A DNA stretch of 64,000 nucleotides, from the NCBI GenBank assembly GCA_905181595.1, contig CAJIYI010000001.1:773938-837937 (forward strand), read 5' to 3'. Each line of letters starts with the position of its first letter. Position 1 is the stretch's first letter. Source of the stretch: an uncultured SAR86 cluster bacterium. Lineage in GTDB: Bacteria; Pseudomonadota; Gammaproteobacteria; Magnimaribacterales; D2472. The notes under the pieces are model-generated. The model saw only the letters and a program-made list of their open reading frames with translations. It searched no databases and was not told the origin of the DNA. This document shows positions 1 through 64,000 of the stretch, in pieces. The translations under genes were made by a program, and so were the position numbers.

Positions 1-1
1 T

Positions 2-1003
2 TTTGTTACTGTGAATGGTGAAAAAATGTCAAAATCTAAAGGGAATTTCATAACAGCCGATCAATTTGCAGAAGAATGTGATCCTGAATTGCTACGTTAT
101 TTTTTTGCATGCAAGCTAAATTCTAAAATCGAAGATCTGGACTTAAGTTTTGATGATCTTGCACAAAAAATAAACTCCGATTTGGTTGGTAAGTTTTCAA
201 ATATTTTAAGTAGATCTGCTCCGTTTATTGCAAAAAATAATCATAAACTTGCTCCTATATTAGATGAGTCCTTTCTTGCTGAGACTCGAGCTAAAGAGGG
301 CGAAATTTATGATCTATTTGAGTCTAAAAATTATTCCAAGGCTATTAAATTAATCATGGAGATAGCGGACAATACTAATAAATATATTAACGAGAAAGAG
401 CCTTGGAAACTTGATCAGGATCAAGCAATCCTTGTTTCAACCACCGCTACAAATGTTTTTAAAAATCTTTGCATTCTTCTGCATCCAGTTATTCCAAGTA
501 TTACACTCAAGATGCTGAGCATGCTCAATGTCAATGCTATTACTAATACAAGCCTATCAGCAAAACTTCTAGACACCGAGATATTAGAATTTAAACCTGT
601 GCTATCTAGAATTGAGCCAATAGATATTAAAAAATTTCAAAATGGAGAAGAAAAAATGGACGAAAAATCTGAAGATTTTATAAACATTGAAGATTTTATG
701 AAGGTTGATTTAAGAGTGGCTGAAGTTATTGAAGCCTCGCATGTTGAGGGCGCTGATAAATTACTATCTATTAAATTAAATTTAGGTGAGCTTGGTGAAA
801 AGAACGTCTTTGCAGGTATTAAATCTGCCTATGAGCCAAATCAACTGGTCGGAAAGCTCGTTGTGATGGTTTATAATTTAGCTCCAAGGAAGATGAAATT
901 TGGAAATTCAGAAGGTATGATTTTAGCTGCCAGTGATTCTGAGGGTGGTATCTTTGTAATCTCACCAGACCAAGGAGCAAAACCGGGACAAAAGATTAAA
1001 TGA
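2..1003 (+). CDS. metG: Methionyl-tRNA synthetase, C-terminal part (cut by window start)
   Basis: This is the C-terminal half of the class I synthetase that charges tRNA-Met in the cytoplasm. The frame is open to the window edge, so the true start lies upstream. The KMSKS loop is at visible residues 9-13. A helical anticodon-binding region follows. From about residue 225 to the end there is an EMAP/Trbp111-type tRNA-binding domain (DLRVAEVIEASHVEGADKLL), as in the long dimeric MetG form. The stop codon overlaps the next ATG by four bases (ATGA), suggesting translational coupling to the reductase gene downstream. Confidence 0.95.
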   Translation, partial: FVTVNGEKMSKSKGNFITADQFAEECDPELLRYFFACKLNSKIEDLDLSFDDLAQKINSDLVGKFSNILSRSAPFIAKNNHKLAPILDESFLAETRAKEGEIYDLFESKNYSKAIKLIMEIADNTNKYINEKEPWKLDQDQAILVSTTATNVFKNLCILLHPVIPSITLKMLSMLNVNAITNTSLSAKLLDTEILEFKPVLSRIEPIDIKKFQNGEEKMDEKSEDFINIEDFMKVDLRVAEVIEASHVEGADKLLSIKLNLGELGEKNVFAGIKSAYEPNQLVGKLVVMVYNLAPRKMKFGNSEGMILAASDSEGGIFVISPDQGAKPGQKIK

Positions 1004-2043
1004 AGATTGAAACAGATATATTAGTAATTGGAGCTGGACCTGTAGGACTATTCACTGTTTTTGAAGCAGGGTTATTAGGTCTTAATTGCACTCTCATCGA
1101 TAATCTCGATAAGGTTGGAGGTCAATGTTCTGAGCTCTACCCAGAAAAGCCCATCTATGATATCCCTGGTGTGCCAATGCAAACAGCTCAAGAGCATGTT
1201 GACGCCTTGAAAGCTCAGATAGAACCCTTTAAGTATGATTTACATTTATCCCAAAGAGTTGAGGCTATAGAAGCTATCGATTGCATTGAGGGTATAACAA
1301 CCTGGAAAGTTACCTCAAGCGAAGGTATTGAGTGTATTACTAAAAATATATTCATTGCAGCTGGAGCTGGCTCGTTTGAACCTAGGCGACCTCCAAATAT
1401 AGATGACCCAGATAAATTTATAGACTCAGGTGTAAGTTACGCAGTAAGGTCGGTTGAAAAGTACAAAGATAAAAATGTATTTATCTTTGGTGGGGGTGAC
1501 TCGGCTCTGGACTGGACAGTCGAACTGGCCAAAGTGGCTAAATCTGTTAGCTTGGTTCATAGAAGAGACGAATTTAGAGGAGCTCAGCACACAGAAGCTC
1601 AGATGAGAGATCTTGTAAAAAATGGCAGGGTTGACTTGCTTACCCCATATCAAATAGAGTCAATTAATGGAGATAATGCTGTTACAGGCGTAACACTAAA
1701 AAACTTTGATACCAAAGAAAGTGTTACTAAAGAAGCTGAAGAATTACTTTTCTTATTTGGGTTAAATAAGAAATTGGGGCCAATACTAGAATGGGATCTA
1801 GATCTAGATCAAAAAAAGATTGCTGTTAACACTGAAAATTTTGAAACGAACAAAGATGGCATATTTGCCGTAGGTGACATTAATAATTACCCTGGGAAAT
1901 TAGATCTTATTCTTTGTGGATTTCATGAAACTACGCTTGCAGTTCAAAAGGCTTTTCAAAGAGTTAATCCAGGAGAGAGAGTTCCATTTGGTTACACTAC
2001 TTCCAACACAAAACTTCAAAAAAAATTAGGCGTACTTGATTAA
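1000..2043 (+). CDS. Ferredoxin/flavodoxin-NADP+ reductase, thioredoxin-reductase-like (FNR2 type)
   Basis: A 347-residue FAD/NADPH oxidoreductase. The N-terminal FAD motif is GAGPVG at residues 11-16, the NADPH motif GGGDSALDW is near residue 164, and a C-terminal FAD motif AVGDINNYPGK is present. The CxxC pair of true thioredoxin reductase is absent, which points to the ferredoxin-NADP reductase type 2 family (YumC-like). It overlaps metG by 4 bp and is followed after 5 bp by an RnfB-like ferredoxin, its plausible electron partner. Family assignment is strong. The specific redox partner is inferred from adjacency. Confidence 0.85.
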   Translation: MKIETDILVIGAGPVGLFTVFEAGLLGLNCTLIDNLDKVGGQCSELYPEKPIYDIPGVPMQTAQEHVDALKAQIEPFKYDLHLSQRVEAIEAIDCIEGITTWKVTSSEGIECITKNIFIAAGAGSFEPRRPPNIDDPDKFIDSGVSYAVRSVEKYKDKNVFIFGGGDSALDWTVELAKVAKSVSLVHRRDEFRGAQHTEAQMRDLVKNGRVDLLTPYQIESINGDNAVTGVTLKNFDTKESVTKEAEELLFLFGLNKKLGPILEWDLDLDQKKIAVNTENFETNKDGIFAVGDINNYPGKLDLILCGFHETTLAVQKAFQRVNPGERVPFGYTTSNTKLQKKLGVLD

Positions 2044-2048
2044 ATTTA

Positions 2049-2723
2049 ATGCATGATTTAATTGAGTTAATTAATTCAGCCCTGCCGCAATATCAGTGTG
2101 GAAGATGTGATACGCCGGGTTGCCGACCTTATGCAAAAGAAATTGCTGAAGGCTCTCCATACAATAGATGCGTTCCAGGTGGCAAAGAAACTCTAGATAA
2201 ACTTCAGGCGATAACCAAGCGACCACCCTTAACTCTTGATGATGATTATGGTCCCGCTCTATCGCCACAGATTGCTTACATAGTTGAAGATGAATGTATT
2301 GGCTGTAAAAAATGCATAGATGCATGTCCAGTTGACGCAATTGTTGGCTCTGCAAACCTTATGCATGGAGTTATATCTGAGCTTTGCACTGGTTGTGAGC
2401 TCTGCATAGAGCCCTGCCCTGTAGATTGCATAGAGCTGGTTGAGATAGAGACTACTAAATCAAAAATAATCCGAGATCGCTCAGAAAAATTCTTTGACCT
2501 AAAAAATATTTTAAATACTGGGCTTTCTAAGAATTCTAAACTCAATAAGAATATTAAACTAAACATTGAGCTTGGTATGAATATGAACTCAAAGATTAGC
2601 AACCGAAAGATTGATCAAAAGAATGCATTAAAAAAACTTCAGATTGATATTTTAGAATCACAAAAAAATGAGAAGCTTTTAGATTCTACCGAAATTGAAG
2701 ATTTAATTAACCGATTAAATTAA
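2049..2723 (+). CDS. Soluble RnfB-like iron-sulfur protein
   Basis: A 224-residue protein aligning with RnfB/RsxB but lacking its N-terminal membrane helix. It starts directly at the Fe-S domain (C17, C20, C25 in QCGRCDTPGC, then C41 in NRCVPGG). Two 4Fe-4S ferredoxin motifs follow near residues 82 (CIGCKKCIDACP) and 113 (CTGCELCIEPCP). The last ~85 residues form a Lys/Asn-rich tail not typical of RnfB. No other rnf subunit lies in the window, so it is probably a free electron carrier, perhaps for the adjacent FNR2. Its 3' end overlaps the convergent dehydrogenase gene by 9 bp. Confidence 0.8.
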   Translation: MHDLIELINSALPQYQCGRCDTPGCRPYAKEIAEGSPYNRCVPGGKETLDKLQAITKRPPLTLDDDYGPALSPQIAYIVEDECIGCKKCIDACPVDAIVGSANLMHGVISELCTGCELCIEPCPVDCIELVEIETTKSKIIRDRSEKFFDLKNILNTGLSKNSKLNKNIKLNIELGMNMNSKISNRKIDQKNALKKLQIDILESQKNEKLLDSTEIEDLINRLN

Positions 2724-3734
2724 AAGGCCATCAATAGCTTCTAGAACACTCATATTATTTGCTTTTGCAAAAGACATAGAATCAAGCGCCCTCTTACCAA
2801 TAAGTTTAAGGTCATCTTCAATCTGCAAGTCATTCCTTTTTAAAATGTCTTTAGTTAATCCAATAACTCCACCAGAATTTATTAAGACATCTGGAATGTA
2901 TCGGATTCCCTTCTTATATAAATGACTATCAATGCTTGGGTTAAGAAGTTGATTGTTAGCTCCTCCAGCAATAATCTTGCAACCAAGGTTTTGAATTGAG
3001 CTTTCAGTGAATATTCCTCCCACAGCGCAAGGTGACAGCAAATCACATTCTTGAGTTAAGGCATTTTCAACTATATGAATATTCTCAGTGCTTAACTGTT
3101 GAAGCTTAACCTGATCGATGTCTTGGACATAAATTGTAGCTCCCATATCTCCCAGTAACTTAGCTAGTTCAGAGCCAACACTGCCGGCGCCTTGAAGTGA
3201 GATGATTGAATCTTTAATATCTTTCTGCAAGTAGAATTTTAAAGCAACTTGTATTGAGTAAAATATTCCTTTTGCCGTATATGATCCGGGGTCAACATTA
3301 TCAAATACATAAGGAGTATGTTTGCCAACCAGCTGAATGTCCTCGAGTGAAATACCCATGTCTTCAGCGGAATAGTAAATTCCTTCGAGTTGGTTTAAAA
3401 ATGATGCAAATGCTACAAGCAATTCAGTGGATTTGGGCTTGTCACTAAAGATAATAGCTTTGCCGCCACCAAAGGGTATGTCAGCAGCATTATTCTTTTC
3501 GGTCATGCCTCTAGATAAGCGTAGAACATCTGTTAAGCCCTCTTCATAGGTTTGGTATTGACGGAACCTGCAACCACCTATGGCCGGGCCTGATTTCGAA
3601 CTGTGAATAGCAATAATTGATTTCAGACCAGAAATATCATCCTCACAATAAAAGATTTTTTCATGATCAAATTCAATGTGCGAAGAGGCTTGTACGCCGT
3701 TAAAAAGAGTGTCTGTGATATCTAAAAACTTCAT
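2715..3734 (-). CDS. Leucine/valine/phenylalanine dehydrogenase family amino acid dehydrogenase
   Basis: A 339-residue member of the Glu/Leu/Phe/Val dehydrogenase family, which oxidatively deaminates branched-chain or aromatic amino acids with NAD+. The N-terminal catalytic domain has the glycine-rich lysine motif DIPFGGGKAI. The Rossmann motif GAGSVGSELAK sits in the middle, followed by the conserved NSGGVIG segment. The length fits leucine dehydrogenase (about 350-360 aa) better than glutamate dehydrogenase. It is monocistronic and divergent from rnt. Substrate preference cannot be read from the sequence. Confidence 0.85.
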   Translation of the reverse strand: MKFLDITDTLFNGVQASSHIEFDHEKIFYCEDDISGLKSIIAIHSSKSGPAIGGCRFRQYQTYEEGLTDVLRLSRGMTEKNNAADIPFGGGKAIIFSDKPKSTELLVAFASFLNQLEGIYYSAEDMGISLEDIQLVGKHTPYVFDNVDPGSYTAKGIFYSIQVALKFYLQKDIKDSIISLQGAGSVGSELAKLLGDMGATIYVQDIDQVKLQQLSTENIHIVENALTQECDLLSPCAVGGIFTESSIQNLGCKIIAGGANNQLLNPSIDSHLYKKGIRYIPDVLINSGGVIGLTKDILKRNDLQIEDDLKLIGKRALDSMSFAKANNMSVLEAIDGLLI

Positions 3735-3782
3735 GTAAGCAATGATTTATCGTTTATTATAGAGGCATCATAAGGGGCAAAA

Positions 3783-4436
3783 ATGTTAAAAGATAGATTT
3801 AGAAAATTCCTGCCAGTTGTAGTCGATCTTGAGACTGGTGGTTTTGATTGTGAAAAAAATCCAATCTTAGAAATAGCTATCCAATTAATTGATTTCTCTG
3901 ATGATCAATATGTTCTTGGAGAGTCGTACAGACATCATATCGATCCATTTGAGGGTCTCGAATTAAATCAAGAGTCATTGGATTTTTTAAAGCTCGACTT
4001 GAATCATCCGTTAAGGGTCTCCGTTGACGAAAAAACAGCTTTAAATGATTTATTCAAGATAATTAATAAGCATAAAACTTTTTATGATTGCTCGCGAGCT
4101 ATCCTGGTTGGCCATAATGCTTTTTTTGATCACAGTTTTATTCTTGAAGCTTGCAAAAGAAATAATATAAAAAAATCTCCTTTTCATCCCTTCTCACTTA
4201 TTGATACCGTTAGTCTTGGTGTATTAGCGACTCAACAAACTGTTCTTGCCAGAATCTGCAAGGAACTTGAGATTGACTATGATAACGACGAAGCGCATAG
4301 CGCAGCATATGACGCTAAAGTAACAGCAGAAGTTTTTTGCAGTATTATTAATACATTTGATGCTGTGCAAAATTCTTCGGTCTCAAGTGAATCAATGTTA
4401 ACTAGAAAAATATCTCTAGAATTGCCTTCGATATAA
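3783..4436 (+). CDS. rnt: Ribonuclease T (3'-5' exoribonuclease)
   Basis: A 217-residue DEDDh exonuclease that matures tRNA CCA ends and stable RNA 3' ends. Exo I is VVDLETGGFD near the N terminus, Exo II is GHNAFFDHSFI, and Exo III is HSAAYDAKVTAEVF with the HxxxxD pair. Length matches E. coli RNase T (215 aa). A purine-rich AGGGGC lies before the ATG. It is divergent from the amino-acid dehydrogenase and ends ten bases before the convergent metallo-hydrolase-like gene. Confidence 0.9.
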   Translation: MLKDRFRKFLPVVVDLETGGFDCEKNPILEIAIQLIDFSDDQYVLGESYRHHIDPFEGLELNQESLDFLKLDLNHPLRVSVDEKTALNDLFKIINKHKTFYDCSRAILVGHNAFFDHSFILEACKRNNIKKSPFHPFSLIDTVSLGVLATQQTVLARICKELEIDYDNDEAHSAAYDAKVTAEVFCSIINTFDAVQNSSVSSESMLTRKISLELPSI

Positions 4437-4446
4437 TCTTCTATGC

Positions 4447-5172
4447 TTAGAGCATTAATGAATCGCCAGTTTCGTTGCATGCTGAGTTCACACCTTTTAA
4501 CGAGCTATAATTTTCTTTAATAGATAAAAGCCAGGTAATAAGACCTTTTGTCTTGTTTGGTGCAATCCCTGTTGCCAGGAGATATTCAGCATTAAGTTTT
4601 TGTTGCATCTTTTTGGCCTGCTCAATTCCCATCGATACCTTTATGAATCCAAGCACCTTCACCTGATCTACCGTCAAGATACATGCGTTAAGATTTTTAA
4701 AACTTAAGTTTGCGTCAACCATATGAGACTCATGAAATATAATCGACGTGACATCTCTTAGGGTGTATGCAAATGTTGTTGAATGGTAGGGACTTCCAGC
4801 TTCGTATACCTCAAGCTCAAATGAACCAAGCTGGTATTTATGATGAGGTTTTACGATAACAGTATTTGTAAAATGATTTTTAATAAGAACTTTTGCTGCT
4901 TCTGCAGTAGTGAAAATAGGAATATCGGCTTTAAATTTTTTTAAACTTTCTAAATCTAGGTGATCTGAAAAGTGCGCTGTAATAATTATATGTGTAACTG
5001 CATCTATCTGATTATGCTGCTCTAGGTATGATGATTTCTCTGAATCTCTGTATAACAACCACTCAAGAATAGGGAAGACCTGTTTTCTTGTTAACCATGG
5101 GTCCACAACTATAAGGTCTGATGCGCTGGAATAAACCCAGGATTGATAACTATCACCCCTAATAACTTGCAT
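4447..5172 (-). CDS. Metallo-beta-lactamase-fold protein with altered metal motif
   Basis: A protein of about 241 residues with the MBL-fold pattern: LIVVDPWL near the N terminus, then TAHFSDHLD, then FHESHMVDA. The usual HxHxDH zinc motif is altered to AHFSDH, keeping only His-x-x-Asp-His, so hydrolase activity is uncertain. I place the start at 5172 (MQVIRG) because the longer frame to 5226 would translate the Fur box and gives an Ile-rich leader unlike the family. A TACAAT -10 candidate (5195-5200) puts its -35 inside the Fur box, so iron-dependent repression is likely. The physiological substrate is unknown. Confidence 0.65.
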   Translation of the reverse strand: MQVIRGDSYQSWVYSSASDLIVVDPWLTRKQVFPILEWLLYRDSEKSSYLEQHNQIDAVTHIIITAHFSDHLDLESLKKFKADIPIFTTAEAAKVLIKNHFTNTVIVKPHHKYQLGSFELEVYEAGSPYHSTTFAYTLRDVTSIIFHESHMVDANLSFKNLNACILTVDQVKVLGFIKVSMGIEQAKKMQQKLNAEYLLATGIAPNKTKGLITWLLSIKENYSSLKGVNSACNETGDSLML

Positions 5173-5210
5173 AATATCTATGATTTCATAAATGATTGTA
5201 ATTACCATAG

Positions 5211-5225
5211 TGATAATGATTATCA
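5211..5225. promoter_or_regulatory. Fur box (perfect 7-1-7 inverted repeat)
   Basis: TGATAATGATTATCA is an exact TGATAAT-N-ATTATCA palindrome, the established Fur operator form. On the minus strand it covers the expected -35 region (5218-5223) of the MBL-like gene. On the plus strand it ends 25 bp before the -35 of the ferritin-like gene. This predicts iron-dependent repression of the MBL-like gene and possible Fur influence on the ferritin gene. Confidence 0.85.
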
Positions 5226-5250
5226 TTAAATAAATACCTTATATCAGTGG

Positions 5251-5279
5251 TTTACAATACATATTAAATCACATATATT
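5251..5279 (+). promoter_or_regulatory. Promoter of the ferritin-like gene
   Basis: TTTACA (5251-5256) and TATATT (5274-5279), each one mismatch from consensus, are separated by 17 bp. Transcription would start near 5286, leaving a short leader with a GGAG ribosome binding site at 5302-5305 before the ATG at 5312. Confidence 0.5.
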
Positions 5280-5311
5280 GACTGCTATTCACAACTATAA
5301 CGGAGCACATA

Positions 5312-5758
5312 ATGGAGATGAAAGAGATAAACAATGAGGATGTTTGCGCAATATTAAATTCAATTATGGAATATGAATTAGCTGGCGTTGTTCGCTATAC
5401 GCACTCATCTTTAATGGTTACTGGTCCTTATAGATTGCCAATAGTTAATTTTCTTAAAGAGCAAGCAAGTGAATCTCTTTTACATTCTCAACAAGCCGGA
5501 GAACTTATCGTTGGGCTTGATGGTCACCCCAGTCAAAAGATTGCAAAAATTGAAGAAACAAATCGACATACCATTAAAGATATTCTTGAAGAAGCGTTAG
5601 AACACGAATTGCATGCTTTGTCCTTATACAAGAAATTACTTGCTAGCGTTGCAGATGCCTCGATATATTTAGAGGAGTACGCTCGTGGCCTAATTGGAGA
5701 AGAAGAGCAGCACTCCTTAGAGTTAAAGGCTATGTTAAAAGACTTTGGATCTATTTAA
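5312..5758 (+). CDS. Ferritin-like/bacterioferritin-family protein
   Basis: A 148-residue four-helix ferritin-like protein. Likely di-iron ligands sit in MEYELAGVVRYTH, ASESLLHSQQAGE, EALEHELHALSLY and GEEEQHSLELK, the regular E / ExxH spacing of bacterioferritins. Such proteins oxidise and store iron in the cytoplasm. A good GGAG site precedes the ATG. The Fur box upstream supports a role in iron handling. Whether it forms a 24-mer or binds heme cannot be judged. Its 3' end overlaps convergent grxD by 8 bp. Confidence 0.75.
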   Translation: MEMKEINNEDVCAILNSIMEYELAGVVRYTHSSLMVTGPYRLPIVNFLKEQASESLLHSQQAGELIVGLDGHPSQKIAKIEETNRHTIKDILEEALEHELHALSLYKKLLASVADASIYLEEYARGLIGEEEQHSLELKAMLKDFGSI

Positions 5759-6068
5759 CTAGGGCTTTGTCTATGGCTAGTTGCAGGTCCCCTGCTTCGT
5801 GCATTTCGGAGACAATATCACAACCGCCAATTAACTCTCCTTTCAAAAAAACTTGTGGGAAAGTTGGCCAGTCAGAAATGCTTGGGAGAGTTTGTCTAAC
5901 GTCCTGGTTTTCTAGGATATCAACGTACGAAAACTCCGCTCCGCAATCGATTAATGCTTGAACTGTTTTTGCTGAAAACCCACATTTAGGCTCATAAGGT
6001 GATCCCTTCATATAAATGAGGATGTCATTATCTGTAAGTTGGGCATTTATTTTTTCTTCAATGGACAT
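5751..6068 (-). CDS. grxD: Monothiol glutaredoxin Grx4 family
   Basis: A 105-residue monothiol glutaredoxin with the CGFS active site in KCGFSAKTVQAL and the glutathione-binding region WPTFPQVFLKGELIGGCDI. Proteins of this type bind a bridging 2Fe-2S cluster and take part in Fe-S delivery and iron sensing with BolA. The length is standard. Its ATG overlaps the pdxJ stop (TAATG), so the two are probably co-translated. Confidence 0.92.
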   Translation of the reverse strand: MSIEEKINAQLTDNDILIYMKGSPYEPKCGFSAKTVQALIDCGAEFSYVDILENQDVRQTLPSISDWPTFPQVFLKGELIGGCDIVSEMHEAGDLQLAIDKALVK

Positions 6069-6820
6069 TATTTCTCTCTAATAATATTTATATATTTTAT
6101 TATGGTGGCGTCGAACCCATATTTCAATGAGTCAGTCATAATTGCATGTCCTATTGATACCTCATCTATTAGACCACATTCCTTTAAGAGTTGAATATTA
6201 TCGAGTGATAGGTCATGCCCTGCATTAACCCCCAATCCTAAGTGCTGAGCTCTATTGATAACCTCTTTAATCTTATCGCAATTAATCTGCAATTCGTTTT
6301 TATCTAGCAAGCATGCTTGAGCAAAAGGTCCAGTGTATATTTCAATGCGATCAAAGTTCATATCTGAGGCATATTCAACAGAATGGATGTCGGCATTTAT
6401 AAATAAACTGGTCCTACAATTGAGCTCATTTACCTTTGCAATAAAAGACTTTAGTTCGGAGTCTTGAAATCCAGGCTCCCAACCGCTATCAGACGTTAGT
6501 TGACCCTCTCCATCTGGTACAAGGGTTATTTGATCAGGCTTAGCTTGAAGACATAGCTCATAAAAACCAAGAAACTCATTTTTAGGCTGAGAAAATGGAT
6601 TTCCTTCCAGATTAAATTCTAATGATTTTTCTTTGCAGAGACTGCTAATATTTAGAGCATCATTGCTTGTGGCATGTCGGTGGTCAGGCCTTGGATGCAA
6701 AGTAAGACCATCTACGCCAAGTGAAATAGCTTTATTGGCATAGGCTTCTAAGGAAGGTGTATTTGAGCCTCTAGAATTCCTTAAAAGGGCTATTTTATTT
6801 AAATTAACACTTAGATTCAT
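6068..6820 (-). CDS. pdxJ: Pyridoxine 5'-phosphate synthase, Bacteroidetes-like variant
   Basis: A 250-residue TIM-barrel enzyme that condenses 1-deoxyxylulose 5-phosphate with 3-amino-2-oxopropyl phosphate to make pyridoxine phosphate. Motifs are VNLNKIALLRNSRG, TLHPRPDHRHAT, EFNLEGNPF (catalytic Glu) and GVNAGHDL. The forms VNLNKIA and HPRPDHRH match, from memory, the Bacteroidetes-type PdxJ rather than the usual gammaproteobacterial VNIDHIATLR / HLREDRRHI. It is not next to recO, its common partner. Function is well supported; the unusual subtype may mean horizontal transfer. Confidence 0.87.
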   Translation of the reverse strand: MNLSVNLNKIALLRNSRGSNTPSLEAYANKAISLGVDGLTLHPRPDHRHATSNDALNISSLCKEKSLEFNLEGNPFSQPKNEFLGFYELCLQAKPDQITLVPDGEGQLTSDSGWEPGFQDSELKSFIAKVNELNCRTSLFINADIHSVEYASDMNFDRIEIYTGPFAQACLLDKNELQINCDKIKEVINRAQHLGLGVNAGHDLSLDNIQLLKECGLIDEVSIGHAIMTDSLKYGFDATIIKYINIIREK

Positions 6821-6832
6821 TGTAGATAGAAA

Positions 6833-7756
6833 CTAACCCCTATCCTTAAAGTCATCTACATTTATCTCTATTGAGTTAATGTTATCTGGTTGAGTGATAG
6901 AGTTTTCATCCCAGAAAGCTCGGCCGCTAGTGATTTCTCCCTGCTCATTAACAATAAAATGATCGACAATAGAGATATTCATACCTGAGTTATCTGAAGT
7001 ATTACGTACCTGCATGACAGCCTTTAAAATGCCCTCGGTTCCACAGACAACTGTTTGAACATCAGCAGGTAAAATAGTCATTCCTTCAACATGACCAAAA
7101 TCCCAAAAAGCAGATATAGCTTCTATGCCAACACATGGCTCTGCTCCCACTGGATCTTCAAAAATAGCATCTGGAGCCCAAAGACTAGTAAATAATTCTT
7201 TATCGTTATTTGTGTAAGCTAATACATAATTATCTATGGCAGTTTGAACTTTTTCTTTCATTTCATTTCTCTCTTTTTGAATGCCTTTATCCTTAAGCAA
7301 GATTTTTGTGAATTCAATATCTGGGCTAATCGGTGAGACTTGTTCCCATATGCGGTCATATTCGGAATGTTTGATTAGCCATTGGCCATTTATTTTTACA
7401 TATACATCCTCATACAATGCTGTACCTTGGGTAACTGTATTGTGGTCAATGTTATAAAAAATATCTTGGAGATACCATTTACCCTTAGCTTCGGTTTCTG
7501 AGATTACGTCAATCTCCGGATGATGGCCTGTATGCATTGCGCAAGCTTGATTGTGAAAGGAGTAACGAAGACTTTCAGTAATTGTGTCTTTGCCCTGAGA
7601 TTCCCAGCGATACGTTCCGCCTCTATAGTCAACGGTAATATCGTCGGTAAAGATATTATCAAGCAAATCAAAATCAGCCATATCTATGGCCCTGAAATAT
7701 CGGTGCTTAAGGTTCTTTATATCCTCAATATCTAATAATTTTTGTAATTTATCCAT
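6833..7756 (-). CDS. Tandem NTF2-fold protein: SnoaL-like plus ketosteroid-isomerase-like domains
   Basis: A 307-residue protein with two NTF2-like domains. Residues about 1-140 resemble SnoaL-type dehydratases/isomerases (IEDIKNLKHRYFRAIDMADFD). Residues about 165-290 resemble ketosteroid isomerase-type SnoaL domains (YTNNDKELFTSLWAPDAIFEDP). These usually occur as separate proteins of 130-150 aa. The gene sits seven bases after an SDR gene in an apparent operon with a 3-ketosteroid-dehydrogenase-like flavoprotein, suggesting dehydration or double-bond isomerisation of a polycyclic substrate. The exact reaction is unknown. Confidence 0.7.
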   Translation of the reverse strand: MDKLQKLLDIEDIKNLKHRYFRAIDMADFDLLDNIFTDDITVDYRGGTYRWESQGKDTITESLRYSFHNQACAMHTGHHPEIDVISETEAKGKWYLQDIFYNIDHNTVTQGTALYEDVYVKINGQWLIKHSEYDRIWEQVSPISPDIEFTKILLKDKGIQKERNEMKEKVQTAIDNYVLAYTNNDKELFTSLWAPDAIFEDPVGAEPCVGIEAISAFWDFGHVEGMTILPADVQTVVCGTEGILKAVMQVRNTSDNSGMNISIVDHFIVNEQGEITSGRAFWDENSITQPDNINSIEINVDDFKDRG

Positions 7757-7763
7757 AATATAG

Positions 7764-8516
7764 TTACCTTAAAAAGGCTTGACCTCCATCGATCATAATA
7801 GTTGAGCCAGTGATATAAGACATGCCTTCGCTTAGAAGATGGCAAACCGCCTCTCCAATATCATCCTTGCAGTCGCCTACCCTTCCAAGCGGAATCGTTT
7901 TAACAAATTCAGCGGCTTCTTCAGGGCGCTCATTCATCCACCACTCCATACCTGTAGATTTAGCCAGTGGCATAATGCAGTTCACAAGAATACTATCCGG
8001 ACCCCATTCCACTGCTGCTGTTCTTGAAAGTGCTCTTATGGCTTCTTTTACGGCTGCATATGCACCATAGCCCTCAGAATCTGCCCTTAAAGCAGATGAG
8101 CTTGCTAGGTTAATTATTTTTCCTCCGCCCTTTAGAAAAGGATGACATAGTTTCATAAAGTGAAATGTTGCTAATGGGCCAGACATCCAGCCTGCTTCAA
8201 ATGCGTCATCTGATACTTGCAATAAGTTACCCAAAGGAACTTCTTGTGCATTGTTAATAAGAAAATTAATGCCAGAAAATTCTGATATTGTTAGATCAAT
8301 TGCGGTTTTAATAGAATCTTTGTCTTTAACATCACACTCTATTGCTATAGCTGAGCCACCATTATTTTTTATTTCATCGGCAACAGACTTAACTTTTGAA
8401 AGAGTTCTACCAACCAAAGCAATATTAGCACCTCGCTCAGATAGAGCTAGAGCTATTCCCCTGCCAACACCTTGTCCTGAGCCAGTAATCAGGGCAGTTT
8501 TATTCTTAAAATCCAT
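7764..8516 (-). CDS. Short-chain dehydrogenase/reductase
   Basis: A 250-residue classical SDR. The NAD(P) motif TGSGQGVGRG is near residue 11, NNAQ replaces the usual NNAG, catalytic Ser lies in LASSSAL, and YAAVK supplies the Tyr/Lys pair. The C-terminal ITGSTIMIDGG is typical. Its ATG overlaps the stop of the upstream flavoprotein (TAATG) and the double NTF2-fold gene follows, so a hydroxysteroid-type dehydrogenase acting in the same pathway is plausible but not proven. Confidence 0.85.
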   Translation of the reverse strand: MDFKNKTALITGSGQGVGRGIALALSERGANIALVGRTLSKVKSVADEIKNNGGSAIAIECDVKDKDSIKTAIDLTISEFSGINFLINNAQEVPLGNLLQVSDDAFEAGWMSGPLATFHFMKLCHPFLKGGGKIINLASSSALRADSEGYGAYAAVKEAIRALSRTAAVEWGPDSILVNCIMPLAKSTGMEWWMNERPEEAAEFVKTIPLGRVGDCKDDIGEAVCHLLSEGMSYITGSTIMIDGGQAFLR

Positions 8517-10225
8517 TAAAAATTTGTGCCTGTTATATCCTTAGCAGCAAGATACCCAAATGTCATGGCTGGTCCTAGCGTAGAACCAGGGCCTGGATAA
8601 GTTGGAAGAAGTGCAGTGGTTACGTTACCGCAAGCATAAAGCCCTGCAATTGGCTGACCATCTTGCTTAAGGACTCTTGCATGAGTATCAATTACTAACC
8701 CTCCTGCAGTTCCCATCTCTCCTGGGTACAAAACCATGCAATAAAATGGCCCTTCTTTTAAGGGAGCCAAACAGGGATTTGGAGTAACGGAAGGATCTCC
8801 ATAATATCGATCATAGGCACTATCACCTCTTTGTAACTCTAAATCTTTTCCAGTTACAGCATATTCATTAACTTTAGCTTGAGTAGCTCTTAAGCCATCT
8901 GGATCGATTCCTGCAATTTCAGCAAGCTCCTCAAGAGTTTCGCCTTTAGATAAAAAAGATGGAGTCCACCATTCTTTAGGTACAGCGGAGTCAGGTTGCA
9001 TACTGCCTTGTAAAAGAGGGCCGCAAGGTCGGTTTTTTCTAAAATTACTGTCAAAAATCATATAGCAAGGAGCGCATGGATTACCTTCATCAAACTTTGC
9101 AAACATATCATTAACAAAACTTACATAATTTTGAGATTCATTAGAGAATCTCTCACCATTTTTATTAACGGTGTAATTACCAGGCATAGATTTATCGACC
9201 ATAGAAAGCCATCCTTTTTCCTGACCCGGAACCTTCATGGTTGTTGACCACCAGCCTGTATCCATTTGATGGGTATCAGCCCCTAATTTTAATGCTGCCT
9301 TCAAAGCATCACCAGTATTATGAATATTTGCTGCGCTCCATTCTGCATTGCTGGGCTTAGGAAGATATTTATCTCTTAGGTCTTGATCTCTTTCAAAACC
9401 ACCTGCAGCTAGGATGACTCCTTTGTTAGCTTTAATATTAATAGATGAGCCATCTTTAGTTGCTTTTATGCCTATCACTTTACCATTTTCATCAACCAAA
9501 TCTGTCATGGCTGTAAGTGTCCATAAATCTACCTTGCGATCCTTCAGAGATAAAATGAGCCTAGCTATGCCTGCATTGCCCATTGTTAATCTTCTATCCT
9601 TCCATCCCCACTTGAGGCGCATAGCAAAATCTAAAATATATTTAGTAAATAATTTTGCGAACTGCGTTTTCCAACCTGGAAGAGCGCCCAGTAAAAGCTG
9701 TCCTTCGACTTGAGTAAAGTTCATATTGATTGGACCCATTGTGAATGCTGTTTGGGGATGCTGCTCGCGCAACTTACCCAGATCATCACCCAATTCAGTT
9801 CCAAAAATTGGTTCGGGCTCCATAGATCTATTGCCTTCTTTACCACCGGTATTGTCCGGAAAGTAATCAGGATAGTGAGCTAGATTTCTATACTTCACTT
9901 GGGAATTTTCATGAAGATAGTCAATCATTCTAGGGCCCTCAGAAATATATGTTTCGATAAGCTCGTCTTTGATCATGCCTTCAGGCGAAACGCTATTAAT
10001 GTAATTTCTGGCATCCTGATCAGAATCATCAACATTTTCAGCCTTTGCATAACGATTATTTGGAATCCAAACGCCTCCACCAGAGGTGGCGGAAGTGCCT
10101 CCAAACTGACTGCTTTTTTCAATAACTAAGGTTTTAGCTCCTCCATCATGAGAGCATAGAGCGGCTGTTAATGCTCCATTTCCAGAGCCAACTACAACAA
10201 CGTCAAATTCATAATCCCATTCCAT
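8516..10225 (-). CDS. FAD-dependent 3-ketosteroid dehydrogenase-like flavoprotein
   Basis: A flavoprotein of about 569 residues in the FAD_binding_2/KstD family. The start MEWDYEFDVVVVGSGNG at 10225 is preferred over 10264 because it puts the dinucleotide motif (GSGNGALTAAL) at the usual distance. Further motifs are FGGTSATSGGGVWIP, GVILAAGGFERD, and the C-terminal YPGPGSTLGPAMTFGY, which closely matches 3-oxosteroid delta-1-dehydrogenases. It is the first gene of a three-gene minus-strand operon. Family is clear; a steroid substrate is inferred. Confidence 0.78.
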   Translation of the reverse strand: MEWDYEFDVVVVGSGNGALTAALCSHDGGAKTLVIEKSSQFGGTSATSGGGVWIPNNRYAKAENVDDSDQDARNYINSVSPEGMIKDELIETYISEGPRMIDYLHENSQVKYRNLAHYPDYFPDNTGGKEGNRSMEPEPIFGTELGDDLGKLREQHPQTAFTMGPINMNFTQVEGQLLLGALPGWKTQFAKLFTKYILDFAMRLKWGWKDRRLTMGNAGIARLILSLKDRKVDLWTLTAMTDLVDENGKVIGIKATKDGSSINIKANKGVILAAGGFERDQDLRDKYLPKPSNAEWSAANIHNTGDALKAALKLGADTHQMDTGWWSTTMKVPGQEKGWLSMVDKSMPGNYTVNKNGERFSNESQNYVSFVNDMFAKFDEGNPCAPCYMIFDSNFRKNRPCGPLLQGSMQPDSAVPKEWWTPSFLSKGETLEELAEIAGIDPDGLRATQAKVNEYAVTGKDLELQRGDSAYDRYYGDPSVTPNPCLAPLKEGPFYCMVLYPGEMGTAGGLVIDTHARVLKQDGQPIAGLYACGNVTTALLPTYPGPGSTLGPAMTFGYLAAKDITGTNF

Positions 10226-10366
10226 AATATTCACCAAGGCTTTAATAAGTTCAATTGTAACCAATCAACTATAACCCATGAAATTTATTTTAAAAAACGA
10301 TAAATATTCCTATTCCTTGTTGACATAAACGAATGATTTGATACTCCATGAGGTGCAATTTATTTG

Positions 10367-10372
10367 TATAAT
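10367..10372 (+). promoter_or_regulatory. -10 element in the divergent spacer
   Basis: TATAAT is a perfect -10 hexamer 30 bp before the monooxygenase ATG. No good -35 lies at 16-18 bp. A TTGACA at 10320-10325 is too far to pair with it. The 177-bp spacer 10226-10402 otherwise shows only AT-rich sequence and must contain the promoter of the divergent steroid-type operon. Confidence 0.4.
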
Positions 10373-10402
10373 AAAAAAGTTAAATAAATTATTACTCTTA
10401 TT

Positions 10403-11533
10403 ATGAAAACAGATATTTGCAAGAAACTCGGTATTGAATATCCAATTTTTGCCTTCACTCATTGCAGAGATGTTGTTGTTGCAGTCAGTAAAGCTGGCGG
10501 AATTGGTGTGCTAGGAGCCGTCGGTTATTCACCAGATCAGCTAAAAGAAGAACTGGACTGGATTGATGCTCATATCGGCGATTATTCATATGGAGTTGAT
10601 ACGGTTATTCCTCAAAAGTATGAAGGCATGGAGGAAAAAGACCCTGAACAACTGCTTGAACAATTACAGAAAATGATTCCAGATGAGCACAGAAAATTTG
10701 TAGATAACTTACTAACAGAAAGTGGTGTTCCCGAAGCTCCTGAGACAAACGGACCAAAGGGAGGTCTACTTGGATGGACAGAAGCTACTGCTGAACCTCA
10801 AATTGAAGAAGCTTTAAAACATCCGAATGTAAAATTAATAGCAAATGCATTAGGCACACCTCCTGCAGATATGATAAAAAAAATTCAAGACAAGGGTGTT
10901 TTGATAGGAGCTCTATGCGGAAAAATTAAACAAGCTTTAGCCCATAAAGAAGCAGGTTTAGATTTTATTATTGCTCAGGGAGGAGAAGGTGGTGGGCATA
11001 CCGGGGAAATTGGAAGCATAGTCTTGTGGCCACAAATTATCGAGGCGGTTGGAGATTTACCTGTATTAGCGGCAGGAGGTATTGGTAATGGTCGACAAAT
11101 GGCTGCTGCAATGTCTATGGGAGCTCAAGGAATCTGGTGTGGATCTTTGTGGTTAGCAGTTGAAGAAGCTGCTGCTCAACCTGCTGAAAAAGAGTCTTAT
11201 CTTAATGCGACAAGTGAAGATACTATTAGAAGTAAAGCATGGACAGGTAAGCCTGCAAGAATGCTAAAAAATAAGTGGACTGAGGCCTGGGAAAATCCTG
11301 AGAACCCAGATCCACTTCCAATGCCGCTGCAGGGAATGATTACGTTTGATGCTATGAGAAGAACTTCCATCTATGCAGGCTCAGGAAATACTCAGGATGT
11401 CTCTTTTAATGCAGCTGGTCAGGTAATTGGGCAGATCAAGCAAATTGATTCAGTTAAAGATGTGATGTTTGGGCTCATTAGTGAATACCTAGATTCAGTT
11501 GAAAGACTGAATGATTTATTGCCTAAAGAATAA
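10403..11533 (+). CDS. Nitronate monooxygenase/2-nitropropane dioxygenase-family FMN enzyme
   Basis: A 376-residue TIM-barrel flavoprotein. It has the N-terminal GIEYPIFAFTHCRDVV, the FMN phosphate-binding region QGGEGGGHTGEIGS, and LPVLAAGGIGNGRQMAAAMSMGAQG. Enzymes of this family oxidise nitronates, but relatives act as CoA-thioester dehydrogenases or reductases, for example in mycobacterial steroid ring degradation. It is divergent from the KstD-like gene, so the true substrate may be a steroid-like CoA ester. Six bases downstream begins a small membrane-protein gene. Confidence 0.75.
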   Translation: MKTDICKKLGIEYPIFAFTHCRDVVVAVSKAGGIGVLGAVGYSPDQLKEELDWIDAHIGDYSYGVDTVIPQKYEGMEEKDPEQLLEQLQKMIPDEHRKFVDNLLTESGVPEAPETNGPKGGLLGWTEATAEPQIEEALKHPNVKLIANALGTPPADMIKKIQDKGVLIGALCGKIKQALAHKEAGLDFIIAQGGEGGGHTGEIGSIVLWPQIIEAVGDLPVLAAGGIGNGRQMAAAMSMGAQGIWCGSLWLAVEEAAAQPAEKESYLNATSEDTIRSKAWTGKPARMLKNKWTEAWENPENPDPLPMPLQGMITFDAMRRTSIYAGSGNTQDVSFNAAGQVIGQIKQIDSVKDVMFGLISEYLDSVERLNDLLPKE

Positions 11534-11538
11534 TTTCA

Positions 11539-11724
11539 ATGGTTTTATCAGAGCTTTTTAATGAGCTAAATGATTTGCTGTGGGCCTTGGGATTGATTAC
11601 AGGCTCAATTGCTGTTTTGCTATTGATGCCAAAAAAATATTCCTTAAAACTGGGAGAATATCCGCTGCTGCTAGCAGCTCTCTTTGGTCTCATTATGTTT
11701 GCAATAATTCAAATATATTCTTAA
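11539..11724 (+). CDS. Small two-helix membrane protein, unknown function
   Basis: A 61-residue hydrophobic protein with two predicted membrane helices (about residues 13-30 and 40-60) joined by a short basic loop, MPKKYSLKLGEY. I recognise no family. It sits 5 bp after the FMN monooxygenase gene and 8 bp before a second membrane protein, indicating one transcript. Confidence 0.55.
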   Translation: MVLSELFNELNDLLWALGLITGSIAVLLLMPKKYSLKLGEYPLLLAALFGLIMFAIIQIYS

Positions 11725-11732
11725 GGTGAATT

Positions 11733-12329
11733 ATGTCATTTGAAGAAATAAGGGTTGTATGTGTAGTTTACGTCTCTGCTTTAGCCCCCCTCATATATCT
11801 TATTTACAAAAGAGATACTCTGCCAACATCTGTACTAAGTTTATATGCATGCATCTTTATAGCTTGTGCATTTGGGTGGGAGCTTTGGTTTACTTATGGA
11901 TGGGTAGATGGCGACCCAGTAAATATTAGGCGCTCTGCGGCATTGAATACTTGGCTTCCGCAGAATATTAATTGGCTGATGAACTCGTTGGCTGATGCCG
12001 GAACTATTGGGCTCGGTGGCCTCTATCTCACTTGGTTATTATGTAGCCGGGATAATGCAATTTTTATTAGATGGAGCTGGAGAGCATTCTCAATATTTAT
12101 GCTCTGGTGTATAGCTCAGAATATTGGAGTTGAGATGTTTCTTTATCACGATCAACTAGCCCAAGGAAAAATACTTTCATGGGCTCCATTAGCTCCATTT
12201 GGATCATATTATAATCCTGAGTTATTTTCTTTTAATGGAAGACGCATTATGTTTCAAACGCAAATTCCCTGGATCATACTTCCAGCAATAATCTATAAAG
12301 GAGCTATTTTTCTCAATAAAGAGAAGTAA
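11733..12329 (+). CDS. Multi-pass membrane protein, unknown function
   Basis: A 198-residue protein with roughly five hydrophobic segments and many Trp residues, preceded by AAGGTG as a ribosome binding site. Distinctive stretches are AFGWELWFTYGWVDGDP and NIGVEMFLYHDQ. I do not recognise the family. Co-transcription with the FMN monooxygenase and the 61-residue membrane protein suggests a linked role, possibly uptake or membrane handling of a hydrophobic substrate. That is inference only. Confidence 0.6.
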   Translation: MSFEEIRVVCVVYVSALAPLIYLIYKRDTLPTSVLSLYACIFIACAFGWELWFTYGWVDGDPVNIRRSAALNTWLPQNINWLMNSLADAGTIGLGGLYLTWLLCSRDNAIFIRWSWRAFSIFMLWCIAQNIGVEMFLYHDQLAQGKILSWAPLAPFGSYYNPELFSFNGRRIMFQTQIPWIILPAIIYKGAIFLNKEK

Positions 12330-12334
12330 CTCGT

Positions 12335-12649
12335 TTACGTTCTTGGAGGCAGCCCCTTGATTCGTTGCAGTGTAATATCTGTTGCTGCTCGTCTATGTTT
12401 TGAAAGCTCTTGATACCCCTCATCAGCCCACCAATTATCAGCATCTTCTTCAGATGGGAACGAAAAGATAATAGCTCTTCCTGGAACTGGTTCTATGCCC
12501 TCTAAAACTACTCGATTATCATCGTAGGTAATAAATGATCCGTTATGCTTTTGCAAATAAGAAAAGAAACCTTTTTCGTATATTCGATATTCTTCCGGAT
12601 CATTGATGGTCAGATTGACAACCATATAAACACTAATATTTTGTGACAT
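12335..12649 (-). CDS. DUF1330 family protein
   Basis: A 104-residue protein matching the DUF1330 dimeric alpha/beta-barrel pattern: YMVVNLTINDPEEYRIYEKG near the N terminus and PGRAIIFSFPSEEDADNWW, then a YQELSKHRR helix. Biochemical role is unknown. It stands alone, converging on the membrane-protein gene with a 5-bp gap and divergent from infA. Confidence 0.75.
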   Translation of the reverse strand: MSQNISVYMVVNLTINDPEEYRIYEKGFFSYLQKHNGSFITYDDNRVVLEGIEPVPGRAIIFSFPSEEDADNWWADEGYQELSKHRRAATDITLQRIKGLPPRT

Positions 12650-12725
12650 TCTGTGCTACCTATTTAGTAAATTAACATTATATAACTTTCTTATAAGTCG
12701 TAAACATTGAGGCTTCTTATTAGTG

Positions 12726-12731
12726 TAAAAT
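12726..12731 (+). promoter_or_regulatory. Possible infA -10 element giving a leaderless transcript
   Basis: TAAAAT ends seven bases before the infA ATG at 12739. No Shine-Dalgarno sequence lies between. If this is the -10, transcription would begin at or next to the start codon. The -35 is weak, so this is tentative. Confidence 0.3.
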
Positions 12732-12738
12732 ACACTTT

Positions 12739-12957
12739 ATGGCTAAAGAAGATAATCTAGAATTTGAAGGCGAAGTTATTGAGACACTTCCTAATACTAC
12801 TTTCAGAGTAAAGTTAGAGAATGATCATATTATTGAAGCTCATATCTCGGGAAAAATGCGTAAGCATTACATCAGAATTTTAACTGGCGATAAAGTTAAG
12901 GTAGAAATGACTCCTTACGACTTAACTAAAGGCAGAATAACGTTTAGAGGCCGCTAA
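12739..12957 (+). CDS. infA: Translation initiation factor IF-1
   Basis: A 72-residue OB-fold protein, the same length as E. coli IF-1 and nearly collinear with it ([51 protein letters not shown]). It binds the 30S A site during initiation. Its 3' end overlaps convergent clpA by 4 bp. The clpA-infA neighbourhood is conserved in gammaproteobacteria. Confidence 0.97.
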
Positions 12958-15203
12958 GCCTTAGTTTTTACAGTTTTCTTCTTAGCTGAGAAGACAATCC
13001 CATCTTTACCTAAATCAACCTTGATTTGGCCACCCTTACTAAGATCCCCAAATAAGACTTTATCAACAAGAGGTTTTTTAATCTTATTGGTAATAAAACG
13101 CTCCATAGGCCTCGCGCCCATCTCTTTGTTGTATCCATTGTCTGCAATCCAATTTAATACTTTCTTAGAGTAAATTAGCTCAACATTTCTTGCATCTAGC
13201 TGGGCCTGAAGCTTTGTTAAGAATTTATCAACAATAGAAAGGATAACCTCTATAGGCAAGTAGTTAAATTGAATAATCTCATCCAATCTATTTCTAAATT
13301 CTGGCGAGAAAAGCTTTTTAAGAGATAGCAGAGCGTCAGATTCGTTGGATTGATCACTAAAACCAATGGATTTCTTTTCAAGAAGATCTGCACCTGCGTT
13401 AGTAGTCATAACTACAATGACATTTCTGAAGTCTGCCTTTCTGCCATTGTTATCAGTTAATACTCCTGAATCCATGATCTGAAGTAAAAGATTGTAAATA
13501 TCAGGATGAGCTTTCTCTATTTCGTCAAGCAGTAAGACACAGTGAGGGTTTTGAACAACAGCTTCTGTTAATAGGCCGCCTTGATCAAAGCCGACATAGC
13601 CTGGCGGCGCTCCGATGAGTCTTGATACTGTGTGTCTCTCCATGTACTCAGACATATCAAAACGCACCAACTCAATTCCCATCATGTTTGCTAGTTGATT
13701 TGTGATTTCTGTCTTGCCGACGCCTGTTGGCCCTGCAAAAAGGAATGACCCAATGGTTTTATTATCATCTCTAAGCCCTGCCCTAGATAATTTAATCGCA
13801 TTAACCAAACTATGGATAGCTTGGTCTTGACCAAAAATTACAGTTTTAAGATCCGATTCAAGTTTCTGAAGATTTGTAGACTCTTGACTAGAAATTGTTT
13901 GCTCAGGAATTTTTGATATTTTCGAAATTGTTTTTTCTATGTGATTTTGATTAACTGTAATTTGTTTAGAATTTTTTCTGCCTATATTCAGCAGTGCGCC
14001 TGCCTCATCAATTAGGTCTATGGCTTTATCTGGTAAAAACCTATCGTTTAAAAATCTCTTGGATAGTGAGACAGCAGTATTGATTGATTCATATGAATAC
14101 TTAACGTTGTGATGAGATTCATAATTACTCTTCAGGCCTTCAAGAATTTGGACACAATCCTCAACGGATGGCTCCATAACATCAATTTTCTGGAATCTTC
14201 TTGATAGAGCCTGGTTTTGATTGAAGACACCTCTGTATTCCTGGAAAGTTGTTGATCCAATGCATCTTAATTTACCCTTGCCAAGTGCTGGTTTTAATAA
14301 ATTTGATACATCTAAACTACCACCTGAGGCTGATCCGGCTCCAATAATAGTGTGAATCTCGTCAATAAATAAAATAGGATTATTTTCATTATCTAAGAAG
14401 CTAAGAACAGATTTTAAACGCTTTTCAAAATCTCCTCTGTATTTAGTGCCTGCAATGAGAGCTCCTATGTCCAGTGAATACAACGTTGATTCTTGAAGAA
14501 ACTCAGGTACTTCCTTTTCGTTTAACAGGTGAGCCAAGCCTTCAGCAATAGCTGTCTTCCCTACCCCAGACTCACCAACCAACAATGGATTATTTTTTGT
14601 TCTTCTGGCTAAGATTTGAACAATTCTTTCAATCTCTTCAGACCTACCAATTAACTTATCAATTTTACTGTTGCTTGCTAGCTCATTAAGATTAATTAAA
14701 AACTCCAGCTCAGTTGTTGCTGCTTCCTCTGGTGCTTGACCATCTTCATCAGGTGACTCTATGCCCTCATCAGATGTTGATGTCTTTCCGTGAGAAATAT
14801 AAGAAACTATATCGAGGCGCCCTATTCCCTGCTTAGATAGCAAATAAACTGAATGAGATTCTTTCTCTGAAAATATAGCAACCAGAAGATTAATTGGCTT
14901 AACCACACCTTTGCCTGAGGATTGAACATGGAATACTGCTCTTTGAAGAACCCTTTGAAATCCAAGTGTAGGCTGAACTGGTTTTTTTGCATCGACTTTA
15001 ACAGGTGTATTATCGCGCACGTGCTCCTCTAGGTTCTCACGTAGCGTATTTAAATTCACATCATTAGTCTCTAGCGCCTGGCGAACATCGTAATCTGAGA
15101 TCAACATCAGCAACAAGTGCTCAATAGTTAAATACTCAAGATTTTGATCTTGCGCTTGATCAAATAAACTTGCTATGGATTGTTCTAATTCTTTGCTAAA
15201 CAT
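12954..15203 (-). CDS. clpA: ATP-dependent Clp protease ATP-binding subunit ClpA
   Basis: A 749-residue AAA+ unfoldase (E. coli ClpA is 758). The double Clp-N repeat occupies about residues 1-140. AAA domain 1 has Walker [14 protein letters not shown] and Walker [14 protein letters not shown] domain 2 has [11 protein letters not shown] and [11 protein letters not shown]. The IGF loop that docks ClpP is present in KKSIGFSD. It delivers N-end-rule and SsrA substrates to ClpP. The start codon abuts the end of clpS. Confidence 0.97.
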
Positions 15204-15547
15204 TAGTCTGTCATTGGTTCGATTTCACTGATTAAAGGGTGCTCATGGGCTTTAGCCATTTCATTAATTTCATGAGATTTCATTTCTGCAATCTCTTTAG
15301 GAAATATACCACAGACTCCTTTACCTTTTGTATGAACGGCGAGCATTATTTGTGTAGATCTCTCGTGCTCATAACCAAAGATAGATTGAAGAATGTAAAT
15401 TACAAAATCCATCGGAGTAAAATCATCGTTAAGTAAGACAACTTGATACAAGGGCGGTTCTTTTAGCTCAGGTTTATCCTCAAGTACAATGGTTCCTTGA
15501 TCTGACGATATATCGTTATTCGAGTCTGAAGATTGAATTATCTTCAC
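15203..15547 (-). CDS. clpS: Clp protease adaptor ClpS
   Basis: The N-end-rule adaptor that hands substrates to ClpA. The conserved core is [15 protein letters not shown], with [17 protein letters not shown] and AHEHPL. I prefer the GTG at 15547, which overlaps the icd stop as GTGA and gives about 114 residues. An upstream ATG at 15583 would add 12 residues lying inside icd and would give 126, against 106 in E. coli. The icd, clpS and clpA genes overlap and are probably one transcript. Confidence 0.9.
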
Positions 15548-16797
15548 ATTCTTTTGATCATTTCCTTGGCAAAGCCTGAACATGAAACAAGGTTGGCATC
15601 ATCCATTAGTCGCTCGAAGTCGTAAGTAACCATTTTGTCGTTTATAGCGGCTTCCATAGAAGAAATGATCAAATCAGCTGCTTCACCCCACCCTAAATGA
15701 CGCAACATCATTTCAGCAGAGAGCATCAAGGAGCCAGGGTTAACTTTGTCTTGTCCAGCATATTTTGGCGCAGTTCCATGGGTAGCCTCAAACAAAGCTG
15801 AGTCATCTCCAATATTTGCTCCAGGAGCTATTCCTATACCGCCAACACATGCAGCCAATGCATCTGAAATATAGTCACCATTTAAATTCATTGTAGCTAT
15901 GACGTCATACTCTTTTGGTCTTGTAAGTATTTGCTGCAAAAAAGCATCACAAATAACATCTTTAATAACAATGCTTTGGCCATTATTAGGATTTTTAATA
16001 GTAACCCAAGGACCGCCGTCAAATAATTCACCGCCATAAGAATTCATGCTTACATCGTAGCCCCAGTCTCTGAAAGCTCCTTCAGTGTATTTCATGATAT
16101 TGCCCTTATGAACAAGCGTTACAGAGGTTCTGTTGTTTTTAATTGCATAATCTATAGCTTGCTTAACAAGTCTTTCTGTTCCCTGTTTTGAGATTGGCTT
16201 GACGCCAAGACCAACATTCTGTGGGAAACGAATCTGAGTAACACCAAATTGCTCCTGCAATACCTTAACCATTGCATCAGCCTCAGGAGAACCAGCTTCA
16301 AACTCTACACCAGCATAAATATCTTCAGAGTTTTCACGAAAAATAACCATGTCCACATGAGAGGGATTCTTTACAGGGCTAGGGACTCCAGAGAAATACC
16401 TGATCGGTCTCAAGCATACATAAAGGTCTAGAATCTGTCTTAAGGAAACATTTAGCGACCTAATTCCACCTCCAACAGGTGTTGTTAAAGGACCTTTGAT
16501 GCTTACGATATATTCTTTTAACGCTTCAATAGTTTCATCTGGAAGCCAAGTATCTTTGTCGTATATATTTGTAGATTTTTCACCGCAATATACTTCCATC
16601 CAAGAGATCTTTTTTTCACCGGCGTAAGCAACTTTTACAGCATTATCTACAACATCAATCATAGCTGGTGTTATGTCTACTCCGATACCATCACCTTCAA
16701 TAAAAGGAATAATTGGATTGTTTGGAACAACCAGCGACCCATTTTCGAAAGTAATTTTTGTGCCTTCAGCAGGAATGTTAATATGTTTGTAGCTCAT
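15544..16797 (-). CDS. icd: NADP-dependent isocitrate dehydrogenase
   Basis: A 417-residue homodimeric enzyme (E. coli 416) that oxidises isocitrate to 2-oxoglutarate in the TCA cycle. Motifs are [11 protein letters not shown], the substrate loop RSLNVSLRQ with the serine that AceK phosphorylates in E. coli, the catalytic [12 protein letters not shown], and the NADP region [19 protein letters not shown] ribosome binding site precedes the ATG. With aceA nearby it governs the isocitrate branch point. No aceK lies in this window. Confidence 0.96.
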
Positions 16798-16890
16798 TGC
16801 TGTCCTCTTATGATTAAACGCTTATATAATATAAATCGGTGAGAATTATACTCTAAAAATTCATTGAAATAGAGGGCTTGAAGGTAATTT

Positions 16891-17985
16891 ATGGCAAATA
16901 ATGTAGGCAAAAAAGTTGTTGTTGGAATGTCGGGTGGTGTTGACTCTTCTGTGGCTGCTCTTTTGTTAAAACAACAGGGTTATCAAGTTCAAGGTCTATT
17001 CATGCAGAACTGGCAGAATGAACCTGGCGAAGTTTGTACTTCTGAAGTAGATTTTAAAGATGCATCAAAGGTCTGTGATTCTTTGGATATTCCTCTGCAC
17101 AGAGCGAACTTTAGTGATGAGTACTGGGATAGAGTATTTAAAGAGTTTTTATCAGAACATGAGAAAGGCAGAACTCCAAATCCAGATATTTTATGTAACA
17201 GGGAAATTAAATTTAAATCTTTTTTAGATTATGCATTCAAAATTGGTGCAGATCATATTGCTACAGGACACTACGCACGGCTCATCAAGAGAGATGGAAA
17301 AACCATACTTATGAGAGCCGATGATTTGAACAAAGATCAGACATACTTTTTACATGAGGTAAAAGAGTCAGAATTTGCAAAGTGCTTGTTTCCACTTCAG
17401 GATTTATCAAAAGATGAGGTAAGAAGAATTGCAGAAGAAAATAATTTTATTAACTACGATAAAAAGGATTCAGTAGGCATATGTTTTGTTGGTGAGAGAA
17501 ATTTACGAGATTTCTTAAAAAGATTTATTTCATTTAAACCCGGGAACATCAAAGACTCGGATGGGTTTGTTCTTGGAGAACATCCAGGCGCCCTTCTATT
17601 CACTCAAGGCCAGCGTCAAGGACTAAATGTTGGTGGGGTAAAAGATAAATCAGAATTACCTTGGTACGTTTATGATAAGAGCATTGAATTAAATGAGGTG
17701 TATGTTTGCCAAGGTGGATCTAATCCTCTACTGATGAGCTCAGGCTTAATTATGGAACCAATGAAATGGATCAATGCTGGGTTAGAGCCTGAGTCTTTGG
17801 ATTGTGAGGTCCAAGTTAGACACAGAGGCAAGCCAGTTGAATGTAATGCTGTTTTTAAAAAAGATGAGGTTGAAATAAAATTTAAAGAAGAAATTAGAGC
17901 AATAGCTCCAGGTCAATCTGCGGTACTGTATTCTAATAATCAATGTTTAGGTGGAGGTATCATAGCTAAATCGATCCAAGTCTAG
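16891..17985 (+). CDS. mnmA: tRNA 2-thiouridylase MnmA
   Basis: A 364-residue enzyme that thiolates U34 of tRNA Lys, Glu and Gln. The PP-loop VGMSGGVDSSVAALLLK is near residue 10. Catalytic cysteines are in NPDILCNREIKF and GICFVGERN, and C-terminal beta-barrel domains follow. Length matches E. coli MnmA (368). It is divergent from icd and lies 13 bp before purB. The mnmA-purB neighbourhood is conserved in gammaproteobacteria. Confidence 0.96.
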   Translation: MANNVGKKVVVGMSGGVDSSVAALLLKQQGYQVQGLFMQNWQNEPGEVCTSEVDFKDASKVCDSLDIPLHRANFSDEYWDRVFKEFLSEHEKGRTPNPDILCNREIKFKSFLDYAFKIGADHIATGHYARLIKRDGKTILMRADDLNKDQTYFLHEVKESEFAKCLFPLQDLSKDEVRRIAEENNFINYDKKDSVGICFVGERNLRDFLKRFISFKPGNIKDSDGFVLGEHPGALLFTQGQRQGLNVGGVKDKSELPWYVYDKSIELNEVYVCQGGSNPLLMSSGLIMEPMKWINAGLEPESLDCEVQVRHRGKPVECNAVFKKDEVEIKFKEEIRAIAPGQSAVLYSNNQCLGGGIIAKSIQV

Positions 17986-17998
17986 CTATAATCATCCT

Positions 17999-19351
17999 AT
18001 GAAAATTGAACAGCTAATTTCGCCTCTTGATAATCGATATAATGACAAAATTGCAGACCTTGCGACTAACTTTTCTGAATCTAATTTAAATAAAGTCCGG
18101 TTTGAAATTGAAATTGAATGGCTAATATTTCTTTGTTCTAAGGGTGGAAAAAATTTCCCTGCTCTCTCTAAAGCTAATATTAAAAATCTTCAGGCTCTAA
18201 AGAATAGCTTTAATGAGAAATCAGCCAAAAAGATCAAGTCGATTGAAGGTAAAACAAACCACGATGTCAAAGCTGTTGAATACTTTATACGCGATGAGTT
18301 AAAAAAGTCCTCCAGTCTAAAAAGATATGAGCATTTAGTTCATTTTGCATTGACCAGCGAAGATGTGAATTCACTTAGCTACGCTATCTTAATGAGGGAT
18401 GCTCAAATCATTTATTTGAAACAGCTCGATATTATTATCAAAGAACTTAACAAGAGAGCAAGAACTTGGTCATCAATCCCAATGCTTGCAAGAACTCATG
18501 GCCAAGCAGCTTCGCCATCTACACTTGGCAAAGAAATGAAGGTTTTTGTCGAGCGCCTGAAACGTCAACGAAATAGCCTAAAAACCATGAAACCGTTAGC
18601 AAAATTTGGTGGGGCAACTGGTAACTATCACACCCTAGTAATAAGTGATCCCAACATAAACTGGGCAAATCAAACCAAAAAATTCTTAGCATCATTTCAA
18701 GTCGAGCAAAATCCAGTCACTACACAGATTGAACCTCATGATGGAATAGCTGAAGTAGCCCACTGCATCCAAAGAGTTAACAATATATTGATTGATTTTA
18801 ATCAAGATATTTGGATGTATATTGCAAATGATCTATTCAAACTAAAATTGAAAGAGGGTGAAGTCGGCTCATCTACTATGCCGCATAAAGTTAATCCCAT
18901 TGATTTTGAAAATTCAGAAGGTAATTTAGGGCTATCAAATGCAATGATGGAATTCTTCGCCAATAAACTTACAAAATCAAGATTGCAGCGTGATCTCTCA
19001 GACTCTACTGTATTAAGAAATCTAGGTGTTGGATTTGCTTATTCGTATGTTGGCTTTTCATCAGTTCTCAAGGGGCTATCAAAGCTCCAGCCAAATAAAG
19101 AAAAAGCGATCAATGAGTTAGAAAATAATTGGCAGATTTTAGCGGAAGCAATTCAAATTGTGATGAAGTTAGAAGGTCTGGATAATGCTTATGAGATCAT
19201 AAAATTAAAAACACGTGGTGTAAATTTAGATCAAAATTCTTATGCAGAGCTTGTTGAGAACTTAGAGATATCTGAAGCTGCCAAAGATAAGCTGAAAAAG
19301 CTTACCCCAACCAACTATCTTGGCGATGCTATCAAACTAGCAAAATTGTAA
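17999..19351 (+). CDS. purB: Adenylosuccinate lyase
   Basis: A 450-residue fumarase-superfamily lyase acting twice in purine synthesis (SAICAR and adenylosuccinate cleavage). It starts ISPLDNRYNDK and has the catalytic ARTHGQAASPSTLGKE histidine loop and the signature GSSTMPHKVNPIDFENSEGN. Length is close to E. coli PurB (456). It follows mnmA by 13 bp and ends just before a small hairpin. Confidence 0.96.
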   Translation: MKIEQLISPLDNRYNDKIADLATNFSESNLNKVRFEIEIEWLIFLCSKGGKNFPALSKANIKNLQALKNSFNEKSAKKIKSIEGKTNHDVKAVEYFIRDELKKSSSLKRYEHLVHFALTSEDVNSLSYAILMRDAQIIYLKQLDIIIKELNKRARTWSSIPMLARTHGQAASPSTLGKEMKVFVERLKRQRNSLKTMKPLAKFGGATGNYHTLVISDPNINWANQTKKFLASFQVEQNPVTTQIEPHDGIAEVAHCIQRVNNILIDFNQDIWMYIANDLFKLKLKEGEVGSSTMPHKVNPIDFENSEGNLGLSNAMMEFFANKLTKSRLQRDLSDSTVLRNLGVGFAYSYVGFSSVLKGLSKLQPNKEKAINELENNWQILAEAIQIVMKLEGLDNAYEIIKLKTRGVNLDQNSYAELVENLEISEAAKDKLKKLTPTNYLGDAIKLAKL

Positions 19352-19354
19352 TTT

Positions 19355-19371
19355 TTGTAGTCAAGCTACAA
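19355..19371 (+). terminator. Short hairpin after purB, possible weak terminator
   Basis: TTGTAG and CTACAA form a perfect 6-bp stem around the loop TCAAG, starting 4 bp after the purB stop. The stem is AT-rich and no clear T tract follows, so termination strength is doubtful. Confidence 0.3.
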
Positions 19372-19415
19372 TAATAATCTCCTAAAAAGCTTTTAAATCG
19401 GGTTTTTAATAATTA

Positions 19416-19444
19416 TTGACAATTTAAACCATATAAATTTCAAT
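19416..19444 (+). promoter_or_regulatory. Promoter of aceA
   Basis: A consensus TTGACA (19416-19421) is followed after 17 bp by TTCAAT (19439-19444), which keeps four of six -10 positions. The start would fall near 19451, with a GGAG site just before the ATG at 19477. Confidence 0.5.
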
Positions 19445-19476
19445 GCACTACATACAAAAATATTTGGAGCTACATC

Positions 19477-21063
19477 ATGGGCAAACTTACACTATCTTCC
19501 GAAATCGAAAGGCTGAAGGCTATCCCCGATTTTCAAGGCACTAACTGGAGCTCTATCAAGCCTGAGTTTGCAGCAAGAATGGCCATACAAAATCAATTTA
19601 AAACTGGAATAGATGTTGCTAAATATACTGCATCAATTATGCGAAAAGATATGGAAGCCTACGATAGCGATACCTCTTCTTATACTCAATCACTTGGCTG
19701 CTGGCATGGTTTTATTGGACAACAAAAACTTATTTCAATTAAAAAGCATTTTGGAACAACCGATAAGAAATATTTATACCTATCTGGCTGGATGGTTGCA
19801 GCGCTTAGATCAGAATTTGGACCCCTTCCAGATCAATCGATGCATGAGAAAACATCTGTAGCTAGTCTTGTTGAGGAGCTATACACATTCTTGAGACAGG
19901 CTGATGCAAGAGAGCTAGCAGGTTTATTTAGAGAGCTTGATAAAGCTCCCCAGGACCAACAGCAATCTATTCAAGATAAAATTGATAATTTTGAAACTCA
20001 TATTGTTCCAATCATTGCTGATATTGATGCGGGATTTGGAAATGAAGAAGCTACGTATCTTATGGCCAAACAAATGATTGAAGCTGGTGCTTGCTGTATT
20101 CAAATTGAGAATCAAGTATCGGACGAAAAACAATGCGGTCACCAAGATGGCAAAGTGACTGTGCCTCATTCAGACTTCCTGGCTAAAATTAATGCTGTTA
20201 GGTATGCATTTTTAGAACTAGGTGTAGACGATGGCGTTATTGTTGCTAGAACAGATTCACTGGGCGCGGGATTAACAAAGCAAATTGCTGTTACCAATGA
20301 AGCCGGAGACATAGGCGATCAATATAATTCATTCCTTGATGTTGAAGAGGTGACCACTGAAACAATGAATCATGGAGACGTTCTCATTAATCAAAATGGT
20401 AAGCTTGTTAGACCTAAGAGACTCCCCAGCAACCTATATCAATTTAAAAAGGGCACAGGTGAAGCTCGTTGTATTTTAGATTCCATAACTAGTCTTCAAA
20501 ATGGAGCAGATCTAATCTGGATTGAGACAGAAAGACCACACATTGGTCAGATTGGAGCAATGATGGATGAAATCAAGAAGGTTGTCCCAAACGCAAAACT
20601 TGTCTATAACAATAGTCCATCTTTTAACTGGACCTTAAACTTTAGGCAGCAAGTATTCGACTCAATGCTAGAAGATGGTGCAGATACTTCATCCTATGAA
20701 AGAGATGAGCTAATGGATGAGTCTTACGATGCTACTGAATTAGCTATTGAAGCTGATAAAAGAATCCAAACATTCCAAGCTGATGCAGCCCGTGATGCTG
20801 GTATTTTCCATCATCTGATAACTCTTCCAACTTATCATACTGCAGCGCTATCTACAGATAATTTAGCTAAAGAGTATTTTGGTGATAAAGGAATGCTTGG
20901 TTATGTTGAAGGCGTTCAAAGAAAAGAGATTCGCCAAGGCATAGCATGTGTAAAACATCAAAATATGGCTGGCTCAGACATGGGTGACGATCATAAAGAA
21001 TATTTTGCTGGTGAAGCTGCTCTTAAAGCTTCTGGTGACGATAACACCATGAATCAATTCTAG
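19477..21063 (+). CDS. aceA: Isocitrate lyase (long Pseudomonas-type)
   Basis: A 528-residue isocitrate lyase, the first enzyme of the glyoxylate shunt, cleaving isocitrate to succinate and glyoxylate. The active-site loop is KQCGHQDGKV (the KKCGH position of E. coli AceA). ADIDAGFGNEEATYLM and YNNSPSFNW are typical. The length fits the roughly 530-residue class rather than the 434-residue E. coli form. It has its own promoter. Malate synthase is not in this window. The last 4 bp overlap convergent nqrM. Confidence 0.95.
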   Translation: MGKLTLSSEIERLKAIPDFQGTNWSSIKPEFAARMAIQNQFKTGIDVAKYTASIMRKDMEAYDSDTSSYTQSLGCWHGFIGQQKLISIKKHFGTTDKKYLYLSGWMVAALRSEFGPLPDQSMHEKTSVASLVEELYTFLRQADARELAGLFRELDKAPQDQQQSIQDKIDNFETHIVPIIADIDAGFGNEEATYLMAKQMIEAGACCIQIENQVSDEKQCGHQDGKVTVPHSDFLAKINAVRYAFLELGVDDGVIVARTDSLGAGLTKQIAVTNEAGDIGDQYNSFLDVEEVTTETMNHGDVLINQNGKLVRPKRLPSNLYQFKKGTGEARCILDSITSLQNGADLIWIETERPHIGQIGAMMDEIKKVVPNAKLVYNNSPSFNWTLNFRQQVFDSMLEDGADTSSYERDELMDESYDATELAIEADKRIQTFQADAARDAGIFHHLITLPTYHTAALSTDNLAKEYFGDKGMLGYVEGVQRKEIRQGIACVKHQNMAGSDMGDDHKEYFAGEAALKASGDDNTMNQF

Positions 21064-21236
21064 GTATCACATACCTCTGAAGAGGTGCGTCCACAAATTT
21101 GACAGGATGCACCTTTTTCAAGATTTGCAAGACCTCCGCAACTTCCCGTTATGGGTTTGTCTTTAGCAATAACTCCAACAGCAATAGCAGTAAATGATAT
21201 TGCCATAACCAAGAATACTAAGAAAAATTCAAACAT
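21060..21236 (-). CDS. nqrM: NqrM, Na+-NQR maturation protein
   Basis: A 58-residue ORF read directly from the minus strand. It has one N-terminal membrane helix (FEFFLVFLVMAISFTAIAVG) and a cysteine-rich tail with GSCGGL and CQICG. This matches NqrM (DUF539), which delivers iron to the NqrD/NqrE centre. Its ATG overlaps the apbE stop (TGATG), so it is the last gene of the nqr operon. Its stop overlaps the end of aceA tail to tail. Confidence 0.9.
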   Translation of the reverse strand: MFEFFLVFLVMAISFTAIAVGVIAKDKPITGSCGGLANLEKGASCQICGRTSSEVCDT

Positions 21237-22213
21237 CAGTGTGTCCAGTGGCTAGATTTTAGAAACCTAACTTCATTATTTTCATTAATTATATATAAAA
21301 CAGAGATTTGATGTTTTTCTGCTAACTCAAGACCGCTTTCAGAGCCCATGACATTAAGTAAAGTTGCCCATGCATCTGCTAACATTGCAGATTGCTTTGA
21401 TGAGACAGTAACAGATAAAACATTATTTTTTATTGACTGGGATGTTAGTGGGTCAAAGGTATGGCTTGATGCAATACCAGAATCATCTATTGAGTAATTT
21501 CTGTACTCACCAGAAGTAGCTACTGCTAAAAAACTATCGGTGACAATATTTGTAATTGCTTGATTGCTGAATTCAATCGGATCTTGAATCCCGATTACCC
21601 ATGGAGCACCATGCTTGGATCCGCTGACAATTAGCTCTCCACCCACATCGAATAGAAAATTAGGTCTATTGGAAGCAATAAGAAGATCGTGAATACTATC
21701 AACAGCATACCCTTTGGCTATTGACGAAAGATCAAAAAGAAATTGATTGTATTTCTCAAGATAAAGGTCTTCTGAAATTACAAACCTCTTATTAGCCTTA
21801 AGATCATATGTATTGATTAATAACTCAGGACCAAAACCACCATTGATAACCATGGACCCCAAAGTTACATCATAGGCACCATTACTCAACCTATTTAGAT
21901 CCTCAGCCAATGATAAAAGTGTGTACAGATCCTTAGAAATCTTAATTTTTGTGTTGGCTGGAGCAGCATTAAGAATGGATAGCTCAGATTGAATCTTATA
22001 GTTTGAAGCGATTAAATCAATCCTATCCAACTCATCGATAATTGATTTTTTTATGGAATCAGAGATGTAGTCTGTTGAAACAAGTTTCCAGTAAGTTCCA
22101 TAAATGCTTCCGCCAATTTCATAGGTAGAAGATTTATTATGGTTATAGGCAAGAAATACGCATAAGAGTCCAACCGAAATGGCAAGAACCTTTGAGGCAA
22201 TTAATCGATTCAA
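21236..22213 (-). CDS. apbE: FMN transferase ApbE (flavin insertion into NQR)
   Basis: A 325-residue ApbE-family enzyme that attaches FMN through a phosphoester bond to threonines of NqrB and NqrC. The N terminus MNRLIASKVLAISVGLLCVF is a membrane anchor or signal, so it acts on the periplasmic side. Typical motifs are DLSSIAKGYAVD, LFDVGGELIVSG and ATSGEYRNY. It lies between nqrF and nqrM, as in other NQR operons. Confidence 0.93.
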   Translation of the reverse strand: MNRLIASKVLAISVGLLCVFLAYNHNKSSTYEIGGSIYGTYWKLVSTDYISDSIKKSIIDELDRIDLIASNYKIQSELSILNAAPANTKIKISKDLYTLLSLAEDLNRLSNGAYDVTLGSMVINGGFGPELLINTYDLKANKRFVISEDLYLEKYNQFLFDLSSIAKGYAVDSIHDLLIASNRPNFLFDVGGELIVSGSKHGAPWVIGIQDPIEFSNQAITNIVTDSFLAVATSGEYRNYSIDDSGIASSHTFDPLTSQSIKNNVLSVTVSSKQSAMLADAWATLLNVMGSESGLELAEKHQISVLYIINENNEVRFLKSSHWTH

Positions 22214-22222
22214 ATAGCTTGC

Positions 22223-23455
22223 TTAACCACCAAAGTCATCAAGCATAATATTTTCGGGCTCAACACCAAGGTTAATTAACATATCAGTAACGGCTTTGTT
22301 CATCATTGGTGGGCCACACATGTAGAATTCACAATCTTCAGGGGCATCATGGGAGCCGAGATAGTTATCAAATAATACCTGATGAATGAAACCTGTAAGA
22401 CCATTCCAGTCGTCTTCAGGTTGCGGATCTGAAAGTGCTACATGCCAGTCAAAATTTTCATTATCAGCGGCAAGTTTATTAAATTCTTCTACATAGAACA
22501 TTTCTTTAAGACTTCTTGCTCCGTACCAAAATGTTATTTTCCTATCGTCATGAATTCTAAGCAACTGATCAAAAATATGTGCGCGCATGGGAGCCATCCC
22601 AGCTCCTCCTCCAACAAACACCATTTCTGATTTAGTTTCTTTTGCAAAAAATTCTCCAAAAGGACCAAATACTCTAACCTTGTCGCCCGGTTTTAAATTA
22701 AATGTCCATGAGGACATTAGGCCTGGAGGAATATCGGATGAGCCTGGAGGCGGTGATGCTACTCTAATATTAAATTTTAAAACACCCTTTTCATCTGGGT
22801 AATTTGCCATTGAGTATGCTCGAATAATAGATTCCTTATTATTTGCAACGTTGTCCCAAATCTTGAATTTATCCCAATCTTCTCTGTACTCATCGGCAAC
22901 GTCAAATGATTTATAGTCTAGATTTTCGTATGCGGGCGCTTCAAGTTGCACATAACCGCCTGCTTTAAAGTTAACTTGCTCGCCGTCTGGAAGTTTCAAT
23001 ATTAACTCCTTGATAAAAGTAGCAACATTGTCATTGGAAACAACCTCACATTCCCATTCCTTTACTCCAAATACTTCTTCTGGAATGGTAATTTTTAAAT
23101 CATTTTTAACCGCAACCTGACAAGAAAGTCTCCAGCCCTCTTTCTTTTCTTTTGAATTGAAATGAGATTCCTCTGTAGGCAAAATAGATCCGCCGCCCTC
23201 AGCTATCTGACACTTGCACTGACTGCATGTTCCCCCACCGCCGCAAGCTGATGACAAGAATATTTTATTCTCAGCTAAAGTCTGAAGTAACTTACTTCCT
23301 GATGGAACCTTGATTGCATTTGCGCTATCACCATTGATTTCAATAGAGACTTCACCCGAGCTCACTAATTGGCTTCGAGCCATAATAATGATTCCAACTA
23401 ACAGGAGAACTATCCCGGTAAAAGAAAAAACACCTAAAAATAAATCTATTTGCAT
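22223..23455 (-). CDS. nqrF: Na+-NQR subunit F (NADH-oxidising)
   Basis: A 410-residue NADH dehydrogenase module of the sodium pump. It has an N-terminal membrane helix, a 2Fe-2S domain ([14 protein letters not shown] plus a later cysteine in LSCQV), the FAD motif RAYSMANYP, and the NADH-binding [13 protein letters not shown]. The C terminus LDDFGG is standard. It is nine bases downstream of nqrE. Confidence 0.97.
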
Positions 23456-23464
23456 AATAAAATC

Positions 23465-24076
23465 CTAAAGAGAAATTCCGCCAAACGACATAAATCCAAA
23501 ACTCATCAATCCAACTATTAAGAAAGTAACACCAAGGCCTTGAAGTCCATCAGGAATATCAGAATACTTTAATTTTTCTCTGATTCCAGCCAGAACAACA
23601 ATAGCCATTGCCCAACCAACACCTGCCCCAAGTCCATAAACTACGCTTTCTCCGAACTTTAAATCCTTCTCGACCATGAACAAGGTTGCTCCTAGTATGG
23701 CGCAATTAACTGTAATTAAAGGAAGAAAAACACCTAAGGCATTGTATAAAGCAGGAACAAATCTATCAAGGAACATTTCTAGAATTTGAACTGCTGCTGC
23801 AATTACACCTATGTAACTAATCAGACCAACAAATTGCAGATTCACATCTGGCAGGCCTGCCCATGCCAGTGCCCCATCTTTTAAAATAGTATTGAAGATG
23901 AAGTTATTTAGAGGCACAGTAATTAAACATACTGCAATGACTGCTACACCCAAACCAAAAGCAGCATCAATCTTCTTAGAAATAGCTATAAATGTGCACA
24001 TACCAAGAAATACTGACAAAGCGATATTCTCAATAAAAACTGTGGTGATAAAAATACTTAGATAATGTTCAAGCAT
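23465..24076 (-). CDS. nqrE: Na+-NQR subunit E
   Basis: A 203-residue membrane subunit with six helices. It starts [20 protein letters not shown], and the metal-ligand cysteine region FLGMCTF near residue 26 pairs with NqrD to hold the membrane iron centre. NCAILGA is also conserved. Its start overlaps nqrD by 8 bp. Confidence 0.96.
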
Positions 24077-24755
24077 TTAACTCTCTCTTTGTTAGGTCAG
24101 GTGCAGTTGCATGTTTTGATAATTTAAATTCATTGGCCTCAATTTGATCAGTTTTGTAAGCCCTAATTCCCCAAATCATTAAACCAATTAAGATGAATGA
24201 ACTAGGAGGAAGTAACAACAGATTGTTTGCTGGATACCAGCCACCGTTTGACACTAGAGGGAGGATTTCATAGCCCATTAGGGTTCCTGCCCCAAATAAC
24301 TCTCGAACAATTGCAACCGCTATTAAGATAACACTATAGCCCAATCCGTTTCCAAGCCCATCAATAAAGCTAATAAATGGCTTCTCTTTCATTGCAAAAG
24401 CTTCAGCCCTTCCCATGACAATACAGTTGGTAATAATAAGCCCAACAAAAACTGAAAGTTTTTTGCTTGTTTCGTAGTCATACGCTTTTAATAGCTCATC
24501 AACAACGATTACCAGTGATGCAATGATCGTCATCTGAACAATAATTCTAACGCTGCTTGGAATGTAGTTCCTTATAAGGGAAATGAAGAGATTGGAGAAT
24601 GAAACAACACTTGTTAGCGCTACACACATGACCAGCGTAACTGAAAGATTACTCGTAACTGCTAGAGCAGAGCAAATCCCTAAAATCTGAAGAGTAATAG
24701 GATTCTCATCCAGCAATGGCTTGGTTAAAACTTCTTTGTATTGTTTAACTGTCAT
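24069..24755 (-). CDS. nqrD: Na+-NQR subunit D
   Basis: A 228-residue membrane subunit homologous to Nqr[14 protein letters not shown] carries the iron-ligand cysteine, and [16 protein letters not shown] and GLGNGLGYS are signature stretches. It overlaps nqrC by 11 bp and nqrE by 8 bp, indicating strict co-translation. Confidence 0.96.
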
Positions 24756-25518
24756 AATTTATTTTACTTAGTGTTTCTTGATATCCACTTTCACTAAACC
24801 AGAAGGCCAGCATATTAGTTACTCCACGACTTGTTAAGGTTGCACCAGAAAGCCCATCTACTTGGTAATCAGCCATTTTGTTAGATTTATCTACCTTGCC
24901 CTTGATAACTGCAATTTCGATCACACCATCTTTGTATATTTTTTTTCCATCCCACAATGCTTTCCACTTTGGATTGTCTACTTCAGCACCTAAGCCAGGC
25001 GTTTCCTTGTGCTCATAGAACTCTAAACCACGAATTGTATTGAGATCCTTGTCGATTGCTATATAACCGTATAGTGTTCCCCAAAGCCCATAGCCTCGAA
25101 TGGGTAAAATAATCTTCTCGAGATTATTATTAAAATCTTTGAGTAAATATATCTTTCCGATGTTTTCTTTGTTTTTAACAATTGCGATATCTAGATCTGC
25201 TGGAACTGGAGTTGAGTAATCAGCTTGTTTGGAGAAATAAACTGGATCATAGGTAGTTAAATCTAGGTCCTCAAACTCATCCAATAGAAGGCCATTACTA
25301 AAATCTACAAATTTAGGAGTTAAGCGTACAAATTGAGATTCGATTGATTCTTCAGGATTGTAGATAGCAGCAGTCTTTAAAATTTTAATTCTTTGATCAT
25401 TTAACTTATTAAGATTTTGAGCATCTCGAAGACTTACAGCAGCAAATGAAACTATCAGTGAGCAGAATAAGCACACGACAAAAGATACTGTTAAGGTTTT
25501 TAAAACTGAATCATTCAT
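24745..25518 (-). CDS. nqrC: Na+-NQR subunit C
   Basis: A 257-residue subunit with one N-terminal membrane helix and a periplasmic domain. It carries covalent FMN on a threonine in [13 protein letters not shown] (SGAT motif) added by Apb[16 protein letters not shown] is conserved. It overlaps nqrB by 8 bp. Confidence 0.96.
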
Positions 25519-26746
25519 AAGAAAGCGCCCTTTTACGTTTTGCTATATTTCTAGAAACTACTACGTGATCTATTACTGGTGCAAAGAGATTGGCAAATAA
25601 TATTGCAAGCATCATTCCCTCTGGAAAAGCCGGGTTAACAACTCGTATTAACACCACGGTAACACCGATAAGCCCGCCATATATCCAACGACCAGCGTTT
25701 GTACCTGAGCCTGAAACTGGTTCTGTTGCCATGAACACCATACCAAAAGCAAAACTACCAATAACAAAATGCCAATACCAAGGCACTTGGAACATAGGGT
25801 TGGTATCTGAGCCAATTAAATTCAGAATTGAGCTCATCAACATCATGCCAAGGATTGTTCCAAGAATAATTCTATAAGAAGCGACCCTGGTAACTAAGAG
25901 AATCACTGCGGCTATACCAATAGCGATTATAGATGTTTCGCCAACAGATCCAGGAATATGACCAAAAAAAGCATCGAACCATGAGAAATTATCTGTTAAT
26001 CCGCTCAAGCCATCTTCGGCTGCGTAGCCAAGAGGTGTAGCACCGCTAAAACCCTCTGGAGTAATTCCATTATCGGAAAGACCAGCTATCCAAACTTTAT
26101 CTCCTGATAGTTGTGATGGGTAGGCAAAATAAAGAAAAGCTCTGCCTGTTAAAGCTGGGTTTAAAAAATTCTTACCAGTTCCACCAAAAACTTCTTTACC
26201 AATAACGATTCCAAATGTAATACCCATCGCTGCCTGCCATAGTGGCAAGTCTGGAGGGCAACTTAAAGCAAAGAGAATTGAAGACACAAATAGCCCTTCA
26301 TTAATTTCATGCTTGCGCACCACGGCAAATAGAATTTCCCATAAAATTCCAACGGCAAATGTAACTGCGTAAATAGGAATAAAGTAAACGGCTCCTATCC
26401 ACATTTTACTGATGAAGCTGTCTTGTGAATAACCCACCAAGTTAATAATAATATGATGCCAGTCATTGGAGTTGCTGGAGCCTATCAATGTTAGGTATTC
26501 AAGAGTTTGATTACCAATGTTATACATACCAAAGAACATTGCAGGAAAAGCAGCCAGCCAAACAGTAACCATTATTCGCTGTATGTCGATTGCATCTCTT
26601 ACATGAATTGGATTAGCTGTTTTCTTTGTGGATGAAAATATAAAGTTTTCAATAGCATCATAAATTGGAAACCATTTAGCCTTTGAGCCACCAGGCATGT
26701 AATCAGATTTAACTTTATTATTTACAGAGCGAAGCCAAGTTTTCAT
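25511..26746 (-). CDS. nqrB: Na+-NQR subunit B
   Basis: A 411-residue multi-pass subunit that carries covalent FMN at the threonine of GFSGATPLGYA, binds riboflavin, and forms the Na+ path. FGGTGKNFLNPALTGRAFL and FMATEPVSGSGTN are family signatures. It overlaps nqrA by 4 bp (ATGA). Confidence 0.96.
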   Translation of the reverse strand: MKTWLRSVNNKVKSDYMPGGSKAKWFPIYDAIENFIFSSTKKTANPIHVRDAIDIQRIMVTVWLAAFPAMFFGMYNIGNQTLEYLTLIGSSNSNDWHHIIINLVGYSQDSFISKMWIGAVYFIPIYAVTFAVGILWEILFAVVRKHEINEGLFVSSILFALSCPPDLPLWQAAMGITFGIVIGKEVFGGTGKNFLNPALTGRAFLYFAYPSQLSGDKVWIAGLSDNGITPEGFSGATPLGYAAEDGLSGLTDNFSWFDAFFGHIPGSVGETSIIAIGIAAVILLVTRVASYRIILGTILGMMLMSSILNLIGSDTNPMFQVPWYWHFVIGSFAFGMVFMATEPVSGSGTNAGRWIYGGLIGVTVVLIRVVNPAFPEGMMLAILFANLFAPVIDHVVVSRNIAKRKRALSYE

Positions 26747-28062
26747 TTGAACTCCTCATACATTATCTCAAGATTACTATCTAGGATTGATTGATAGTCA
26801 TACTTGCTTGGGCAAACATAACTTAACAAGGCTACATCCTCAGGAGCTAACTCTAAAGCTCCAAGTTTTTCACCTAATTCAATATCAAAAGTAACTAAGC
26901 TTTTTAAAAGCTGAGTAGCCAGAATATTTAATGGCATTACCTCTTGATAGGATTGAATAGGGACAATTGCTCTATTTCCACCATTCATAGATGCATTAAA
27001 AATGAATTGTTTAGGCTGGAACCATGATGAAATAAAAGCTGGTAATTTAGAATGAAGATTTAAGCCTGGCATAGCCCAATTAAATAAAATATCATTTGCC
27101 TCATCAGGAATAACAGAGACCTGGTTATCGTAAGCACCTAAATAATTCATAACACTTTCAGCGGTCCTACCATTTAAGACTGATCCAGAAATTATCCGGG
27201 AGCTCTCTTTAATAGCTCCAGCAGTCATTTCAGATATATTGGAACCATAGCGGATGTTTAATATTTTCGGTTCATGAACATTAGGACCACCCAAAGATAC
27301 TAACTTATTAGATCTAAGTTTCTGATTTTTTAATAGGTAACCAAGTGAAACGACTTCTTGCCAAGAAATAGTCCAGACAGTTCTATTTTGACCGACAGGA
27401 TAAAGAAAATGAATGTGCGTACCAGTTAATCCAGCTGGATGCGGACCATTAAATTGATTGTAATTAATACCTTCAACAGATTGATCAAAATCATCATTTT
27501 GAAAGGCACAATAAGTCTTAGCGTCCTTGTTGATTGATGAGATATAAGCCAAGCCTGAATTGAATAGCTCTTGGTCCTCTTTAACTAAATAAAATGGATC
27601 TATTGCCAATGGATTCGTATCACAAGCATTTATAAAAATTGCATTAGGTAAGTCTTCTTTGTTTGGAATTCTATTGTAAGGTCGAGTTTTAAAATAAGAG
27701 AGCGCGCCTGTATCAACTAAAAATTTTACCGGTGTCTCATAGTCAGCAGCAATAAACTTTGTTGGCTCTATAGAATCATCAACATCTATGGTGATAGATA
27801 AGAAACGTCTTTTTTCACCCCTATTGATAGATTCAACTACTCCAGACGATGGGGAAGTAATATAAGTACCAGGATTTTTCTTATCTTCAAAAAGTTTTTG
27901 ACCACTTGAAACCGTGTCTCCCTCTTTCACTAACATGGTTGGTTTTAGACCAACGTAATCAGGGCCTAAAATGGCTATTGTATTAATGGTTGTAGAGGAA
28001 TCGATGTCCGCGCTTGGAGCGCCAGAAATAGGTAAATCAAGTCCTTTGTTGGTTAAAATCAC
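26743..28062 (-). CDS. nqrA: Na+-NQR subunit A
   Basis: A 439-residue cytoplasmic subunit implicated in quinone binding. Its N terminus has the biotinyl-lipoyl-like fold region GLDLPISGAP and VKEGDTVSSGQKLFEDKK. The C-terminal CPSKYDYQSIL is conserved. It is the first nqr gene, 53 bp after the GAPDH-like gene; this is the longest gap in the cluster and could hold a promoter, though I see no clear one. Confidence 0.95.
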   Translation of the reverse strand: MILTNKGLDLPISGAPSADIDSSTTINTIAILGPDYVGLKPTMLVKEGDTVSSGQKLFEDKKNPGTYITSPSSGVVESINRGEKRRFLSITIDVDDSIEPTKFIAADYETPVKFLVDTGALSYFKTRPYNRIPNKEDLPNAIFINACDTNPLAIDPFYLVKEDQELFNSGLAYISSINKDAKTYCAFQNDDFDQSVEGINYNQFNGPHPAGLTGTHIHFLYPVGQNRTVWTISWQEVVSLGYLLKNQKLRSNKLVSLGGPNVHEPKILNIRYGSNISEMTAGAIKESSRIISGSVLNGRTAESVMNYLGAYDNQVSVIPDEANDILFNWAMPGLNLHSKLPAFISSWFQPKQFIFNASMNGGNRAIVPIQSYQEVMPLNILATQLLKSLVTFDIELGEKLGALELAPEDVALLSYVCPSKYDYQSILDSNLEIMYEEFK

Positions 28063-28115
28063 GCTTTCCCTTCAGTAAAAGATGAGGCAATTATAAAGGT
28101 AAAAATCGGTGGTTT

Positions 28116-29612
28116 CTACACCGAAGGATCAATTGCTTTAGGAAATCTTGGTAGCTCAATTTTTGCAACTTTTTTAGTTAAATTGAGGACTTGTTTAGAG
28201 TATCCAAACTCGTTGTCATACCAGCAATAAAGAGTTACCTGATTGCCTTCTGCAATAGTAGCTTGGGAGTCCACGATGGTCGCAAAAGGGCTAGAATAAA
28301 AGTCAGTTGAAACAGCTTCGGGTGAATTTGTATAACCAATAATTTGTCTATATTTACTACTAAAAGCGGAATTTTTTAAGAAATCATTTAACTCATCTTT
28401 AGTGACCTCTTCTTTTAAATTTAAAACCAAGACTGCAAGACTGACATTAGGAGTTGGAACTCTTATAGCATTGCCTGTTAACTTGCCACTCAATTCAGGT
28501 ATAGCCTTAGCAACTGCCTTAACAGCTCCAGTAGATGTTATCACCATGTTTAAGGGAGCGCTTCTCCCCCTTCTGTCGCCTGTATGATAGTTATCAATAA
28601 GGTTTTGGTCGTTTGTATATGAATGAACGGTTTCAATATGGCCATTTTGGATGCCATATTGATCGCTAATAACTTTTAATACCGGAACAATTGCATTGGT
28701 GGTACAAGATGCAGCTGAAATAATATTATCTGAATCTATTAGAGAATTATCGTTGACTCCAAATACAATATTTCTGATGTTACCTTTAGCTGGAGCAGTT
28801 AATATAACCTTGGAAGCTCCACAATCTAAGTGCTGTGAAAGATCGGCTTCATCTCTCCAAATTCCAGTGTTATCAATAACGATTGGTTTATTGATGCCTA
28901 ATTTTTCGTAATTAATTTCAGCAGGTCCGCTAGCATAGATAAATTTAACCGGATTCCCATTGACAACTAGTAAGTCGTTATCAAGATCTACCCTAATTGT
29001 GCCTATAAATCTGCCATGCACTGAATCTCTTCTTAGAAGACTGGCACGTTTTACCAGATCATTCTCTCCACCCTTTCGCACTACAACAGCCTTCAGTCTA
29101 AAGTAGTTTCCAGGTCCTGTGGTCTGAACTAATAACCTTGCCATTAATCTACCAATACGCCCAAATCCATATAACACTATGTCTTGAGGTTCACTAGGCC
29201 TAATAGAAGTTGAGGATGAAAAATCAAGTTGCTCATGAAGATATGAATCAATCTTATCGGGGTTATCTGCAAGATCATCAAAAAATGGGCATCTCACGGT
29301 AAGCTCACCAAGATCTATCTCGCAATCAGATAAAGCAAGATTGCTTAAACGCTCTAAGAGTGGAAATGTTTCTAACTCACTGAGCTCGTTGCCTTCGATC
29401 TGTCGAACAAACCTATGAGCCTTCATAATTTCAACCGGAGAAGCATTCACAAGAGACTGGCCATAAATCATGATATGAACACCATGACGATACAATCGAC
29501 CAATAATTGGAACCATGAGTTCAGCAAGACCCTCTCTCCACTTCCAATCACCGAAATAATCGTCAACTTTTTCCCTAGATCTCAAATCAGGGTTTTTAGT
29601 TAAGTCAGTCAT
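28116..29612 (-). CDS. Long glyceraldehyde-3-phosphate dehydrogenase-like protein
   Basis: A 498-residue protein whose residues from about 150 form a GAPDH: YGFGRIGRLMARLL for NAD, catalytic Cys in SAASCTTNAIVPVL, and WYDNEFGYSKQV. The first ~140 residues are an extra helical domain absent from normal 330-residue GAPDH. A similar long GAPDH occurs, from memory, between nqr and mfd in Pseudomonas. It may act in gluconeogenesis or have a regulatory role. The position upstream of nqrA suggests co-expression with respiration genes. Confidence 0.85.
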   Translation of the reverse strand: MTDLTKNPDLRSREKVDDYFGDWKWREGLAELMVPIIGRLYRHGVHIMIYGQSLVNASPVEIMKAHRFVRQIEGNELSELETFPLLERLSNLALSDCEIDLGELTVRCPFFDDLADNPDKIDSYLHEQLDFSSSTSIRPSEPQDIVLYGFGRIGRLMARLLVQTTGPGNYFRLKAVVVRKGGENDLVKRASLLRRDSVHGRFIGTIRVDLDNDLLVVNGNPVKFIYASGPAEINYEKLGINKPIVIDNTGIWRDEADLSQHLDCGASKVILTAPAKGNIRNIVFGVNDNSLIDSDNIISAASCTTNAIVPVLKVISDQYGIQNGHIETVHSYTNDQNLIDNYHTGDRRGRSAPLNMVITSTGAVKAVAKAIPELSGKLTGNAIRVPTPNVSLAVLVLNLKEEVTKDELNDFLKNSAFSSKYRQIIGYTNSPEAVSTDFYSSPFATIVDSQATIAEGNQVTLYCWYDNEFGYSKQVLNLTKKVAKIELPRFPKAIDPSV

Positions 29613-29621
29613 TAGCTTCTT

Positions 29622-30728
29622 TTAGAGTGATGAGTATTTATTAATGTGATGCTGTGTATTACCAAACATAGAATCAATGACAGTAAAGCGTTTTAAGTAA
29701 TGACCTATAGACATCTCATTACTTACGCCCATTCCACCATGCAGCTGAACAGCTTGCTGCCCAATATATTTTCCAGCTTTACCAACCTGAACTTTGAGTG
29801 CAGAAATAGTTTTTGAGGCTTCAGCATCTTTAGAGTCAAGTTGTAAGGTAGCTTTGATCAAAAGAGATTTGGTAATTTCTGTTTCAACAAACATGTCAAC
29901 CATTCTGTGCTGAAGAACTTGGAAGTTACTGATAGGTTGTGAAAATTGCTCTCTTTCCTTGGTGTACTGAACAGTTTTTTGATAGGCGCTGGTCATGGCA
30001 CCGACAGCTTCTGCACTGATGCATAAAATAGAAACATCAATCATTTGGTTGAACAATGCTGTTGCTTCATCGCCGCTTGCAATAAGGGCATCTGAATTCA
30101 ATGCAACATTCTCAAAAGTTAGTTCTCCACAAGTCTGTCCATCTAGAGTTCTAAAGCTTTGAAGCTCAAGACCCGAAGCATCACTATTAACAAGGACTAG
30201 AGCTGGCTTACCGTCATGTATTGCAAGAACAATAAACTGATTAGAGTTTGCTGCATTCAAAACAATTGTTTTGGAACCATTTAAAACTAAGTTATCGCCT
30301 TGTGCATCTAACGAAGTTACGCAATCAAGAAAGTTATAGCCAATATTAGCTTCTGCATAAGCAACAGAAATTTGATGATCTCCTGAAATAATACTTTCAA
30401 GCAAAGCTTGCTTTGCAGGGTAATTAGAGTTTTCAAGAATTGTTCCACTCATTACCACTGAGCTAAGGTATGGCTCAACAACTAATGATTTACCAAACTC
30501 TTCAAAAAGAACTGTTAATTCAATTGGTCCAAAGTTATATCCACCATTATCTTCGCTGAAAGGAACAGCCAACCAGCCAAGCTCAGCAAATTCTTTCCAA
30601 TTTTCAGTGCTGTAGCCAACCTCAGACTCTAAGATTTTTTCTCTGTCCGTAAAATCATAATTAGTTTCACAGAATTTGAGAACTTGCTCGCGGAGCATAT
30701 TTTGCTCATCAGAATAATTTAAATTCAT
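29622..30728 (-). CDS. Acyl-CoA dehydrogenase, second subunit of a pair
   Basis: A 368-residue acyl-CoA dehydrogenase fold. The FAD/substrate segment ISVAYAEANIGYNFLD is atypical, and the C-terminal region AVQLHGGMGVSNEMSIGHYL is conserved. It lacks the usual YEGT(S/N)EIQ end with the catalytic Glu. Two bases upstream ends another acyl-CoA dehydrogenase. Such pairs form alpha2beta2 enzymes in steroid side-chain oxidation in actinobacteria. A heteromeric enzyme here is inferred. Confidence 0.83.
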   Translation of the reverse strand: MNLNYSDEQNMLREQVLKFCETNYDFTDREKILESEVGYSTENWKEFAELGWLAVPFSEDNGGYNFGPIELTVLFEEFGKSLVVEPYLSSVVMSGTILENSNYPAKQALLESIISGDHQISVAYAEANIGYNFLDCVTSLDAQGDNLVLNGSKTIVLNAANSNQFIVLAIHDGKPALVLVNSDASGLELQSFRTLDGQTCGELTFENVALNSDALIASGDEATALFNQMIDVSILCISAEAVGAMTSAYQKTVQYTKEREQFSQPISNFQVLQHRMVDMFVETEITKSLLIKATLQLDSKDAEASKTISALKVQVGKAGKYIGQQAVQLHGGMGVSNEMSIGHYLKRFTVIDSMFGNTQHHINKYSSL

Positions 30729-30730
30729 TA

Positions 30731-31902
30731 CTAAACTCCTAGAATTGCTTTAGCAATGATATTTTTTTGAATCTCATTACTTCCACCATATATTGATGTT
30801 TTTCTAAAATTTAAGTAATGCGCAACTGAGTCACTTGCATGATCTGGACCAGCAGGAGTTTTGTTAGATTCAAAACCATCAGGGCCTTCGTATGCAAGAA
30901 TGTATTGGCCGGCTGCCTCAACAAAAAGCTCAGAGATTCTTTGTTGAATTTCAGTTCCTCTAATTTTTAATATTGATGACTCGGCACCAGGATGACCGCC
31001 ACCTGCAATAGCCGCTAATGCTCTTAGCTCTGTAAACTCTAAAGCCATGAGATCAATCTCTACTTCAGCAATTTTTTTATTCAGATCTGAGATCATTATA
31101 ATGAGCTGTCTTCTCTTTTAATCTGGATATCTGAACTTTACAAACTGGGACTCCAGCAATTCCAAATCTCTCATGCGCTAGGAGGAACTTAGCATAAGTC
31201 CAACCCTTACCCTCTTCTCCGATTAACTGATCTGCAGGAACTTTTACATCAGTAAAGAACACTGTATTTACCTCGTGATCTCCATCAATAGTAATAATAG
31301 GTTTTACTTCAATACCTGGAGTATTCATGTCAATTAAGCAAGAATGAGATACCCTCTTGTTTCTTTTGTGTTGTTTCGGTTCTTACCAAGCAGAAAATCC
31401 AATCAGCATTCTGAGCTAGGGTTGTCCAAGTTTTTGCTCCATTAACAATATAGTGATCGCCTTCAAGCACAGCTTTCGTCTTCAATGAAGCTAAGTCGGA
31501 ACCTGATCCAGGCTCTGAGTATCCTTGACACCACCATGAATTAAATTGAAGAATATCTGGAAGAAATCTATCTTTTTGCTCTTGGTTACCAAATGTATAA
31601 ATAACTGGTCCGACCATGCTGACTCCAAATGGGAGAATTGTTGGGCATTGCGCAGCGGCAAGCTCATTTAAAAAGAGATATATCTGCACTGGAGACCAGC
31701 CAGTTCCACCAAATTCAACAGGCCAGTTATACCCTGCCCAGTTTTTTTCATACAGAAATTTATGAAAATCAATCATGTCTTGTTTAGATAAAACCATTCC
31801 CTGCTCTTGCTTCTCGCGAACGTGTGAAGGGTAATCATTTGCTAAAGCTGATCTAATTTCCTCTTGAAACTGAAGATCTTGTTCTGAAAAACTTATATCC
31901 AT
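30731..31902 (-). pseudogene. Acyl-CoA dehydrogenase with two frame breaks
   Basis: Three consecutive reading frames together make one acyl-CoA dehydrogenase of about 390 residues: 31902-31330 (N domain, with YSEPGSGSDLASLKTKA), 31328-31077 (middle), and 31096-30731 (C domain, with SIYGGSNEIQKNIIA). Each junction needs one extra base removed: an A near 31334-31335 (CTT A ATT GAC) and a T near 31079 beside seven A residues (GAA T AAA). Flanking residues then join without loss. SIYGG replaces the usual YEG catalytic motif. It may be a decayed gene or sequence error. It is paired with the following ACAD. Confidence 0.85.
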
Positions 31903-31955
31903 GTTAGTGTTCCTGTTTTTTAGTTAATTCTTACCGCGAAATTATATCTCACCAT

Positions 31956-34900
31956 ATGAAAGAACAACAGAACCATTTTGAAGCTTTTGAGCTTGCGCAA
32001 TGTGCATCTAAGCACAATCAAAAAATTCTGTACCTATGCTCCTCTGACAAAGAAGCAAGATTGGTCAAGCATGAGCTGGAGTTGTATCTGCCTGCAGAAG
32101 AAATTGCTTACTACCCTGAAAGAGAAATATTGCCATACGACAGATTCTCTACGTCTCAATCTATTATTCAAAGTCGCATCGGACTATTAAATTCCAGCAA
32201 AGAAAATCTCAAGGTAATAATTACCAGCGGACTTAATTTGCTAGAAAAACTTCCTGCCAAAGAGTTTTTTACAGCTCGCAAGATTTTTCACACTGGAGAA
32301 AAATTATCTATCAAGGAGCTTGCCGATAATCTAATTCAACTTGGTTACGAAAGAACTGACAAAGTTGAGCTGATCAATCAATTTACCGTAAGAGGTGGCG
32401 TTGTAGATCTCTACTCTAGCTTTTACTCAACACCCTTAAGAGTAGACTTTTTTGGTGATGAAATTGATGACATTAGAAGGTTTGATATTGATTCACAGGC
32501 AATGACTGAAAAACTCCAATCGTTTCAATTATTCCATGGCTCAGAGATTGCTCTTGAAGAAAACTCTATCAAACGTTTTAAGGATAATTGGAGGAATTAT
32601 TTTCAAAAGCACGATGAAAGATACTGTGAGATATTTCAAAATATTTCATCTGCTGTCTTACCCGAAGGCTATGAAATATACATGCCTTTACTGCAAGACA
32701 AGGATACAAACCTTATAGATTATTTTGATGGCTTCAGTCTTATGCAAAGCCCTACTCTCAATATTGCGTTGGCTAATTACAATTCTTACATTAAAGAAAG
32801 GTACGAGGAAGAATCCATTGATTCATTGAGACCTGTAATGCAGCCAAAAGATTACTTTTTTACCCCAGATGAATTGAGTCCTTACCTAAGCAACGCTACA
32901 AATGTATCTGAAGCACAAAGTGGAGCTAAACCTGACCTAACTTTAGGCATCAATGATCAAATTAAAGAGTTAGTATCGCGACATCAAGCAGGAAAAATTA
33001 AGACGTTGTTTGTGACTGCCTCAGAGCAAATAAAATTAGATGAGCTAAACAAAGAGTATGGCTTTAAAAACGCTCTGCTCCCGTTTGATATGTCGGAGGG
33101 TCTCTTCAGCGCACCTCATCATCCAACTCGATATTTTTACGACAAGAATAGTTCCTATGCCTACATCAACGTTGAAAATTACTTGGGTCAAGATACCTCA
33201 ATCAATAAAAAAGTTGCCTCAGAGCAAGTGTCATTAGTCCACACCTTTGACAATCCCTTTCACGATGACGAACTGGTCATCCATGTAGATTACGGTGTTG
33301 GCATCTACAAGGGTCTAACGCTCTTAAAAACGAATGCAAACGAAGAGGAGTTTATTCAAATTGAGTATCTCGACAAAGAGCTGCTATACGTTCCTATTAG
33401 ACAAGCTTACTTGGTATCAAAATACCAAGTTTCACAGGTTGAAAATATTCCATTGGACTCTCTGTCATCTCTTAAATGGCGTCAGAAAAAAGAGAAAGCA
33501 GAAGCTAAAGCCAAAGACCATGCAGCTGAACTGCTAGACATAGAGTCAAGAAGGTCTGTCTCTACTTCACCTCAACTCATTTGTTCTAAAGACGAGTATC
33601 AAAAATTTTCCGATGACTTTCCTTACATCCCAACCTCAGACCAGCAAAACTGCATTAACGATGTGATCAAAGATTTGGCTCTTATCAAACCAATGAATCG
33701 AGTAATTTGTGGAGACGTAGGCTTCGGAAAAACTGAAATAGCCATGCGAGCAGCATTTGTTTGCGTCCAGGCTAAAAAGCAAGCCATGATTCTGGCTCCA
33801 AGTACCGTTTTGTCCGATCAGCATCACGAGAGTTTTACCAAGCGTTTTAGCAATTTTCCAATGAATATTTCTATATTAACTCGCCACACATCGCCAAAAG
33901 CTCGAGCAAAGCTATACGAAGATTTTAAAAACAAAAAAATAGACATCCTCGTTGGTACACATGCACTTTTAAATAACGACATTGACCTCTCAAGTCTTGG
34001 CTTGTTGGTGATAGATGAAGAGCATAGGTTTGGAACCAAGCAAAAAGAAATTATTAAGTCTCGCCAAACCACCACACACATTCTTTACATGTCGGCAACG
34101 CCGATTCCACGCACATTAAATTTAGTCTATTCAGGTCTCAAAGATTTCTCCTATCTCTACACGCCACCCATGGAGCGATTGAGTGTTAAAACTTTTTTGA
34201 ACGTTCAGAACAATCAGATTATTAAAAATGCCATCGACAGAGAGGTGACCAGAGGTGGGCAAGTTTTTATTGTTCAAAATGACATTGGCAAAATGGATAA
34301 CCTCAAAAATGATATTCAAGCCTTGCAACCCAATGCAAGAATTGGAATAGCTCATGGGCGATTAAGCAAGCAAGATATATCCCAAACTATGGGTGCCTTT
34401 AATTCAAATTCAATTGACATTTTGTTGTGCACAACGATTGTTGAAATGGGTCTAGATATTCCAAATGCCAACACCATCATTGTTATTGATGCTCAAAATT
34501 TTGGTCTTTCGCAATTACATCAACTTAGAGGCAGGGTTGGCAGAGCTTTGAGGCAATCTTATTGCTACCTCCTAATACCAACTCAAGACATTAAAAAGAA
34601 TGCAAAAAATAAGCTTGATTCCCTAGTTAGATACTCTGATCTTGGTTCTGGGTATTTTATTGCTCAAGAAGATTTAGAGATCAGGGGTGCCGGTGATTTT
34701 CTGGGCATCAAACAAAGCGGTCACATAGAAGCAATTGGACTGTCGATGTATTTATCCATGCTGAAATCTGCTGTGAACGATCTTAAGGGCATCAAAACAG
34801 AGGTTGCGATAGACTCAGAGATTAATTTTAACGACAGAGCATTGTTGCCAGATACCTATATGCCAGTGGCCAACGAGCGACTTAAGATTTACAGATCTTT

Positions 34901-35240
34901 GAACGATGCCAAATCCACCACGGATATTCATAAAATCTTTGAAGAAATTAAAGATAGGTGCGGGAAACCAAGTGATGATGTATTAAATTTGGTTGAGAAT
35001 TCTAAAATCAGGGTTCAGGCAAACATCTTGGGCATTAGAAAAATTTACAGCAACAAAGATACGGCCCTCTTAACTTTTCATGATTCGCTTGAGGATGAAG
35101 TGTATAAAAAATTAATAGAATTAATTCAATCAGGCTCAACAGGTATTAAACTAGTAGGAGCGAACAAATTAAATTTAGATGTATCGGATCAATCAAATAA
35201 AAGAGAGGCTGTCTCTGCCCTGCTTCATCAGCTTTCTTAA
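31956..35240 (+). CDS. mfd: Transcription-repair coupling factor Mfd
   Basis: A 1094-residue translocase (E. coli 1148) that removes stalled RNA polymerase and recruits UvrA. The UvrB-like N-terminal module is followed by the RNAP-binding domain (DELVIHVDYGVGIYKGL). The RecG-like motor has Walker A CGDVGFGKTEIAMRAAF, DEEH in LLVIDEEHRFG, SATPIPRTL, and QLRGRVGRA. The C-terminal TRCF domain is present. It is divergent from the broken ACAD with about 53 bp between them. Confidence 0.97.
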   Translation: MKEQQNHFEAFELAQCASKHNQKILYLCSSDKEARLVKHELELYLPAEEIAYYPEREILPYDRFSTSQSIIQSRIGLLNSSKENLKVIITSGLNLLEKLPAKEFFTARKIFHTGEKLSIKELADNLIQLGYERTDKVELINQFTVRGGVVDLYSSFYSTPLRVDFFGDEIDDIRRFDIDSQAMTEKLQSFQLFHGSEIALEENSIKRFKDNWRNYFQKHDERYCEIFQNISSAVLPEGYEIYMPLLQDKDTNLIDYFDGFSLMQSPTLNIALANYNSYIKERYEEESIDSLRPVMQPKDYFFTPDELSPYLSNATNVSEAQSGAKPDLTLGINDQIKELVSRHQAGKIKTLFVTASEQIKLDELNKEYGFKNALLPFDMSEGLFSAPHHPTRYFYDKNSSYAYINVENYLGQDTSINKKVASEQVSLVHTFDNPFHDDELVIHVDYGVGIYKGLTLLKTNANEEEFIQIEYLDKELLYVPIRQAYLVSKYQVSQVENIPLDSLSSLKWRQKKEKAEAKAKDHAAELLDIESRRSVSTSPQLICSKDEYQKFSDDFPYIPTSDQQNCINDVIKDLALIKPMNRVICGDVGFGKTEIAMRAAFVCVQAKKQAMILAPSTVLSDQHHESFTKRFSNFPMNISILTRHTSPKARAKLYEDFKNKKIDILVGTHALLNNDIDLSSLGLLVIDEEHRFGTKQKEIIKSRQTTTHILYMSATPIPRTLNLVYSGLKDFSYLYTPPMERLSVKTFLNVQNNQIIKNAIDREVTRGGQVFIVQNDIGKMDNLKNDIQALQPNARIGIAHGRLSKQDISQTMGAFNSNSIDILLCTTIVEMGLDIPNANTIIVIDAQNFGLSQLHQLRGRVGRALRQSYCYLLIPTQDIKKNAKNKLDSLVRYSDLGSGYFIAQEDLEIRGAGDFLGIKQSGHIEAIGLSMYLSMLKSAVNDLKGIKTEVAIDSEINFNDRALLPDTYMPVANERLKIYRSLNDAKSTTDIHKIFEEIKDRCGKPSDDVLNLVENSKIRVQANILGIRKIYSNKDTALLTFHDSLEDEVYKKLIELIQSGSTGIKLVGANKLNLDVSDQSNKREAVSALLHQLS

Positions 35241-36108
35241 AGCGAGTCCCCTGCTTTTAGTCTTTTTTGTTAGCTCAAATGCTTTATATGCAAAAGATCT
35301 CAAGGAATATTACATTGAAGTCATAGTCTTTGAGCAGTTAGAGATTACTCAGGAAGAGGATTTATCCCCAGTATTGCTTGATTTGAAATCCAAAAATCTC
35401 ATATCTCTCCTCGAGAGGCAAGCTAATAAAATTAATACAGAGGCTGTTGAAAAATCTTTTGAGGCAAAGGTCAGTGGTGATCTCCTAAATAATTTAGAGA
35501 TCATAGATCTAGACTCACCCTCAATCATCGAGCCTGATGATGCAAAAGAAGAAAAGAAATATATCTTAAAAACGGATAAATGGTTTGAAAGAAATGATCA
35601 ACTAAAAGAGCTCAATAATATTTATAGAAGATTGGATAGGCGAAATGAATACAAAGTTCTGCATAAAATTTCATGGATTCAGCCTGCACTTCCTGATGAA
35701 GAGACACCATATGTCCATGAAATATTTGATACTCATGGCCTACTAATTAGGCTTTATCAGAGCAGATACCTCCATTTAGATTTAATTGGATACATGAATG
35801 GAAATCTTGAATCCAATCAGAATGAAGAGCAAATTGAGTTGATTAAATTTACTGCCCTACAGGAATCTATACCTGAGGATGTAGAGCAAATTGATATACC
35901 TGTATCTAGTGACTTACTCTACCTAGAATCTATACCAGAGAAAATTGAGATCACAGGTGAGAAAAACAAGGAGCAAGCACCAAAGATTACGGAAGGGATG
36001 GTTGAGTATATTTTAAGAGAAGATCGAAGAGTTTTTCAGAATGAGTCGCATTTTTTTGATCACCCAAAAATGGGGATCATCGTATCTGTTTACGATTCTT
36101 CGCTATAA
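35179..36108 (+). CDS. CsiV-like periplasmic protein
   Basis: A protein of up to 309 residues with an N-terminal signal-like segment (ISFLKASPLLLVFFVSSNALYA) followed by EYYIEVIVFEQLE, the opening typical of the CsiV family (DUF2803), which in Vibrio binds peptidoglycan and assists cell-shape maintenance. The position after mfd is the same as for the Pseudomonas homologue, as I recall. The ATG at 35179 lies inside mfd and has no obvious ribosome binding site, so the true start may be slightly downstream. The 3' end overlaps nfuA by 19 bp. Confidence 0.65.
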   Translation: MYRINQIKERLSLPCFISFLKASPLLLVFFVSSNALYAKDLKEYYIEVIVFEQLEITQEEDLSPVLLDLKSKNLISLLERQANKINTEAVEKSFEAKVSGDLLNNLEIIDLDSPSIIEPDDAKEEKKYILKTDKWFERNDQLKELNNIYRRLDRRNEYKVLHKISWIQPALPDEETPYVHEIFDTHGLLIRLYQSRYLHLDLIGYMNGNLESNQNEEQIELIKFTALQESIPEDVEQIDIPVSSDLLYLESIPEKIEITGEKNKEQAPKITEGMVEYILREDRRVFQNESHFFDHPKMGIIVSVYDSSL

Positions 36109-36692
36109 AAAGCGTTCTCATCCATGGTGTGATCTGTCATGTCTCTTACGCCAGCCAGCTCAGGCATAGACTCTAATAACGTTTTCTCAACCCCATCTTT
36201 AAGAGTGACATCTACCATGCTACAACCCTGACAGCCGCCTCCAAATTGCAGGATGGCATATTTGTCTTCGGTAATTTCTTTTAAACTCACAAGGCCGCCA
36301 TGGGACTCCAGCATAGGATTAATCTCGTTATAAATAACGTAATTAACTCTATCTTCTAGTGGGCTATCTGGCGAAATATTTGGAAGACGTGCATTAGGAG
36401 CTTTGATAGTTAATTGACCACCAAAATTGTCTATATCGTAATTAACTTCTGAATCTTCTAAAAATGGAATACTGCGCTCTTCAACATAGACTGATAGAGT
36501 TGGCAGAGAAATCAATACATCAGAAGGGACTATTTCATCCGGCTTTGCATATGCCAAACAAGTCTCTGCATGGGGTGTTCCAGGATCAGAGATAAAAACT
36601 CTCACAGCAGTTCCGGGTTCATTTTTCTCGGTGATTAGCTTGGAAAGATATTCTTCGGCAGTTTTTGTAATTGTGATAATCTGACTTTTCAT
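36090..36692 (-). CDS. nfuA: Fe-S biogenesis protein NfuA
   Basis: A 200-residue Fe-S carrier. The N-terminal degenerate A-type domain (VRVFISDPGTPHAETCLAY) is followed by the C-terminal Nfu domain with the CxxC in QFGGGCQGCSMVDVTLKDG. It delivers 4Fe-4S clusters to apo-enzymes under stress. Length fits E. coli NfuA (191). It is divergent from the DUF2970 miniprotein gene with only 3 bp between start codons. Confidence 0.95.
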   Translation of the reverse strand: MKSQIITITKTAEEYLSKLITEKNEPGTAVRVFISDPGTPHAETCLAYAKPDEIVPSDVLISLPTLSVYVEERSIPFLEDSEVNYDIDNFGGQLTIKAPNARLPNISPDSPLEDRVNYVIYNEINPMLESHGGLVSLKEITEDKYAILQFGGGCQGCSMVDVTLKDGVEKTLLESMPELAGVRDMTDHTMDENAFYSEES

Positions 36693-36695
36693 ATT

Positions 36696-36857
36696 ATGTG
36701 GATCAAAAGAATATTAGCTTCGTTAATGGGCGTTCGTAAATCTAGCGATTTAGAGGAGGACTTAAATAAGTTAACTCTGCCTAGATTCATTGTCTTGTTT
36801 ATCCTATTAAACGCTGCATTTATTTCATTTATTATACTCGCAATCAATTTGATATGA
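36696..36857 (+). CDS. DUF2970-like membrane miniprotein
   Basis: A 53-residue ORF read from the plus strand. The N-terminal part IKRILASLMGVRKSSDLEEDL is followed by one membrane helix, FIVLFILLNAAFISFIILA. The arrangement matches DUF2970 proteins (a short GVQ-like motif, then a single helix). Its stop overlaps the trmA ATG (ATGA), supporting real translation. Function is unknown. Confidence 0.65.
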   Translation: MWIKRILASLMGVRKSSDLEEDLNKLTLPRFIVLFILLNAAFISFIILAINLI

Positions 36858-37861
36858 ATAAGTTCTCTCAATTCTGTAGTGACCTGGTGCCACATACTGA
36901 TTTAAAGCCAATTATCCATACATCTCCAGCTACCGGTTACAGGGCCAGAAGTGAATTTGGTGTCAGCAAAGACTCTTACACCATGATTGAGGATGGTCAA
37001 AAGGTATACATGAGTGTTTCGGATTTACCTCACAGCAGCATTCAAGAAATTATGACTTTGCTGCTTCCAAGGATTCAAAACTCTGAGGTGATTAAAAAGA
37101 AGCTGTTTCAAATTAACTTTCGGACCTCTGGTCAGAAGATTCTAGCCACCCTCATTTACCACAAACCTCTTGAGGATGATTGGCAGTCAGAGGCATTGGC
37201 TATTCAAAATAGTATCAATCATTTATCTATTGTTGGCAGGAGCAAAAAACAAAAGGTCTTGATAGGTGATGAGGATTTAGAGGTCACATGCAACTTTGAC
37301 GATTCAAGTTTTAAAATCCTGCAAAACGACTTGGTGTTCTTTCAGCCTAATTATTATCTTTATCCTCTCATGATTACTTTTATCACCAGGCAATTAAAAG
37401 ATCCCAAAGATTTATTAGAACTTTACTGTGGCTGTGGTGGATTTACCCTGCCCTTGGCCTCAAAGTTTAATAAAGTTTTTGCTACAGAAAATAACAGGCA
37501 TTCAATTAGACTTCTTAAAGAATCAATTGAATTGAACAATCTTTCAAATATTGAAACTGCGAGACTATCCGATGATGAAACAGCTTCAGCACTGGCCAAT
37601 GAGCGCCCTTTTAGAAGATTAGAAAACATTGATATGCAATCCTATGAGTTCAGCCATATTCTTGTTGATCCACCTAGGGCTGGGTTAAGCGATGAGACAA
37701 TCAGCTTATCAAGGCAATTTAAAAACATGATTTATATTTCTTGTAATCCAGAAACATTTCTAAGGGATATAGTAAAACTAGGCAGAAAGATAGAATCAAT
37801 TGGTATCTTTGATCAGTTTGCTAATACAGGTCACCTCGAAATCATTGCATTTTTAAAGTAA
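36854..37861 (+). CDS. trmA: tRNA (uracil-54-C5)-methyltransferase TrmA
   Basis: A 335-residue SAM-dependent enzyme making m5U54 in tRNA. Motif I is LLELYCGCGGFTLPLA, motif IV VDPPRAGLSDETI, and the catalytic cysteine sits in YISCNPETFLRDI. No N-terminal TRAM or Fe-S cluster is seen, which separates it from RlmC/RlmD. E. coli TrmA has 366 residues. It is coupled to the miniprotein gene upstream. Confidence 0.93.
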   Translation: MNKFSQFCSDLVPHTDLKPIIHTSPATGYRARSEFGVSKDSYTMIEDGQKVYMSVSDLPHSSIQEIMTLLLPRIQNSEVIKKKLFQINFRTSGQKILATLIYHKPLEDDWQSEALAIQNSINHLSIVGRSKKQKVLIGDEDLEVTCNFDDSSFKILQNDLVFFQPNYYLYPLMITFITRQLKDPKDLLELYCGCGGFTLPLASKFNKVFATENNRHSIRLLKESIELNNLSNIETARLSDDETASALANERPFRRLENIDMQSYEFSHILVDPPRAGLSDETISLSRQFKNMIYISCNPETFLRDIVKLGRKIESIGIFDQFANTGHLEIIAFLK

Positions 37862-37895
37862 CAAGTTTTGGAGATGCAACCTAATAGTTCAAAGA

Positions 37896-37982
37896 TCATT
37901 GAGAAGTCTTCAAAACAAACTCAAGAACCTTCAAGCTAAATAAGATTGCAACTGCTACACCGAAAGCCCAGCCAAGTTTCAT
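37896..37982 (-). CDS. Possible 28-residue membrane peptide
   Basis: MKLGWAFGVAVAILFSLKVL opens a 28-residue frame with one hydrophobic helix. The ATG directly follows the stop of the 51-residue ORF upstream. I know no family. It may be a genuine small membrane protein or chance. Confidence 0.3.
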   Translation of the reverse strand: MKLGWAFGVAVAILFSLKVLEFVLKTSQ

Positions 37983-38138
37983 TTAATTGGTATCTCTGGC
38001 TAAAAAAATATCCTCTGGTTCCCAAAGTTCTATCTCATTCCCTTTCTTATCTTTTTGATTTGCATATTCAATAAAATAAATAGTTCTGCCCTGCCTATCT
38101 ATCTTTGTATCGCCATATGACCAATGTTGATTATTCAT
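37983..38138 (-). CDS. Possible 51-residue soluble protein
   Basis: A polar frame beginning MNNQHWSYGDTKIDRQGRTI and ending ARDTN, with a beta-strand-like core rich in Tyr and charged residues. It lies 19 bp after the 56-residue ORF and abuts the 28-residue ORF. I recognise no family. Codon content looks like the surrounding genes. Confidence 0.4.
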   Translation of the reverse strand: MNNQHWSYGDTKIDRQGRTIYFIEYANQKDKKGNEIELWEPEDIFLARDTN

Positions 38139-38157
38139 TTTATTTTTAAGACGTATC

Positions 38158-38328
38158 CTACTTTGTCTTTCCTGTATCCAAGGAACTCTTTGGGTTATTC
38201 TTTTCTGCTGCCTGCTTTAATTGAGCTTCTGCAAGCATCCAATTAACTATCTTGTCTTCTTGATCTTTTGTTCTGGCTTGCAAGAGTTTTTGATGAAGAA
38301 AATCCATTGTTCTTGAGTAACTAGCCAT
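38158..38328 (-). CDS. Small hypothetical helical protein
   Basis: About 56 residues from MASYSRTMDFLHQ (an upstream ATG at 38343 would add five). It is charged and mostly helical, ending in a Lys/Ser-rich tail. The start lies about 60 bp from the divergent ACAD start at 38389. I do not recognise it. With the two ORFs downstream it may form a tiny operon. Confidence 0.45.
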   Translation of the reverse strand: MASYSRTMDFLHQKLLQARTKDQEDKIVNWMLAEAQLKQAAEKNNPKSSLDTGKTK

Positions 38329-38388
38329 GCCTAAATAATACACTAAGATATTGCCTTGAGAAATGTAGATGAGATACTAATATCTGAA

Positions 38389-39571
38389 ATGTTAATACAA
38401 CTAAATCAAAAACAATCGAAACTGAAAGATGAGCTTCAAGAATACTTTGAAGGCTTAATAACTCCTGCGCTAAGAGCAGAGTTAAATAACCCAGAACACT
38501 TCGAAGGCGGTGGCCCTGAATTTAAACAGGCAATGCGGACAATGGGTGCAGATGGGTGGATAGGCTTAAGTTGGAAAAAAGAATTGGGCGGCAAAGAACT
38601 AAGCCCTATGGAGCAATACATTTTTGTTGAGACTGTTATGCGCACAGGCTTCCCCTTCCCTTTTCTAACAACCGAATCAGTCGGCCCAATGATTGCAGAG
38701 CATGGTTCTGAATGGGCGAAAGATGAAATAGCAACAAAGATTTTACGAGGTGAACTGATATTTGGAATTGGTTATTCTGAACCTAATTCAGGAACTGACT
38801 TAGCCTCATTGCAAACAAAAGCTATTAAAGAATCTGATGGCTATTTAATAAATGGTCAAAAGATGTGGACCAGCTTGGCTAACTTTTCTGATTATATTTG
38901 GTTGGCAGCCAGGACTGATTTTGAGGCTAAAAATCATAAAGGCATATCAATGTTTATAGTCCCAACAGATGATCCAGGATTTTCTATGTCCGCAATTAAT
39001 ACCTTAGGTGATGTGAGAACAAATGCTACTTTTTATGACAATATTAAGGTTCCCAGATACTCATCTTGTCGGAGAGCCTAATCAAGGTTGGTCTCTGATA
39101 ACCAGTCAATTGAACTTAGAGCGTTTGGCTCTTGTAAATCATGGTCCTGTTGAAGAGCTTTATAAAAATGTACTAAAGCTTGCAGAATCAACCAAAATTA
39201 ATAACGATCAATATCTAACCGATCTGTCATGGGTAAAAAGAAATTTTGCCGAAGTACATTCTGGTATTGAGGCGCTAAAACTAATCTGCTGGAAGCAAAC
39301 ATGGATCATGGAAACTGGTCAGCTCAACATGGCTGAAGCATCTGTTGCCAAGGTGTATGGATCAGAATTTTTTATTGAAGCTTACAGGTTATTAATGGAG
39401 GTCATGGGCGAGCTCAGCCTTCTAAAAAATGATTCGGAATTATCAATTCTAAATGCTCGGTTAGAGCGCATGTATAGAACTGCTTCTATATTAACTTTTG
39501 GCGGTGGCACCAATGAGGTTCAAAGAGACATTATTGCCATGGCAGGCCTTCTCATGCCAAGGACCCGCTAA
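38389..39571 (+). pseudogene. Acyl-CoA dehydrogenase with one frame break
   Basis: Two frames together make an acyl-CoA dehydrogenase of about 394 residues. The first (to 39081) contains IGYSEPNSGTDLASLQTKA; the second runs to 39571 and ends TFGGGTNEVQRDIIA. At 39052-39055 one surplus base (GTT CCC A GAT, or CC expected for CCC) shifts the frame; removing it gives NIKVPDTHLVGEPNQGW. I start at ATG 38389, since the TTG at 38356 adds an atypical leader. Its stop overlaps the next ACAD start. The Glu of the usual YEG motif is replaced by Gly. Confidence 0.83.
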
Positions 39572-40677
39572 TGGATTTTTTAGAACTAAGTTATCAAAGT
39601 GAGGTCAGAGACTCTCTTGATAAAATACTTGCTCAGCAATGCACGCCAAATAATCTAAAAAAGTTTGATGAAGATTTTAAGCACGATGAGCAATTGCTCT
39701 CACTACTGGCAAAGAATGGTTATCTCGGATTAGGTGTTAATGAGCAATCTGGTGGAAGTGGCGAGAACCTCTACGACCTAGGAATTCTTTTTGAGCGCCT
39801 GGGTTATCATGCCGCCCCCTTAAGCATCATTGGATGCTTGGTAGATGTTGTTCAGACTATACAAAAATTTAGCGATGGTAATACTCATCGGTCACTTATT
39901 GAAGCTATTGTTGGTGGAGAAATTCATACCTCAGCAATTCTAGAGCCACTGAATCAAGACCCAGAGAATCCTCTGACCAGGGCTGAGATTGATGGAGATA
40001 ATTTGATTATTACCGGGACTAAGTACCTGTCTGAACTTGCCTCCAAATCAAAGAGCATCCTGGTTTCAGTTAATTCAGTTGAAGGTGTCTTACTGGTTCT
40101 TGTGGATTCAAGTAAAGTTAAAATATCTGAACTTTCAACCACAGCTAATTCCCCTTCCTTTAAAGTAGATCTTGATTCTGTAACCCTAGATAGATCAGCT
40201 ATTATTCATGCGGATGGTCGCGGCTTAGAAGCTTTAAGATACCTTCTTCAAATTAACATGGTCATGAGAAGTTATTTAGCTTTAGGCATCACTGAAAAAA
40301 TGACTTCATTAATTGCTGGATACACTTCTGAAAGAGAGCAATTCGGTCGAGTCATAGGGTCATTTCAGGCTGTGTCTCACAGAGCTGCTGATTGCTTTAT
40401 TGATCTAGAATGCTTGAGGCTTGTAAATCAGCAAGCTGCGGTCAACCTTAATACCAATCTAGATTGTGAGAACGATGCTTTGATTTCAAAGATTTGGGCT
40501 GGAAATGCTTGTCACAAAATTAGTTATTCAGCTCAACACCTTCATGGCGGCATGGGCGTTGATAAAGATTATGTCCTCTGGAGGTATTGCTTGCTTGCAA
40601 AAGAATGCGAGCTAATCAATGGCTCAGCCAGTCAAAATATTGATAGGCTGGGCTTAAATATTACTTCAAATCAGTAG
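39571..40677 (+). CDS. Acyl-CoA dehydrogenase, second subunit of a pair
   Basis: A 368-residue acyl-CoA dehydrogenase fold with YTSEREQFGRVIGSFQAVSH and QHLHGGMGVDKDYVLWRY. As in the pair near 30 kb, the C-terminal catalytic motif is absent. It overlaps the preceding ACAD stop by one base (TAATG). The 3' end meets convergent etfA with one base between them. Probably an obligate partner of the upstream subunit. Confidence 0.83.
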   Translation: MDFLELSYQSEVRDSLDKILAQQCTPNNLKKFDEDFKHDEQLLSLLAKNGYLGLGVNEQSGGSGENLYDLGILFERLGYHAAPLSIIGCLVDVVQTIQKFSDGNTHRSLIEAIVGGEIHTSAILEPLNQDPENPLTRAEIDGDNLIITGTKYLSELASKSKSILVSVNSVEGVLLVLVDSSKVKISELSTTANSPSFKVDLDSVTLDRSAIIHADGRGLEALRYLLQINMVMRSYLALGITEKMTSLIAGYTSEREQFGRVIGSFQAVSHRAADCFIDLECLRLVNQQAAVNLNTNLDCENDALISKIWAGNACHKISYSAQHLHGGMGVDKDYVLWRYCLLAKECELINGSASQNIDRLGLNITSNQ

Positions 40678-40678
40678 C

Positions 40679-41608
40679 TTAGAGGTTATCTGATAGCTCA
40701 GGCAGAGCATCAAACAAATCGGCAACCAATCCATAGTCTGCGACTTGGAATATAGGTGCGTCTTCATCTTTGTTGATGGCAACAATTACTTTTGAATCTT
40801 TCATTCCAGCTAAATGCTGAATAGCTCCGCTGATGCCTACTGCTATGTATAAGTCCGGGGCAACGATTTTACCTGTTTGGCCAACTTGATAGTCATTAGG
40901 AACAAAGCCTGCATCAACTGCAGCTCTAGAAGCTCCAACCGCTGCACCAAGTTTGTCTGCAATGGTTTCTAATAAATGGAAGTTATCGCCTGATTGCATG
41001 CCTCTTCCACCTGAAATAACAATGCTCGCTGCGGTAAGTTCTGGTCTATCACTTTTTGCAATCTCTTCACCAACGAAAGAAGAAAGATCTGATACGCCTT
41101 CAGGAGTAACAGCTTCAATTGTGGCCGATCCACCAGAATCACTTACTGGATCAAATGCAGTTGCTCTGACCGTAATGACTTTTGTTGCGTCATTAGATTT
41201 AACCGTTGCAATGCAGCTTCCTGCATAGATAGGTCGTTTAAACGTATCTTCAGAAACAACTTCTGTAATCTCGGAAATTTGCTGCACATCAAGCAATGCA
41301 CTTAGTCTTGGCAGAACATTTTTACCAAAGGTAGTTGCAGGTGCAAGAATATGTGAATAATCAGCAGCAACTGACTTAATAAGATTTGCTGTGCTTTCTG
41401 CTAATTGATTTGCATAAGCTGCATCATCAGCCAATAAAACTTTTTCAACACCATCTACTGCAGCACAAGCGTCTGCAACTGCCTGACAAGAACTTCCAAC
41501 TACCAATAAATGCACCGAGCCTCCGATTGCATTTGCAGCGGCCAGTGTATTAAGCGTAGACGGCTTAAGATTTGAATTATCGTGTTCTGCTATTACCAAT
41601 GTACTCAT
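40679..41608 (-). CDS. etfA: Electron transfer flavoprotein alpha subunit
   Basis: A 309-residue FAD-binding subunit. The C-terminal signature is [20 protein letters not shown], followed by [14 protein letters not shown] and DYGLVADLF. It accepts electrons from acyl-CoA dehydrogenases and gives them to ETF-quinone oxidoreductase. The start overlaps etfB by 4 bp. Confidence 0.96.
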
Positions 41609-42357
41609 GAAATCACCTTCGCTTCATTTTTTAATTTACTAACTAATTCTTCAACTGATTCAACTTTAATGCCTTCTGCCCTAGTGGCTGGTGGCTCTAC
41701 AGAAATAAGCTCTAAGCGAGGCGCTGTGTCTATTCCAAGACTATCAACCGGCTGAATGTCCATTTCTTTTTTCTTGGCCTTCATAATATTAGGCAATGAC
41801 GCATATCTAGGCTCATTCAAACGAAGATCAGTAGTTACGATTGCAGGCAAAGAAACTTTAATAGTTTGAAGTCCGCCATCAATTTCACGAGTAACAGAAG
41901 CGGAGTCGCCCTCAATAGATATTTCTGAAGCAAAAGTTGCCTGACTATAATTCAACAGAGCTGCCAACATTTGACCTGTCTGGTTATTGTCACCATCAAT
42001 GGCTTGTTTGCCGAGAATGATTAGTTGAGGAGCTTCTTTCTCAATGACCTTGGCCAAAGCTTTAGAAATAGCTAAAGGTTCTAACGAAGATTCAGTCTCA
42101 ATCAAAATTGCTCGGTCTGCTCCAAGAGCTAGGGCTGTTCTTAATTGCTCTTGAGAGGCTGAAGTTCCTACTGTGACAGCTATGACTTCGGTCGCTGTTC
42201 CAGCTTCTTTTAACCTTACAGCTTCTTCAATAGCGATTTCACAAAATGGATTCATTGACATCTTCACGTTATTTAAATCAACATCAGATTGATCGCTAAG
42301 AGGTCTAACTTTGACGTTGTAATCAACAACGCGTTTTATAGGTACTACAATTTTCAT
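41605..42357 (-). CDS. etfB: Electron transfer flavoprotein beta subunit
   Basis: A 250-residue subunit holding AMP and docking dehydrogenases. It starts [19 protein letters not shown] and has [16 protein letters not shown] and the recognition-loop region [18 protein letters not shown]. It has a strong promoter and is divergent from the ETF-QO gene. Confidence 0.96.
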
Positions 42358-42383
42358 ATATAAGACTCAGTTTGTTTGATACT

Positions 42384-42411
42384 ATTATATTTAGTTATAA
42401 TTTAATATCAA
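42384..42411 (-). promoter_or_regulatory. Promoter of etfBA
   Basis: On the minus strand TTGATA (42411-42406) and a perfect TATAAT (42389-42384) are separated by 16 bp. The start would be near 42377, about 20 bp before the etfB ATG. Confidence 0.6.
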
Positions 42412-42436
42412 TTTTTAATATAATAATATTCGTTCA

Positions 42437-42464
42437 TTGGATTAGTTTGCGATATGATTGTAAT
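42437..42464 (+). promoter_or_regulatory. Promoter of the ETF-QO gene
   Basis: TTGGAT (42437-42442) and TGTAAT (42459-42464) are separated by 16 bp. A strong GAGGGAG ribosome binding site lies near 42486-42492. The promoter is back to back with that of etfBA. Confidence 0.4.
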
Positions 42465-42499
42465 GTTTTTTTACCACTAAAAAAAGAGGGAGACTGATC

Positions 42500-44125
42500 A
42501 TGGAAAGAGAAGTAATGGAATACGATGTAGTTATCGTAGGTGGAGGTCCATCCGGTCTAAGTGCAGCAATCAAACTTGCTCAGCTAGCAAAAGAGAATGA
42601 TAAGCCACTTGAGATATGTTTACTTGAAAAAGGCTCAGAAATTGGTGCTCATATTCTTTCGGGAAATGTTTTTCAACCAACAGCATTAAACGAACTAATA
42701 CCCGATTGGAAAGATAAAGGCTGCCCTCTTACAGTTCCCGTAAAAAAAGATAAGTTAATGTTTTTATTTGAAAAATTTGGTTTATCAATTCCATCTTTTG
42801 TCATGCCGCCAATGAATAATCATGGCAATTATGTTGCGAGCTTAGCCAATCTTTGTAGATGGCTGGCAACCCAAGCCGAAGAGCTTGGAATAGAAATATT
42901 CCCTGGCTTCCCTGCTAGTAAAATTCTTTATGAAAACGATAAGGTGGTCGGTGTAAGAACCGGAGACATGGGTGTTAGCCTGGAAGGCGAGCAAAAACCT
43001 GGATTTGAAGCAGGCATAGATATCAAGGCGAAATATACTATATTTGGTGAAGGCTGCAGAGGACACTTGGGCAAAGAACTTATTGCAAAATATGAATTGG
43101 ATAAAGGCAAAGACCCTCAGCATTATGGCATTGGTTTCAAGGAAGTCTGGAAGATTAAAGACGAGATGCACGAAGAAGGACTCGTTATTCATACCAATGG
43201 ATGGCCAAGCGCCAAGAACACTCCTGCAGGCTCGTACCTTTACCATGCAGATAACAATGAAGTCTATTTAGGTTACGTGGTGCCATTGGATTATGAAAAT
43301 CCTTACCTGAGCCCTTTTGATGAATTCCAAACATGGAAAACTCATCCGTCTATTCGCAAATACCTAGAAGGTGGAGAAAGATTAACCTACGGCGCACGAG
43401 CTCTTATCAAAGGTGGTCTTCAATCACTCCCAAGCATGGAATTTCCAGGCGGAGTTCTTGTTGGTGATAATGCAGGAACTTTAGTTTTCTCAAAAATTAA
43501 AGGCTCTCATACTGCAATGAAATCTGGAATGCTGGCAGCTGAAACAATATTCAAAAACATAGATACAGAAGGCGATCTAAAATTTGATGAGTTGGTTCAA
43601 TCAAGCTGGATTCAAACTGAGCTCTATAAGTCCAGAAACTTTGGTCCTATGTTTCATAAATTTGGTGCTTTAATTGGCGCAGCGTTTAATGCTATTGATC
43701 AATTAATATTTAGAGGCAAACTGCCCTTCACGCTTCGTCACACAACACCCGATTATGCTTGCATGAAGCCAGCAGCAGATATGCCCAAAATTGAGTATCC
43801 GAAACCTGATGGAAAAGTTAGCTTTGATAAGCTCAGCTCGGTTTTTCTTTCAAATACATATCATGAAGAAGATCAGCCGTGCCATTTAACACTTAAAGAC
43901 TCTTCAATTCCTATTCTACAAAATCTTCCTATGTACGACGAGCCTGCGCAACGATATTGTCCAGCTGGTGTCTATGAGGTAGTCGAAAGCGATGACGGAC
44001 CAAAATTTGTAATCAACGGTCAGAATTGTGTGCATTGTAAAACTTGTGATATTAAAGACCCTTCTCAAAACATTACCTGGGTTACACCAGAGGGCACCGG
44101 CGGACCTAATTACCCGAATATGTAA
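42500..44125 (+). CDS. Electron transfer flavoprotein-ubiquinone oxidoreductase
   Basis: A 541-residue ETF-QO that moves electrons from reduced ETF into the quinone pool at the inner membrane. The FAD motif GGGPSGLSAA is near residue 15, GDNAGTLVFSKIKGSHTA is conserved, and the C-terminal 4Fe-4S domain holds YCPAGVYEV and NCVHCKTCDIKDP. Its stop overlaps the next start by one base. Divergence from etfBA puts the whole ETF chain in one control region. Confidence 0.95.
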   Translation: MEREVMEYDVVIVGGGPSGLSAAIKLAQLAKENDKPLEICLLEKGSEIGAHILSGNVFQPTALNELIPDWKDKGCPLTVPVKKDKLMFLFEKFGLSIPSFVMPPMNNHGNYVASLANLCRWLATQAEELGIEIFPGFPASKILYENDKVVGVRTGDMGVSLEGEQKPGFEAGIDIKAKYTIFGEGCRGHLGKELIAKYELDKGKDPQHYGIGFKEVWKIKDEMHEEGLVIHTNGWPSAKNTPAGSYLYHADNNEVYLGYVVPLDYENPYLSPFDEFQTWKTHPSIRKYLEGGERLTYGARALIKGGLQSLPSMEFPGGVLVGDNAGTLVFSKIKGSHTAMKSGMLAAETIFKNIDTEGDLKFDELVQSSWIQTELYKSRNFGPMFHKFGALIGAAFNAIDQLIFRGKLPFTLRHTTPDYACMKPAADMPKIEYPKPDGKVSFDKLSSVFLSNTYHEEDQPCHLTLKDSSIPILQNLPMYDEPAQRYCPAGVYEVVESDDGPKFVINGQNCVHCKTCDIKDPSQNITWVTPEGTGGPNYPNM

Positions 44126-45862
44126 TGAAAAGCATTAAATACTTAGTATTGATTCCATTGATGGTTGGTTGCTCTCAGCCATCAACAGAGACCGCCTTTG
44201 AAGAGCTAATGGATTCTGAGTGGTCTAAGATAGTTTCTGATAATCCTGTCTATGCTTCAAGCATGGGCGATCTAAGATTTAATACCGAATGGTCTGATAA
44301 TTCTATCAAAAGAATCAGGGAGGACCACCAGCATGATCAGTCTGTTCTTGATGCCTTAAATGCAATGGACATTGATGATCTCAATGAGCTAAATACAACC
44401 AACTATAAATTATTTATAAAGCAATATGAGAATGCTGTAGAAAGTTTTCAGTATCAGACTTACCTGATGCCGTTTAGTCATCGTGGAGGCATTCAACTAG
44501 AACACGAAACAGTCAACATCTTGCCTCTAAGAAATGCGCAACATTATTTAGATTGGATTGAGCGACTTAGCAAACTTGAAGTGCTGATAGATGCGGATAT
44601 AGAAAAAGCTCAAAAAGGAATTGAGACTGGAACAGTTCCTCCTCGCTTTTTGATGCAGAAAGTTTTTGAACAAATTAAGTTACAAGCCTTCGTGTCACCA
44701 GAAAATAGTCCTTTCTTTAGAGCATTCGAGTCTATGGATAGGTCGATTAGCCAAGAAGATATTATTGTCATTCAAGCGAAAGCAAAAAATGTAATTGCGA
44801 GCACGGTCATACCTGCATATCTGAAACTCCATAAGTTTTTTGAAGATTCCTATCTTCCAGCGTGCAGAACTTCTATCGGAATAAAAGATATCAATAACGG
44901 TAAGAAGTATTATGAGTATCTGGCTAGAAAATTTACAACCACCACTTTAACTCCTCAAGAAATTCATAATATTGGTCTTAGCGAAGTAGCTCGAATTAAG
45001 ACAGAAATGGAAAGCTATTATTAAGGAAGTTGAATGGGAAGGAACTTTCAAAGGTTTTTTAGACGACCTCAGATCAAACCCTAAATTTTACTATGAAACT
45101 TCTGAAGAGCTGTTTGAAGCATACCTAGCTACGTCTAAAAGAATAGATCCGGAATTAGTTAATATTTTTAAAGTGCTTCCCTCAATGCCTTATGGCTTAA
45201 AACCTATCCCAATAGAGAGTGCACCTGATACAACAACGGCATACTACCAAAGACCAGCAGCAGATGGATCAAGAGCAGGTTACTACTACGTGAATCTTTA
45301 TAGACCTGAAGTCAGACCTAAGTATGAAATTGAAGTATTGAGTGTTCATGAGGCAGTTCCTGGGCATCATCTACAAATAGCATTGGCCATGGAGCTAGAC
45401 CTACCAAACTTTAGGAAATATGGAGGAGTAACTGCCTTTGTCGAAGGCTGGGGCCTCTACAGTGAAAGTCTTGGTTACGACCTAGGTCTATACAAGGATC
45501 CTTACTCACAATTTGGTCAGCTCACCTATGATATGTGGAGAGCCATAAGATTGGTTGTTGACACAGGCATGCATTACTTTGATTGGAGCAGGCAAGATGC
45601 TATCAATTATTTTTTAGATAACTCTGCCAAAACTAAACAAGATGTCATGAATGAGGTGGATAGATATATCAATTGGCCCGGACAAGCCTTGGCATACAAA
45701 ATTGGCCAGTTAAAAATTCAAGAACTTAAAGATCGCGCAAAAAGTGAACTCGGAGAGAACTTTGATATCAAAGATTTCCATCATGAGGTGCTCAAAAGAG
45801 GTGCCCTGCCCCTAGACATTTTAGAGCAGTACATCGACCAGTGGATTGCTCAGACAAAATAA
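44125..45862 (+). pseudogene. DUF885 lipoprotein (peptidase-like) with one frame break
   Basis: Two frames together make a DUF885 protein of about 578 residues. The N terminus is a lipoprotein signal with the lipobox MVGC. The first frame stops at 45024; the second carries the metal motif SVHEAVPGHHLQ. One surplus A at 45011-45013 causes the break; without it the sequence reads EMEAIIKEVEWEGTF into the second part. These proteins are annotated as M32/M3-like metal peptidases with poorly known substrates. The break may be sequence error or decay. Confidence 0.8.
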
Positions 45863-45874
45863 TCAACCTTAGAT

Positions 45875-46414
45875 TTAAGAAATAGGCCCCAAACTAAAAT
45901 TCTGTCCGTAGCTAGAAAGCATTAGCTCATTCTCTGAATGCTGTTCTTGAGTTAAGGCTAGTTCTACCAAACTGTAAAATACTGATCTAGAGATAAAGCC
46001 TTCTAGGCCATCTCTGATTTTTACAAAAGGGATAGATTCTTTTTGAATAACTTTTAGCTCTATTGGGTGATGCTCATCAAGAGTGAAGTTATAGTCCAGA
46101 TTAGTTTTTAAAAGAATATTTTTTTGTTCTGGGTCTACTTCGTAATCTACGATCATATATGGCGCTATATCAACTTTAACAATAACCTTTTCAACAGGAG
46201 TTACTAAATAGTAGTTTCCATTTTCAAATTTTAAGATTCTTGAAAATAATATTTTAAGTTTGTCTCTGCCAATAATAGAGTTTTGATAGTACCAATTGCC
46301 TTCTCGATCTATTCGCATTTCTACGCCTTCGCACAAATCTGGATTCCAGAGATGGACTGGAGGATACGTTTCCTCAAGAGAATTGATTGATTTTAAAAGC
46401 TCAGAGAATTCCAT
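45875..46414 (-). CDS. DUF1285 family protein
   Basis: A 179-residue protein with the DUF1285 pattern: PPVHLWNPDLCEGVEMRID, GNWYYQNSIIGRDKL, and GNYYLVTPVEKVIVKV. Cytoplasmic, function unknown. It overlaps the LysE-family gene by 14 bp and is the last gene of the long minus-strand run. Confidence 0.82.
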   Translation of the reverse strand: MEFSELLKSINSLEETYPPVHLWNPDLCEGVEMRIDREGNWYYQNSIIGRDKLKILFSRILKFENGNYYLVTPVEKVIVKVDIAPYMIVDYEVDPEQKNILLKTNLDYNFTLDEHHPIELKVIQKESIPFVKIRDGLEGFISRSVFYSLVELALTQEQHSENELMLSSYGQNFSLGPIS

Positions 46415-47006
46415 AAATTGTTTGTAAGAAAATTAATAAGCCCAATGCCAATATAAATGCCGATGAAGCAAATTGAATTTTAGGATTGTATTGATCAAAT
46501 ATATCACCTAATGCCTCATGAGTAAGGGCATAAGAGACAAAACTAAACCACGCTGCTGTAATCACAGGAAAATAGAATAAATAAATCCATGACATTAACG
46601 AATCTGGCTGAAGATTGATAAATGAAAATAATGAGACGGTGAATAAGAATGCTTTTATATTTAGAATATTTGTAATCAATCCAATTAAAAATGGATGAGT
46701 GAAGATGGTAGTTCGAGTCTTTGGTTCTGATGCATCTTGAAGCAACAAAGACTGAAATCCAACGTAGATCAAATAAGAGGCCCCTAAGATTTTAATAATA
46801 AATCTAGCTTCTTCAGTACTGTACAAAAGAATAGAGATACCTGAAATTGCTAACAGGCAATGCAAAAAGATACCAAAGCCTATGCCTAATGCAGTAAGAA
46901 TTCCTGAGTTGCGACCTTTTGCAAAAGATTGCTGAAAAATAATAGCAGTATCAGGTCCCGGCGACATGACTGCCAATAAATGAGCGATAGCAGCAGATAA
47001 AAACAT
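46401..47006 (-). CDS. LysE/RhtB family exporter
   Basis: A 201-residue inner-membrane protein with about six helices and the LysE N-terminal signature VMSPGPDTAIIFQQS, then GILTALGIGFGIFLH. The family exports amino acids or related small molecules; the substrate here is unknown. It begins directly after the murB stop. Confidence 0.85.
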   Translation of the reverse strand: MFLSAAIAHLLAVMSPGPDTAIIFQQSFAKGRNSGILTALGIGFGIFLHCLLAISGISILLYSTEEARFIIKILGASYLIYVGFQSLLLQDASEPKTRTTIFTHPFLIGLITNILNIKAFLFTVSLFSFINLQPDSLMSWIYLFYFPVITAAWFSFVSYALTHEALGDIFDQYNPKIQFASSAFILALGLLIFLQTIYGIL

Positions 47007-47981
47007 CTAAGATCCTACTATTTCCGGCTCAATCTCAAGATTAATTCCATAAAGGCCATGAACTTCATCCTGAATATCTTTTAAGAGTTCGATAACCTCT
47101 TTAAATACAGCGCCTCCCCTGTTGATCAAGACTAATGAGTGCTTTTCATAAAACCCAAGACTGGGAGGGATTTTAATCCCAGCCATTACCGTCTCAAGTA
47201 ACCTAGCTGCACTTAACTTTGTCTTCCCTTCTGGTAACTCCCAGCGATGACCTGATAGAAAATCTAAATCTATAGAGTCTGAATTAACAATAGGATTTTT
47301 AAAGATGCTGCCTACATTTGGTATTTTATCTGGAGATGGCAGTTTAGATTCTCTAATAGATTGAATAGCGCTTGAAAGTTGTCTTGAAGAAAGAGAATCA
47401 TGATTGATACTCTCTTGCTCTAGAAATTGAAGTAAGGATGGATAAGAAATATTGGGATTAAAGACTTTGCTAAATCGAAATTGAACACTCAAAATTAAAT
47501 AAGCCTTACTCTGAAAGATAGACTGCCTGTATGAGAATTTACACTCAGCCTTGGAAAGAATTTCAACTTGCTTGGTTGAGAAGTTATAACAAGTAACGCT
47601 TTCTATCACCGAAGAAACTTCAACCCCATAAGCTCCAATATTTTGAACTGGTGCAGCGCCTACCGATCCTGGAATCAAAGTAAGGTTTTCTATGCCAAAC
47701 AGTTTGTTATCTATGCAGTAACTAATTAATTTATCCCAAGAAAGCCCAGCTCCAACTGAAGTAATGTCTTCAGAGATTTGCTCAATCTCACGCATAGACA
47801 CTTTAATAATAGTACCGTCATAGAACTTGTCTACAATCATATTGGTCGCTGACCCAAGAACTAAATAGCTATCGAGCTGCAGCTCACGAAGACTGAGAGC
47901 GTCTTCAAGTGATTCAATTGAGATAATTTGCTTAGCTGCAACCTCTAACTGAAAGGCGTTGTCTATCAATAAGTTAGTCAT
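47007..47981 (-). CDS. murB: UDP-N-acetylenolpyruvoylglucosamine reductase
   Basis: A 324-residue flavoenzyme making UDP-MurNAc for peptidoglycan. I choose ATG 47981 (MTNLLIDNAFQLEV), which overlaps the kdsB stop by 8 bp; the longer frame to 48029 adds an unrelated leader. Motifs are VLGSATNMIVDKFYDG, LIPGSVGAAPVQNIGAYG, the catalytic Ser in PNVGSIFKNPIV, and the C-terminal Glu region LEIEPEIVG. It is the type I MurB of gammaproteobacteria. Confidence 0.93.
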   Translation of the reverse strand: MTNLLIDNAFQLEVAAKQIISIESLEDALSLRELQLDSYLVLGSATNMIVDKFYDGTIIKVSMREIEQISEDITSVGAGLSWDKLISYCIDNKLFGIENLTLIPGSVGAAPVQNIGAYGVEVSSVIESVTCYNFSTKQVEILSKAECKFSYRQSIFQSKAYLILSVQFRFSKVFNPNISYPSLLQFLEQESINHDSLSSRQLSSAIQSIRESKLPSPDKIPNVGSIFKNPIVNSDSIDLDFLSGHRWELPEGKTKLSAARLLETVMAGIKIPPSLGFYEKHSLVLINRGGAVFKEVIELLKDIQDEVHGLYGINLEIEPEIVGS

Positions 47982-48711
47982 GAGTTTTAGAAAACATAAT
48001 AGCTCTTTCAAGATCAGCAGGCGTATCAATTCCTATTGGGGGCTCACATGCATAGTCCTCTACAAATATATTGTAACCATGATCTAAAAACCTAAGTTGC
48101 TCTAGTTTTTCCTGCAATTCATTGGATGTGGGCTGTAAAGCAGATAACTCTTGAAGAGTCTTGTTCTGGTATGCATATATACCTAAATGTTTTAAATAAT
48201 TATCGTAACTTGAAGTGAACTCATTAGGTATTACAGACCTGGAAAAATACATGGCCCGCTTAGATAGGGAGCGAACTACTTTAACTTCGTTTGGACTCTT
48301 GATAGCTTCAGAATCTATCAACGGCACACATGCTGTTGCAATAGTAAATTCATTGGATAAATTAGCGGTTAGAGAATTGATAATCTCAAGAGGCATAAAG
48401 GGCTCATCGCCTTGAAGATTAAGGATTCTTGTATCAGCTGATAAGCCTAATATATTGGCAGCCTCGGCAATTCTATCCAGCCCTGAAATATGATCCTCTT
48501 TGGTCATAATTACGGAAGCGCCTAAAGATTCAGCGTGATCTCTTATAGCGTCATTGTCAGTTGCTATGAATGTAGACTTGGCTCTAGAGGATTGAGCTAA
48601 TTCAAATACCCTAGCCAGCAAAGATTTACCATTAATCTCCAAAAGTGGCTTGTTTGGAAGGCGGGACGATCCAGCTCTCGCGGGAACGATAATTACAAAT
48701 TCATCAGCCAT
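47974..48711 (-). CDS. kdsB: CMP-Kdo synthetase
   Basis: A 245-residue 3-deoxy-manno-octulosonate cytidylyltransferase activating Kdo for lipopolysaccharide. Motifs are VIIVPARAGSSRLPNKPL, FIATDNDAI, LNLQGDEPFMP and LGIYAYQNKTL. It overlaps the Trm112-like gene by 8 bp and murB by 8 bp. Confidence 0.95.
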   Translation of the reverse strand: MADEFVIIVPARAGSSRLPNKPLLEINGKSLLARVFELAQSSRAKSTFIATDNDAIRDHAESLGASVIMTKEDHISGLDRIAEAANILGLSADTRILNLQGDEPFMPLEIINSLTANLSNEFTIATACVPLIDSEAIKSPNEVKVVRSLSKRAMYFSRSVIPNEFTSSYDNYLKHLGIYAYQNKTLQELSALQPTSNELQEKLEQLRFLDHGYNIFVEDYACEPPIGIDTPADLERAIMFSKTHD

Positions 48712-48868
48712 CTAAAGAAAAGATACTTTCTTCAAGCATGTGTGGGATATCTTCTTTGATGGGATAACCAATGTTGCACTGAGAACATTTAAGATAATCA
48801 CTTTCTTCGGTTAAGTCTGATTTGCACCTGATACACGCCATTAGTTTTAGTATTTCTTTATCAATCAT
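48704..48868 (-). CDS. Trm112/YcaR-like zinc-ribbon small protein
   Basis: A 54-residue ORF read from the minus strand. It has two cysteine pairs, MACIRCKSDL and LKCSQCNIGYPI, followed by EDIPHMLEES, which matches the YcaR/Trm112 family. It overlaps the lpxK part upstream and kdsB downstream by 8 bp each. The order lpxK, ycaR, kdsB is conserved in gammaproteobacteria. Its role in bacteria is not settled. Confidence 0.88.
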   Translation of the reverse strand: MIDKEILKLMACIRCKSDLTEESDYLKCSQCNIGYPIKEDIPHMLEESIFSLDG

Positions 48869-51614
48869 TTATTTTTTCCTCTAGTCGATCTATGAACTGG
48901 GATTCTATTTTTGCTTCGATACTAAGATACCAAATTTTAGAATTATTAAAATGCTTACATTTTGCGGCATCTTTTTCAGTCATCAAGATTGGGAGGTGAT
49001 CAAGGAAATATAAATCTCTTTTGTTGTATTTATGATGATCAGGAAAAGGACTTTTATCAAATTCGAATCCTAGTCTTGAGAGCAAATCAAAGAATCTATT
49101 TGGATTTCCAACACCAGCAACTGCATGAACTTGTTTATGCATTGGCCAATTCTCTACCGAATATCGCTTTCCAGAATTTAAGTGGACAAATTTTGCTGGA
49201 TTAAGGGTCATAAGAATTTCGTCTGCTTCAGTCGGGCCTCCGTTGTTAACAATAAAGTCTACCTCTTTTAGTCTTCCCTTGGGCTCGCGCAAAGGGCCTG
49301 CTGGAAATGCCATACCATTACCAAGCCTTCTTGCTCCATCTATAACAGCAATTTCAACCTTTCTGTCCATTTTATAGTGCTGCAGGCCATCATCCGAGAT
49401 AATAACATCACAATCATATTTCTCTTGAAGAGTTTGAGCGGCTCTGGATCGGTCTTTATCAATAAAAAATGGTATTTGCAGCTTAGATAAAAGCTGGGCC
49501 TCATCACCTGTTTGCTTAAAAGTTGTTTCTTTGTTGACCTCAAGAGTTCCAGAAAATTTTCCGCCATAGCCTCGACTCACTAAGCCAGGTTTGTAGCCTC
49601 TCTCTTTAAGTTCTGATGCAATGTGTTTTACAAGTGGAGTTTTGCCTGTGCCGCCCATGGTAATATTTCCCACCACGACAATTGGTACATCTGAATTCCA
49701 AACCTTAGATGGGTTTTTTGCGTATGAATTCTTTCTCCACCTAACCGCTGCAGAAAAAATGAATGTAAAAGGCGATAAAAGATATAGCCAAAAACTCTTG
49801 TTGTACCAGGCATCTATTAAGTAGCCCTGCTGAGCAGGCTCTTCTGTAAAGGAGGGTAAGTATTCTTGAGATTTTGATTTTGTTGAATGAGTGCTGCTTG
49901 CCTCTCCATCGCTAAATTTGTTTTGATATAGACTTTTATAAATGCCCTCTTGTTCCAATAAATCCTGATGCGTACCAAACTCTGCAACAGTTCCCTGATC
50001 AAGAACTAAAATTTTATTTGCGTTTTCAATGGTTGAAAGTCTATGAGCAATAACAATAGTTGTTCTATTGTTGATTAATTTTTCAACTGCTTCTTGAACT
50101 ATTAGCTCAGACTCATTGTCCAAGGCTGAAGTTGCTTCATCTAAAATAATAATTGGAGAGTCCTTGTAAAAAGCTCTTGCTATAGCAATGCGCTGTCTTT
50201 GCCCGCCTGATAACAGAACACCATCATCGCCTATCTCAGATTTATAGCCCTCGGGTAATTTTTCTATAAATTCAAGGCAGCCAGAGATCTCAGCAGCTTG
50301 TTTCAGTTTGTCCTCATCAATATCAGTTTCACCGTAAGCAATATTTCTTTCTATTGTGTCGTTAAAAAGTGTTGGTGATTGATTGACTATTGAGATCGAT
50401 TCTCGAAGGAAGCTAAGCTTATAATCCTTAATGCTGACTCCATCAATAGAAATATCACCAGTAAAATCTGAGTAAAATCTTGAGAGCAAATTAGCAATAG
50501 TCGATTTTCCAGAGCCAGATTTACCGACAATGGCGACTGTCTCATTTTGTGCAATAGAAAAATTTAGACTATTTAAAACTAGTTCTTTTGGGGTGTATGA
50601 GAAAGTAACATCATTGAATTCTATGTTTCCAGTAATCGCTGACTCAATATCACCTGAATCTTCCTCTTCCTTTGAGTCAAGCTGATCAAATATTTCAATG
50701 GCCGCTGCTAAGCCTTTTTGAATAACAGCATTTATGTTGGAAAGCTGTCTAATTGGTTTTGCCATCAGTCCTGCTGCTGTAATAAATGCTACAAAGTTTT
50801 CAGCACTAAGCTCAATACCTAACTGAGCACCCAGGGCAAAATAAGCCACGATTGATAGGGATACAGAAACAAGCAACTGAATTATAGGAGTTGCTAAATT
50901 AGAAGTTGCTTCAAGCTTTAAATTTTGATTTTTATTTGATGCATTGGCCTTTAAAAATCGTTCGGTCTCATACGACTCAGCATTAAATGATTTTATTTCA
51001 AGATTGCCATCAACTGCCTCAGAAGCTAGATGAGTGACATCACCCATAGCTGTTTGAATAGTTTTAGCAAGCTTTCTTAGTCTTTTTCCAGCCACGTAAA
51101 CAATTAATGCAATAAAGGGCGTAGTAATTAATAAAAGTAGCGTTAACTTCCAGTTTAGCGAAAGCATATAAATCATTAGCCCAATCAATAGGAAGCCTTC
51201 GCGAACAAAGGTTTTGATTGCATTTGAGGCGGCTCCGGAAACTTGAGTTGTTGTAAAGGTAATCCGGTTAATTAACTGTCCTGATTGGTTTTGATCAAAA
51301 TACATTTTCGGTAGATTGATTAACTTAGTAAATAGCTCTGACCTTAAATCATGAACAATTCCAAAACCTACCCTAGACATAAAATAGTTTCCGATAAAAA
51401 AACCTATTCCTCGCCCAAGAGCAATAAATATCAAAGCTAGAACCAAGTAAATACTAAAATCTGTTTTATCAGAATTAATAAATTCAATAATGCGTCTTAT
51501 CCACTCAACGGCTGCAATATCCGCTGCTGCAAACATCAAAAATCCAATAATGCTAACAAAAAAGGAAAACTTAAACCTAAAGGTATACGAAAATAATCTT
51601 CTTAAAGGACTCAT
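48861..51614 (-). CDS. MsbA-LpxK fusion: lipid A flippase joined to lipid A 4'-kinase
   Basis: A single 917-residue frame. Residues 1 to ~575 are a full MsbA ABC exporter: six membrane helices, Walker A VGKSGSGKST, signature LSGGQRQRIAIARA, Walker B IIILDEATSALD and H-loop IVIAHRLSTI. Residues ~576-598 are a polar Ser/Lys linker. Residues ~599-917 are a full-length LpxK, including its N-terminal membrane-proximal helix, Walker A GGTGKTPLV (654-662) and DDGLQHYKMDR (741). In other gammaproteobacteria these are separate adjacent genes. No stop or start is seen at the junction (about 49820-49890). Confidence 0.92.
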   Translation of the reverse strand: MSPLRRLFSYTFRFKFSFFVSIIGFLMFAAADIAAVEWIRRIIEFINSDKTDFSIYLVLALIFIALGRGIGFFIGNYFMSRVGFGIVHDLRSELFTKLINLPKMYFDQNQSGQLINRITFTTTQVSGAASNAIKTFVREGFLLIGLMIYMLSLNWKLTLLLLITTPFIALIVYVAGKRLRKLAKTIQTAMGDVTHLASEAVDGNLEIKSFNAESYETERFLKANASNKNQNLKLEATSNLATPIIQLLVSVSLSIVAYFALGAQLGIELSAENFVAFITAAGLMAKPIRQLSNINAVIQKGLAAAIEIFDQLDSKEEEDSGDIESAITGNIEFNDVTFSYTPKELVLNSLNFSIAQNETVAIVGKSGSGKSTIANLLSRFYSDFTGDISIDGVSIKDYKLSFLRESISIVNQSPTLFNDTIERNIAYGETDIDEDKLKQAAEISGCLEFIEKLPEGYKSEIGDDGVLLSGGQRQRIAIARAFYKDSPIIILDEATSALDNESELIVQEAVEKLINNRTTIVIAHRLSTIENANKILVLDQGTVAEFGTHQDLLEQEGIYKSLYQNKFSDGEASSTHSTKSKSQEYLPSFTEEPAQQGYLIDAWYNKSFWLYLLSPFTFIFSAAVRWRKNSYAKNPSKVWNSDVPIVVVGNITMGGTGKTPLVKHIASELKERGYKPGLVSRGYGGKFSGTLEVNKETTFKQTGDEAQLLSKLQIPFFIDKDRSRAAQTLQEKYDCDVIISDDGLQHYKMDRKVEIAVIDGARRLGNGMAFPAGPLREPKGRLKEVDFIVNNGGPTEADEILMTLNPAKFVHLNSGKRYSVENWPMHKQVHAVAGVGNPNRFFDLLSRLGFEFDKSPFPDHHKYNKRDLYFLDHLPILMTEKDAAKCKHFNNSKIWYLSIEAKIESQFIDRLEEKIND

Positions 51615-52021
51615 GACTGATCAGTATAAGTTTTAATTTGAAGGTTTTGAAATCCAGCGCTCTGCAGCTCATCCATCAGAGTAATAACCCACTCATGAAA
51701 AGCCTTGTTTTCGATTGATAAGATGATTGTCTCTGAGGTATCAAAACTAGCTTTGATTCCAATGATGACCTCTTCAATCTTGGAGATATTAAATTCTTGA
51801 TTATTCACAATCAAAATACCGGTATCTAAAAGAATAATATTTCTGTCAGCATTAATAGAGCTTGATGAAAATGATTCCGTTGAAGGAAGGTCAAGAGTTA
51901 GATATTGATTTGTTTCAATTTTAGAGGTGACCACAAAAAAAATAACTAACAGAAAGACTATGTCGATTAAAGGCGTGATCTCGATACTCAGGGCTCGCTC
52001 TTTATTATTAAAAAATTTCAT
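51611..52021 (-). CDS. exbD: ExbD/TolR family protein
   Basis: A 136-residue protein with one N-terminal membrane helix carrying the proton-path aspartate ([18 protein letters not shown]) and a periplasmic domain. With ExbB it forms a proton-driven motor. It overlaps exbB and the msbA-lpxK gene by 4 bp each. No tonB is nearby, so the partner is unknown. Confidence 0.9.
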
Positions 52022-52620
52022 TTTTGATATATAAAATCTAAAAATAATGATGTATTGGCCTGAAGAATAGACATTAAATTTAAAGTTTTTTGTTCAAAAT
52101 ATCTGTAAAAAACAATTGCTGGCACGGCAATGATTAGACCAAAAGCGGTAGTAATTAATGCTTCAGAGATACCGGCTGCAAGAAGATCTGCATTAGCAGA
52201 TCCATTGATGTCAATGTTACCAAACACGGTAATCATCCCAACGACTGTTCCAAGTAAACCTAACAAAGGGCTAATGCTGGCAATTGTGCTCAGCATAGAG
52301 AGGTTTCTTTCTAAGATTAGATTAATTTCTGCTGCTTTTTCCTCAGCTTTTGTTTCAATAAAGTCTCTAGATTCAGATTTATATTGATAGCAATAAGTGA
52401 GAAGCTCTCCCAACTGAGATGTAGCCGCGATCTCTTCTTGATTCTCAGCATGAAAAGCATTTTTATTAATAAGGTTCTGAACTTGCCTTTGCAAACCCTT
52501 TGGGGCGACCAATCTTCTTTGTAGAAACCAAAGCCGCTCTATGACAATTGAAATTAATAGAATAGAGCACACCAATAAAGGCCATATGAACCATCCGCCT
52601 GAAATTAAAATATTATTCAT
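52018..52620 (-). CDS. exbB: ExbB/TolQ/MotA family proton channel protein
   Basis: A 200-residue protein with three membrane helices. The segments [20 protein letters not shown] and [19 protein letters not shown] are family signatures. It works with ExbD. The exbB-exbD-lpxK order resembles Pseudomonas. It overlaps lolD by 8 bp. Confidence 0.9.
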
Positions 52621-53299
52621 TGTCTATCCTATGTAACTTAGTATTTTCAATTTTATACACATCATCTAATTGCTTGGCATAATCCAAGTCATGAGTAGCA
52701 ACTATTATGCCCATATTAAGCTTTTTGGATAAATTTATTGTTAATTCTTGAATGATGGCTGCATTCTCATTATCTAAATTGCCAGTGGGCTCGTCCATCA
52801 AAAGAAAAGTAGGCTTATGTGCAACTGCCCTTGCGATAGCAGCTCTCTGTCTCTCTCCACCAGACAGCATAAATGGGTAGTGATCTTTAAGATGAGAAAT
52901 ACCAAGCTCTTCAAATATTGCAAGAATACTTTGATGGTTAGCGGCACGATCTTTTGACTGAAGAATTTGAAAGGTCAGCTCGCAATTTTCAAAAATGGTG
53001 AGATCCTCAAGCAAATAATGAAACTGATAAACAAAACCAAATAAACTTGATCTAAGTTGTGTGAACTGAGTTTTGTTATTTGCAGAAAGATTAATATCAT
53101 TAAAAAAAACTTTGCCTACTGAAGGAGTCTCTAGGCCTGCTAAAATTTGTAACAGAGTCGTTTTTCCACATCCAGATGATCCTATAATCGCAATCGATTG
53201 ACCTTCATCAAGCACCAAAGAGATATCTGCTAAAACATCAACTGTGTGCTGGGCACTAGCAAAACTCATTGAAATATTTTTAGCTTGAAGTTTATTCAT
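52613..53299 (-). CDS. lolD: Lipoprotein-releasing ABC transporter ATPase LolD
   Basis: A 228-residue ATPase. Walker A is [16 protein letters not shown], the LolD/MacB region is [13 protein letters not shown], the signature [14 protein letters not shown], and Walker [12 protein letters not shown]. It powers release of outer-membrane lipoproteins to LolA. It overlaps the lolC/E gene by 8 bp. Confidence 0.94.
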
Positions 53300-54530
53300 G
53301 ACGCAAAATAGTTACAGGGTTTAATTTAGCTGCTTTGTAAGCTGGGAAGAATGAAAACAATAAACTTAGAAAAATGCACGTCGCACTAATTTGAATTAAC
53401 TGTGAGGGTCTAAACTCATAAGGGAAGTAATTAATAAAGTAACTATCCATCAAGGCTCTATTAGTAAAGCTTTCAACAAAATGAATCGTAGAATCAATAT
53501 TGGGAGTAATGAGTAAGCCAAGAACCAAGCCAATAAAAATTCCTAGAAAACCAATAATCATTCCAAGGGTTAAAAATATCCCTATCAGCTGAGGATTGCT
53601 GCATCCCATGGTTTTTAAAATTGCAATTTCTCGCTCCTTTGATTTTACTGTCATGACTAGAGTTGAGAGAATGTTGAACGCTGCCACGGTAATGATAAGA
53701 AACAACATCAGGCTAATGAGCTTTTTCTCTAGTTGAATTGCCTGAAATAGAGTTCCATGGGTTCTTTGCCATGAGCTAAAGTAAAAGCCTTGGTCCTGCG
53801 GGAGATTCTCTTCAAGCAGACTGTAACCAATTTCATTTGCTTTAAATAAGTCTGAGGTTTTAATTCTAATGCCTTGAGTCTGATTGGGTGTGAGGTTAAG
53901 AAGATTTGCTGCGAGATCATGGTGAATCAACGCAAGGGATTGATCGAGCTCAGCTTTAAGCTCAAAAATACCGACAACCTTTAACGATAATGATCTAGGA
54001 AAAGATCCTAAAACTGATGATCTTAGGTTGGTAGTGGTAATAGAAACGCTATCTCCAATACTGACTCCCAAATACCTACTCAACCACCCTCCTATAACTA
54101 TGCCCTCTTTCGGACTTAATTGATCCAATGAACCAGCAAACATATACTCTGGAAGTATTGAAACTTCTTTTTCTATACTAGGTAATATTCCTGTAAGAAA
54201 AACTCCTCTTGCTCGATTGCCAAAGCTCATCAAGCCTTGAGTTTCTATATAGGGACTTGCTGCTTGGACTTCTGGTGCTTGAATTAGCCGAGCAATCGAA
54301 TCATCATAATTTTCTATGGACTCTTCGTTTTTAATAATGAGATGAGGAACTACTCCAAGAACTCTTGTTTGGAGCTCTCTTTCAAAACCATTCATAACAG
54401 ATAAAACAATTACCAATGCAGCTACGCCTAAAGCTAAGCCGGCAATAGCCATGATTGAAGTAAAAGACGCAAAGGCACCTTTTTTTGAGCGGAAATACTT
54501 GTAACCCAAGTAAATGGGCAGAGAAGTCAT
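53292..54530 (-). CDS. Lipoprotein-releasing permease, LolC/LolE (LolF-like) family
   Basis: A 412-residue MacB-fold permease with four membrane helices: one after YLGYKYFRSKKGAFASF and three at the C terminus, with KSKEREIAILKTMG before the third. The periplasmic domain lies at about residues 45-265. Only one LolC/E-type gene accompanies lolD, unlike E. coli lolCDE, so a LolF-type homodimer is likely. A second copy elsewhere cannot be excluded. Confidence 0.9.
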   Translation of the reverse strand: MTSLPIYLGYKYFRSKKGAFASFTSIMAIAGLALGVAALVIVLSVMNGFERELQTRVLGVVPHLIIKNEESIENYDDSIARLIQAPEVQAASPYIETQGLMSFGNRARGVFLTGILPSIEKEVSILPEYMFAGSLDQLSPKEGIVIGGWLSRYLGVSIGDSVSITTTNLRSSVLGSFPRSLSLKVVGIFELKAELDQSLALIHHDLAANLLNLTPNQTQGIRIKTSDLFKANEIGYSLLEENLPQDQGFYFSSWQRTHGTLFQAIQLEKKLISLMLFLIITVAAFNILSTLVMTVKSKEREIAILKTMGCSNPQLIGIFLTLGMIIGFLGIFIGLVLGLLITPNIDSTIHFVESFTNRALMDSYFINYFPYEFRPSQLIQISATCIFLSLLFSFFPAYKAAKLNPVTILRHE

Positions 54531-54532
54531 AG

Positions 54533-55958
54533 CTATTTAGCTATCTGCTTCAGAATTTTCTCTATATCGCCTGTATAGGGAGGTCTAATTGCAGCTATGA
54601 GCTTGTCGAATCTAGAGCCAATTTGTTTATACACTGCCCTGGGGTTGCTGAAGTTTTTAAAGCCTTCTTCGCCATGATAACTTCCAGTTCCTGATGGTCC
54701 AACGCCACCAAAAGGTATGTCCTCTTGCTGAATATGACCCAAAACATCATTTACGGTAACCCCACCAGAGGAAGTTCTATTTAAAACATGATTCTCCTCA
54801 CTCTGATCAGAGCCAAAATAATACAATCCAAGAGGTTTATCATTTTTATTTACGTATGAAATTGTTTCATTGATATCAGTAAATTCTTTAATTGGCAGTA
54901 ATGGCCCAAAGATCTCTTCTTGCATGATCTCCATATCATCACTTGGGTTCATTACAAGTGTAGGCGGAATTTTGAAGGCTTCTTGCTGAGAAAAATCTTC
55001 ATTGGCAGGATTAATCTCATCAATAGTTGCACCCTTTTCCTTTGCATCCTGAAGCAAGCCTTGAAGACGATCGTAATGTTTTTCGTTAATAATAGATGTG
55101 TAATCATCATTGTGCTTAAGGTCGGGATAAAATGAGGTAACCGCTGATTTCATTTCTGCTACAAGCTCATCTTTCTTGTCTGAGTGAACCATCACATAAT
55201 CAGGGGCTAGACAGATTTGACCAGCATTCATTGTCTTTCCTAAGCATAATTCTTTTTGCAGCTGTAACGCTCTCAGCTGTATTGCTTACAATCACAGGTG
55301 ATTTACCACCCAATTCTAGTGTGACAGGAACTAAATTTTCAGCAGCAGCTTTCATGATGTGTTTTGCCACAGCTCCACTGCCAGTATATAAAAGGTGATC
55401 AAATTTTAACTGCGTAAAGGACGCGCCAACATCTGGTCCACCTAACACAGTTGCAAACTCATGCTCATCAAAGGCTTTGTCGCAAAGTTCCTTTAAAAGG
55501 TTAGAAGTTTGCTCAGTATATTCACTGGGCTTATGCATCACTTGATTTCCGGCAGCAAAAATAGAAGATAAAGGTGCAAAAGTTAGGTATACAGGAAAAT
55601 TCCAAGGCGAGATCATTCCAACCGTGCCTAATGGCTGATAACTGACCTTAGCTTTAGCGCCAAGCAATCCTAATGGAAAATTAGGTTTTCTCTTGGAATC
55701 TGACATCCATCTTTTTAAATTCTTTTTAGCGTAATTGATGCCTGGAATAATAGTGTAGACATCGGTAGCCATAGACTGGTTTTTAGATCGAACACCAAAA
55801 TCTTCATTCAATGCATCAACAAACTTGTATCTGTTATCCATAATCAAAGCTTTCATTCTATCCAGCCTGTCTACCCTTAGCTCGTATGACGGAGCTCCCT
55901 CCTTGATAAAATGTGCTTGCTGTAAATCTAGTATTTCCTGCATGTTATTCGCTTCCAT
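54533..55958 (-). pseudogene. Coniferyl-aldehyde-type aldehyde dehydrogenase with one frame break
   Basis: Two frames together make a class 3-like aldehyde dehydrogenase of about 475 residues. The first (55958-55200) has the cofactor region PWNFPVYLTFAPL and catalytic Glu in LELGGKSPVI. The second (from about 55240 to 54533) has the catalytic Cys in NAGQICLAPDYV and SGTGSYHGEEGF. One surplus A at 55241 (CTT A GGA) breaks the frame; without it the chain reads LGKTMNAGQ. It oxidises aldehydes to acids. The gene may be decayed or the base a sequence error. Confidence 0.85.
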
Positions 55959-55974
55959 ATTTTTCCCCTATAAA

Positions 55975-56850
55975 TTATGTAGATCGTTTCTGTTTATCTG
56001 AATCATTTGTTTTTTTAATCATATCGCGTATTTCGGCCCAGTCGTCATCAGACATCTTGGAAAGCTGAGAAAAAGTACCGCCGCCAGATAGATATTGAGC
56101 GCCATCAATTGCAATGGTCTGACCGGTAAGATACTCACATCCATCGGCCATTAAAAAAGTTGCTAAGTTCTGAAGCTCATTCATCTCACCCATTCTGCCC
56201 ATAGGAATGGTGCTGTCTGAATCTTTTTGCATGTCTCCCTTAGGACTTAATCGCGCAGTCATGCCTTCTGTTGGAAAAGGTCCTGGAGCAATTGCATTAA
56301 CACGAATACCGTTAGGACCCCATTCGACAGCAAGAGATTTTGTCATAGTGTGGAGTGCAGATTTTGACATTGCAGAAGGAACCACAAATGGGGAGCCGGT
56401 CCAAACCCAGGTAGCAAGAATTGAGATAATAGATCCTTTGATCTGTTGTTCAATCCATTTTTTGCCGACAGCGTGCGTTACGTAAAAGGTTCCGTGGAAA
56501 ACGATGTTAGCGATTGCATCAAAACCTCTAGCAGAAAGATCTTTTGTTGGAGAAATAAAATTTCCCGCAGCATTATTTACAAGACCATGAAGAGGTCCTT
56601 CTTGAAAAATGGTGTCAATAAAATCATCGACATCTTGAGCTGAACGAATATCTAATGCTTGATATCGAACTGTGGAGCCATATTTTTCTTTAAATTCTTC
56701 AGCTGTCTCAGCCAAAACACTTTCTCTTCTTCCGCAGATAACCACATCAGCTCCATGCTGAATATAATGCTCTGACATTTCTTTCCCTAAACCAGTGCCG
56801 CCACCAGTAACTAAAATCTTTTTTCCTTGTAAAATATTATCTTTAAACAT
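55975..56850 (-). CDS. SDR, 2,4-dienoyl-CoA reductase-like
   Basis: A 291-residue short-chain reductase with TGGGTGLGKEM and NNAAGNFISP. The usual YxxxK is replaced by VPSAMSKSALHTM, keeping Lys and placing Ser where Tyr normally sits, as in the mammalian 2,4-dienoyl-CoA reductase subgroup. This suggests beta-oxidation of unsaturated acyl-CoA. It lies 2 bp after hemH and 16 bp before the aldehyde dehydrogenase. Confidence 0.78.
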   Translation of the reverse strand: MFKDNILQGKKILVTGGGTGLGKEMSEHYIQHGADVVICGRRESVLAETAEEFKEKYGSTVRYQALDIRSAQDVDDFIDTIFQEGPLHGLVNNAAGNFISPTKDLSARGFDAIANIVFHGTFYVTHAVGKKWIEQQIKGSIISILATWVWTGSPFVVPSAMSKSALHTMTKSLAVEWGPNGIRVNAIAPGPFPTEGMTARLSPKGDMQKDSDSTIPMGRMGEMNELQNLATFLMADGCEYLTGQTIAIDGAQYLSGGGTFSQLSKMSDDDWAEIRDMIKKTNDSDKQKRST

Positions 56851-56852
56851 AT

Positions 56853-57869
56853 TTATCCTGATTTAGAATTTACTATTTCTATAATAGCTTGAACCCAAGC
56901 ATCTGAGAAATTTAATGACTCTACGTAATCAAGCTTTTGACCACCTGATTCTTCGAAAAGTTCTTTATATTCGTGGCCAATCTCAATGATTGTCTCAAGA
57001 CAATCTGCTGTAAATGCTGGCGAAAAGACCAATACTTTTTTTATCCCCTTAGCAGGATAGCTTTTCAAGACCTCATCAGAAAATGGTTCCAGCCAATTAT
57101 TGGTTAACCTGGATTGAAAAGATACCTCATATTTATCCTGCGGAATATTCAAACGATCTGCGATAAGCTTTGAGGTCTCATAGACAGTTGCTTTGTAACA
57201 GTAGTGATTATCATCATTGATTTCATGTTCACAATTTTTTCCATCGCACTGCATGTCTTTGTAGACTTTATTAACTTGTGATTTTGGCAATCCATGATAA
57301 CTAAATAGGATCTTGTCATACTGCTCAATATCATAGTTTTGGGCAGTTTTAATCCAGGCTTCTATGAAGGCTGGATGATCATAATACTGAGAGATAAAAT
57401 TAAAATTAGGTATCACCCATTCCCTTGATAATTGTTTTGTGACCTCGGCATAAACACTACCAGATGTTGCAGATGCATAATGTGGAAAAAGTGGAAAAAC
57501 AATAAGATCAGTTGGATTTGTTTTTTGAATATCAGCCAGAGTGTTTTTAATGCTTGGTGTTTGATACCTCATGGCATAAAAAACATTAAATTTTTCCTGA
57601 GCTTCATTCAGCTTACTTGTTAATTCACGAGTATTTTTTAATAAGGGTGACTCTCCACCCGAAAGATCCCAGAGTTGTTTATAAATTTTTCCTGAGCTGA
57701 ACGATCTCAAAGGGCAAATGATTAAGGTAACAAGAATAAATCTAAAAAAAGCAGGAATATCAATAACCCTTCCATCCATTAAGAATTCTCTAAGGTATTT
57801 AAAAACATTAAAGTAGGATGGCGAATCTGGGGTTCCTAAATTAACTATTAATAGCGCTGGTTTGTTCAT
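56853..57869 (-). CDS. hemH: Ferrochelatase
   Basis: A 338-residue enzyme inserting Fe2+ into protoporphyrin IX. It starts LLIVNLGTPDSPSYFNVFKY, has the active-site histidine in FSYHGLPKSQ, and the conserved glutamate in PAFTADCLETIIEIG. A Cys-rich stretch (QCDGKNCEHE) follows the active site. The start lies inside the end of the MFS gene (29 bp overlap). Confidence 0.93.
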   Translation of the reverse strand: MNKPALLIVNLGTPDSPSYFNVFKYLREFLMDGRVIDIPAFFRFILVTLIICPLRSFSSGKIYKQLWDLSGGESPLLKNTRELTSKLNEAQEKFNVFYAMRYQTPSIKNTLADIQKTNPTDLIVFPLFPHYASATSGSVYAEVTKQLSREWVIPNFNFISQYYDHPAFIEAWIKTAQNYDIEQYDKILFSYHGLPKSQVNKVYKDMQCDGKNCEHEINDDNHYCYKATVYETSKLIADRLNIPQDKYEVSFQSRLTNNWLEPFSDEVLKSYPAKGIKKVLVFSPAFTADCLETIIEIGHEYKELFEESGGQKLDYVESLNFSDAWVQAIIEIVNSKSG

Positions 57870-59043
57870 GATCTCGTAGTATGGGATGACCTATTATAAA
57901 ACATAAGGCGGCAAAGCAAAGAAAAGCACTGAAAAAATATAAATACTCCGGCGCATACTGATAAATCGGCATTGCAACAAGAGGAGTAAGAATATGACCA
58001 ATTGGCATTACAGAGCCAAGATATCCAGCTGCAACACCCTGATCATCAGGTGTTTGAGCTAATGATAAGGCCGATGCATTGGCTGGTCTGACCATTCCAG
58101 AACCCAATCCATTAATCATCATTGCAAGATAAAATAAAGCGATTGATGTTGATAATGCTGCTTGAATATATGATATGCATAGTAAAAAAGCACCATATAT
58201 CAATAATTTATCATTAGATATTGGTTTAAGGTCTGTGAAAATATACTGACTAACAACTGTTGAGATTGATAGGAATACAAAAGTTAAACTTATTACCAAA
58301 GGAAGATCCTTCTCTCCCGAGAAAACATCAGTTATATAAAAACCAATGGACTGCAATAGCGATGCTTGGCAAAGTGAAAATAATCCAGCCAAAAGAAGAA
58401 ATGGCCATACAGATGAGTCTTTATAAGAAAGCTTAGATATTATTTTTTCGGAGGTCTTTTGATTAATTTTTTTTGGAAAAGTAACCAGAATTCCTATGGC
58501 TGCTATACCTCCACAAAGTGCAAAAACATAAAAAGGGAGGGTTTTGGAGTATAAGAATAAAAAACCGCCAATCATTGGCCCCATGATAGTTCCTATCAGA
58601 AAGCTTGATTCAAGCCTTGCAAATTTCTTTGTGCGCTTGGATCTGTCGGTAATATCTGCCATATAAGCAAATGCTGCTGGTCTTGTGGCAGATCCAATCA
58701 ATCCATTGATGAGCCTTCCCAATACCAGCAACGGGAGCAAGTAGGCAAGATCTAAAACATTTTTTTCAACAAGAAATAATGGAGTAATTAAAGCAATGAT
58801 TGAGACCGAATAACCTATAAGACCAATAACAGCTATGTTTCTTCTTCCGTACTTATCAGAGGCCCTGCCCCACGAAGCACTTGTTGCCGCCCATGCTATT
58901 GCAGAGATAGAGAAAATCGTTGAGGTTTCAATTACAGATAGGCCGAGATCTCTGGCCAAGGGTGGAACTAATACAAATGCAAATGATTGACCCAAACCAA
59001 CTGCAAATAACCCAAATTTTAACCAAGCTGTGGGATTAGACAA
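57841..59043 (-). CDS. MFS transporter (drug-efflux type)
   Basis: A 12-helix major facilitator of about 400 residues. The A-like motif GRASDKYGRRN follows helix 2, and LGRLINGLIGSATRPAAFAYMAD is typical of the DHA1 subgroup. I propose the TTG at 59043, which overlaps the trpS stop by 8 bp; the longer frame to 59133 would overlap trpS by 98 bp and adds a non-family leader. Substrate unknown. Confidence 0.8.
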   Translation of the reverse strand: MSNPTAWLKFGLFAVGLGQSFAFVLVPPLARDLGLSVIETSTIFSISAIAWAATSASWGRASDKYGRRNIAVIGLIGYSVSIIALITPLFLVEKNVLDLAYLLPLLVLGRLINGLIGSATRPAAFAYMADITDRSKRTKKFARLESSFLIGTIMGPMIGGFLFLYSKTLPFYVFALCGGIAAIGILVTFPKKINQKTSEKIISKLSYKDSSVWPFLLLAGLFSLCQASLLQSIGFYITDVFSGEKDLPLVISLTFVFLSISTVVSQYIFTDLKPISNDKLLIYGAFLLCISYIQAALSTSIALFYLAMMINGLGSGMVRPANASALSLAQTPDDQGVAAGYLGSVMPIGHILTPLVAMPIYQYAPEYLYFFSAFLCFAALCFIIGHPILRDHEQTSAINS

Positions 59044-60034
59044 TTTTTGAAATGCCCACCAGATCTCTGAGCTTTTCGATAAGCTCTTGGGCCTGAGGCC
59101 TGACTTTACGAGCTCCATCAGCAAATAGATCATTCAAAAGATCTGGTTGCGCATTTAGTTCAAAGTATTTCTCTCTGATTGGTATGATTTCACTATTAAT
59201 AACTGTAAATAGTTCTTTTTTGGCATCTCCCCAACTTATTCCATCTGAATAAGCCTGTTTAAATGATGCAATTTGCTCTGCATTGCCAAAAAGTGAATAG
59301 AGTTCATACAAATTACAATTATTACAATCTTTTGGCTCTCCGGGCTCTAATGAGTTAGTTACAATTTTTGAAACAGCCTTCTGAAGATCTTTTTCGGAGC
59401 AGAGGAAGGGAATAATATTATTGTATGACTTGCTCATCTTTCTACCATCTATCCCTGGAACAGAAATTTCATTCTGAATAAGAGCCTCAGGAAGATTGAA
59501 GATCTTAGAATATGTATGATTAAATTTTCCTGCAATATCTCTGGCCATTTCCATGTGCTGAGCTTGATCGGGTCCGACAGGAACATGAGTTGCATTAAAG
59601 ATTAATATATCTGCCGCCATTAAGACAGGGTATGAAAATAAACCCATGCTAATTGCTTTATCATCATCTGCATTTGACGCTTCATTTTCAGCAACAACAG
59701 CCTTGTATGCATGAGCCCTATTCAGCAACCCCTTGGCTGCACTGCAACTTAAAATCCAAGTTAACTCATGGACTTCAGGGATATCAGATTGACGATAAAA
59801 GTTTGAATGCTCAGTGTCCAGGCCAGAAGAGAGCCATGCAAGCGCAATATCTTTAACACTAGCCTCAATCAAAGAAGCATCTGTCTGCTTTATAAGGGCG
59901 TGATAGTCAGCTAAAAAGAAAAAGGATTCGGTATCAGGTCCAGCTAATTTTAATGCAGGTTTTATAGCACCCAAATAATTTCCTATATGAGGAGTTCCAG
60001 TTGTCGTAATACCTGTTAAAATTCTTTTTTTCAT
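59036..60034 (-). CDS. trpS: Tryptophanyl-tRNA synthetase
   Basis: A 332-residue class I synthetase (E. coli 334). The HIGH motif is GTPHIGNYLGA, KMSKS is in DGRKMSKSYNN, and GPDQAQHMEMARDIA is conserved. A CNNCN stretch near residue 240 (KDCNNCNLYELYS) is notable. It is first in the long minus-strand run and divergent from the DUF349 gene. Confidence 0.95.
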   Translation of the reverse strand: MKKRILTGITTTGTPHIGNYLGAIKPALKLAGPDTESFFFLADYHALIKQTDASLIEASVKDIALAWLSSGLDTEHSNFYRQSDIPEVHELTWILSCSAAKGLLNRAHAYKAVVAENEASNADDDKAISMGLFSYPVLMAADILIFNATHVPVGPDQAQHMEMARDIAGKFNHTYSKIFNLPEALIQNEISVPGIDGRKMSKSYNNIIPFLCSEKDLQKAVSKIVTNSLEPGEPKDCNNCNLYELYSLFGNAEQIASFKQAYSDGISWGDAKKELFTVINSEIIPIREKYFELNAQPDLLNDLFADGARKVRPQAQELIEKLRDLVGISKIV

Positions 60035-60066
60035 TTATGTAATTATAAACTTCAAAAGAGACTATT

Positions 60067-61497
60067 GTGGAAACTCATAAAATTTTATTCGAATCGTTAG
60101 AAAAAGCAGAGCAGCATTTTGAAGCTGGCGAGATTCGCAACGGCCAAAAGATTGTCAATGAAGTCTCAAGATCTATTAGAGCTGAAGGCAAGGTATCAAA
60201 TAAATTGAGGCACAGATTTAATTTTATGTCTGCGCAATCAAGATACTTCAATGACATATCATCTTTTGCCACTAACCCAAAAAGAAATGAAATTATTAAA
60301 GAAATAGAAGCTTTAATTGCAGCGCCAATCGACAATCCAAAAAAACAGGCCAATGCAATCCATGGGCTTCAAACTAAATGGCAGCAACTTGATCAAACAT
60401 CAAAACCCGCTGGAAGAGAACAGTGGGAAACTTTTAAACAACTGACTGACAAAGCTTGGGAGCCATGCGCACAGTACTACGAGGAACTTAAGACAGTAAA
60501 AGTATCTAACGCAAAGGAAAGAGAGAAGATTATTGAAGGCATATTAAAGTACACAGAAGAAAAGTCATCTAGATGGCCAGGCTTAATCGAGCTAAGCAAA
60601 TATCTCAGTCAAACATTTCAGCTGTGGCAGACTTTTGCGCCTGTGATGGACGATGATTTTATTAAATTAAAATCAGCTTATCAAAATGCACGCAAACCAA
60701 TTAATGATCAGATTCGTGAGCAAGAGACTAAAAACCTTAAGTTAAAAGAAACTGTCATTGAGCAAGTTAAACTGATTAATGATGAAGATTCAAAGGTTTG
60801 CATTCAAAAGTATCAAAAATTAAAACGTGCCTACCAGGATATTGGCCCTGCTGGCAAAAAGAATGAGCCCAATCTATGGAAAATTCTAAATGAAAGTGCA
60901 GACAGGTTTTATGAAGCAGAAAAATCTATAGCAAACGATGAATTAAAAATTATAGAGTCTCTGGCTGCTGATATTGGAAAAGACGGATTTTCAATCTCAA
61001 AAACTAAAGACCAAATACGCGAATTATCAAAAACAAGAAAATCTCCTGAATTTTTAAAGCTTCAAAAATCTTTAAAGGCCTTCGAGGGACAGCAAGCTCA
61101 AGAAATCATATCTAAGAAAATTACTTCCTATCAAGATCTCCCAGCCTTGCTAGAATTAGACACAATAGAAAATACATCAATAGAGAAAGAAATTGTTAAA
61201 GCATTAATAAAGCCAACATACTCGGGTGATGTTGATAAAATAAAAGAAGCTGTGGTAATGATGGAGTTAATGGCTGGCGTTGACTGCCCTGCTGCTGATA
61301 AGGCCATTAAGCAAAAATTAACATTAGAAATGTTACAAAATAAATTTTCTCAAGGGCTAAACGAAAGCGAAAAGTTAAAAGGTTTATTGCTAGTGATTAT
61401 CAACAATTTAAAGGCGAAGAAATTAAGTGCGCCTGAATCAAAACTTTGGAAAAGAGCGCAAATTGCTCTAAACGATCTAGCTAAGCACCTTCCTTAG
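60067..61497 (+). CDS. DUF349 domain protein
   Basis: A 476-residue charged, helical protein starting at GTG 60067. It contains DUF349-type helical repeats (NAIHGLQTKWQQLDQ; FIKLKSAYQNARKPI; KIQKLKRAYQDIGPA-like segment). Gammaproteobacterial homologues I recall are nearly twice this length, so this may be a reduced form. Function is not established. Its end overlaps convergent MATE by 17 bp. Confidence 0.75.
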   Translation: METHKILFESLEKAEQHFEAGEIRNGQKIVNEVSRSIRAEGKVSNKLRHRFNFMSAQSRYFNDISSFATNPKRNEIIKEIEALIAAPIDNPKKQANAIHGLQTKWQQLDQTSKPAGREQWETFKQLTDKAWEPCAQYYEELKTVKVSNAKEREKIIEGILKYTEEKSSRWPGLIELSKYLSQTFQLWQTFAPVMDDDFIKLKSAYQNARKPINDQIREQETKNLKLKETVIEQVKLINDEDSKVCIQKYQKLKRAYQDIGPAGKKNEPNLWKILNESADRFYEAEKSIANDELKIIESLAADIGKDGFSISKTKDQIRELSKTRKSPEFLKLQKSLKAFEGQQAQEIISKKITSYQDLPALLELDTIENTSIEKEIVKALIKPTYSGDVDKIKEAVVMMELMAGVDCPAADKAIKQKLTLEMLQNKFSQGLNESEKLKGLLLVIINNLKAKKLSAPESKLWKRAQIALNDLAKHLP

Positions 61498-62842
61498 TCT
61501 TCATTACATTCATCCACTTATTTGATTTAAATCTTGCTACATACAAAAAGCCTTTCACAACATAGTCAGCCACCAAGGTAGAGAAAATTACCTCTATGCT
61601 GGCATCCAGCATATAAAAGATTAATGCCAAAGATACTCGAATAAACAGCAAGCAAGTAAGGGTAATTACTAGTGGTGTTTTGGTATCCCCTGCTCCTCGC
61701 AAAGCTCCTCCCAAAGAAAACTCAATAGCCATTAATGGTTGCATAGAACCTAAAAGCCAAATAAAAACCACTGAAAGACGAACTACTTCATCGTTATCGA
61801 TCATATAACGTGCAAGGGGTTCAGCAAAAAAGGCTATCAAAATACCAAAGAAAGTCATCGAAACAATTGAAAGTCTCATGGCCCCCCATCCTGCCCTTCT
61901 AGCCTGGTTAGGGTTGCCTGCCCCTAAATGCTGGCCAACCAAAGTAGCACCTGCAATTGAAAAACCAAAACCAATCACGAAGGCAAAAGACAGTATTTGA
62001 ACACCAATCCCATAAGCGGCATAAGCCTCTGTTCCATAAAGAGCGACAAGAATTAAAAAGGCTGTAATGCCTGCTTGGAAGATTACTTGTTCTAAAGCTG
62101 CTGGCAGCCCAACCTTAAAAATTTCTTTAACTCGAATTAGATCAAGATGAAGTATTGAAGAATATCTAACGGGCAACTGGTTGGTTCGCCAAAATACTAT
62201 TAACAAGAGCGCCCCTATAACAAACGATAGGCCATTACCTAGTGCTGCACCTCTAACCCCATATTCAGGAAATCCCATCCAACCATTAACAAAAACCAAC
62301 ATAAAAAAGATAGCAAAGATGTTCATGATTAAACCAATCACCAAGGGTGTTTTCACATCTCCAACAGCCCGAAGAGCTGTAATAAGTCCTAAACCACAAC
62401 CAAAGCCCACATAAAATGGAGAGATAGCTTTTAAGTATTCCGTTGATAAAATTAAAGCCTCCCCTTTAAGTCCAAAAAACCTAACCAGAGGCTCTGCAAA
62501 CTCCCAGATGACAAGACCAGTAATAAAAGCAATGAAAATAACTAACTGAACAGTTCGTGTAAAAAAAATACCAGCCTCTTCTTTATTTCTTGCTCCCCAG
62601 TTCCTTGCAATCAGTGCGGTGGAGCCAGCTAGAACCCCTGTAAGTACCGCTTGCAATATAAAGGTCACTCTTTGCCCTGTAACGGCGGCGGCTATTGCAT
62701 CGGGACCTAGGTTTCCAACAACTTTTATAGCTACTATAGAGCTAGTTGCATAAAAAAGATTCGTAATGATAGATGGCCAAGCAAGCGTCCAGACACCCAT
62801 AGATCCTGTTGGAATTTTACCTTCCTCGGTTAGGACCTCCAA
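61481..62842 (-). CDS. MATE family efflux transporter
   Basis: A 453-residue, 12-helix antiporter of the NorM/DinF type. Typical stretches are AAAVTGQRVTFILQAVLTG, FGCGLGLITALRAVGDVKTPL and GGALRGAGDTKTPLVIT. The frame opens with TTG at 62842, 2 bp after the DUF1145-like stop; an ATG at 62800 is an alternative. It lies downstream of a TetR regulator in one operon, suggesting regulated export of a small cationic or toxic compound. Confidence 0.9.
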   Translation of the reverse strand: MEVLTEEGKIPTGSMGVWTLAWPSIITNLFYATSSIVAIKVVGNLGPDAIAAAVTGQRVTFILQAVLTGVLAGSTALIARNWGARNKEEAGIFFTRTVQLVIFIAFITGLVIWEFAEPLVRFFGLKGEALILSTEYLKAISPFYVGFGCGLGLITALRAVGDVKTPLVIGLIMNIFAIFFMLVFVNGWMGFPEYGVRGAALGNGLSFVIGALLLIVFWRTNQLPVRYSSILHLDLIRVKEIFKVGLPAALEQVIFQAGITAFLILVALYGTEAYAAYGIGVQILSFAFVIGFGFSIAGATLVGQHLGAGNPNQARRAGWGAMRLSIVSMTFFGILIAFFAEPLARYMIDNDEVVRLSVVFIWLLGSMQPLMAIEFSLGGALRGAGDTKTPLVITLTCLLFIRVSLALIFYMLDASIEVIFSTLVADYVVKGFLYVARFKSNKWMNVMKTKEGA

Positions 62843-62844
62843 TT

Positions 62845-63090
62845 TTAAGAGTCTTTAATAGAGCCGAGATAAATCACACCAAATAACAGTGTCATAGAAA
62901 AAGCAACAAAAGCAGAATCATTAGATTTTAAGATTTTTTGCCTGTAAATAACACACTCTGCAACATGGGCTATGAGAAGTAAGTAAAAGATAACCGAGGC
63001 TATGTAAAACGATATTCCATTAAAGGGCTCTAACAGATTAACTATTCCAAAAGCCCATAAAATTAAAGTGATGATGTGTGCAGCTTTCAT
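62845..63090 (-). CDS. DUF1145-like small membrane protein
   Basis: An 81-residue protein with three hydrophobic segments and an internal LLIAHVAECVIYRQKIL, resembling the DUF1145 family. Its ATG overlaps the TetR stop (ATGA) and it runs 2 bp up to the MATE gene. Function unknown. Confidence 0.6.
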   Translation of the reverse strand: MKAAHIITLILWAFGIVNLLEPFNGISFYIASVIFYLLLIAHVAECVIYRQKILKSNDSAFVAFSMTLLFGVIYLGSIKDS

Positions 63091-63689
63091 TGTGTTTTAT
63101 TGTAATTTGTTGAGTACATTCTATCTATCATTAACTCTATAAAAGGCTGTATTTTTGAATATGATTCACTGTCTCTAATTGAATGCCACTCGTGCAAATA
63201 AAATAGAGACCCGAATAGAAAGTTGCGCTGCTCAGGGGCATCGCCTTGAATAATTGAGCCTTCCAACTGACCTTTCTTAAACCATTGAGTCCAAATCTTG
63301 TATTGCGATATCTCATTAGATTTAATGGCATCATATTTTGAAAAGTCTGACAGAGACTTGGGAAGTTTCATCAAAAGTGTTAGGCCATGAATGCTCATAG
63401 CGTGACTTGTATAGAGTTTAATTTTTTCATGATGATTGCATTCTTTTGCATCAATTTTTTTGATTAAGGAGTTTAATCTTTCTTGAAGCGAAAGAATCAC
63501 TTCAATAAATAAATCTCCTTTGCTACTAAAATAGTAGTAAATAGATTTATCAGTCAAATCAAGCGCATCTGTAATTTGCTCTAAACGAGTGTTCAATAAT
63601 CCATGTTCAGCAAAAATATTAAGAGCTGATTCAAGAATAGCTTCTTTTTTCTTTAATCTTTTGGGGGTATTTTTAATATTTAAATTCAT
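63087..63689 (-). CDS. TetR-family transcriptional regulator
   Basis: A repressor of about 200 residues. The N-terminal helix-turn-helix is in LEQITDALDLTDKSIYYYFSSKGDLF. I choose ATG 63689 (MNLNIKNTPKRLKKKEA), since the frame to 63797 overlaps the MFS gene. It leads an operon with the DUF1145-like and MATE genes and probably controls them. The ligand is unknown. Confidence 0.88.
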   Translation of the reverse strand: MNLNIKNTPKRLKKKEAILESALNIFAEHGLLNTRLEQITDALDLTDKSIYYYFSSKGDLFIEVILSLQERLNSLIKKIDAKECNHHEKIKLYTSHAMSIHGLTLLMKLPKSLSDFSKYDAIKSNEISQYKIWTQWFKKGQLEGSIIQGDAPEQRNFLFGSLFYLHEWHSIRDSESYSKIQPFIELMIDRMYSTNYNKTQ

Positions 63690-63723
63690 GATAAGTAAAT
63701 CATTATAGTTCCAAAAGTACTCT

Positions 63724-63999
63724 CTACCTATTTTCGAGCTCAGTGATAATCTCTTGATGCTTAAATCTATCAATTTTATACATTGAAAAGATTGCAAACG
63801 GAATAATCATTAGCATCGCAACAAGCGGCCCCTGAATCATTGCTAAATTAAAAATATGATCAGCGTTAGGGGTTACCTGAGAGCCTTGTGGAAATCCGAT
63901 GAACTCCAACGCCAGCCCAGCCATCAAGATTCCCAAGCCAGTATTTAATTTTCCAATTAATGAGCTAGAGGCATACATCAAGCCCTGCTGGCCAAGGTT
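63724..63999 (-). CDS. MFS_2/GPH-type transporter, C-terminal fragment (cut by window end)
   Basis: About 91 residues in an open frame reaching the window edge. GLMYASSSLIGKLNTGLGIL and the final two helices resemble the C-terminal part of glycoside-pentoside-hexuronide (MelB-like) symporters. The ATG at 63981 is internal. Substrate unknown. Confidence 0.6.
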   Translation of the reverse strand, partial: NLGQQGLMYASSSLIGKLNTGLGILMAGLALEFIGFPQGSQVTPNADHIFNLAMIQGPLVAMLMIIPFAIFSMYKIDRFKHQEIITELENR

Positions 64000-64000
64000 T

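Follow-up and report, generated by a model that had tools for sequence, protein, structure and literature searches.

The lipid A flippase MsbA and the lipid A kinase LpxK are joined in a real and conserved fusion of two proteins, each part of a known kind, and the fusion has more than one origin. In the window, i.e. the whole stretch of 64,000 nucleotides from an uncultured SAR86 cluster bacterium analysed here, a single open frame on the minus strand (48861..51614; 917 residues plus stop) encodes a complete MsbA and then a complete LpxK, and this observation of the earlier note is confirmed. The MsbA part (residues 1-567; 49914..51614, minus strand), with the TMD followed by the NBD, was delimited by profile matches and motifs. 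The MsbA model TIGR02203 covers residues 5-568 at 630.9 bits and passes its curated cut-off of 602; the stricter MsbA model NF008381 (PRK11176), at 538.9 bits, does not reach its cut-off of 867. ABC_membrane matches residues 19-284 and ABC_tran residues 347-496, and the motifs are Walker A K370, Q412, LSGGQ at 468-472, E493 and H524. The linker (residues 568-602; 49809..49913, minus strand) was taken as the segment between a conserved F close to where MsbA ends and a conserved W of LpxK. The LpxK part (residues 603-917; 48864..49808, minus strand) was delimited by profile matches, motifs and predicted structure. PF02606 matches its residues 611-915 at 324 bits against a cut-off of 27, TIGR00682 gives 246.3 bits and passes its curated cut-off of 91.95, and the P-loop (654-659), GDE (703-705), DDGLQH (741-746), DHH (859-861) and EKD (880-882) are all found. 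Both parts are thus complete, as had been claimed, and above curated cut-offs. In the window's own genome (1.41 Mb, 2 contigs, 88% complete) the fused gene is the sole match to LpxK and also the sole match to ABC_membrane.

Is this a local gene fusion, as the earlier note had it? A first survey took 60 genomes, the window's own and 59 relatives, from 18 genera and four families. LpxK was found in 52 of them, 50 times in a frame of 892-949 residues; the remaining two are a copy cut by a contig end (G016) and a fragment at a contig start (G056). A second survey searched 199 genomes of the order, again from four families, with a profile of the fusion at 1e-50, and 171 gave a match. The 150 matches listed come from 150 distinct genomes, and each is one frame of 707-966 residues spanning the junction. 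One TGA was counted in the matched range in each of G040, G445, G486 and G437; when these four and G521 were read directly, no stop was found between the NBD signature and the LpxK P-loop. A repeat search covered the 21 genomes with unlisted matches and four of the 28 in which nothing had matched at 1e-50. The copy in G521 is full length with one ambiguous residue in the linker, those in G482 and G495 span the junction, and in G028 the frame continues through the linker up to the contig end. Adding these four to the 150 listed, one frame crosses the junction in 154 of the 199 genomes, and 45 gave no junction. Fragments in G009, G432, G518, G493, G544 and G524 end at contig ends, the copy in G517 begins at base 4 of its contig, that in G056 lies near a contig start, and several stops and frame changes interrupt the one in G483. 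Twelve other re-searched genomes gave weaker matches only, of the kind given by other ABC proteins. None of the order genomes examined showed lpxK as an intact gene of its own. The fusion is order-wide, neither local nor recent. Agreement in independent data extends to a separate record, SAR86 cluster bacterium AG-313-D11 (L106), which carries the fusion at 84% identity, so that the junction does not belong to this assembly alone. The order name Magnimaribacterales is used in PMC11582366, whose excerpted text leaves MsbA and LpxK unmentioned.

The junction itself was compared in 41 SAR86 sequences, and no stop was found across it in any of them. Measured from F to W, the linker has 35 residues in the window and 23-36 across the 41 sequences, a length that depends on the bounds chosen. 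The earlier description of a polar linker of about 23 residues holds for its polarity, while that length depends on which LpxK start is chosen. Is the open frame a matter of chance? When the linker nucleotides of 23 SAR86 representatives were shuffled, the median probability of a stop-free linker was 0.055 each, and the actual linkers are open in 23 of 23. Since the representatives are related, the 23 probabilities should not be multiplied as if they were independent. In the other two frames of the same linkers a stop is present in 20 and in 23. The open linker frame is more than chance. As for a separate start of LpxK, the linker is without any ATG, GTG or TTG in 31 of the 41 sequences and holds a possible start codon in the other 10; in 16 there is none from the linker start to 30 codons beyond W, and in the window no such codon stands in frame between codons 553 and 647. 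With a separate start codon for LpxK absent from most linkers, the fusion is probably locked in.

Across the 11 sequences of the window's genus, the pN/pS of residues 567-583 is 0.72, and the most variable windows of the protein begin there. Such fast evolution in this half of the linker, its first, speaks against a rigid and specific placement of the two parts. Residues 584-602 have a pN/pS of 0.14, about like the NBD (0.16). The constrained half on the LpxK side is also found in genus g14 of family f2 and is absent in f3, f4 and wider f1. A dN/dS of 0.04 had suggested a conserved docking motif at residues 584-602; we do not claim one, because in a sliding-window check the pN there is at least that of 74% of 19-codon windows.

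Are both parts likely to work? The residues of Walker A, Q-loop, signature, Walker B and H-loop are kept in all 42 fused sequences aligned, and so is the counterpart of MsbA R78, a residue that takes part in MsbA's lipid binding by coordinating one phosphoglucosamine (PMC10945598, in excerpt). The equivalent of R148 is R in 31 of the 42, K in 10 and Q in one, and that of K299 is R in 41 and K in one. In all seven sequences of f4, LSGGE replaces LSGGQ. The LpxK P-loop is present in 41 of 41 SAR86 sequences, and the GDE, DDGLQH, DH and KDA motifs in 40, the exception (L105) being cut by a contig end. The catalytic residues of A. aeolicus LpxK given in the excerpted review PMC6286764 (K51, T52, E100, D138, D139 and H261) align to K658, T659, E705, D741, D742 and H860 of the window protein. 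An AlphaFold2 model of residues 560-917 (pLDDT 83.9) has disorder to residue 593 with the linker below pLDDT 50, then helices at 595-604 and 608-633, and then the LpxK fold, whose best structural match is 4ehy with a TM of 0.84 by target length. The N-terminal helix of LpxK, included in the fusion as had been claimed, is thus predicted at about residues 608-633; the same review, as excerpted, describes this amphipathic helix as required for activity. The full-length model has a mean pLDDT of 61 with only two alignment rows in the LpxK part, too weak for domain placement, and being poor it predicts no contact between the MsbA and LpxK parts. Judged by their intact motifs, the two parts are predicted to be a functional MsbA and a functional LpxK.

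Compared with known MsbA (TIGR02203; structures such as 3b5w and 5ttp), the fused protein shares the full length, the ABC motifs and the R78 residue, but its C-terminus runs on into the kinase and the f4 sequences differ in the LSGGE noted above. Compared with known LpxK (TIGR00682, PF02606; structures 4ehx and 4lkv), it shares the full length, the N-terminal helix, the P-loop, GDE, DDGLQH and DH, but the N-terminus of its LpxK is joined to MsbA and not free. In E. coli, msbA and lpxK are separate genes of the operon ycaI-msbA-lpxK-ycaQ (PMC10328246, in excerpt). The same pair, in the same order and with shared transcription, thus gives two proteins in E. coli and one in SAR86. No report of an MsbA-LpxK fusion was found in the literature searched, which leaves most subscription papers outside its scope, and the earlier note, likewise, was aware of no characterised example.

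Does the fusion occur outside the order? A draw of 370 genomes from the class held five from the order and 365 others; best matches were listed, so the fusion counts are lower bounds. Among the matches listed, 44 of the 365 non-order genomes have both genes in one matched frame, 38 with one or more stops and six without (G137, G391, G305, G101, G227 and G118). In 22 of the 38 LpxK is in a separate short frame, and in the other 16, which were read, a stop stands between the genes in 16 of 16. Five of the stop-free genomes (G137, G391, G305, G101 and G227) have no ambiguous bases, and MsbA reads straight into LpxK. The sixth, G118 (L062), was set aside, having two N at the junction and one in the P-loop. 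Two other frames were not accepted as fusions: a 950-residue frame with LpxK in G397 (L064), whose upstream part does not align as MsbA, and a 687-residue frame in G225 (L065), which has no LSGGQ. A draw of 397 genomes from the phylum gave 21 with matches at threshold; among the matches listed, again a lower bound, those without a stop are from the window's genome (G000) and G137 only. Of 20 phylum matches with stops, 16 were read, and all 16 have the stop between the genes. The match in G917 covers MsbA only, and the stop-bearing rows G187 and G311 were already covered by the class draw.

Two families outside the order were looked at closely. In that of G137, three of four genomes are fused, with the junctions read. 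From the family of G391, 40 genomes were covered; of the 30 that belong to G391's genus, 27 carry the fusion (25 at full length, two partial with the junction), and eight of its fused members were read directly. In the sister genus none of eight was seen fused (seven with a match, six checked for lpxK): in three of them a stop and restart separates two genes that share a frame, in three others lpxK lies in a different frame, and one yielded no match. Loss of a stop, which the earlier note had proposed as the origin, is plausible, given the stops in 38 of the 44 spanning class matches listed and the stop and restart in three genomes of this sister genus.

How many times did the fusion arise? 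A tree was built from 57 rows and 775 columns by a quick method with SH-aLRT supports and no bootstrap. Left out of it were L064; L033 and L157, whose two genes are not immediate neighbours; 22 of the 41 SAR86 sequences; the additional loci from the families of G391 and G137; and, among the 30 class loci L032-L061, the 13 whose flanks gave no MsbA frame. A separate alignment (A2) of MsbA-only rows, LpxK-only rows and the window was dropped, as LpxK rows were apparently placed on the MsbA Walker region. In the tree, the 20 SAR86 rows fall on one side of a branch with an SH-aLRT of 95; G101 is placed beside SAR86 with a weak support of 76, and G137 beside G391 and G305 with 84. The fused state needs four changes with L062 (G118) taken as fused, three without it, and two if the long-branch rows L188 and L189 are dropped as well; well-supported branches alone force two. 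Two origins are thus the firm minimum on this tree, and three or more are likely, because the families of G137 and G391 each hold unfused members. The search and tree mapping proposed in the earlier note accordingly found the fusion beyond SAR86, and the tree leaves its origins at two or more changes.

Within the window the fused gene stands in a tight run on the minus strand. Upstream lie an exbD/tolR-like gene (51611..52021), which overlaps the start of the fusion by 4 nt, and an exbB/tolQ-like gene (52018..52620), both below curated cut-offs; then an ABC ATPase (52613..53299, ABC_tran match) and a permease (53292..54530, FtsX and MacB_PCD matches). We call these two lolD-like and lolC-like, presumed names given from context. 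Downstream, a 54-residue ORF with two CxxC pairs (48704..48868) overlaps the end of the fusion by 8 nt; we take it to be putatively Trm112/YcaR-like, and it has no Pfam match at 1e-5. Next comes kdsB (47974..48711, TIGR00466 above cut-off). The flanking exbD-like gene, small ORF and kdsB are as had been claimed. The whole run reads lolC-lolD-exbB-exbD-[fusion]-small ORF-kdsB-murB, with overlaps of 4-8 nt at the six other measured joints. The order lolC, lolD, fusion, kdsB, murB is kept in 12 of 12 SAR86 representatives; exbB-exbD was not found within the run in seven of the 12, with the fusion retained. Two genes near the run, DUF885 and Aldedh, are apparently split by frameshifts in this assembly.

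What may the fused protein do? MsbA forms homodimers whose ATPase domains lie in the cytoplasm, and the N-terminal helix of LpxK holds that enzyme to the inner membrane from the cytoplasmic side; joining the C-terminus of MsbA to the N-terminus of LpxK is compatible with both. Between the steps of LpxK and MsbA come Kdo addition by WaaA and late acylation by LpxL. E. coli depends on MsbA and LpxK for viability, and the two, which are both discussed as drug targets, are treated as separate proteins several steps apart. The gene quite probably makes a bifunctional inner-membrane polypeptide with two LpxK per MsbA dimer at a fixed 1:1 ratio. In this polypeptide, LpxK would be tethered by a flexible linker to the cytoplasmic C-terminus of the MsbA ATPase domain. 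Since MsbA works as a homodimer, each flippase dimer would carry two kinases; that there is one kinase per flippase half, as stated before, follows from the sequence. The tether would set MsbA to LpxK at 1:1, removing freedom in that ratio, and the kinase would be kept on the inner leaflet beside the transporter that exports its product after WaaA and LpxL have acted. From the coding sequence we infer a single uncleaved product, two kinases per dimer and co-localisation. For E. coli, the estimates are about 432 LpxK and 206 MsbA per cell (PMC4412817, in excerpt), in contrast to the 1:1 forced by the fusion. The same source models the pathway with LpxK as rate-limiting once regulation is included, and argues for LpxK as a drug target. 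The fusion, kept through an abundant marine order and other lineages, indicates that MsbA and LpxK can share one chain, and it prompts one to ask if the ratio in which they occur, or where they sit, is of consequence. It would be surprising to a specialist and is directly testable: it offers a natural construct for asking whether the copy number and placement of LpxK control lipid A output, as the E. coli model highlights.

Does the fusion bring any benefit? A serious rival, and one that may quite possibly be true, is that msbA and lpxK, adjacent or overlapping, fused by chance, that the lpxK start and ribosome site decayed, and that the fusion brought no functional coupling and was kept merely since a stop anywhere in the linker would abolish a kinase that the cell needs to live. 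The linkers free of start codons (31 of 41), the largely unconserved first half of the linker and the tight packing of the run all fit such a history. So does the occurrence of msbA and lpxK in the same frame with an intervening stop in at least 38 of the 365 non-order class genomes; with this arrangement common outside the order, a fusion is one or few mutations away. On the other side, the six other joints of the window are unfused despite the packing, and the fusion stayed in the seven representatives in which exbB-exbD was not found in the run. It is also present outside the order in assemblies of 1.7-5.2 Mb with a local GC of 46-68%, and is fixed in one genus, so genome reduction alone is no explanation. 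Sequence alone is compatible with a benefit as well as with neutral lock-in.

A more ambitious version of the bifunctional polypeptide is a repeatedly evolved kinase-flippase machine, in which the control step is tied to export, WaaA and LpxL are recruited to the same membrane site, and lipid A is finished and flipped there. We regard it as doubtful; if it were true, a small cell would keep lipid A synthesis in step with transport and do without the kind of separate regulation known in E. coli. Unlikely, too, is the channelling or gating raised in the earlier note, by which the tethered kinase would hand its product on in the direction of MsbA, perhaps as part of a complex that includes WaaA and LpxL, or the state of the kinase would regulate flipping. 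The same gene pair fused in several lineages, the rate-limiting LpxK of the E. coli model (PMC4412817, in excerpt), the R78 equivalent retained by all 42 sequences at the phosphoglucosamine contact (PMC10945598, in excerpt) and the NBD-like constraint of the LpxK-side linker half in two genera would all suit it. However, that constraint is absent from f3, f4 and wider f1, the weak full-length model predicts no contact between the parts, and many genomes have msbA and lpxK side by side, so that co-location alone explains which pair fuses. Moreover, among 41 order genomes, all at least 90% complete except the window's own, WaaA (PF04413) and the LpxL family (PF03279) were each found in 39, both missing from the same two. 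With the WaaA and LpxL steps intervening, direct channelling is less likely and a simple direct hand-over from LpxK to MsbA is unlikely; the claim received no direct support. It is improbable that the chain is a precursor cut into separate MsbA and LpxK proteins in the cell: the polar, predicted disordered linker is a typical cutting place, but no site in its alignment is conserved over the four families. An assembly or sequencing artefact, which the apparent frameshifts in the nearby DUF885 and Aldedh genes might have suggested, is refuted by independent genomes and can practically be dismissed, as 154 of 199 genomes of the order and the separate record AG-313-D11 agree on the fusion.

In seven of the 12 SAR86 representatives compared (fusion loci L073, L069, L070, L081, L085, L093 and L090; from f2, f4 and part of f3), exbB-exbD was not detected in the interval from lolD to the msbA-lpxK fusion, although the remainder of the run is retained. 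At the other end of the run, murB (47007-48029, minus strand) has TTG as its listed start, with which it overlaps kdsB by 56 nt. A possible alternative start is the ATG at 47981, which would give an 8-nt overlap with kdsB, resembling other joints of the run.

In one SAR86 assembly the fusion locus itself (G483:C1:459225-461930) is disrupted by many stops and frame changes, possibly as a result of sequencing errors. Two genomes of family f3, G058 and G445, have no match to the WaaA or the LpxL family, although they are 91-92% complete. Since the genes of these two families lie close to each other in several other genomes of the order, one gap could account for both missing matches. In family f4 the ABC signature of the MsbA part is LSGGE and not LSGGQ in all seven sequences (L089-L095).

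Two other genes in the window are split. A DUF885 gene (44125-45862, plus strand) lies in two frames, covering profile positions 1-252 and 310-532, and this is most likely a frameshift, either genuine or derived from sequencing. An aldehyde dehydrogenase gene (54533-55958, minus strand) is read in two overlapping frames that cover profile positions 51-258 and 264-461, where a frameshift is likely.
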